A stretch of 38,949 bases of DNA from Desulfurococcales archaeon. Its GTDB lineage: Archaea > Thermoproteota > Thermoprotei_A > Sulfolobales > Ignisphaeraceae. How positions within the stretch are numbered: position 1 is the first letter of the stretch; every line of letters starts with the position of its first letter. The stretch spans positions 1-38,949 of the forward strand of contig JAPWUB010000001.1 of NCBI GenBank assembly GCA_028275745.1, in the 5' to 3' direction. Position numbers and translations under genes: made by a program. Of the stretch, positions 1 through 38,949 are shown piece after piece. The notes beneath the pieces are model-generated. The model saw only the letters and a program-made list of their open reading frames with translations. It had not been told where the DNA came from and did no database searches.

Positions 1-2
1 TG

Positions 3-188
3 GGGGACATGCTTGTAACTCTTGCCTGCTTAGCTGAGGGAACAACAAGGTATACAACATCAGAGCTTACTTTACATACACAAACTGTGCTAAAAATAGC
101 TAAGGACGTTGCTGGCTGTAGCTATAGCATTGAGAAGCTAGGCTCAAAATACCTTGTAGAGATTAGTGGGATAGGATTCTCAACTTAA
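3..188 (+). CDS. rtcA: RNA 3'-terminal phosphate cyclase, C-terminal fragment (truncated by window start)
   Basis: Open frame from the window edge to TAA at 186-188: GDMLVTLACLAEGTTRYTTSELTLHTQTVLKIAKDVAGCSYSIEKLGSKYLVEISGIGFST; the 'LTLHTQT' C-terminal signature resembles RtcA. Confidence 0.6.
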   Translation, partial: GDMLVTLACLAEGTTRYTTSELTLHTQTVLKIAKDVAGCSYSIEKLGSKYLVEISGIGFST

Positions 189-191
189 TTC

Positions 192-386
192 CTACTTTAT
201 CCTAACCCTATTGTACTTCTTGTTCTGCCAACTATACCTCCTCATCTTACTAGATCTACCAAAACCACATGCTGCGCAGTAGCCCTTTGCAACATTAAAT
301 GCTACTCTTCCACAGCGCCTACACTTAATGTGTGTAACTTTCTTGCTTCTCTTACCCATTGACGGTGTGCCTTTCAAATGCCTCAC
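192..386 (-). CDS. rpl37e: 50S ribosomal protein L37e
   Basis: [23 protein letters not shown]...CAACGFG zinc ribbon, typical L37e. Confidence 0.93.
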
Positions 387-414
387 CTCATATCAGTATC
401 TTTACCTAGCTGAG

Positions 415-651
415 TTACATTGGCGAGATAACTACTATGTTCTCGCCTCTTATAAGTACTGTTCCAAGCTTTCTCCAGCTCCCATCATTCATTTCTTCCT
501 CAGCGTTATCAAGTACTACATTTAGGTGCATGTCGTAACTTCTCAGCCTTCCTCTAATAGATTTACCTCCTCTAAGCTTTATCAGGACCATTTGCCCTAA
601 GCTCTCAGCCAAGATTTTGTGTGCTGTATCAGGAGTTTGATTAGCGCTCAT
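415..651 (-). CDS. Sm-like (LSm) archaeal protein
   Basis: Sm1/Sm2 motifs: LGQMVLIKLRGGKSIRGRLRSYDMHLNVVLDNAEE...GTVLIRGENIVVISP; adjacent to L37e as in many archaea; ORF reaches 669 but MSANQ start is more likely. Confidence 0.9.
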   Translation of the reverse strand: MSANQTPDTAHKILAESLGQMVLIKLRGGKSIRGRLRSYDMHLNVVLDNAEEEMNDGSWRKLGTVLIRGENIVVISPM

Positions 652-739
652 AGCCTTAATCCTCAGCACACAGCTCTTAATGAGGTAGGGTTATAAACTT
701 TTGCTCTACTCGTTTAATGGTTGTAAGGGCTGAGCATCA

Positions 740-1249
740 ATGATTTTAGGAATTATGAGTGATACTCATGACAATATCGAGGCAGTGTCAAAGGCTCTTG
801 AAATCTTCAGAAAGCATAATGTTGAAGCAATTATACATTTAGGAGATATCGTATCACCTTTCACACTAATGAAGATTGTAGAATTCCCAGCAAGAATAGT
901 CGTTGTTCTAGGCAATAATGATGGCGATGAAGCTCTCCTAAGAGAAATAGCTATGAAGGCAGGCGCAGTCGTGCGCAAGTATGTGCATATAATGGAGATA
1001 AGCAAGAGAAAAACCCTCCTAATGCACGGATTTGGCAACATAGAGACCACACTCACACTAGTTAATGCACTAGCACAAAGCAACATATTTGACGTGATTC
1101 TCTATGGTCATACACATAAAATAGATGCTCGTGTAGTAGGTAAAACCCTAGTCATTAACCCTGGTGAAGTCTGCGGCTATATAACCGGAAAACGAAGCGT
1201 AGCAATACTTGACACAGTCACGTTAGAGTATAGAATTATAGAATTTTGA
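740..1249 (+). CDS. YfcE/MJ0936-type metallophosphoesterase
   Basis: MSDTHDN, HLGDI, GNND, LMHGF, YGHTH metallophosphoesterase motifs. Confidence 0.9.
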   Translation: MILGIMSDTHDNIEAVSKALEIFRKHNVEAIIHLGDIVSPFTLMKIVEFPARIVVVLGNNDGDEALLREIAMKAGAVVRKYVHIMEISKRKTLLMHGFGNIETTLTLVNALAQSNIFDVILYGHTHKIDARVVGKTLVINPGEVCGYITGKRSVAILDTVTLEYRIIEF

Positions 1250-1305
1250 TATAGGGTTATTAGCCTACACAAAATCTAGACAAATGGTAGAGCAAAATAG
1301 AGGGT

Positions 1306-1396
1306 GGCCGCGGTAGCTCAGCCTGGTAGAGCGCGGGACTGTGGGGCAAAAGGCGCAGAGATCCCGAGGTCCCGGGTTCAAATCCCGGCCGCGGCC
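1306..1396 (+). tRNA. tRNA-His(GTG) with a 16-nt intron (1345-1360) at position 37/38
   Basis: Acceptor GCCGCGG(1307-1313)/CCGCGGC(1389-1395); G-1 at 1306 opposite C73 at 1396; anticodon GTG 1341-1343; stem CGGGA/TCCCG; intron folds as a bulge-helix-bulge; no encoded CCA. Confidence 0.93.
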
Positions 1397-1461
1397 CTAA
1401 ATCAATTTTAACCCACCAAGTAATATCTTAGTTGCCCTAAGAATAAAAGTAGGTGTGCATC

Positions 1462-1668
1462 ATGACAAACTTTAAGAAGTATAAGGAAGCTCTAGAGAAG
1501 TTAGGACTTAAACAGTTAGATGTTTATAGGCTTAAAAACAAAGACATTATCAGAGCTCTTAGACTTAATGATAACAAAGTACTATTAGTAGAGTTACCCA
1601 AGCATAGAGAAGAGATTAGTGTAGAAGAGTTTATAAACATTGTCAGATCCAAAATTGAAACCAAGTAA
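1462..1668 (+). CDS. small hypothetical protein
   Basis: ORF of 68 aa from ATG 1462 (alternate GTG at 1453) with GGTG upstream; no family recognised. Confidence 0.5.
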   Translation: MTNFKKYKEALEKLGLKQLDVYRLKNKDIIRALRLNDNKVLLVELPKHREEISVEEFINIVRSKIETK

Positions 1669-1779
1669 ACTTTATAAAACAAATTACGTTAATTTTGAAC
1701 CATACTTGCAGGTATTAAGGTTACAACCAAGTTATTGTCTGTAAAATCATCGTTTTATTGCTACACCGTTTTATCTGGT

Positions 1780-1858
1780 TGTACCCCGCCGGACCGATCT
1801 CTCCACATTTCCATACCCATCCACGGGTCTTTCGGAGAGATGTGAGGCGGCGGGGCAC
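1780..1858 (-). ncRNA. H/ACA-type pseudouridine guide sRNA (candidate)
   Basis: Minus strand: lower stem CCCCGCCG/CGGCGGGG (1848-1855/1784-1791), upper stem ATCTCTCC/GGAGAGAT (1834-1841/1797-1804), internal pocket CCTCAC / CGGTC, ACA box at 1782-1780, 14 nt from upper stem to ACA. Confidence 0.75.
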
Positions 1859-1875
1859 CAACTCTTTATAGAGCA

Positions 1876-1884
1876 GTATTTAGG
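1876..1884 (-). promoter_or_regulatory. possible TATA element for the H/ACA-type sRNA
   Basis: Minus strand CCTAAATAC about 24 nt upstream of the predicted RNA 5' end. Confidence 0.35.
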
Positions 1885-1967
1885 GTAAAAAGTCTTCGCA
1901 TTTCTTTGCTTCTGTGCAATGAAACTAAGCCAGTGTCAGTAATTAGTGGGTCTTGTTGGTGGGGCCG

Positions 1968-2044
1968 TGGTAGCGGGGGGTGGATTTGAACCACCGACCT
2001 CGGGGTTATGAGCCCCGCGGGCTGCCAGGCTGCCCTACCCCGCT
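1968..2044 (-). tRNA. initiator tRNA-Met(CAT), CCA encoded
   Basis: AGCGGGG/CCCCGCT acceptor, A1-T72, anticodon stem GGGG-CTCATAA-CCCC with initiator-type G:C run, 3' ACCA. Confidence 0.93.
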
Positions 2045-2103
2045 ATTTTACGGCCCCATTACTATATTCAGATACCTGCCAGGCTTATAAGTGCTTTGAG
2101 GTA

Positions 2104-2745
2104 TTACAATGCTGTGGTGCTGGTTGATGAAATTAACTTCTTTATCTCTACTAGCTTTGGTTTTAAGTTCCTTATACGAATCTTCAATATGTTTGTAAGT
2201 CTCTGCATATGAACCTTGCTTACACCTGTAACCTTTGCTATTTCCTCTGTATCTGCCTCGCCATTTATTAAGAGCTCTTTTAGTAGTAATGCCAACGCTA
2301 CTTTTCCTCTGAACGTTCTTGAAGATAGTATTGGGTCGCCTTCAATTATCTCTAGAAGACTTTTGACAATACTATCTTTTTCAACAAGTTCTTTTAGGTT
2401 TGCATCATATACATGTACGAATACTCTAGCCTTTCCACCACTAAGTCTTGTCTTGAGCGCCTCAACATCTACACGAACATTTCTTCTACAGCGCTTGGCA
2501 TAGCTTTCATATACCTTGACCTCCTCCTCATATTTTAAAAGCTTGCGCAAGTTATACTTAGCACTTCTGCTTCTTAATGCACCCCTCACATTCCTTGAAA
2601 TCTCTTCTTCCTCGACTTTTGGTGGTACTCCAATGAGCTGTTCAGGAAATATGTCCTCAATGACTGTTCCACAGTTTGCGCACACAATGTATCCTCGGAT
2701 ATAGTCGTAAACAACATTGAGAGATCCACAGTAGGGGCATTTCAT
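2104..2745 (-). CDS. TFB-related protein: TFIIB-type zinc ribbon plus C-terminal HTH/cyclin-like region
   Basis: CPYCGSLNVVYDYIRGYIVCANCGTVIED zinc ribbon; C-terminal TEEIAKVTGVSKVHMQRLTNILK HTH; too short for two cyclin repeats. Confidence 0.75.
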   Translation of the reverse strand: MKCPYCGSLNVVYDYIRGYIVCANCGTVIEDIFPEQLIGVPPKVEEEEISRNVRGALRSRSAKYNLRKLLKYEEEVKVYESYAKRCRRNVRVDVEALKTRLSGGKARVFVHVYDANLKELVEKDSIVKSLLEIIEGDPILSSRTFRGKVALALLLKELLINGEADTEEIAKVTGVSKVHMQRLTNILKIRIRNLKPKLVEIKKLISSTSTTAL

Positions 2746-2875
2746 GATAAACGCCAGAAATGTATGAGTATAGAACGAGACTATATAAAATGGTGTGTAA
2801 TGTTCTATTCATACACGCTCAGTGTGAACCGAAACTATTCAGAAGCTACAAAGCTTTGCTTGTTTAAAGCGCTTC

Positions 2876-2924
2876 TCAGCAATCATATGCTTCATCATGT
2901 AGGCAGCCTGGGATCCATCATCAT
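2876..2924 (-). ncRNA. C/D box sRNA (candidate; core from box C to box D)
   Basis: Minus strand: ATGATGA(C)-TGGATCCCAGG-CTGC(D')-CTAC-ATGATGA(C')-AGCATATGATTG-CTGA(D); spacings 11, 4 and 12 nt. Confidence 0.72.
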
Positions 2925-2961
2925 CAAAGTTCTGCTCTCGATAAATTAATACTGCAAGCTG

Positions 2962-2970
2962 CTTTAAAAC
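2962..2970. promoter_or_regulatory. TATA-like element between the C/D sRNA and pcn
   Basis: CTTTAAAAC about 40 nt upstream of pcn ATG; near-palindromic, so it could also serve the minus-strand sRNA. Confidence 0.4.
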
Positions 2971-3007
2971 TAATTATGGAAAGTAGAACTGTAATTGGGG
3001 GCAAACT

Positions 3008-3772
3008 ATGAGTACGCTACTTACAATACAACCCAAGATTCTGTTCTCGTACCCAAGTGCAAAAGACTTTACAAATGTGCTGAAAACAATTTCAGAGATT
3101 GTTGAAGAGGTACTGTTTGAGGTGAGCACCTCAGGATTAAGTGTTAAAGCATTGGATCCAAGCAGGGTAGCACTTCTACGTGTTGAGTTACCTGCAGAAG
3201 CGTTTCAGGAATTCAAAGCCGAGCAAGAGCTAAAAATTGGGTTGGCTGTTGGCAACTTGGTGAAGGTGTTGAAGAACTTAAAGAAGGGGGATAAAATTAC
3301 AATTGCAGCAAATGAAGAGTTTGTTGAAGTTGTTGTAGAGGGAACAACTACAAGAAGATATAAGTTTAGAAACATTGAGGTGATGTCGGAAGAAGTACCA
3401 GAAATAAAGCCAGAGTTTGATGTAGAGGCTTCAGCTACAGCATCAGTTGTAAGAACAATTATTTCAGAACTAGCCTCGCTCACGTCTACAATAGGCTTAT
3501 CAGCAACAAAAGATGCGCTGGTCTTCATCGATTTAGATACAAAGAAGGTTAGTCATAGAATAACACAAGCGTCAGGTAATTTGATTTCACTTAACCTAAA
3601 GAAAGAAGAGCAGATTACTGTTCCCTACGATAGCGAGTACCTATCAAAAATAGTCGATATTCTGCGTCTGGGTTCTGTAGTTGATATAAAGTTTGGATCG
3701 GAAGCACCATTATATATGGCGCTACAGTTCTCAGGAGGAAAGGCAGAGTACCTCTTGGCGGCAAAGATCTAG
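3008..3772 (+). CDS. pcn: DNA polymerase sliding clamp (PCNA)
   Basis: FTNVLKTISEIVEEVLFEVSTSGLSVKALDPSRVALLRVELP...; C-terminal YDSEYL...APLYMALQFSGGKAEYLLAAKI. Confidence 0.96.
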   Translation: MSTLLTIQPKILFSYPSAKDFTNVLKTISEIVEEVLFEVSTSGLSVKALDPSRVALLRVELPAEAFQEFKAEQELKIGLAVGNLVKVLKNLKKGDKITIAANEEFVEVVVEGTTTRRYKFRNIEVMSEEVPEIKPEFDVEASATASVVRTIISELASLTSTIGLSATKDALVFIDLDTKKVSHRITQASGNLISLNLKKEEQITVPYDSEYLSKIVDILRLGSVVDIKFGSEAPLYMALQFSGGKAEYLLAAKI

Positions 3773-4962
3773 TCATTTTTGCTTGTTAGTTTAATCATTT
3801 TATAGGGGTAAGCTAGGGGATTCTTAACTCTGCAATCCCATTTACACATATTTAGTGTTTTCATTGTTGCACAACTGTAGGGTAAGTACTTCTTTTTCGA
3901 GCCTCTCAATCCCTGTAAATGCTCTATTTGGTATCTCGTAATCTTTTCATTAAAGTCTGGGCTATGCTTAAATAAGTCAATTATAACCTCTGGTGATATA
4001 TTAAGATTGATTAAGAATGTTGCTAGGGCAAATCTTTGGTGGTGCGTGAGGTTTTCGCCTTTAAGCAATAGGTTAAGAATGTTATTAATACATGGCGGAA
4101 AATACTTTTCAGCAATCTTTACAAGCTCTTCTACGTTCTTGATGTTTGCAAAAAGCTCTTTTAATCTATGTATATGTTCTTGTTCAGATATAGTAATGGA
4201 ATCTGCGTCCTCCTTACCTTTACCAGAGGTATTAAGATCAGCAACGCCTTTTGTAGGTATCTCTAAAGCTTCTTCAAACTTCCTTAGAATTTCTTCAACC
4301 TCACCACCTTTCAGCGTGCATGAACTTGAGAGCTGACTAATTTTTGAGACGAGGGCATGCCTAAGATACTCAGCTATAAGTCTTACTATCTTTACTTTAC
4401 TGTCTACATAAATATATCCCTTAGCTATGGGGAATGCCACGAGTTTCCAACTTTCTTCCGTTAGTAAAGTTCTTGCTAACTTAAGGTAATGGTATAGAGG
4501 CATTCTGTAATTGAAACATAAAGCCCCTATCTGTGCATTATTTGCAGATTTTACAACAATGTAATGGGTTTCCAGAGCACACGGCTTATACTCAATTTCT
4601 ACACCTAGTGCACGTGCAACGGTCACAATATCTAGATCAGAAAGTTTGTTGAGCAACTCTTGTAAAGACATAGCAACTTTATGTACCAGTCTATTTAGTA
4701 TAATGGTGTATTGCGAGAATTGTGTAAGTATAATAAACAACGCGGCAATGTACTTGTCATCAACTTTAACGAGAAGGTCTACAAGTTCATGTTCGCTCAA
4801 ATTCTTTATTTTCTGAGCAAGAGAAATTGCATCTGCGCTTATCTCTACAAACATTCTGATATCTTCAATAAAGAATTGCTTGAAAAGTTCATTACATGAG
4901 CTTGCATTCAAGAAAGAACTAATTACAGTAAGTAAGGTCATTTTACGATTCACTTTATTCAT
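3769..4962 (-). CDS. priL: DNA primase large subunit PriL
   Basis: FPPCINNILNLLLKGENLTHHQRFALATFLINLNIS...FKHSPDFNEKITRYQIEHLQG...YSCATMKTLNMC...C Fe-S domain typical of PriL. Confidence 0.93.
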   Translation of the reverse strand: MNKVNRKMTLLTVISSFLNASSCNELFKQFFIEDIRMFVEISADAISLAQKIKNLSEHELVDLLVKVDDKYIAALFIILTQFSQYTIILNRLVHKVAMSLQELLNKLSDLDIVTVARALGVEIEYKPCALETHYIVVKSANNAQIGALCFNYRMPLYHYLKLARTLLTEESWKLVAFPIAKGYIYVDSKVKIVRLIAEYLRHALVSKISQLSSSCTLKGGEVEEILRKFEEALEIPTKGVADLNTSGKGKEDADSITISEQEHIHRLKELFANIKNVEELVKIAEKYFPPCINNILNLLLKGENLTHHQRFALATFLINLNISPEVIIDLFKHSPDFNEKITRYQIEHLQGLRGSKKKYLPYSCATMKTLNMCKWDCRVKNPLAYPYKMIKLTSKND

Positions 4963-4968
4963 AACTTG

Positions 4969-5439
4969 TTAATGTTTCTGTTCGCACTCTCTATAAATTT
5001 TAAGAATAAGATCCTTTATTTGCATACCCACAGCTCCAAAACTATTAACTTTAATGCATTTATGCATGTTTGCCGCGGTTTTCTCATTTATGACTTCTAC
5101 CAGTAATAATGGATTTATTGGAGGGTCAGGCAACTCTGGAAAAGGTTTTTCTTTACCTAAGTAAATCCATTTTAAATTTGATCCTTCCTTCTTAAGTATA
5201 TACCAATATCTGCCAAAGTAGTAGTAAAGTCTTTTCTCACCGTAGGGATACTTCCTCACAACAATATGTAGTGGTTTTAAGTATACACCAAAGCGTTTAA
5301 TTGTTCTGTTATACTCATATAATGCCTGTCTATAGCTATCGAGGAGTATGGCAACAATTTTCTTCATACACGAACTATCTACGCATACCGTGTATTCGCT
5401 GCTATCTCTGTTTCCAGGCATATTTTTATTAACCCGCAT
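4969..5439 (-). CDS. hypothetical protein immediately upstream of priL
   Basis: 156-aa ORF in the priL direction, 6-nt gap; motif RLYYYFGRYWYILKKEGSNLKWIYLGKEKPFPELPDPP. Confidence 0.7.
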   Translation of the reverse strand: MRVNKNMPGNRDSSEYTVCVDSSCMKKIVAILLDSYRQALYEYNRTIKRFGVYLKPLHIVVRKYPYGEKRLYYYFGRYWYILKKEGSNLKWIYLGKEKPFPELPDPPINPLLLVEVINEKTAANMHKCIKVNSFGAVGMQIKDLILKIYRECEQKH

Positions 5440-5543
5440 CTAGGGTATATAGTTAAACGTATATCTAATAACACTGAGTCTCATAGCGATTAAGAGCAGT
5501 AAGATAAGTTTTGTTTAAGCAAAGGTAAAGGTAATTGTTGGAA

Positions 5544-6683
5544 TCATCTCTTTTCAAATTCCTCCATTATTACGTGTACTCTACGTATCTTTTCTTCCCC
5601 TACATTAAGATGCAGAAAGTTATCTACAACAATTTCACCGTCCACTAGTACTAACTTAACATTGTAAAATGCATTGTTTAAAGCATTCAATATTGTGAAG
5701 TCTTCCATAGGTATAGGTCCATAAGGAGGATCTCTAAAACTAACAAGTATTATGTCGCTGTGAACCCCTTCAGATATTCTATGCACTCCTATTCTATTAT
5801 TCATTGAATTAAACCTTGTCAGTATTGATATGGGCGTATAGATATCGTTGTTATATATGTGTGTAGGAAGCGATGTCAACAGCTTCTTTGGGTTGAGCAT
5901 TATCGTTTCACGTGTTAGTAATGCGCAAGGAGGTTTCCATCGCGACAAGCTCGTGTAGGCACAATTTTCTGTTGTAGTTATATCAGGGTCTAATATGACT
6001 CGGTTTTTTATACCTTCAAAAACCTTTGGATGCCGAACATAGGCGGCATAATTAACATAAACGAAGATATCCTTCTCATTTATAGTGGTTATGAATTCGC
6101 TTGTAAGCTTATCCGTCTCTTTGTCGTTCTCTATGAGTATGCCTAGGGAAAGTAGTCCTCGTTTTATAGCTTCCATATCTTTACAACTACGTATTACAGT
6201 GTTTACAGCGTTTTCAAGTTCATGAACGCTCGATAAGTTTGCGAAAGGTATTACGATTCTAAATCTAGTCCAAGCATCTGACACTGCACTGGCAATTGCA
6301 CTTAGAAGCTTTTCCAATGGTTCTGGAATGAATGAAATTATAGAGGTTACGCCATTTTGGTTTAATGATGCTAATGAAACCTCTATGAGTGCTTCTGTTT
6401 CAAGCTTTGTTAACGATGATATGCGTTGCATTAGTTCTTGTTTGCTTTTCTGTGTAAATTGGAAGAGATATTCTAAGATGTTACCCATACCCACAGTAAA
6501 CCCTGGTATGGCAACAGCAAAGCTCTCATTAACCACATATTCGGCGAACTCAAGTTCTGGCGGTGGTTCACCTTCGTTGTATGCTACGGTTATGCCACGA
6601 TCTATGTATATATATCCTTTCTTAATGAACGGCCTTCTCTCGTCAAGCGAAAGTATGCTTACACCTTCAATGAGAATCTTCAT
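5544..6683 (-). CDS. amidohydrolase-superfamily-like protein lacking metal ligands
   Basis: VAIPGFTVGMGNILEYLFQ occupies the usual PGFxNxHxH position; C-terminal GVHSDIILVSFRDPPYGPIP and VKLVLVDGEIVVDN match the amidohydrolase C-terminus. Confidence 0.65.
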   Translation of the reverse strand: MKILIEGVSILSLDERRPFIKKGYIYIDRGITVAYNEGEPPPELEFAEYVVNESFAVAIPGFTVGMGNILEYLFQFTQKSKQELMQRISSLTKLETEALIEVSLASLNQNGVTSIISFIPEPLEKLLSAIASAVSDAWTRFRIVIPFANLSSVHELENAVNTVIRSCKDMEAIKRGLLSLGILIENDKETDKLTSEFITTINEKDIFVYVNYAAYVRHPKVFEGIKNRVILDPDITTTENCAYTSLSRWKPPCALLTRETIMLNPKKLLTSLPTHIYNNDIYTPISILTRFNSMNNRIGVHRISEGVHSDIILVSFRDPPYGPIPMEDFTILNALNNAFYNVKLVLVDGEIVVDNFLHLNVGEEKIRRVHVIMEEFEKR

Positions 6684-6834
6684 ACTGAACCCATGCCCAG
6701 TACAGTTTATTAGTACTTAAGCTATGTTAAGCTCTGTATAAAATCAATGTTTAACTGCTTATATAAATGTAAAATGCTATGATCAATTTATCTTGTTGAG
6801 GAGATCAAATTTTATTGCGTTGTCCAATGTGTTG

Positions 6835-7992
6835 CTACTTTCTTTCTTTTTCTTTGCTTGTTCTAGGTCTTTCTATAGCAACAATCCTTACCCCTATCCC
6901 TAGAAGATGCCTTGTTACAGCATCTAGGAACCTCACGTAAACACCTCTTTGACCAACAGCCGCGCCTATAACATCCTCATAAATCTTTATTTGAAGATTT
7001 GGCCCTGCAAAGTCTACTTCCTCTATGTGTTTCCATATCCATGCGGTTGGGTGTATAGCTCTAATCATTTCCTTGAAATCTAGGTTAAGCTCTACAGCTC
7101 TTAGTCTCTTGTTCAACTCTTTTTCAGCACTATTAATTCTCTCGCCACCTTTTCCAACAACTCTACCTAGGTGCCCTTGCTTAGCTATTATGAGTGCGTC
7201 TGGTACATGCTCCGATGTTATCTCATATTGTTGCTTAAATGATGTTAAATCAGCTACTGTTACGATGTCTGCGTCAGGAGCCTTAGACTTGATAACATCG
7301 TAAACCTTCTTCTCTTCTTCGTTCATTACTCTTGCACGAAGCTTATACTCAAGTAAAAACCTTAAGCCCCTCTTTGCCCCTTCTCTCACGATATCCTTTA
7401 TGCCTAAATCTACAACACGAGACTTCTCCTCGCTTAGCAGTATCTCTCTAACGAGGGCTGCTGGATCACCTTTAACCTCTCTAAGAGCTTGAAATACAGG
7501 GTCTCCAGCAACAATTAATCTACTATTCTGTCCCACTCTAACTATGGCCTCTATTATGGTCTCGGGTTTCATAAGTTGTATATCGTCTATGAATACAATG
7601 GCATTATCGAATGTTCGTCCACGCAGGTAATGCGAATCTGCAATGATTATCTTGCTACCTATTAATGGCTCTACTTGGCTCCAATCAATAAGTACCCCCA
7701 GTACATCCTGCATATAGCTCTTTACAGCTTCAAAGAATGCTGACGGTGCTTTGGCTATGGTAACCTCCTCCCCTGATGTAATGTCAACTACAGGCTTTAT
7801 TACAATAAATCTTTTGTATTCTCCTGAAAGTACTGCTTGTAACCCATAAGTTAAACTGAATAGAGACTTGCCTGTGCCTGTAGGTCCAAAGAACCCTAAA
7901 ACTTCAAAACCTTTGTCAGTTAATGCTTTGTACATCTCTTCTTGTCCTGCGGTAAGCGGTTTTAATTTTTCTAATAGATTAAAGCTACTCAT
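6835..7992 (-). CDS. PhoH-like ATPase with C-terminal KH-type RNA-binding region
   Basis: Walker A GPTGTGKS, Walker B AIVFIDDIQLM, VAGDP; C-terminal GRVVGKGGERINSAEKEL (GxxG) and a second GAAVGQRG. Confidence 0.85.
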   Translation of the reverse strand: MSSFNLLEKLKPLTAGQEEMYKALTDKGFEVLGFFGPTGTGKSLFSLTYGLQAVLSGEYKRFIVIKPVVDITSGEEVTIAKAPSAFFEAVKSYMQDVLGVLIDWSQVEPLIGSKIIIADSHYLRGRTFDNAIVFIDDIQLMKPETIIEAIVRVGQNSRLIVAGDPVFQALREVKGDPAALVREILLSEEKSRVVDLGIKDIVREGAKRGLRFLLEYKLRARVMNEEEKKVYDVIKSKAPDADIVTVADLTSFKQQYEITSEHVPDALIIAKQGHLGRVVGKGGERINSAEKELNKRLRAVELNLDFKEMIRAIHPTAWIWKHIEEVDFAGPNLQIKIYEDVIGAAVGQRGVYVRFLDAVTRHLLGIGVRIVAIERPRTSKEKERK

Positions 7993-8050
7993 GTGAGTTC
8001 TACCTGTATCCTTTGTCTTCTTAACCCTGCTCTAATGCCTAGCATATTCT

Positions 8051-8644
8051 CTAGATATCAGCATCTCTTAAAAATTTAAATAGTTTTTCAAGTCGTTGTT
8101 TTCCTTCAAGCAACATAGTATTTGCTAGTTTGACAACTTTACTGAGATCCTTTACAACAACATCATCTTCGTCCTTCAGTAAGAATGGAACCCAAATGCC
8201 GCTAACTATTTCTACAACGATGCCGTTGGATCCAATGGATATTATTCCGCTATGTTTAAACCCTGCATTGCGTGCAACAGTCAAAACAGTTGCGGCTACG
8301 TCTAGATTGAGCGCATTTATATGTAGTATTGGTCCGCTAACTATCATCCAAAGTCTGTACAACGCCTTTTGATTCTTTAGAATACCTTCTATTTCTGCAA
8401 CATCTACGGGTTCATGTTTCTTGAATATTACTGTAGCTTCATCTCGTTGCCAAGGGTATAAAGCATCTACTATTGTTATTCTACCACTACAAGAACTTGT
8501 CGAAAAAATGCGTTTCTTTGAGAAGATAAGCTCTATTATGTGCTTTATGTCTCTATCTACATACCCTATCTCAAGATCACTAAGAAACCGTCTGTAAGCC
8601 TCCTCTCTCTTAACTCTCCATAGCCTTTCATCAACCTGTGTCAT
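8051..8644 (-). CDS. taw3: tRNA wybutosine-synthesizing protein Taw3/TYW3 family
   Basis: YVDRDIKHIIELI...FSTSSCSGRITIVDA...LWMIVSGPILHINALNLDVAATVLTVARNAGFKHSGII. Confidence 0.9.
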   Translation of the reverse strand: MTQVDERLWRVKREEAYRRFLSDLEIGYVDRDIKHIIELIFSKKRIFSTSSCSGRITIVDALYPWQRDEATVIFKKHEPVDVAEIEGILKNQKALYRLWMIVSGPILHINALNLDVAATVLTVARNAGFKHSGIISIGSNGIVVEIVSGIWVPFLLKDEDDVVVKDLSKVVKLANTMLLEGKQRLEKLFKFLRDADI

Positions 8645-8673
8645 GTGCTTACAAACCTATGCATTAGGTAGCT

Positions 8674-10638
8674 TCAACTTTCCCTCTTCTTTACCTCCTT
8701 AAGAAATTTCTCGAGCTCTTCTTTAACTATTGTAGCAACAGTCTTTCCGTCAACACGCCCTCTAAGTTCATTCATAACCTTACCCATTATGAATTGAAAT
8801 GCTTTCTCCCCTCGTTTCAGAACCTCTTCCTGAAACTCGACTATCTTTGCCTTTATAACATTACGTACTTCATCAACGCTCATGGCTTTCCGCATCTTTA
8901 CAACATCTATAAGATTATTGATGGAAGTTTGTGGATTTTCATATACTGTCTTTACAAGTATTACTAGATCCTCCTTAGTTAGTTCACCTAGATCCCTTAT
9001 TACCATAGCTAACTTGTGGAAAGCAGCATCATCTAGATAATCTATGTTAATGCCCTCCTTCTTAAGCTCGCCAGAAACTGTTGTGAAGAGGAGTGCAAGG
9101 ACTCGTGGATTCACATTATAAATCTTTATCAGTTGCTCAAATAAAGGCATGTACTCGCTATAGATGAGCTGCCTTGCAAGTTCATTGCTTAGTCCATATA
9201 TCTTCACATACTGTTCCAGCTTTATCTCAACAGGTGGTGGAACCAAGAGCCTCGCTTCTTCAAGTAGCTCTGGAGTAATGCGTATAGGGGGGATATCTGT
9301 TTCAGGATACATCCTAGCAGCGCCAGGTTGAGGCCTCAGATACCTTGTGGTTCCATCTTCATTCGCTGCTCTAGTTTCTTTAGGTATGCCTTGCAGTGCA
9401 ATAATGCATCTTTCTCTTACAGCTTCTAAAGCTTTCCTAGCTTTCTCTGGTTTATCAACAACAATTACAAACGCATCTAATTCGTCTGCATTTAGAGTTT
9501 TTCTAAGTTCAGAAACAATGCTCTCATCTATCCCGTACCCAGGAAGCTCGTCGCTATGAATAATTCCTTTTACACCTGCCCACTGTTTTGCATAATCGGC
9601 GAGCTCCGTACCAAACCTTCTATTAGTTTGTAGCTCTATTCCTAGAATTCCATCAAACTTTGGTAACTTCAACGCGTACGCCTTACCACCTTCCCTAATT
9701 GCGTTGAGTATTAGCTTACTAGAGCTTTTAACTAGAATATCTGTAACATCAACTATAGGTTGTCCTCCTATTTCCTCTGCTGACGCTTTTCTTTCTAATA
9801 ATAGTTTTTGTATCATCTGTAATCCAATTAATCTCCTAACCTCCTCCTCTATAACTTTCGGTATCAGCTCAAGCCTTTGAACACCTTTAATCTCAATCTT
9901 AGGACCTCCTCTGATAGATAAATTGATGTCCTGCCTAATGCTTCCAATTCCACGCTTTACCTTTCCAGTAAATCGAAGCATTAACCCAATTTTTTCAGCA
10001 ACCCTCTTTGCTTGTTGGGGTGTTGTAATATCAGGAGCTGTTGAAATCTCTATCAATGGTATTCCAAGTCTATCAAGGCTATACGTGACAAATAGATCAT
10101 TTTCATCAATTTTCCTGGCCGCATCTTCTTCTAGGGCTATTGTCTGAATATTTACAGTACCTTCTTCATCACGAATATAACCACTTAACGCCACTATGGC
10201 TGTTCTCTGAAATCCTGTTGTATTGGAACCATCAATAACTGTTTTTCTCATAACGTGAATCTCATCAACAATGAAAGAGTTGAAAGCTAATGCGATTGCA
10301 AGAGCTATCTTGAGAGCTTCAAGATTAAGCATATGTGGAGGCTCTTCATCTAGCTCTACAAGGCAGGAAGCGTTTGGTGGTGTAAGGTACATGTATGCAC
10401 GTTTTCTTTGATATTCAAATAGCGCTGCCTCATCAACTTCGCCTAGTTCACTTCTTGTAGCACGCAGGAATCTTAGGAATGGACTCAAACCCTTTAAATG
10501 ATCATCAGATACAAGTAGTGTGGGGCAAGAACAGAAGAGCTTGTGTTGAGTATTAAGTTGCTGATGTATTTCAAGACCAACGCGTAAACCAATATCTCTA
10601 TAATTGAATGTTGTAGGCACTTTTAAAGCGGCTTTCAT
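8674..10638 (-). CDS. gatE: Glu-tRNA(Gln) amidotransferase subunit E
   Basis: LRVGLEIHQQLNTQHKLFCSCPT...MYLTPPNASCLVELDEEPPH...QPGAARMYPETDIPPI; YqeY-like C-terminus; ORF extends to 10689 but MKAALK start preferred. Confidence 0.93.
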   Translation of the reverse strand: MKAALKVPTTFNYRDIGLRVGLEIHQQLNTQHKLFCSCPTLLVSDDHLKGLSPFLRFLRATRSELGEVDEAALFEYQRKRAYMYLTPPNASCLVELDEEPPHMLNLEALKIALAIALAFNSFIVDEIHVMRKTVIDGSNTTGFQRTAIVALSGYIRDEEGTVNIQTIALEEDAARKIDENDLFVTYSLDRLGIPLIEISTAPDITTPQQAKRVAEKIGLMLRFTGKVKRGIGSIRQDINLSIRGGPKIEIKGVQRLELIPKVIEEEVRRLIGLQMIQKLLLERKASAEEIGGQPIVDVTDILVKSSSKLILNAIREGGKAYALKLPKFDGILGIELQTNRRFGTELADYAKQWAGVKGIIHSDELPGYGIDESIVSELRKTLNADELDAFVIVVDKPEKARKALEAVRERCIIALQGIPKETRAANEDGTTRYLRPQPGAARMYPETDIPPIRITPELLEEARLLVPPPVEIKLEQYVKIYGLSNELARQLIYSEYMPLFEQLIKIYNVNPRVLALLFTTVSGELKKEGINIDYLDDAAFHKLAMVIRDLGELTKEDLVILVKTVYENPQTSINNLIDVVKMRKAMSVDEVRNVIKAKIVEFQEEVLKRGEKAFQFIMGKVMNELRGRVDGKTVATIVKEELEKFLKEVKKRES

Positions 10639-10779
10639 GCCCTTTAAGCACCTTAAGTATAGGCGCAATACTAAACAGAATCTTGACACGCTTAATAAGT
10701 TTCAATAAATAGAGTATCAAAACCAGTGTAATCTAGGCTTTAAATCCTCAATGACAAAGGCAAAATTAGTTATGGCGTT

Positions 10780-10995
10780 TTACGAACTTGTAGCCGTTGT
10801 ACTACTCTTCTTTCGGGGTACGGATGAGGGCGGCACTACCGGCGGTACGGGAAGTCCTTGTGACTTTCTTTGCCTAATCCAGTACTCACGTCTATTTCTT
10901 ACACGTGGTACTAGGTTGCGTTTAGGCTTAGGAGGTATTTTTGGAGTTTGACTTCTAACCTTACCAGCCTTTGTTAGCGAACCATGCGATGGCAT
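10780..10995 (-). CDS. rps30e: 30S ribosomal protein S30e
   Basis: [42 protein letters not shown]. Confidence 0.9.
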
Positions 10996-11405
10996 TTACT
11001 TATTCACCTTCTACCAGATACTTTACTTTTCTTGCAAACCCTTAAAAATCTTAGATAGCAATACACCAAAGTTTTCTCATATTAGGAAAAACTTCATAGC
11101 CTTCAAGGAGCTCTGGCGCAACTCAAATCTTTTTCATCAACATCTAATGCTTTTCAACATGTCTGCACCTTAGCTTTATGAGGATTGGAGCTATTAATTC
11201 TTGTCAATATGGGCTTGCAGAATTATGTCATGTAGTTTTTGATATTTATAGGCGTACTTAGCAATTCCAATCTTTAATGTATTTGAGGCGCAAATAAGAT
11301 CATTACATTATTTACGGCTAAGCGTAGCACATGGCGTAACGGGTTCTTTATTTATTATATTTTGTATTATGTATGATGCTGCGTTCTGCTCAATTTAAAT
11401 TTAGA

Positions 11406-11414
11406 CTTATATAC
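11406..11414 (+). promoter_or_regulatory. TATA box for the nop5-flpA operon
   Basis: CTTATATAC about 45 nt before the start codon, in an AT-rich intergenic region. Confidence 0.45.
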
Positions 11415-11455
11415 TTTGTGAGGTCTAAGCTTTAAATTGCTGATAAGGGTGGAAT

Positions 11456-12688
11456 ATGATGAGTGAGAGAATATATATTGTGGAGACACCAATAGGCATC
11501 TTTGCAGTGTCATCAGCAGGCGAGATAATAGATAAGGTGTTGTACTCTAAAGATATCGGAAAAGTTGTTGAGGATTTGCTAGCACTATCAGAAGGGAGAG
11601 AAAGCGATATTCTAATGCAATTGATAGAGTCATTGAAGCAGAAGGCTGATATTACAAAGAGTATTCTAGTTTTTGAGAATGCAGAGATTTCAAGAAGGAT
11701 AAGTGAAAAAGGTTTTAATACTGCAGTCGAAGTTGCTAATGAAGTTGCCAGAAAGATACGAAGTGAGCTTGTTGCACTAGCAGTTAAGTTAGGGTTATTT
11801 GCTTCAGAGGATGAGTACAGGGAGTATCTTCACAACGTCTCACTTGAGCTCACAAGGCGTAAGCTTAGAAGATTTGCACAGAAGCGAGATTTGCTTGCGA
11901 TACAGGCAATAAGGGCTATTGATGATATTGATAAGACTTTGAATCTCTTTGCGGCTAGGCTAAGAGAGTGGTATAGTATTCATTTCCCAGAATTAGATGA
12001 TTTATCAAAGGAACACGAAGAGTACATAAAGCTTGTTGCTGAGCTTGGATATAGAGAGAACTTTACGCCTGAAAGCCTTAAAAAGCTTGGTATTGCTGAG
12101 GGTAGAGCAAAAAGAATAGCAGAGGCAGCAAAAAAGAGTATAGGCGCAGATTTATCAGAAATGGACTTAGCCATGATACAAACTGTTGCCAGAATTTGGC
12201 TTGAGCTATTTGAGTTAAGGCGTAAGCTAACAGATTACATAACGCAAGTTATGAAAGAGGTTGCACCAAACATAACAGCACTTGTTGGTCCTTTACTTGG
12301 CGCAAGACTTCTTAGCCTTGCAGGAAGCTTAGAGGAACTAGCAAAGCTTCCTGCAAGCACAATACAAGTACTAGGAGCTGAGAAAGCATTATTCAGAGCA
12401 TTGAGAACTGGAGGTAAGCCTCCAAAGCACGGTGTAATATTCCAGTTCCCAGAAATAAGGAAAGCACCTAAATGGCAAAGAGGAAAGATCGCAAGAGCTC
12501 TCGCAACTAAGCTCGCTATTGCAGCTAGAGTTGATTACTTCACAGGAAGGTATATAGGTGATGAGCTGAGAAAGAAACTAATGGAGAGAATAGAGGAGAT
12601 TAAGAAGCTTTATCCAAAGCCGCCAAAGAAAGAGGCCAAAGAAACTAAGATAGAAAGGCGTAAACCTAAAAAGGAGTCTAAGAAATGA
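11456..12688 (+). CDS. nop5: Nop5/Nop56-like C/D box RNP core protein
   Basis: NITALVGPLLGARLLSLAGSLEELAKLPASTIQVLGAEKALFRALRTGGKPPKHGVIFQFP; lysine-rich C-terminus. Confidence 0.96.
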   Translation: MMSERIYIVETPIGIFAVSSAGEIIDKVLYSKDIGKVVEDLLALSEGRESDILMQLIESLKQKADITKSILVFENAEISRRISEKGFNTAVEVANEVARKIRSELVALAVKLGLFASEDEYREYLHNVSLELTRRKLRRFAQKRDLLAIQAIRAIDDIDKTLNLFAARLREWYSIHFPELDDLSKEHEEYIKLVAELGYRENFTPESLKKLGIAEGRAKRIAEAAKKSIGADLSEMDLAMIQTVARIWLELFELRRKLTDYITQVMKEVAPNITALVGPLLGARLLSLAGSLEELAKLPASTIQVLGAEKALFRALRTGGKPPKHGVIFQFPEIRKAPKWQRGKIARALATKLAIAARVDYFTGRYIGDELRKKLMERIEEIKKLYPKPPKKEAKETKIERRKPKKESKK

Positions 12689-12710
12689 AATGATTCCAGA
12701 TAAAGTATAG

Positions 12711-13439
12711 TTGGGCGATTATGCTGTGTCGTCCATAACACCTGTAAATCTGTATGAGCATCCAAAGTACAAAAATGTTTATGTAGTTGAGCTTGAGGAT
12801 GGAAGCACAAGGCTGGCAACAAAGAATCTAGTACCAGGCAAGAGGGTTTATGGGGAGCACCTATTCAAATGGAAAGACGAAGAATATAGAGAGTGGAATG
12901 CATATAGAAGCAAATTAGCGGCAGCGCTTCTCAAAGGTCTAAAGGAGTTGCCTGTAGCAGAGGGACAGAGAATACTGTATCTAGGTGCAGGATCAGGAAC
13001 AACAGTAAGCCATGTCTCTGACCTTATTGGACGCAGAGGTATTGTATATGCAGTAGAATTTGCACCGAGAGTAATGAGGGAGCTCATTGTTGTAGCAGAT
13101 GATAGACCTAATGTGATACCAATATTGGATGACGCTAGATTTCCATCAAGATATAGAGTTATTGTAGAGATGGTTGACGGCATCTACGCCGATGTCGCGC
13201 AACCTGAGCAAGCAGGTATAGTTGCCGACAATGCGGACATGTTCTTGAAGGATGGTGGATGGCTTCTTCTAGCAATAAAAGCCAGAAGCATTGATGTCAC
13301 AGCAGAGCCTAGTGAGGTGTATAAGAGGGAGATAGAGACTCTATCAAGAAGAGGCTTTGAAATTATTGATGTAGTGCATTTAGAACCATTCGATAAGGAT
13401 CATGCAATGGTTTACGCAAGGTTCAGAAGAAGTAAGTAG
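12711..13439 (+). CDS. flpA: Fibrillarin-like rRNA/tRNA 2'-O-methyltransferase (TTG start)
   Basis: [61 protein letters not shown]; downstream of nop5. Confidence 0.96.
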
Positions 13440-13529
13440 TTTAGGATTAGGAATCAAACTATAGAAACGATTAAAGAAAGGATATTTTTACCTCTCACAT
13501 TCTACTAATATAAGATTGGATAATTCTCT

Positions 13530-14525
13530 ATGCTTCGCGATCTTCAACAAGAAGAAATAATTAACATACTACAGAGCAAGAGTATGAGGTTGTTGCATAA
13601 CTTAAGGTATCCCCCTATAGAGAGAGCTGTGGATTATATTGTTGAGCACTTAACTAAGGGAGAAAAAATATTCCTTAAGTTTGCTGAAGAAACGTCGACT
13701 CGTAGCAAGATATATCAAGAGATAAAAATGTTGTCAGATACATTGAAAATAAATTCCCTTTTAGTAACAGATAAACTTAACAATCGAGAAGTCATGCAAG
13801 ATGTTATCTATATTAGAAGTAGAGTTGGTATTGTGTCTAGAGAAACCTTTTTGCGTTATCTAAACAATGAGAAGATATTTGTATACGAATTCAATGGCAT
13901 GTTCTACGTTAAGATAAACGGTAAAAAACTGAAGAAACTAAGAGAGAGAAAAGGGCTTAGAATTCATGAGCTGGCTAGGCTTGTAGGCATATCTGCTAAG
14001 ACTATAAGAGAGTATGAGGAAGGTAATATGGATATGACAATCGAAAAAGCTTCAAGGTTCTTCGACGTCTTAGGTAAGGACTTTGAGGATGTTATAGAGG
14101 AAATAGATATATCTAGTTTTAGAATTGTTGGAAAGAGTAGAAAAGAATATGTAAGGACTAAAAGCATGGTCAAGAGAGTGACACGTGATGAAAGGCTTAA
14201 GATCGCTGAAAAGTTTAAGGAATTAGGTCTTGATGCATCACTTTATGATGCAATACCATCAGACGTTGTTTTAGTAAATAGGTCTGAGGAAGGCAAGAAA
14301 TTCTTTATATCGTACATAAGTAAGAACATTCTAATGAATGAAGCTGAGATAAAATGTCGTGAGAACTTCTCATTTGCAAAGGCTCTTGGTGCAGTATCGG
14401 TAATAGTAGTCGACGATGAAGTGCCAAGGGATTTCTTGATAGAAGTTGAAAAATATGGCGTTACCAGTAGGCTAACAGAGTTAAACTCCTTAGTAAAGGA
14501 AATTGTGAGCGAGCTTAGGAGATGA
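13530..14525 (+). CDS. putative HTH-type transcriptional regulator (archaeal XRE-like family)
   Basis: KLRERKGLRIHELARLVGISAKTIREYEEGNMDMTIEKASRFFDVLG HTH_3; overall architecture like the MJ0586 family. Confidence 0.85.
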   Translation: MLRDLQQEEIINILQSKSMRLLHNLRYPPIERAVDYIVEHLTKGEKIFLKFAEETSTRSKIYQEIKMLSDTLKINSLLVTDKLNNREVMQDVIYIRSRVGIVSRETFLRYLNNEKIFVYEFNGMFYVKINGKKLKKLRERKGLRIHELARLVGISAKTIREYEEGNMDMTIEKASRFFDVLGKDFEDVIEEIDISSFRIVGKSRKEYVRTKSMVKRVTRDERLKIAEKFKELGLDASLYDAIPSDVVLVNRSEEGKKFFISYISKNILMNEAEIKCRENFSFAKALGAVSVIVVDDEVPRDFLIEVEKYGVTSRLTELNSLVKEIVSELRR

Positions 14526-15109
14526 AAATGATTTCGCTTGCCATAACGGGAGAGCCTGGAGTAGGCAAGACAACACTTTTAATGAGGCTACTTAATATGA
14601 TAAGGTCTGAGGGTATTCATGTATATGGCTTTTTCTGTCCTGAGGTTCGTGAGGAAGGAAAAAGAATAGGGTTTAAGATCATAGATATTGCAACAGGTGC
14701 TGAAGGATGGCTTGCACTTATTCCAGAAAAAGCACGCTCATTGGGTTACAATACACGCATGTACAGAAAGTTTGTTGGACGTTATATAGTGATCGAGGAT
14801 GAAGCAGAAAGAATTGGTGTAGCAGCATTAAGCAACGCTGAGGATGGTTTTTTGGCTATAGACGAAATAGGACCTATGGAATTAGCTGTTGAAAAATTAA
14901 GAAAGGCAATAATTCATGCTCTTGTATCAGCTTCGAACTTTATTGTTGTTGTGCACAGAAATATGAAGGATTCTGAAATACTCAAAATATTAAGGGAGAA
15001 AAACACGCAATGGGTAATCATAACAAGGGAAAACAGAGATAGTGTATACCATGAACTTGTATCTAGAGTGAGAAACGAAATTCTTACCTTAAAACAGCTA
15101 AATACATAA
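14522..15109 (+). CDS. NTPase, THEP1 family
   Basis: Walker A ITGEPGVGKTTLL; GFFCPEVREEGKRIGFKIIDI; DEIGPMEL; ATGA overlap with upstream gene. Confidence 0.9.
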   Translation: MKMISLAITGEPGVGKTTLLMRLLNMIRSEGIHVYGFFCPEVREEGKRIGFKIIDIATGAEGWLALIPEKARSLGYNTRMYRKFVGRYIVIEDEAERIGVAALSNAEDGFLAIDEIGPMELAVEKLRKAIIHALVSASNFIVVVHRNMKDSEILKILREKNTQWVIITRENRDSVYHELVSRVRNEILTLKQLNT

Positions 15110-15224
15110 CCTTGTAAGACCTGTAGCAGTCTGGCAGAATCATATTGCTTATCGCTTAAATCTACATCAATGCAACTTTCTAATACAGCATTAACTAAGT
15201 AGCTTTTGCCTGGGTATTACACAG

Positions 15225-16451
15225 ATGTTTGATAAAACATGTCCAGAAAGCTTTGAGCTTCATATTGAAGGTTTGGCTCTCTTTTGTGCACCTAAGGAAG
15301 AATTGTTTAAAAGACCTAACGGCGTTTATGAGCCAGCATATGCTCCAGTATTCTATAATCCTGCAATGATTGAGAATAGAGATATAACCATGGCTGTTTT
15401 GAGGAATGAATTAACTCGCCATAAAGGTGTGTTCATATTTGTAGATCCTATGGCAGCAACAGGTGTTAGAAGCATACGATTTGCATTAGAGGTTCTGGCA
15501 GGAGTAGACAAAGAAGTAGAGATATTTATGGGTGACATCTCAGATGATGCAGTAAAGCTGATAATGCATAACATTAAGGTTAGCAATATAGACTCTTTAA
15601 GTAACGTTAATGTGCATGTAAACTTAATGGATGCAAACGAGCTTTTATATTACTTAAGAAGACAGAAACTCTACATAGACTATATCGACATAGATCCTTT
15701 TGGGAGTCCAGCTCCATTCCTTCACTCAGCGCTTTCCACAATAAGGGATGGTGGTGTTGTCGGCATAACAGCTACCGATACAGCAGTTCTTGAAGGTAAA
15801 TACCCCGCAACATTGTATAGAAGATATGGTGTGAAAGGAGTAAAAAGCATTATATCGAAAGACATTGCCATAAGAGCCTTACTAGCATACACTATGAAGA
15901 CAGCATCTATTTTTGATAATTTTGTTTATCCAATTCTCTCATACTATACAAAGCACTATGTTAGAATCTTTGTTAAAGTGCGTAAAAGCGCAACTAAAGC
16001 CGATGAATACTTAAAAAAATGCTTGGGCACGATGATGGTTTGTAATCGTTGCGGCTTCAACTTCCTTGTGTCAGAGGAGACTGGAGCAAGGGATGTAAGG
16101 TGCCCTATATGTGGTGGGACAATGGTTAGCATCAAACCCTTATGGATCTGCAACTTATTTGACTCTGAATATGTAAGGAAAACGTATGAACTAGCTAAAG
16201 AAATGCCTTGGTTATCCAGATCATCATTAAATATCTTGAATAAGCTTAGTGATGCAACTCCTCTGGGTTCAACAATTCGAGTAACATACATCGCAAGGGT
16301 TCTTAATGTAAAACCACCGTCAATAAAAAGAGTAATTGAATGCATCAGGAATAAAGGATTCAAAGCTTCTGAAAGCCTGCTTTATCCAGATGCACTACTT
16401 ACAAATGCTACCGCAAACGATATAGTTACATGCATAAAGAATTTTAAATAA
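15225..16451 (+). CDS. trm1: tRNA (guanine(26)-N(2))-dimethyltransferase
   Basis: FYNPAMIENRDITMAVLR...DPMAATGVRSIRFALE...DYIDIDPFGSPAPFLHSAL; CxxC zinc motifs. Confidence 0.95.
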   Translation: MFDKTCPESFELHIEGLALFCAPKEELFKRPNGVYEPAYAPVFYNPAMIENRDITMAVLRNELTRHKGVFIFVDPMAATGVRSIRFALEVLAGVDKEVEIFMGDISDDAVKLIMHNIKVSNIDSLSNVNVHVNLMDANELLYYLRRQKLYIDYIDIDPFGSPAPFLHSALSTIRDGGVVGITATDTAVLEGKYPATLYRRYGVKGVKSIISKDIAIRALLAYTMKTASIFDNFVYPILSYYTKHYVRIFVKVRKSATKADEYLKKCLGTMMVCNRCGFNFLVSEETGARDVRCPICGGTMVSIKPLWICNLFDSEYVRKTYELAKEMPWLSRSSLNILNKLSDATPLGSTIRVTYIARVLNVKPPSIKRVIECIRNKGFKASESLLYPDALLTNATANDIVTCIKNFK

Positions 16452-16778
16452 TAGAATAGAGAAGTTGCACAACCCATAATTAGTTTAATATCTGTATTAT
16501 TATATTTATGAGGTTTGCAATGTAAATGTCGCTCAGTACAGATAATGGTTTAATTCATTTGAAGAGCTGATCATTAACTAAACGAAGCTAACATTTAGAG
16601 AAAGGGAGAGAAAAACGAATAATATAGAGTCTAGGTTGCAATTACAATTTCTCTGCTAATAACATCCAATGATGACTAAAAAATACTTGCAATTTTATTA
16701 GCTGAGACCTTCTTTTATAATAGAATCATAAATGTTTTAACTCTACACTTCATGGAATCCGCCATCGCAACCTCTTTA

Positions 16779-17080
16779 TCAGCTTCTTAATCTATCTAGT
16801 GCTTTCTTTTCTTTAGCTCTTTGTATTATTTCACCATATTTAATGGCACTTCCTTTGTTATTTTGTTTGTTGCTAAGGATATGCTTTTTTCTAAACCCTC
16901 TATAAAAAATATTATTGGATTCCTAGAAGTTCTATGTACATTAGTGTGGCTTCATTTTTATGAATGATTTATTCATAGGATCCTCAAGATCTCTAGGAGC
17001 TCCTTAATTAACGGTAAATCTGGATGGGGGAGGAGAGGAATACCAGATGAAGAGGAGTAATTAGGATTATTGGAGTCTAA
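16779..17080 (-). pseudogene. possible decayed coding remnant (three protein-like segments in shifted frames)
   Basis: Minus-strand start-less ORFs: 17080-16973 LDSNNPNYSSSSGIPLLPHPDLPLIKELLEILRIL*, 16951-16826 SHTNVHRTSRNPIIFFIEGLEKSISLATNKITKEVPLNMVK*, and 16922-16779 ending IKYGEIIQRAKEKKALDRLRS*. Confidence 0.35.
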
Positions 17081-17113
17081 CTAATTATTGAATTCAATAG
17101 CGATAAGTTTGCT

Positions 17114-17641
17114 TTATGATTTGGCTTCTAGTTTTTGGATCTGAGAAAGTAGGTATTTGGTGAGTATTGTGCATTTAGTTGGTGCATAGATGTTGCTTGA
17201 TCCACACACGTTGAGATATTTACATGTAATACAGGGAATCCCAAGCAAATTATTTAAGGTTGTAGTCAGGATTGGTGCAGTAGCAACACTTCTATCGGTT
17301 TTAGGTTTCTCTTCAATTGTAATTGCTTGCAATAAGTACGACATTTTCTCACCATCAGGAACCTTCACCCTCTTTATAAGATTCTTTTCTATTAAACTCT
17401 TGACTATATGTTGTAGTTCCCTAGGTTTTACTCCCTTTAATTCTGGAAATTCTTTTAATTTTTTCTGAAGCACTCCTCCACGGGCTTCAGTCTCTCTTTT
17501 GATAATTGCGTACACAACGCTTTCAAGATCATTACCGGAGGCGATGGCTGTTATCACCTCACTCTCTACACTTAAATAGTGTGGAGCATTGAGGCTAATA
17601 AATCCTTCTGTCAGTAGATGATCGTTAAAGCATGACTGCAT
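17114..17641 (-). CDS. TFE-beta / hRPC39-like transcription factor (winged helix plus Fe-S Cys motif)
   Basis: WH-like ARGGVLQKKLKEFPELKGVKPRELQHIVKSLIEKNLIKRVK; C-terminal CITCKYLNVCGSSNIYAPTKC four-Cys motif. Confidence 0.8.
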   Translation of the reverse strand: MQSCFNDHLLTEGFISLNAPHYLSVESEVITAIASGNDLESVVYAIIKRETEARGGVLQKKLKEFPELKGVKPRELQHIVKSLIEKNLIKRVKVPDGEKMSYLLQAITIEEKPKTDRSVATAPILTTTLNNLLGIPCITCKYLNVCGSSNIYAPTKCTILTKYLLSQIQKLEAKS

Positions 17642-17735
17642 ACCTAATTTAAAAGAATTTACAATCTAATTCGTTATTTTGTTATTGAGAAGAGGTTGAA
17701 TGTGGATAAGTGAGAATTCTAAAGCCAATATTGAC

Positions 17736-18593
17736 TTAGAGATATACCGTAATTGTTAACCTATTTATTATATCCCTGTATCTATTCCTTATAGTAACCT
17801 CAGTAACATTAGCAGCTTCTGCCACCTGCTTCTGTGTCTTCTTTTCATCTGCTAGGATAGATGCTATGTATACGCTGGCCGCAGCTATGCCTGCCGGATC
17901 TTTTCCTTCGGTTAGTCCTTCTCTTTTTAGGGAGTCAATTATTTTTGCAGCTATAACAAACACCTTTTGTGAAACACCTAAGTTATTAACTATTGATGGC
18001 AAGAATTTCCGAGGATCTACATATGCCTTGAGCTCGCCACCTAAATTAACCTTGAAATATACTTCTGACATAAATTTCCAGTACTCTTCCTCACTTATGT
18101 CAAAACGTGTAATCAGCTCCTTAACTCTTATAGGTATGTTGTGTCTTCTAGCAGCAAGAACTATTGATGCTAGTGCAAGAATCTTTAACTTATCTGATCT
18201 GGGTTGCAAAGTTGTAAAAATCTTTTTCAAAATTGTTGCAGCAGTCTCAATAGCTTGAGATGGTAGATTCAGCAAGGCTGCCATATGATTCAAGTGCGAT
18301 AGTGCATCAACAATCTTTTTGTTGGCCTTTCCCCCCACTCTTGTTTTTCTTTGTAATATTGCAAGTCTCTTACTCTTATAACTATTAATAGAGGTGTCGA
18401 TCTCTGTTGCAAGACCAGAATCATGAACTCTTTGAGTTATGGTGCTTGTTCTAGCCCTCTCCATGTATTCTTCAGGAGTATATGCACGCCACTCAGGCCC
18501 AACATCAATATTCATTTCTTCTATAACTTCACCAGTATCAGCACATATAACTACTCCTCTTTCTGGATCAAACACTGTATTAGTGCACTGCAT
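17736..18593 (-). CDS. tfb: Transcription initiation factor TFB with degenerate zinc ribbon
   Basis: VFDPERGVVICADTGEVIEE...GPEWRAYTPEEYMERAR (B-reader region); two cyclin repeats; EGLTEGKDPAGIAAASVYIAS...EAANVTEVTIRNRYRDI. Confidence 0.92.
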   Translation of the reverse strand: MQCTNTVFDPERGVVICADTGEVIEEMNIDVGPEWRAYTPEEYMERARTSTITQRVHDSGLATEIDTSINSYKSKRLAILQRKTRVGGKANKKIVDALSHLNHMAALLNLPSQAIETAATILKKIFTTLQPRSDKLKILALASIVLAARRHNIPIRVKELITRFDISEEEYWKFMSEVYFKVNLGGELKAYVDPRKFLPSIVNNLGVSQKVFVIAAKIIDSLKREGLTEGKDPAGIAAASVYIASILADEKKTQKQVAEAANVTEVTIRNRYRDIINRLTITVYL

Positions 18594-18874
18594 TAGCTTC
18601 GACCTCTCTTTGCACCTTTCTTTACTTTCAAAATTCTGTAGAATAGAAACATTGTTGGCTTGATAAATGATACGACTGAGGGTTTTAAAGGTTTTACTAT
18701 AGCGTAGGGTTGTGTCACAGGACCTATGATGTCTATAAGCCTTCCTATAACTTCATTATTCGCATCAACAACCTCAGCACCAAGTGGAGGTAAATCATCT
18801 GCCTTTACTAATTTAACTACTATATACTTTGACTTTGTGATATGAAGTACTGAACCTAAGGGTCGTAAAGGCAA
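18593..18874 (-). CDS. gar1: H/ACA RNP protein Gar1
   Basis: LGSVLHITKSKYIVVKL...PPLGAEVVDANNEVIGRLIDIIGPVTQPYAIVKP; overlaps tfb start. Confidence 0.9.
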   Translation of the reverse strand: MPLRPLGSVLHITKSKYIVVKLVKADDLPPLGAEVVDANNEVIGRLIDIIGPVTQPYAIVKPLKPSVVSFIKPTMFLFYRILKVKKGAKRGRS

Positions 18875-19092
18875 TCAAAACACCGCTTTTAAGTATTACT
18901 ATAATTACATTTTATAAATCATTAACCTAATATTACTAAAACACCTTCTGTGTAAAACGAATTATTAACTTAATTCTAAAATAATTGAATCTAAAGTTAT
19001 CACGGCTTAAGAGTAAATACTTTTGTTCCGAGCTTAATATAATTTTAAGATATGACTGGAGAAGGCTTAAATGAAAAACGTATGTTATTACT

Positions 19093-19413
19093 CTATTCAT
19101 TACGTGGCTTTAATTGGCTAGTTTTCCTCATTTTCTTAATAACGATTTCCGCAAGTTGCTTAATTAGCAGATTTTTCTTTATTGTCGTATATACTATAAT
19201 AAGTCCTCCGCCTCGGTACCAAACCCGAGGATATTTTTTCATAGGTACAGCTTCACATTTTATTTGGAGTTCTTTGCATGCTTCAATAAATTCTTCAATC
19301 TTTGGATTTTCTATGCACAGTTCCTTCGAAACTTTTCTGCCTAATCTTCTAGGCAATGTGCAATCAAAATAATGTATCCAAAGTCTTTTACTGCTCAATG
19401 TCAGTAGCCCCAC
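19093..19413 (-). CDS. srp19: Signal recognition particle 19 kDa protein
   Basis: LWIHYFDCTLPRRLGRKVSKELCIENPKIEEFIEACKELQIKCEAVPMKKYPR. Confidence 0.92.
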   Translation of the reverse strand: MGLLTLSSKRLWIHYFDCTLPRRLGRKVSKELCIENPKIEEFIEACKELQIKCEAVPMKKYPRVWYRGGGLIIVYTTIKKNLLIKQLAEIVIKKMRKTSQLKPRNE

Positions 19414-19513
19414 TCTAAAAGATTAACATGTAAGAATAAGAAGAAGATATAATATAGGTAATCTATGCTTCATCAAGTAAATGATTTGCATAAATATAGT
19501 GATATTATTTTTA

Positions 19514-19918
19514 TCAACCTGTGCCTTGCTTTACTTCTTCAATTAGTATCGCATTTATAACACCATCTTGAGAAGGTCTTGAAACAACTTTTGCCTTTCC
19601 CAACTCTGTTAATATAATAGCACCCTTTACTACAATACCTCGTCTGGCTAATTCTCTATTTGCAGGAGTTTCAACAACACCTATTATTCGTGTTTTTGAC
19701 CACTGCTTTGCTTTGGGATTATATACGTTTGCATATGTAGCATATTTTAATCGTACCTTTATGTTTCCTCCAAAGACTCTATCAATTATTCTATAATCCT
19801 TTTCAGCAACCTTAGTTTCTGTTGGATAGCTTCCGATCTCATATTTTCGAGGTTTTCTATGTGCTCTTTTCTTACCGCCAGTTATTTTCTTCAGGTCATT
19901 ACCTTGGTAAACACCCAT
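19514..19918 (-). CDS. rps8e: 30S ribosomal protein S8e
   Basis: MGVYQGNDLKKITGGKKRAHRKPRKYEIGSYPTETKV...RPSQDGVINAILIE. Confidence 0.96.
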   Translation of the reverse strand: MGVYQGNDLKKITGGKKRAHRKPRKYEIGSYPTETKVAEKDYRIIDRVFGGNIKVRLKYATYANVYNPKAKQWSKTRIIGVVETPANRELARRGIVVKGAIILTELGKAKVVSRPSQDGVINAILIEEVKQGTG

Positions 19919-20133
19919 GTAATTTTATCACCCATTTAGTTAAGTTGATGTATAGGCTATTGTGCGTTAATACGTGGCGTAACTACTTTACTCTAAATTG
20001 CCTCAATTTATAAGCTTTAAGTAATGATGCAAAAGGGTATTACATTATGTCTATTTTAGCGTGTCAGGCGATACCAGTGCTCTAGTGCTACAGTGGTAGC
20101 AGCTAATGAAAAAGTATAATACCGTGATGTCTT

Positions 20134-20991
20134 ATGACTTTTAAGCAACTTGTAAATTCTGTTGTGGATAAGATCATAGACTTCTCGCTTAACTATCGTA
20201 TGCAGAAGCTTCTTCAACCCTTTACAGAGTTTCTATACAATCTCTATGAACGTTACCTATATAGACAAATAATAAAAGGTCCTATACCCCAGCATATAGC
20301 TATAATACCTGATGGTAATAGGCGATGGGCTCGAAAGCGCGGCCTTGACCCTAAAGAAGGGCATAGACATGGATATGAAAAGCTGAAGGAAGTGCTCTCT
20401 GTCTTATATGATCTAGGAGTAAAGGTTGTAACTATCTATGCAATGTCACATGAAAACTGTCTTTTTAGGAGCGAAGAAGAGAAGGAGAATCTCTTTAACT
20501 TGGTAAGAAAGGGTTTGGAGGAGCTGATGAGCGAAGGAATTATTGACAGGTATAAGGTTAGGGTCAGGATTATAGGCAAATTAGAGTTAGTAAGGAAAGA
20601 TGTGATTGAATTAGCCAAGAAAGTAGAGCAACTATCAGCAAAATATAGTAATAAGGTGCTTAATATAGCTCTATGCTATGGAGGTAGGCAGGAGATAGTT
20701 GAGGCAATAAAATCTATTGTTAGAGATGCTCTACAGGGTAAGATAAAAGTAGAGGACATATCAGAAGAATTAGTATCCAAATATGTTTCTACATCTCATT
20801 TAGGTGAATTAGCAGAGCCTGATTTGGTTATTAGGACCTCTGGAGAAATGAGGATAAGCAATTTTCTTCTTTGGCAAATAGCATACAGCGAACTGTTCTT
20901 CTGTGACGTGTACTGGCCAGATTTTAGAAAAATAGATTTGTATAGAGCTATACGATCTTACCAAAGCAGAGAGAGAAGATTTGGAAGGTAA
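20134..20991 (+). CDS. uppS: cis-prenyltransferase (UppS/isoprenyl diphosphate synthase family)
   Basis: HIAIIPDGNRRWARKRGLDPKEGHRHGYEKL...LCYGGRQEIVEA...PDLVIRTSGEMRISNFLLWQIAYSELFF. Confidence 0.95.
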   Translation: MTFKQLVNSVVDKIIDFSLNYRMQKLLQPFTEFLYNLYERYLYRQIIKGPIPQHIAIIPDGNRRWARKRGLDPKEGHRHGYEKLKEVLSVLYDLGVKVVTIYAMSHENCLFRSEEEKENLFNLVRKGLEELMSEGIIDRYKVRVRIIGKLELVRKDVIELAKKVEQLSAKYSNKVLNIALCYGGRQEIVEAIKSIVRDALQGKIKVEDISEELVSKYVSTSHLGELAEPDLVIRTSGEMRISNFLLWQIAYSELFFCDVYWPDFRKIDLYRAIRSYQSRERRFGR

Positions 20992-21003
20992 TTTAAAGGA
21001 CCT

Positions 21004-21918
21004 TCATTTACCGCCTGTTTCATCATCCTTATACGCTAAATATAGTTCATACAGCGTAATCCTTTCTCCCTTAGCCAATTTCTCCATAACACGCTTCTTT
21101 TTCTCCTCTATAAACGCTTGTACTTCACCTCTTCTCCTCTCTTCCCTTATTCTTCTTAATTCACTCAACATTTTCTGATACTGTTGTTTCTTCTCATTTA
21201 TTGAGGCCCTTATTGCAGTAACTTCATTCTTTATCTCATCACGCTTAGTCTTAAGCTTCTTTATATCCTCAATTATAGTTGCAATCTCGTTCTTTAGTTT
21301 ATCTCGTTGCTCCTTCAATGCTTGTAACTGCTGTATCAGCGCAGCAAGTCTCGATCTTTTTTCGTTAATCTGTGACCTGAGTTCATTAAGACTTTTTCTA
21401 AGCTCCTCATACTTCTCCAACATCTCTCCAAACTTTGCATGTTGAGATAGTATTGCCTTAATTTGTTGTTCTAAACGCGAAATTTCATTTACAATCTTCT
21501 TTTCTTCTTCAGGTGATAGATTAGGTGTAGTAATTAATTTCCATTCTAATTCTTCAATTCTCTGTCTCATTTCATCTATTGAAATATTGCCGCCACGCAC
21601 TTTATTTAGTGCGCGTAAATTTGTCGATATTTCCTTGTAGTTGTTTAGTGTGTTTCTGAAGACTTCTTTTAGTGTTTTCAATTCATTCTTTATATTTTTA
21701 ATCTCATTTCTTACTTCATTCAGTTTATTCCTTAAGTTATTCAGCTCCTCTCTCTTCTTCTTTAACTCGTTTCGTTTTGTTTCCAATTCTACTCTTATTT
21801 TTTGCAATGTAGCGTAGAGTTCCTCTCTCTTTAATGTTAAATTTTGCAGTTCTTCCCTTAATGTACCTAGCTGAACCATTAGTTGTTCTTCATTATATTG
21901 GCTCAAGTAATCACCCAA
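21004..21918 (-). CDS. coiled-coil protein
   Basis: Heptad-like, Lys/Glu/Leu-rich throughout (TLREELQNLTLKREELYATLQKIRVELETKRNELKKKREEL). Confidence 0.85.
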   Translation of the reverse strand: MGDYLSQYNEEQLMVQLGTLREELQNLTLKREELYATLQKIRVELETKRNELKKKREELNNLRNKLNEVRNEIKNIKNELKTLKEVFRNTLNNYKEISTNLRALNKVRGGNISIDEMRQRIEELEWKLITTPNLSPEEEKKIVNEISRLEQQIKAILSQHAKFGEMLEKYEELRKSLNELRSQINEKRSRLAALIQQLQALKEQRDKLKNEIATIIEDIKKLKTKRDEIKNEVTAIRASINEKKQQYQKMLSELRRIREERRRGEVQAFIEEKKKRVMEKLAKGERITLYELYLAYKDDETGGK

Positions 21919-21928
21919 ATTTTATCGT

Positions 21929-22723
21929 CTACAATATCTCGTTAGGTTCTTCAGTATAAAAGTCTTCGCCACCAGCAAAAATCCTTTGCATAGCAGCATA
22001 TAGCATATCTATTCCCTGATTTGTTATAGCAGAGGTTAGTATGGCATCTTCCAGAGCTCTTTTCACTGCTGCCTCAATTATTGACAAGACTTCCTCTGTT
22101 AAGCTTTCTCCTATCATAAAATATTCATAGCCTTTTAAAGACATAAGAACATCCAGTGGATTCTCTACAAGTTTTTGAAGCATTTCAGATTCCTCATTAC
22201 TTAGCAAATCAATTTTTGTAATTACAGTTAACTGAGGCTTTCTATGCGAGAATGATGTAGCTAATGATAGAATTGATAGAGGTATCATTGTGGAGGGCTT
22301 TAAAACCGCATGTGATTCAAGTAAGAAGAGAACCAAGGACTTAAAGTTTCTTGTAAGTGCATCTATCATGAGAGAACCGACTCTCCTAAATGCGAAGATC
22401 TCTAGCTGTCCTGGAGTATCAACAAGAACATAGTTAGGCTTAGAAGAATCTATCTCACTTATCAAATCATTGACATAGTTTATTGAGAGATCAACTGCCG
22501 TAATTAAAGCACCATTAGGGCCTAGGTTGTATTTCTCCATAACTTCATCGACTGTTATGTACTTCCTTATGTCAACATCTGGCGAATAAGGTAACCAGTC
22601 AGCGGCTGGGTCCAGGTTTACGACAGTTGTTGTTAGTCCGTGTTCCTCAAGCCACTCGCTTAATGCAGCAGTTAAATAGCTTTTACCTGAGCCTGCAGGA
22701 CCTAATACAAATACATAGTACAT
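21929..22723 (-). CDS. GPN-loop GTPase
   Basis: Walker A GPAGSGKSYL; NLDPAAD; NLGPNGAL (GPN loop); VDTPGQLE; TKIDLL. Confidence 0.94.
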   Translation of the reverse strand: MYYVFVLGPAGSGKSYLTAALSEWLEEHGLTTTVVNLDPAADWLPYSPDVDIRKYITVDEVMEKYNLGPNGALITAVDLSINYVNDLISEIDSSKPNYVLVDTPGQLEIFAFRRVGSLMIDALTRNFKSLVLFLLESHAVLKPSTMIPLSILSLATSFSHRKPQLTVITKIDLLSNEESEMLQKLVENPLDVLMSLKGYEYFMIGESLTEEVLSIIEAAVKRALEDAILTSAITNQGIDMLYAAMQRIFAGGEDFYTEEPNEIL

Positions 22724-22889
22724 TACTTCTCATCAATTACTAAACCTTACTGAAAACTTTTAAACTGTTGATATTTTTATCTTCATTGCCCCATCAATTC
22801 CATAGGATCAGAATTTGCCTAGAGATTTTAAGGAATTAATGTGAATCGAATGCTCTCAGCATACCATTGTACTAGGTTTAGAAGGATAG

Positions 22890-23498
22890 TTACTTATGGA
22901 ATAGACCAAACTTGATTCGTCCTAGAGCAGATGCTATGCGGTCGGCAAGGTATAGAGGATAGGGGTAGAGAAAGGGTTTACATAAATTGTAAAGAATGTT
23001 TTCAGTTTCAGATACTGAGATTCCTATGGCAGTGTATCTCAACTTAGTATTCTTGCTCAGATACAGAATACGTGATGCTCTATATGTTTGCTCTATTACG
23101 GAATATCTAAAGCGATAATCCTTAAAGTGCTTTTTTAATGCTAATAGGATCTTGTTGAGGTCAAGATCATATCTAAAAATCACTACTACGGGTATAGAAC
23201 TTATTTCGTAGATTCTATAAGGGTTCACTAAATTGAATCCTGCGTATGTAACGCCATCAAGAAAAGCGGATTTGATTGTATGAAGCGATGATGCTTCATC
23301 TATTATTTCTAGCGCTTTGCTCGTTCCATCAAGTCCATCTATAGTTATGTACCTTAGTAATATATTGGCAACTGTATGCGGACATGTAACAACACCTACA
23401 AGGTATGTCTCGCTCTGCTTACCCAACCTCTTTATTTGGACATCAAAGTATCCGTCGTCAAGACCTAGAAAACAACTGTGAGACATATGGATCCTCAT
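22890..23498 (-). CDS. DUF99 / UPF0215 family protein
   Basis: FLGLDDGYFD...LVGVVTCPHT...FLDGVTYAGFNLVNPYRIYEISSIPVVVI. Confidence 0.85.
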   Translation of the reverse strand: MRIHMSHSCFLGLDDGYFDVQIKRLGKQSETYLVGVVTCPHTVANILLRYITIDGLDGTSKALEIIDEASSLHTIKSAFLDGVTYAGFNLVNPYRIYEISSIPVVVIFRYDLDLNKILLALKKHFKDYRFRYSVIEQTYRASRILYLSKNTKLRYTAIGISVSETENILYNLCKPFLYPYPLYLADRIASALGRIKFGLFHK

Positions 23499-24675
23499 TT
23501 AAGGCACGTATTATAGCGTCTTCTGGTACGGCAAGGGTTATTATCCTAGTTTTCCCATATCTACCTCTACTTATTACTGTTGCTGAGATTATTCCCATCA
23601 TATCGAGCTCGCTAATAATATCGCTTACTCTTCGCTGTGTAACATTTTCAATTCCTAGTTTTGCACTCAAATTCTTGTACTGCATGTAAACCTCCCCTGT
23701 TGTTGTTTTTCCGTTTTTCTTTACAAGATCAACTATTGCTAGCAAAACTAGTTTAGTATGTAATGGCATTGAAGCAACAACTTCAACAACTCTGTCAACC
23801 TCAATTTCTCGTAAAGCTTTATAGACGTGATCTACAGTAACTTTCTCAGCTCCTTCCCTTTCTGCAATTTCCCCTGCAACACGCAATAAATCTAGAGCTC
23901 GCCTTGCATCGCCATGTTCTCGTGCCGCTAAGGCAGCGCAAAGGCTTAGAACATCTTTACTTATGGCACCAGGTGCAAAAGCCAATTTAGCTCGTTGCAT
24001 TAATATATCCTCCAATTGTAGTGCATTATAAGGTGGGAACACAAGCTCTATCTCGCCTAGGCTACTCTTGACTCTAGGATCAAGCTCTTCAACAAGTTTA
24101 AGGTCGTTCGTGATTCCTATAACTGAAATTTTTGATGTAGAAAGCTCATCGCCGCTTCTAGTCAAGCGATATAGTATTTCGTCTCCAGAGCGTTTCACAA
24201 GAAAGTCTATTTCGTCAAGTACAGCGATCATTATAGCATTTTTAGAGTCTAGAATACGCAAGAAACGTCTATAAGCCTCAGATGTAGCTATGCCTGTAAA
24301 TGGCAGCTTTAGACCTACACATTCACTTAGCTTTAGTATTACCCTGTACGTAGTATTATCCTGCCTAGTATTAACATAGCATGGAATTATATCAATACCT
24401 AGTTCAAGAGCTTTTGCATAAAGCCTTTTGAGCACATATTTTGTTACAGCAGTTTTTCCTGTACCTGTAAGACCATAGATAAATACATTGTTTGGTTTAG
24501 AACCCTTTAATGCAGGTGCTAGAATGGATCCAAGCTTCGATATCTGCTCCTCCCTATGAGGCAATTCATCTGGTATATAGTCAGGGCGTAGAACATCTCT
24601 ATTAATAAATATCCTAGACTTTAATGCATTCGTAAAGATCTTGTCCAATACATCAATCTCGTTTGGCATCTTCAC
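23458..24675 (-). CDS. cdc6: ORC1-type DNA replication protein (Orc1/Cdc6)
   Basis: LPHREEQISKLGSILAPALKGSKPNNVFIYGLTGTGKTAVTKYVL...IAVLDEIDFLV...HGDARRALDLLRVAGEIAEREG. Confidence 0.95.
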   Translation of the reverse strand: MKMPNEIDVLDKIFTNALKSRIFINRDVLRPDYIPDELPHREEQISKLGSILAPALKGSKPNNVFIYGLTGTGKTAVTKYVLKRLYAKALELGIDIIPCYVNTRQDNTTYRVILKLSECVGLKLPFTGIATSEAYRRFLRILDSKNAIMIAVLDEIDFLVKRSGDEILYRLTRSGDELSTSKISVIGITNDLKLVEELDPRVKSSLGEIELVFPPYNALQLEDILMQRAKLAFAPGAISKDVLSLCAALAAREHGDARRALDLLRVAGEIAEREGAEKVTVDHVYKALREIEVDRVVEVVASMPLHTKLVLLAIVDLVKKNGKTTTGEVYMQYKNLSAKLGIENVTQRRVSDIISELDMMGIISATVISRGRYGKTRIITLAVPEDAIIRALNEDPYVSQLFSRS

Positions 24676-24800
24676 TAGTACCCTGCAAATTCAACATATT
24701 GTAATCTAATACTATATAACTTGTAAACAGCAAGAAGTAATTGAAAATCACGTTTAGAATAAGTTTTAAGCGCAATACATGAATACAGTACATCGTGTGC

Positions 24801-24877
<77 letters not shown>

Positions 24878-25058
24878 AAACTTGTTCTTATTCATTTCTT
24901 ATCATTAATTAAAACCAATCTTCAAGTTTAATGATCAACAAAAATAATGTTGTATGTAGAGGTGATTATGAGAGCAAATATTGGTTCTAGTAATTGTTGG
25001 CCATTGTGTAAATGCATGGATCCTTTATTGAATTCTTTGCTTTTATGTGTGTCTAAGG

Positions 25059-26306
25059 TTAGATGATCCAGCTCTTTAAATACTTCATTTGCTCCTCTGT
25101 TAAACTATCTATTTCAATGCCCATAGATTTTAATTTTAGTTCAGCGATATGTGTATCTATCTCCTTAGGCACATTATAGACTCTTTTTTCTAAGGTGCTT
25201 CTATTCTTCACAATATATCTAACTGCTAGTGCTTGGTTTGCAAAACTCATGTCCATTACCTCGCTTGGATGTCCTTCTGCACACACCAAGTTTACTAGTC
25301 TGCCTTGAGCTAAGAGGTAGAGTTTTCTTCCGTTAGGCATAAGATACTCTGTTACGCAGTTGCGTAACTCTCTTTTTGCAATAGCAATTGATTCAAGTTC
25401 TCGTACATTTATCTCAACATCAAAGTGTCCGGCATTGGCAAGTATTGCTCCGTCTTTCATCTTCTCAAAATGTTTTCTCGTAATCACATTAATGTTTCCT
25501 GTTGCCGTAATGAATATATCCCCTATCTCAGCAGCTTTATCCATCTTCATAACCTCGAATCCGTCCATAACAGCTTCTAGAGCTCTTATCGGATCGACTT
25601 CAGCCACTATAACTCTTGCACCCATTCCTCTTGCCCTCCACGCTATTCCTCTCCCAACCCATCCATAGCCTGCAACAACAACAACTTTACCTGCTATTAA
25701 TGTATTTGTCGCTCTCATAATTCCATCTAGCGTACTTTGACCCGTACCGTATCTGTTGTCAAACATGAACTTTGTAAGAGCATTGTTCACAGCAATGACT
25801 GGGTACTTTAAGATGCCTTGCTGCTCCATAGCCTTTAACCTTATGACACCTGTTGTTGTCTCTTCAGTTCCACCCCACACTTTTTCAGCTATTTCCGTTG
25901 CTTGCGAATGTAAATATGCATGGAAATCTCCACCATCATCTATAACAACATGTGGTTCAGATTTTGCAATGGTTTTTATCGCATCGAAGTACTCTTCCAT
26001 TGTTTCGCCACGCCATGCATAGACATGAACTCCTTCCATAGCTAATGCGGCTGCAACATCGTCTTGGGTTGATAGAGGATTGCTAGCCGCAAGCCACACC
26101 TCTGCACCTCCACGCATTAATGTCTCAACAAGTACTGCTGTTTCTTTAGTTACATGTAGTACTGCCGCGACTCTTACTCCTTTTAATGGTTTCTCTTCCT
26201 CAAACTCCTTGGCTATGAGGTTTAATACCGGCATGTGGCGTTGTGCCCACTCTATTTGAATCCTTCCTTTTTCAGCTAGTGAAAGATCTTTTACTCTAAA
26301 GTTCAT
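25059..26306 (-). CDS. ahcY: S-adenosylhomocysteine hydrolase
   Basis: [13 protein letters not shown]...[14 protein letters not shown]...[36 protein letters not shown] extends to 26345 but MNFRVK start preferred. Confidence 0.96.
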
Positions 26307-26437
26307 GCCTTTACACCTAACTATTATGATATGAAGAATGAGCAATTTAAAAAGTGATACTGATTATGTAATATGTAACAACTGTGTAATCCATAGTACT
26401 TTAGCTTGGGAATAGTATTGTTAGATGGGGTGATCAG

Positions 26438-27019
26438 ATGCAGTGTAGGGCTATAATACTGCTAACGGGGATGCCGGGAGCAGGCAAAAGTGTGTTTGCA
26501 GAAGTAGCTAGAAGAAGTGGGTTTTCAGTAATTTCGCTTGGTGATGTAATTAGAGAAGAGGTTCGTAAACGTGGCTTAGAGCCCACACTTGAAAATGCTC
26601 TTAGGGTTGCAAATGAGCTGAGAGAGAAAATGGGGAAGGAAGCTGTAGCTAAGATTGCTTTACCTAAAGTTTTAGAAAGCTGTAAAAGCAGTTGCATAGT
26701 TATTGTTGATGGTATTCGAAGCATTGAAGAGGTTGAAACAATTAAGAGAGGTGTTAGTGTAAAGGAATACTTAATTGTGGCAGTACACGCCTCACCCAGA
26801 ACTAGATTTCAACGCATTCTTAATAGAGGTCGCCAAGGAGATCCTAGAGATTTTGAGGAGTTCAAAAAGAGGGATTTTGAGGAACTATCATGGGGGTTAG
26901 GAGCCGTGATAGCTTTAGCAGATGTGATTCTTATAAATGAGGATACTATTGAAAAGTTTAAACTAGAGGTAGAGAAATTCCTAACTATGGTGTATAACAA
27001 ATGGTGTACATCAGAATAG
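26438..27019 (+). CDS. UPF0200 family nucleotide kinase-like protein
   Basis: ILLTGMPGAGKSVFAEVARRSGFSVISLGDVIREEVRKRGLEPT; VDGIRSIEEVE; RGRQGDPRDFEEFKKRD. Confidence 0.85.
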   Translation: MQCRAIILLTGMPGAGKSVFAEVARRSGFSVISLGDVIREEVRKRGLEPTLENALRVANELREKMGKEAVAKIALPKVLESCKSSCIVIVDGIRSIEEVETIKRGVSVKEYLIVAVHASPRTRFQRILNRGRQGDPRDFEEFKKRDFEELSWGLGAVIALADVILINEDTIEKFKLEVEKFLTMVYNKWCTSE

Positions 27020-27441
27020 AAGCTGAAGTGAGACCAACAGAAGACATAGAAAAGGTGTTGAAAGCTCTAAAGAATATATTCACATTCAAGAACTTCAAAG
27101 TTGAGGAGTTGGGTAACGAAAGGAAGCTCATTATTATAGAAGAGAGCAGCATTGGCGCATTGAGTAAGATGTATGATGGGTTAAGAAGACAAAGGATACT
27201 TGATACCTCTAGAAATATATTTCTTAAGAATTTACGAGGAGACACAATTGAAATTCGCTTACATAAGCAAGCAGCATATCAAGGTATAATCAGTTTTGTT
27301 GATTCGGATGCTGAAAGCCCTCTGGGATCTATCTACGTTATCATATCAAGCAAAAACATTAATGCATTGATTGATTGGTTGGCGCCCAAAACAGCACATG
27401 GAAAACCTTTGTGGGAATTACCGATGCCCACAGATGTGTAG
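27001..27441 (+). CDS. UPF0201 family protein
   Basis: RIEAEVRPTEDIEKVLKALKNIF...SSIGALSKMYDGLRRQRILDTSRNIFLKNL; overlaps UPF0200 gene. Confidence 0.85.
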   Translation: MVYIRIEAEVRPTEDIEKVLKALKNIFTFKNFKVEELGNERKLIIIEESSIGALSKMYDGLRRQRILDTSRNIFLKNLRGDTIEIRLHKQAAYQGIISFVDSDAESPLGSIYVIISSKNINALIDWLAPKTAHGKPLWELPMPTDV

Positions 27442-27454
27442 TAACGTAGCGGCC

Positions 27455-28285
27455 TTAGTCATATCTGCAGTTGATTCTATCTAAAACCATTGTGGATAAA
27501 TCCTCGGCAAGAATTATATCGCCTGAAAACACCTTTCTAGCTCTTGAAATATAGTCCTTCAACTGACTTTCGCGATACCTTGCACTTACATGCGTAAGTA
27601 TAAGCACTTGCGAGCCAATCTCATTGGCTAAAAAGGCAGCATCCGCTACTGTGGCATGGTGTTTTTCTCTTGCCTTGGATATATCGTGCGGATAGTCAAG
27701 AAAGGATGCCTCATGAATTAGTATGCAAGGGCGCAACATTTTTAATGCCTTGATGCAGTCTTCTAGACATATGCCATCGCCAGAGTAGAAGAGTGAAACG
27801 TTGTTTTTGTTTGTATTCTTAGCTTCAATGTAAACCCCATATGTTTCAATGTCGCCATGGTACATACGGATAAACTTTGCCTTTAGTTTCTCTAATTCAA
27901 TAAAATCTGTTTCAATGTCATCTTTAGTACTTATTGATATGCACTCAATTAAATGGTTTTGTATTTTAAATTTGGTTAAAATTTCATCGCATATATCCTT
28001 AGGTGCGTATACGGTCAAAATTTTTCCAGATATGTTCTGTGTAGTGATTTTTAGTAAGAAGCTGTCAAGAAGGGGTTGAAGCCCGTAAACATGGTCCCCA
28101 TGTTTATGTGTTATCATGACGTATCTAAGTTTAAGCACATCAACACCAACTTGCTGTAACCTGATCTGGGTTCCTTCACCACAATCAAGTAGTGTGTAGA
28201 CATGGTCTACATGAAGGAGGATACTTGAGGTATATCGCTTAGGTGTAGGACTTGACGCACCAGTGCCTAAAAATACTAGTTTCAT
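27455..28285 (-). CDS. rnz: Ribonuclease Z
   Basis: LGTGASSPTPKRYTSSILL; LLDCGEGTQIRLQQVG; ITHKHGDHVYGLQPLL (HxHxDH); GDIETYGVYIEAK. Confidence 0.95.
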   Translation of the reverse strand: MKLVFLGTGASSPTPKRYTSSILLHVDHVYTLLDCGEGTQIRLQQVGVDVLKLRYVMITHKHGDHVYGLQPLLDSFLLKITTQNISGKILTVYAPKDICDEILTKFKIQNHLIECISISTKDDIETDFIELEKLKAKFIRMYHGDIETYGVYIEAKNTNKNNVSLFYSGDGICLEDCIKALKMLRPCILIHEASFLDYPHDISKAREKHHATVADAAFLANEIGSQVLILTHVSARYRESQLKDYISRARKVFSGDIILAEDLSTMVLDRINCRYD

Positions 28286-29310
28286 GTTTTCACAGCCACA
28301 TAGATAATTCTAGTTAGTGATCCGTGTACCATATTTAGGTGCTTTTCAGCAACACTGAATCCATAATCACTAAGAAGTGCGTCAACGTAGTCTTCAAATT
28401 CTATTGGAATGGCGAATACCATTCGTTTCTTACTCCTTAAGGTATTTGCGGCATTACTTATAAAACCCTCAATTAATTTCTTTAGACTTGAACCTCTGGG
28501 AATGCTTTGTCTACCATATGGGGGGTCGGTTACAATAGCATCAATACTTAGAGACTTCAAAAAAGTCTTTGCGGCATCAGCGAGAAGCACCTCAGCAAAA
28601 TTAGTACAATTAAAGAATTCAATATTCTTCTTTGCGCATAGCACCATATTTGAGTCTAGATCGCTGCACAGCGCCTTTATATTCATGTTGCAGGCCTCTA
28701 ATACGATTCCTCCAACGCCGCAGAAAGGATCGAGCATTATCTGTGTGCCATCTGACGGTATTTGAGCCAAATTTACTAATGCGCGTGCTAAGTAAGGCTT
28801 CATTGTTCCAGGTCTATAGCAAGGTCTTTTATGGGGTTCTCTTGCATCAAACTTTATTTTTCTTCTCCTATACAAAACTTTGTATGCTATAACAATACTG
28901 TTCACAGAAGCGATCTTGACAATATTCTGACATCTTTTATTAAAGCTTATTCCAAAATCTTGCAGGAAGGCCGTTAAGGCTTCTATCAATTCTTTTTTTC
29001 CAAATCCTCGTATCGCATCGAGTTGAACACATAAATCCTTATAGTTATTTTCACTCTTTAAGGACTTAATAAAATCAAAAACAGCATCTTCTTCTATCAC
29101 ATCAATAAGTTCCCCTACTTCAATAACTAGAGATGTTCGTTCATATACTTTAGGCACGTCTTTAGCAGTAATATCTACGAATACAAATTCATCAAATTTG
29201 TCAAGAATTCTTGCAATAGGCACGTCAGCTACGAGTACTGACCTTAGTTCAGAGTATGCTATAGAGGGAAGTTCGTTGCTTAACCTAAACACAAAAACAC
29301 TTTTTTTCAT
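28282..29310 (-). CDS. tRNA (guanine(10)-N2)-dimethyltransferase (Trm-G10/Trm11 family)
   Basis: MKPYLARALVNLAQ; LDPFCGVGGIVLEA; DAIVTDPPYGRQS; THUMP-like N-terminus. Confidence 0.88.
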   Translation of the reverse strand: MKKSVFVFRLSNELPSIAYSELRSVLVADVPIARILDKFDEFVFVDITAKDVPKVYERTSLVIEVGELIDVIEEDAVFDFIKSLKSENNYKDLCVQLDAIRGFGKKELIEALTAFLQDFGISFNKRCQNIVKIASVNSIVIAYKVLYRRRKIKFDAREPHKRPCYRPGTMKPYLARALVNLAQIPSDGTQIMLDPFCGVGGIVLEACNMNIKALCSDLDSNMVLCAKKNIEFFNCTNFAEVLLADAAKTFLKSLSIDAIVTDPPYGRQSIPRGSSLKKLIEGFISNAANTLRSKKRMVFAIPIEFEDYVDALLSDYGFSVAEKHLNMVHGSLTRIIYVAVKT

Positions 29311-29334
29311 TGTGTATCCTCGTACCTATTTAGC

Positions 29335-30222
29335 TTATATCATCTCATTCAACTCTTTACAGAGAAGCTCACCAACATCTATAACACGTATCCATGGCGG
29401 TAATTTTTCTGGATGCCTAATACTATTTGATGTAATTAGCATATCCAAACCTACATTGCTCAATGTCTCTATAGTCTTTTCAGATATTAATGCGTGTGTT
29501 ACAATTGCATATACTTTGTTCGCCTCTAATTTACGTAGTATTTGTGTTGCTTTGGCAATTGTGCCTCCAGTACTAATTATATCGTCTACTATGGCAACAT
29601 TCATTCCCTTTACATTCAATTCGCGTGGAGTTACTGTAATTTCACCAGTTGTTCTGTCCCTATACTTCTCTAAATAGTCAAATGCTACTTTCTTCTTCTC
29701 AGCCAATACTTGAGCACGATGTATAGCGCCCTTGTCAGGAGATAGAACAAAATCTATGTTAATTTCAGCTTTTTCGACTAAATATGCATGAGGAAGCACG
29801 TTCCTAATGTTAAGCCCTAAAATTTCTGGTATTTTAATTGAGTGAATATCCAAAGTTAAAATCTTCTTGATTTTGTATAGCTTTAATGGCATGTAAAGAG
29901 CTTTCACACTTATAGGTTCTCCCTCCAGAAACCTTTTATCTTGGCGAGCATAGGCCATATATGTTATTACGAGGTTTACCTCATGTACGTCTAAACCGTT
30001 CAATGCTTCAAGTGCTAAATAAAGTTCAACAAGTTTTCTATCTTGATCTGGATAAATTGATTGCACAACAGTTACAGGAGGTACAGGCTTAGCTAATATT
30101 CTCAGGTATTGTTCCCCATCAGGAAACCTCTTGTATTGTACTTCAATAGGTGTTGCCGCGCATGTGCGTTGTAGGCTTTCTATTAACGATTGTGGCACTC
30201 CAGATAACGCTAATATTGACAT
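29335..30222 (-). CDS. prs: Ribose-phosphate pyrophosphokinase
   Basis: KRFPDGEQYLRI; YMAYARQDKRFLEGEPIS; DIHS; VAIVDDIISTGGTIAKA. Confidence 0.95.
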   Translation of the reverse strand: MSILALSGVPQSLIESLQRTCAATPIEVQYKRFPDGEQYLRILAKPVPPVTVVQSIYPDQDRKLVELYLALEALNGLDVHEVNLVITYMAYARQDKRFLEGEPISVKALYMPLKLYKIKKILTLDIHSIKIPEILGLNIRNVLPHAYLVEKAEINIDFVLSPDKGAIHRAQVLAEKKKVAFDYLEKYRDRTTGEITVTPRELNVKGMNVAIVDDIISTGGTIAKATQILRKLEANKVYAIVTHALISEKTIETLSNVGLDMLITSNSIRHPEKLPPWIRVIDVGELLCKELNEMI

Positions 30223-30350
30223 GTTTCACCACCTTTTTATCGATTTTCAAAAAAGATTTTTACAACAGAATTTCTTCTTAATAACTGCTTCAAATTAATG
30301 AGATAGATTAAGCTTAAAGAAAATGGCTTCTTCATTAGGATGAGCGAATA

Positions 30351-31238
30351 ATGGTAGAGCACCAAACATATGCTCTTTCCTCAATAACATTACAAAATGT
30401 AGAGAAAGTTCCACTAGCTTTTTGCGCTCCTGGAGGTTTAGCAATAAGTTTAAACTTTATTGAATGTCCTCTTCAGTGCGAAGAATGTCCCTGGGAAGCA
30501 CATTTATCTCGTAAAAGTGCTGTAACATTAAACATAGACCATGCTCAAATATTGAATTTTATTCATAAGTTCTCCCCCGATGTTGTGATACTTCATGGAG
30601 GCGAACCATATATCCAGAGAAATGTGAAGAAACTTATAGAGACCCTCCGCAAGCATTTTCACTCCTGTATAGGCATTAAGGCGAACATTCCATTCGTTTT
30701 TTCATCGCTAAACAACTTTAATGAAGTTCTACAGCATATTGATCTAATTCTTTTTGAAGTTACAGATAGAATTGTTGAACATTATTTAATAAAGGAAAAT
30801 GATTTGAAAATCGTTAGGAGCTTCTTAGAAAAACTTCGTGATTATGGAAAGCAAATAGAGTTTGTAGCTGTAATCAAAAAAGAGAACTCTATCAATTCAA
30901 TGGTTGAGTTCGTTTCTTCATTAAGTGAAACTCTTAGAAGGTTTTTGATTCCATTTAACATAATATTTTCAGAAAATATTTCCTTTGATAAAAAGATCAA
31001 CGTTGTTGACAGCATTCGCAAACTCTCTGTGATTGTTCAAGCACCTCTAGAGCCTTCCACTGAGCTAGCATCAACATTCTGCGTCTCATGCAGAAACCCC
31101 ATCATTGTTAGACAAGGAGGGGTTTTAATTAAGAGCGCTGTAGATCAAGGGAAATGTAAGTACTGTGGCTTTAGATATACCAATATGAGACCCGCTAAGA
31201 GGATTATGAAGAGACCTATAGAGTTGCAGTTAATGTAG
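30351..31238 (+). CDS. radical SAM protein with C-terminal zinc ribbon (PflA / AmmeMemoRadiSam-like)
   Basis: CPLQCEEC (CxxxCxxC); LHGGEP; C-terminal CVSC...CKYC. Confidence 0.75.
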   Translation: MVEHQTYALSSITLQNVEKVPLAFCAPGGLAISLNFIECPLQCEECPWEAHLSRKSAVTLNIDHAQILNFIHKFSPDVVILHGGEPYIQRNVKKLIETLRKHFHSCIGIKANIPFVFSSLNNFNEVLQHIDLILFEVTDRIVEHYLIKENDLKIVRSFLEKLRDYGKQIEFVAVIKKENSINSMVEFVSSLSETLRRFLIPFNIIFSENISFDKKINVVDSIRKLSVIVQAPLEPSTELASTFCVSCRNPIIVRQGGVLIKSAVDQGKCKYCGFRYTNMRPAKRIMKRPIELQLM

Positions 31239-31292
31239 ATGCGGCTGATATTTTCAATTGCTTCAAGGATCATAAAAAAGTTTTGTTTAGAC

Positions 31293-33431
31293 TTAAACCC
31301 CAAAGAGTATCAATGGGACTATTACACTTGACGATACTGCCATAACCTTAATCATGATGTTTATTGCAGGTCCTGCAGCATCCTTTAAGGGATCTCCAAC
31401 AGTATCCCCTACAACAGTTGCTTTATGGGTTTCAGTACCCTTTCCGCCTAAGTTTCCAGCTTCAACATACTTCTTGGCGTTATCCCATGTGTTTCCAACA
31501 TTTCCTTGGAATAGCCCTAGTAGGAGTCCCGAAGCTATGGAGCCTAGTAGTACTCCTCCCAGCAATGCTCCTGCAGGACGCCAATCACCTGATAAAGGCC
31601 CTATCAATGCTAGTACTATTGGTGTCAGTAGTGCTAGTAATCCCGGTGCAATGAGTCTTCTAAGTGCATAGTATGTAACTATCTGCACTGCTCTTTCATA
31701 GTCGGGTCTTTCCTTCCATTCGAGTATGCCTGGTTTTTCTTTGAATTGCCTCCTTATCTCATCTACAAGTCTTCCAGCAGCAGCGGTTACTGCCTGTATA
31801 ATCATGGCAACAAATAGTGCCACCATTACAACTCCTATTATTATTCCTCCTATGAAGTATGGAGCTAGATTTGGATTACCAGCATTAAATATGGTCTGCA
31901 TTACTTCCTCAACTTTCATTCCGCTTCGCATTGCCAATACGCTTGCAAAGCTGAATAGCAGTGCTAATGCTGTTAATGCTGCTGATCCTATTGCATAGCC
32001 CTTGGATATAGACTTCATTGTATTTCCTGCAGAGTCTAGCAGATCAGCCTTTGACCTTATTTCTTCTCCATAGCCCGCTTGTTCAGCTAAACCTGCTACA
32101 TTGTCAACTATGGGTCCGTATGCATCAGCAGAGACTATTACTGGTGATACAGAGAGCATTCCAGTACCTGCAAGAGCTGCTGAGTATATTCCTGCAAGTA
32201 AAGGCTCTGATGCGCTCAAACTTGAGCCAACTATGTAAGCACCTATAGTTGCTAATGCTATGGCTATGCTCGGTGCGAAGGTGCTGTAGAACCCCATGGA
32301 CAAGCCGCTTAGTATCGTAAGTGCAGGTCCGAATTGTGAGCTTCTTGCAACAATTTTAACTGGTGTGTACTGTGGTGAGGTGAAGTAATCTGATGTAAAG
32401 CCCACTACTGCGCCAGCTACAAGACCCAGTATGCTAACAATCAGAGCTGGCATTGCTGTCGGTATGCTTAGTGCCGTTATACCGGCATTTACTGCAGCAG
32501 TTAGCAGTATTGCGAGTGTTGAGGTTAAAGTAAGGGTTCTGCCTGGGTGTTCCGAGGGTGAGACTGCTACGAATTGTGATGTGATTAATGTTGTTAAGAG
32601 TGCTACTGCTGAGAAGAGAACTGGGTAAGCTATTAGTGTGGCGTTGTTGATCATTGCGGCTATAACCATTGGGGCTATCATCCCCTCTACATATGATTCA
32701 AAGAGGTCTGCACCCATTCCTGCGCAGTCGCCTACATTGTCGCCTACATTGTCAGCGATAACCCCTGGATTTCTTGGGTCATCTTCTGGGATGCCTACTT
32801 CTACCTTTCCAACTAGATCTGCTCCTATATCAGCTGCTTTGGTGTATATTCCTCCTCCAACTCTAGCGAATAGAGCAGCTGTGCTAGCGCCAAATGCGTA
32901 GCTAAGAAGTATGGTTGTGGCTCTAGCAGGATCTGAAAATCCGTTGAATGCGATGAAGAGTCCTGCAGTTCCTAGTAAACCTATGCCGCCTACAAGAAAT
33001 CCTGTTACAGAGCCTCCCCTGAATGCTAAGGTTAGAGCAGATCTTAGACCCTTCTTATTCAATGCGTTGAGAACCCTAATATTAGTTAGTACAGCTGTAT
33101 ACATTCCGACAATGCTTACAGTAGCAGAGCTCAGACCTCCCAGCAAATAGGCTAAACCCATGTATAGCACTGTACTGTTGCCTAATACAGCTCCTAGTAT
33201 CATTAAAATTGCAGCAATTATAGATATTATTGAGAGAATAATTGTGTACTGAGCTCTAATATACGCAAGAGCAGCGCTTCGAATATATTCATGAATTTGA
33301 TAAGCTCGTTTTGCTTCATCAGTTGATGTGTCAATTTTAGTTCGGAGAATGCTTAGGATCACTGTAATAACATAGATTACGCCAAGCACTCCACTGACCA
33401 CACCAAGCACCATGCTAGTCTCCAATATCAT
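31293..33431 (-). CDS. hppA: Membrane-bound (ion-translocating) inorganic pyrophosphatase
   Basis: Multi-TM; GGGIYTKAADIGADLVGKVEVGIPEDDPRNPGVIADNVGDNVGDCAGMGADLFESY; GNTWDNAKKYVEAGNLGGKGTETHKATVVGDTVGDPLKDAAGP. Confidence 0.97.
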   Translation of the reverse strand: MILETSMVLGVVSGVLGVIYVITVILSILRTKIDTSTDEAKRAYQIHEYIRSAALAYIRAQYTIILSIISIIAAILMILGAVLGNSTVLYMGLAYLLGGLSSATVSIVGMYTAVLTNIRVLNALNKKGLRSALTLAFRGGSVTGFLVGGIGLLGTAGLFIAFNGFSDPARATTILLSYAFGASTAALFARVGGGIYTKAADIGADLVGKVEVGIPEDDPRNPGVIADNVGDNVGDCAGMGADLFESYVEGMIAPMVIAAMINNATLIAYPVLFSAVALLTTLITSQFVAVSPSEHPGRTLTLTSTLAILLTAAVNAGITALSIPTAMPALIVSILGLVAGAVVGFTSDYFTSPQYTPVKIVARSSQFGPALTILSGLSMGFYSTFAPSIAIALATIGAYIVGSSLSASEPLLAGIYSAALAGTGMLSVSPVIVSADAYGPIVDNVAGLAEQAGYGEEIRSKADLLDSAGNTMKSISKGYAIGSAALTALALLFSFASVLAMRSGMKVEEVMQTIFNAGNPNLAPYFIGGIIIGVVMVALFVAMIIQAVTAAAGRLVDEIRRQFKEKPGILEWKERPDYERAVQIVTYYALRRLIAPGLLALLTPIVLALIGPLSGDWRPAGALLGGVLLGSIASGLLLGLFQGNVGNTWDNAKKYVEAGNLGGKGTETHKATVVGDTVGDPLKDAAGPAINIMIKVMAVSSSVIVPLILFGV

Positions 33432-33640
33432 GACATGATCACCTTTTCCTTTGGTACCTACATCTCAATTGCTAAGAGAAATAAATATTATAAAATTTAA
33501 AAAATTTGTGTATTTTACGTATTTATGCTGGAATAAATGCGTATAAAGTAGTATTGAAAAACAGCTACACTCTTCTTATGCAGAGGCATAATATTTTAGT
33601 ACCGCGCTATACGAGTAAATATTAACATGAGCAGGTATCA

Positions 33641-33718
33641 GGGCCCGTAGCTCAGCCAGGACAGAGCGCCGGCCTGCGGAGCCGGTGGTCCGGGGTTCAA
33701 ATCCCCGCGGGCCCGCCA
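33641..33718 (+). tRNA. tRNA-Arg(GCG), CCA encoded
   Basis: GGGCCCG/CGGGCCC acceptor, anticodon stem-loop CCGGC-CTGCGGA-GCCGG, 3' GCCA. Confidence 0.95.
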
Positions 33719-33801
33719 CAAGCTAAGCGCAATAAATATTGGTGTAATCCATGCAATTAGTGTTGCAATGAAGACTTATTACTCTCTTTCAATGTAGTGT
33801 T

Positions 33802-35373
33802 ATGCAAATAAAACGATTAGAGGGTTCATGCTTGAAAGGGCAGATAATTAGTGTTACTATGGAGATAGCTTTAGAAGGTTCAGCTAATTTTGCAGGTGGT
33901 TTGGGAGTTTTAGAGGCCGACAAGTTTTATGGTGCGGCAAGGCTTGGACTGCCATACACTGTTATAACTCCTTTCTATCCTAATGGCTATGTTGATTGGG
34001 ATTACGGTGTTAGAGGTAAGCTAGTTGAAGTGAGGCATAGGCATTCACTAAGTTTTCTGAGCAAGCTAAAGTATTTGAGGAGTATTGAAGTTAGGAAAAA
34101 AGATGGGGGTCTCTTGGCAGAAGTTGACATATATGAATTTAGCTATGGTTCGGCACGTGTGTTGCTCTATAGAATAAAGAGACCTTTAACTGTAGCTAGG
34201 TTATTTAGGTACTTATATAGGCATCATCACGATGAGTGCACATACTATATAACAGCGGCTGCTGTGGCTAGCGAAATCATAAAGAAGGTGCTTGCCGGTG
34301 AAGGTATTAGTGTTATTGATGTGCAGGAAGCTCATCTAGCGTTGGTGCCATATTTACTGCCGAATGGTGTTAGAACTAGGTTTATCACCCATACACCAGG
34401 TCCCTGGGGTCATCCAAAACTGTGTAAGGACGCAGAAGAGATTCTAGGAATATCGCTACCCAATGTAAAGACCATGACCGAAGCGGCGATGGAGATAGCT
34501 GAGAAGGTATTTACAGTATCTAAAAAGCATTTTGAGGTCACAAAGATGTTCTTCCCCAAATACATCGAAAAAATGAGTTACATAACTAATGCCATTGATT
34601 TAGATAGATGGCAAAGAATAAAGAAAGATCCGGGCTCATCGGAGGAGCTAAGAAAAATTCATGAGGAGTTCAAGCAAGAGCTCAGCTCAATCATTAGAGC
34701 TCTAAGTGGAAAGCCCATAGGAGACAGACTGATAGTTTCATGGGTAAGAAGGATAGTTAAATACAAGAGACCATACTTTATAGAATGGCTTGTTGAGGAA
34801 AACGGCGACTTAAAGGATATGATATTCATCGTTACTTCAGGCAAACCTCACCCCAACGATGAATGGGGTAAAGAAATGGCAACAACATTTAGTAGATATA
34901 GTAGAGCCTTACCTAACTTCTTCTATTACCCAAGCTATGGAACAGAATTTGCATACTATGCTCTATCATCTAGTGATCTCCTTCTATTCACACCCTTTAG
35001 TTGTTGGGAGGCGAGCGGAACTAGCATGATGAAGGCGGGAGCCAATGGGGTTCCAACACTTTCATCTCGCGATGGAGCGAGTCTAGAGCTTATAGTCGAT
35101 GGTGTTAATGGATGGTTCTTTGGAAAAGAATTAACTGAGTTCATAGATATTGAAAGCGAGGAAGCAAGAAGGATAGATGAAGAGGATTATAGGGACTTTG
35201 TGAAGAAACTTGAGTACATTATTGACCTCTATGAAAGGGACAAGACAAAGTACTATGAAATAGCGTACAATGCTTACAAAACCTTTACACCTGTTGTTGA
35301 CATAACTAGATTACTGAAACAGTACTATTCAGAATTCTTTCCAAGTAAACCAGATAGCGAACAAACAAAGTGA
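33802..35373 (+). CDS. alpha-glucan phosphorylase-like (GT35-type) glycosyltransferase
   Basis: SVTMEIALEGSANFAGGLGVLEADKFYGAARLGLP; RRIVKYKRP; SGKPHPNDEWGKE; CWEASGTSMMKAGANGVPTLSSRDGASLELI...NGWFFG. Confidence 0.8.
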   Translation: MQIKRLEGSCLKGQIISVTMEIALEGSANFAGGLGVLEADKFYGAARLGLPYTVITPFYPNGYVDWDYGVRGKLVEVRHRHSLSFLSKLKYLRSIEVRKKDGGLLAEVDIYEFSYGSARVLLYRIKRPLTVARLFRYLYRHHHDECTYYITAAAVASEIIKKVLAGEGISVIDVQEAHLALVPYLLPNGVRTRFITHTPGPWGHPKLCKDAEEILGISLPNVKTMTEAAMEIAEKVFTVSKKHFEVTKMFFPKYIEKMSYITNAIDLDRWQRIKKDPGSSEELRKIHEEFKQELSSIIRALSGKPIGDRLIVSWVRRIVKYKRPYFIEWLVEENGDLKDMIFIVTSGKPHPNDEWGKEMATTFSRYSRALPNFFYYPSYGTEFAYYALSSSDLLLFTPFSCWEASGTSMMKAGANGVPTLSSRDGASLELIVDGVNGWFFGKELTEFIDIESEEARRIDEEDYRDFVKKLEYIIDLYERDKTKYYEIAYNAYKTFTPVVDITRLLKQYYSEFFPSKPDSEQTK

Positions 35374-35533
35374 TATGTCAATAGCATAGTGTAAACAAAG
35401 AAACTACATTGATTCAATGCTTTTATAATTTAGTTCAAGCAACGTTTATTGTTCATACACCGCCATTTCTTTTCTAATTAGCATTGCTCTTTATAATTAT
35501 ACCTTCAAAATGCTTTATATGCGGTGAGTAAGT

Positions 35534-36169
35534 GTGACCAGCATTGAAAACTCATATGTAGATTATCTTTATAGAGAATTAGGTTCTCTAGCCAACCATT
35601 TACTAAGTATAAAGCCTGGCGATATAATTCTTAGAAATACGGTTAAGCTTAATTTGTTTGATCATGAACATGTCGTTTTATGGCATAATTTTCTATTAAA
35701 TATCTTTGACCCTAGTTTAACAGGAAAGCCTTGTGCACTTATACTGCCTTGTTCTCGCATAAAGCCTTACAGACTTTCTCCCCTGCACAGAATTGTTGAT
35801 GCTCAAATAGAGAAACATCTTGCGCACAACACTATTCAGGTCTATATTTTATCAGAGCCTATGTTGCTAGTTCCAAGAGAGCTTGACATTTATTATCCTT
35901 TTGCTAACTATGATTATCCAACATATGAGCTAAACGATGTATACAGGGAGAAATTTGTTTACCTATTGTCCAAAGTGTTGCCAAAGCTTTCGTATCATCA
36001 TTACATTGCAGCCTTTTTGCCTCAACACCACTATTCAATACTTATTGATGCATTGAATAGGTGTGGACAATGTTTAAGCATTGAATTATTCAAGTACGGA
36101 AAGAAGGCTTTCGAGACTGCATCTTTTGTAGCAAGGCATGTTATTGAACGGTGCAAAACAAACATTTAG
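35534..36169 (+). CDS. DUF5591-like / archaeosine synthase (ArcS) core-like stand-alone protein
   Basis: LPCSRIKPYRLSPLH fits PC-x3-KPY-x2-S-x2-H; followed by LLVPRELDIYYPFANYDYP. Confidence 0.7.
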   Translation: MTSIENSYVDYLYRELGSLANHLLSIKPGDIILRNTVKLNLFDHEHVVLWHNFLLNIFDPSLTGKPCALILPCSRIKPYRLSPLHRIVDAQIEKHLAHNTIQVYILSEPMLLVPRELDIYYPFANYDYPTYELNDVYREKFVYLLSKVLPKLSYHHYIAAFLPQHHYSILIDALNRCGQCLSIELFKYGKKAFETASFVARHVIERCKTNI

Positions 36170-36251
36170 CCTGTATCAATAGCATATACCACTAAGAGTC
36201 ATCCAAGATCTGTTAATAAGGCGATCTATATTGGAGAGCAGAAAGCTTGTT

Positions 36252-37214
36252 ATGGAATTGCGTTGGGATCCGATACTTGGCGAATGGGTTATGGTATCAA
36301 ACATACGTAGTTTTAGACCTTGGCAACCAACAACGTTTTGTCCGTTTTGTCCGGGTACGGAGGAAACAGGATATGGCTGGGAAGCTCTTATAGTTGAAAA
36401 TAAGTACCCTATGCTTATTGAAGAGCCCCCCGAGCCCACAAAACATAGATTTTATAAAACGCAAAAAGCCTATGGAAAATGTTATGTGGTTATAGAGACG
36501 CCGTTGCATGACATTGATGATCTCAGCGATTTATCGGAAAAGCAAATAGCTTACGTTATTAACCTAATCATTGAAAAGCAGAAAGAAATAATGAATAAAG
36601 AGTTCGCAGAATACTTTCTGTGGTTTAGAAATAAAGGCAGAGAGATAGGCGTCTCGTTAACGCATCCACACAGCCAAATATATGTTTTGCCTTTCACTCC
36701 CATAAAAATTTTAAGAGAGATAGAAAATGCCAAAAACTATTGGAAGGAAAACAATTCCTGTATTTTTTGCAAGATTATTGAGATAGAGAAAGAGGATGGA
36801 ATTAGATTGCTATTAGAGAACAGGGATTGGATAGCTTTTATGCCGTTCTATGCACATTGGCCATTTGAGATTCACATATATCCTAAGAGGCATTTGCAAC
36901 TACTTACAGAATTAACGCAAAGTGAGGTAGACTTGTTAGCGCAAATCTTGAAGTACAGTCTTTGCGGTTTGAAGAGGATGTTTTCAAAGCCTATGCCTTA
37001 CGTAATGGTTTTGCATCAAGCCCCCTTAAAGGCGTCGCACCCATATTATCACTTACATATAGAGATCTACGGTTTTCTGCGCGATGAAGGTAAGCTTAAG
37101 TATGCAGCTGGTATGGAAACAGGAGGAGGTAACTTTACTTATGATGCTGTACCAGAAGAGAATGCGAGTAAGCTTAGGGCAAAGATCAATGAATGTGTTA
37201 ATGGTGTGAAATAG
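36252..37214 (+). CDS. galT: Galactose-1-phosphate uridylyltransferase
   Basis: ELRWDPILGEWVMVSNIRSFRPW; CPFCPG; LTHPHSQIYVLPF; HLHIEIYGFLR; ORF begins 36231 but MELRWDP start preferred. Confidence 0.92.
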   Translation: MELRWDPILGEWVMVSNIRSFRPWQPTTFCPFCPGTEETGYGWEALIVENKYPMLIEEPPEPTKHRFYKTQKAYGKCYVVIETPLHDIDDLSDLSEKQIAYVINLIIEKQKEIMNKEFAEYFLWFRNKGREIGVSLTHPHSQIYVLPFTPIKILREIENAKNYWKENNSCIFCKIIEIEKEDGIRLLLENRDWIAFMPFYAHWPFEIHIYPKRHLQLLTELTQSEVDLLAQILKYSLCGLKRMFSKPMPYVMVLHQAPLKASHPYYHLHIEIYGFLRDEGKLKYAAGMETGGGNFTYDAVPEENASKLRAKINECVNGVK

Positions 37215-37298
37215 GAATTAAATTTCTTCATCTATATAAACATTTAACTAAACTAAATGCGGGTATAGAGGATTAGAAATCGGATTGAACATGTGTAG

Positions 37299-38573
37299 GT
37301 GTCGTATACTATGAGTCATCATATGCTTAATACTGTAATCAATGAATTCAGGAAAATGTATGGAGAAGGACCTGAGGTTGTATGTTCAGCACCAGGACGT
37401 TTAGATTTCCTAAACACGCATCAAGATTATAAGGGGCTTCCTGTAGTTTCTGTGGCAATTAATTTACGTACTTATGTAGCATTAAAGAGGCTTAACGAGA
37501 GTAAGGTTCGTATAGCTTCAGGTAATTTACTCGATGAAGGTGCAGAGTATATTGATGAATTCAGCGTTGTGGAAAATAAGCTAGAATCAAAATATAAATG
37601 GTTTGGTAATTATGTAAGGGCAGCTATAATAGCTTTGAGGCAAGCAGGCTATAAGGTTGGGGGTTTCATTGGGTGGATCAGGAGTGAAGTTCCTATTGCA
37701 GCTGGTCTAGGCAGTAGTGGAACACTATTGGTGTCTATAATTACAGCATTAAACAAGCTTTTCAATTTACAATTAAGTGTTAAAGATATTGCAGAGCTTG
37801 CATACATAGCTGAGCACGACATCATGAAAATACCTTGCGGTAGACTTGATCAGTACGCATCAGCTTTCGGAGGCGTTGCCCTAATTGAGACTATTCCACC
37901 ATATAATGTGGAGGTTTTGAAGTGGAGTGGAGGAGTTTTTGCAGTTATTGATAGCGGAATAAAGCATAGCACGGCAGAAATACATCCGCAAAGGCAGAGA
38001 GAGATCGAGGAAGGGTTAAGGAAACTTATGGAAGTGGTTCCTCTAAATTTAAGGAAACTTCTAGGCTATCGCTATTGGGAACCCCAATGGCGTGAACTAA
38101 AGCTTGAAATGCTCCAGCCCTATCTTAACTCACTAGACGAGAAAGCAAGAAACAGAATAGTATATACGATTAAGGCTCATCGTTCAACAATGCTTGCTGT
38201 AAAAATTTTAAAGGGATTAGAGGTAACGGAGCAGGAAATCATATCTGCTTTGGAAGTAGACCCTATAAAAGCTAGAGAGCTATACTTAGCAGGCTCTCAA
38301 GCACTAATAGGTTATGTGATGACATACCAGCACAAGCTTCTAAGTGATTTATATGACGTTAGCTTACCTGAGCTGGATAACATAGTAAATGCATTAATTG
38401 AAAATGGAGCATACGGAGCAAAACTTTCTGGAGCAGGATTAGGAGGCTGTGTAATTGCGTTATTCAGCAATGAAGAAAAGGCGCAGAAAGCTGTTGAAGG
38501 CGTACTCTCAAGGAAGCTAGGAAGACAAGGATGGGTTGTAAAAGTAGATATTGGTACAACCTGCCACATGTAG
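37299..38573 (+). CDS. galK: GHMP-family sugar kinase (galactokinase-like)
   Basis: CSAPGRLDFLNTHQDYKGLPVVSVAINLRTY; VPIAAGLGSSGTLLVS; CGRLDQYASAFGG; GAKLSGAGLGGCVIAL; next to galT. Confidence 0.85.
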   Translation: MSYTMSHHMLNTVINEFRKMYGEGPEVVCSAPGRLDFLNTHQDYKGLPVVSVAINLRTYVALKRLNESKVRIASGNLLDEGAEYIDEFSVVENKLESKYKWFGNYVRAAIIALRQAGYKVGGFIGWIRSEVPIAAGLGSSGTLLVSIITALNKLFNLQLSVKDIAELAYIAEHDIMKIPCGRLDQYASAFGGVALIETIPPYNVEVLKWSGGVFAVIDSGIKHSTAEIHPQRQREIEEGLRKLMEVVPLNLRKLLGYRYWEPQWRELKLEMLQPYLNSLDEKARNRIVYTIKAHRSTMLAVKILKGLEVTEQEIISALEVDPIKARELYLAGSQALIGYVMTYQHKLLSDLYDVSLPELDNIVNALIENGAYGAKLSGAGLGGCVIALFSNEEKAQKAVEGVLSRKLGRQGWVVKVDIGTTCHM

Positions 38574-38867
38574 AAAAGCATATTATTTGCGTAGCAATAT
38601 AGAGCTCCAACTAAATTTTATTTCAACTTTATATCCATTGTGAAAATATCATTAGTTACTTACTTAAATTGTTTACTAAAGTTTTAATATGACAAATAGG
38701 GTCTAGACCGGGTTTTGGTTACGGGGATACATTAATTCAAGTACAACGCAATGCAATGTTTTTGTGGCTTCATCGATTTAAAATGCTAGACGGAATTAGG
38801 GCACCATCCTATGATCATGAAATCTTATAAATCTTTAACTAATGTAAGTTAGCAATAGAGAATAAGT

Positions 38868-38943
38868 AGCCGGGTCGTCTAGCGGCCAAGGATGCGGGGC
38901 TTTGGCCCCCGTGACCGGGGTTCGAATCCCCGCCCGGCTACCA
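38868..38943 (+). tRNA. tRNA-Gln(TTG), CCA encoded
   Basis: AGCCGGG/CCCGGCT acceptor (A1-T72), anticodon stem-loop CGGGG-CTTTGGC-CCCCG, 3' ACCA. Confidence 0.94.
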
Positions 38944-38949
38944 GCATAC

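Follow-up and report, generated by a model that had tools for sequence, protein, structure and literature searches.

A predicted Pab91-type box H/ACA guide RNA for U2593 of 23S rRNA in a Desulfurococcales archaeon and its relatives

The hairpin and its surroundings

The window, the whole stretch of 38,949 nucleotides analysed here, comes from a genome of 1.37 Mb in 121 contigs that is 75.5% complete. On its minus strand, in an intergenic site about 110 nucleotides downstream of the co-oriented gene for tRNA-Met(CAT), lies a hairpin followed by an ACA box. Read from 1856 to 1780, its parts follow the order GCCCCGCCG-CCTCAC-ATCTCTCC-(29 nt)-GGAGAGAT-CGGTC-CGGCGGGGT-ACA, and the layout given in a preliminary description of this DNA, including an ACA box 14 nucleotides from the upper stem, proves exact on re-reading. 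The features are listed below. The list refers to a covariance model, R1, used for the order-wide and phylum searches, to an alignment of 16 sequences, A2, and to 78 distinct parsed homologues, which are the basis of all counts on arms, upper stem P2 and apical part.

1780..1856, minus: predicted box H/ACA guide RNA (whole hairpin and ACA); 81.3 bits with covariance model R1
1848..1856, minus: lower stem P1, 5' strand (GCCCCGCCG); partner 1783-1791, outer and inner pairs covary
1842..1847, minus: 5' pocket strand CCTCAC; CUCAC is complementary to target GUGAG
1834..1841, minus: upper stem P2, 5' strand (ATCTCTCC); P2 is variable among homologues, with better own-species pairing
1805..1833, minus: apical part; it has a capping helix (CCC/GGG) and the motif [A/G]UGNNNAUG, which 67 of the 78 homologues share
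1797..1804, minus: upper stem P2, 3' strand (GGAGAGAT); covariation
1792..1796, minus: 3' pocket strand CGGTC; complementary to target GACCG, CGGTN in most of the 78 homologues
1783..1791, minus: lower stem P1, 3' strand (CGGCGGGGT); covariation
1780..1782, minus: ACA box, 14 nt from the closing pair of P2, invariant in A2
1876..1892, minus: TATA-like candidates CTTTTTA (1892-1886) and CCTAAATAC (1884-1876)
1968..2044, minus: tRNA-Met(CAT), co-oriented upstream neighbour, outside the guide gene

The upper stem, ATCTCTCC/GGAGAGAT, has 8 base pairs, as had been described; the lower stem, CCCCGCCG/CGGCGGGG, also described as a perfect stem of 8, has 9 if the outer G-U is counted. The two strands of P2 are separated by 29 nucleotides, and the pocket strands are 6 and 5 nucleotides long. 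RNAfold, applied to 95 nucleotides, predicts the same hairpin at -42.7 kcal/mol. The following features of the H/ACA class are present: a lower stem of 7-9 base pairs, a pocket, an upper stem, and an ACA within the range of 14-16 nucleotides. Among published folds, one class that is productive is described as 10/5/9, has a 6/5 pocket and places the ANA box at a distance of 14 nucleotides (PMC4652768); the dimensions of the hairpin agree with it. A mechanical scan of both strands of the 38.9-kb window finds no other H/ACA geometry with 8+8 base pairs.

The DNA upstream of the hairpin varies among relatives, except at one place. Across an alignment of 79 upstream regions, most TATA-like motifs start 33 to 29 nucleotides before the hairpin: these five positions collect 45 matches, against 0 to 3 per position elsewhere. 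Such a fixed position is what one would expect of an archaeal promoter from which transcription starts at the hairpin or a few bases before it. In the window, the TATA-like CCTAAATAC that had been noted upstream is located at 1884-1876, and CTTTTTA, at 1892-1886, also lies near the position where the motifs of relatives cluster. No T-rich terminator is evident after the hairpin. The order and strand of the tRNA-Met gene are kept in several genus and family members (loci L022, L023, L025, L026, L027, L034 and L069).

Genes for the partner proteins Cbf5, L7Ae and Nop10 are found in the genome. The cbf5 gene is in two parts, 35 base pairs apart on the same contig and outside the window (C9:74360-75354 of genome G000), an arrangement consistent with the cbf5 intron that PMC2738675 reports in crenarchaea. 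Elsewhere in the window, plus-strand positions 1307-1396 match the Rfam tRNA model at 60.1 bits and receive no ARAGORN call; this is probably an intron-containing tRNA gene.

The 23S target and the conservation of the hairpin

The genome's own 23S fragment carries the predicted target, GACCG-U-C-GUGAG, with which the guide arms pair at 10 of 10 positions (5+5). The target GACCGTCGTGAG has a single exact occurrence in the genome, within this fragment, and GACCGTNGTGAG also occurs exactly once, on contig C14, inside the 23S sequence GAGCTGGGTTTAGACCGTCGTGAGACAGGTCGG. Four 23S loci were scanned, the organism's own fragment and those of three genus members: among the approximately 370 to 1150 U sites of each locus, the target is the best paired, with the full 5+5 pairs. 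Both the site proposed by the preliminary description, with its two paired arms, and its position, placed by hand near E. coli U2593, are borne out. On the annotated E. coli 23S gene, 2904 nucleotides long and starting at 456330, the U lies at 458922, which is exactly position 2593, in the peptidyl-transferase region.

Homologues of the hairpin are found by blastn in the genus and in several further families of the order. In alignment A2, 93.8% of the cells of the stems are paired, and 9 of the 16 pairs have changed on both sides, in 29 such cells. None of 500 shuffled controls attains these values of pairing and two-sided change; moving the partners by 1 to 3 columns lowers the pairing to 38-54%; and RNAalifold independently predicts the same stems. 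Compensatory changes, proposed at the outset as a check of the structure, are thus present in both stems.

The guide arms stay constant while the stems vary. Of the 78 homologues, 67 have CTCAC as their 5' arm and 71 have a 3' arm that starts with CGGT, while P2 takes 46 different sequences. Each P2 strand nevertheless fits its own partner: the mean pairing is 5.9 out of 7, versus a mean of 4.4 and a maximum of 4.7 over 1000 draws in which strands were re-paired. At its fifth position the 3' arm varies freely, with C, A or T. In genome G024, an AACCG target is accompanied by the matching arm CGGTT; its relative G034 has the same target and the arm CGGTA, so that the fifth position counts only as weak evidence.

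In the apical part, the motif [AG]TGNNNATG is found on the 3' strand of 67 of the 78 homologues, GA is found on the 5' side of 76, and a capping helix of the CCC/GGG type is common to them. The conserved [A/G]UGNNNAUG strand faces the strand that contains GA. This motif makes the apical part a probable K-turn candidate, and hence a candidate L7Ae site, in which sheared G-A pairs are plausible some nine to ten layers up from the pocket. The K-turn or K-loop that the preliminary description expected in this region is thereby narrowed to the conserved motif, short of a full assignment of the pairing.

Guide and target across the order

Model R1 has matches in 140 of the 214 genomes of the order and in all 11 of the genus; a few of the 140, in a Sulfolobaceae-like family and in genome G012, are other H/ACA RNAs as judged by their arms. 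The Sulfolobaceae-like matches, at 27-32 bits, were considered as orthologues and rejected: their arms are CAGCC or UAGCC with 5' arms of type YUAUC, and these differences point to another H/ACA RNA. In a sample of 299 genomes of the phylum, almost nothing is found outside the order, with a single convincing copy, arms intact, in genome G306. A separate collection yields named matches in records of Ignisphaera, Desulfurococcales, Acidilobaceae, Aeropyrum, Caldisphaera, Staphylothermus, Thermogladius, Thermosphaera and Pyrodictiaceae.

The presence of the guide was compared with the state of its target. Where the target core is intact, 47 of 57 genomes have an R1 match; where it is changed, none of 28 has one. 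By class of target, and leaving out weak matches with wrong arms, the counts are 45/55 for the canonical core, 2/2 for AACCG, 0/5 for GAGCG, and 0/23 for the change of GUGAG to GCGAG. The order-wide Fisher test gives p = 2e-14, a nominal value that treats related genomes as independent and overstates the evidence, since the GAGCG and GCGAG classes amount to two clades. A laxer search of 32 genomes, the majority from the changed-core groups, finds no compensated guide in those groups. In one family (G032), which has an intact target and no first-pass match, the laxer search yields a copy with intact arms at 23.6 bits: absence from genomes with an intact target is therefore not always real.

Some homologues keep the target and change the arms. 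Family f2 (loci L124-L128, L099 and L220) has mostly the 5' arm CACAC, with 3' arms CGGTC, CAGTC, TAGTC or TAGCC, and its 23S target is unchanged where seen; one member of the genus has the 3' arm TAGTT, again with an unchanged target where known. A search for a different 23S site that would fit the f2 arms gives none clearly better than the canonical one. These altered arms may reflect decay, weakened pairing or retargeting.

Two observations concern neighbouring cases. In genome G049 (locus L123), insertions in 23S, which are introns, break up the U2593 target site, so that a guided modification there would need prior splicing. At loci L222-L229 of Sulfolobaceae-like genomes, around locus positions 1501-1620, another single-hairpin H/ACA RNA, with the 3' arm CAGCC or UAGCC, is followed, after about 5-15 nucleotides, by a box C/D-like RNA (TGATGA ... 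CTGA), a pair whose arrangement suggests a bicistronic guide unit; the best fit for its H/ACA arms is GGCTGTCGGTGG, which lies upstream of 23S by about 1.4 kb, possibly in 16S.

Interpretation and relation to known guide RNAs

The window was compared with Rfam both at the curated gathering thresholds and by ranking of E-values. At the gathering threshold, the 38.9-kb window yields only tRNAs. By E-value, the best match is RF02795, Pab91, with 41 bits, an E-value of 5.9e-7 and the full model covered. The cut-off of this model is 71 bits, and since the window scores below it, standard Rfam annotation leaves the guide RNA unlabelled; among 121 sampled genomes of the phylum, no hit reaches the cut-off. 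The second Rfam match, mir-58 (25 bits, cut-off 76), was set aside as a chance resemblance between hairpins. The RNA is thus unannotated, as first described, at the default threshold of Rfam, and the covariance search with archaeal H/ACA models that had been suggested puts Pab91 on top, with identical guide arms. What the preliminary description missed is that the guide-target pair is already known in Pyrococcus, as Pab91/Psi2685. Pab91 is a proven H/ACA guide sRNA of P. abyssi, and its target in 23S is U2685, a nucleotide of the peptidyl-transferase centre (PMC6138745, PMC4652768); given the shared guide arms, this nucleotide would correspond to E. coli U2593.

We are highly confident that the hairpin is a single-hairpin archaeal box H/ACA guide RNA for U2593 of 23S, the counterpart of Pab91. 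The RNA would be transcribed from its own promoter and bound by Cbf5, Nop10, Gar1 and, through an apical K-turn, L7Ae. The pocket arms CUCAC and CGGUC would then pair with GACCG-U-C-GUGAG in 23S, and the target U, at E. coli position 2593, would be presented for conversion to pseudouridine. Transcription, assembly of the RNP, the pseudouridine itself and orthology with Pab91 are what we infer from the features above.

Three other readings have to be weighed. The first keeps the H/ACA guide, by its structure, and denies the orthology: equal arms would have arisen independently in response to a shared target. We hold this to be unlikely, while leaving it some weight. The apical part is unlike that of the Pab91 model, with 22 unmatched nucleotides; on the other hand, both arms, the size of the pocket and the overall layout agree. 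The copy in G306 can be argued both ways, as it is the only convincing one that the phylum sample gives beyond the order, and as a convincing copy outside the order does exist.

In the second reading, the main target of the H/ACA RNA is in another RNA, and the match to 23S is secondary. The arms of some relatives, which pair at only about 8 of 10 positions with the 23S site, lean in that direction. We consider it quite improbable, given that the 10/10 match is the best of all the 23S U sites scanned and that the RNA family is absent where the core of the site has changed. Finally, a hairpin with no guide role (a transcription terminator, the leader of an mRNA or a mobile element's inverted repeat) would suit a GC-rich, intergenic sequence, and one copy per genome also fits a cis element, but it is very unlikely given the covariation, the spread of R1 and the conservation of the guide arms and ACA, in an RNA that persists across families although the upstream DNA differs, has no T-run downstream, and has arms complementary to 23S.

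Taking the hairpin as a guide for U2593, a broader history can be put forward, tentatively and as a serious possibility. Pseudouridine at U2593 would be an old archaeal modification, kept in the order by a guide of the Pab91 type and lost, with a change of the target core, in lineages such as the Sulfolobaceae-like family and some members of one other family. The RNA of a third group, with altered arms, would perhaps have been retargeted. If this is true, these genomes form a natural series of co-losses of guide and target. The cases in which the guide is lost as the target changes could reveal the role of Psi2593 in the ribosome.

Few archaea have had guide RNAs for rRNA pseudouridines tested. 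The present analysis adds a well-supported guide, with its target, for a crenarchaeal order in which little RNA work has been done. Three points appear to be new: the spread of the Pab91-type guide in crenarchaea, the series of losses, and the gap in detection by Rfam, whose Pab91 model is drawn too narrowly to pick up the crenarchaeal guide.

With Pab21, Pab35/HgcF, Pab40/HgcG, Pab105/HgcE and sR201-sR210 of Pyrobaculum, the RNA of the window shares the RNP class and the pocket rule, while the targets of those RNAs are others. Some of these sRNAs contain multiple H/ACA motifs, and those of Pyrobaculum are for the most part without a full lower stem (PMC4652768). The likeness to Pab91 goes much further: both RNAs have the arms CUCAC and CGGUC, a 6/5 pocket, a lower stem of 9 base pairs and the same distance to ACA, and the 23S target implied by the arms is identical (PMC6138745; PMC4652768). 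The stem sequences, in contrast, are unlike, and where Pab91 has a short apical loop, the RNA of the window has a longer apical part, with a capping helix and a two-part RUGNNNAUG motif. The RNA of the window is the functional counterpart of Pyrococcus Pab91 and, judging from these shared elements, probably its orthologue.
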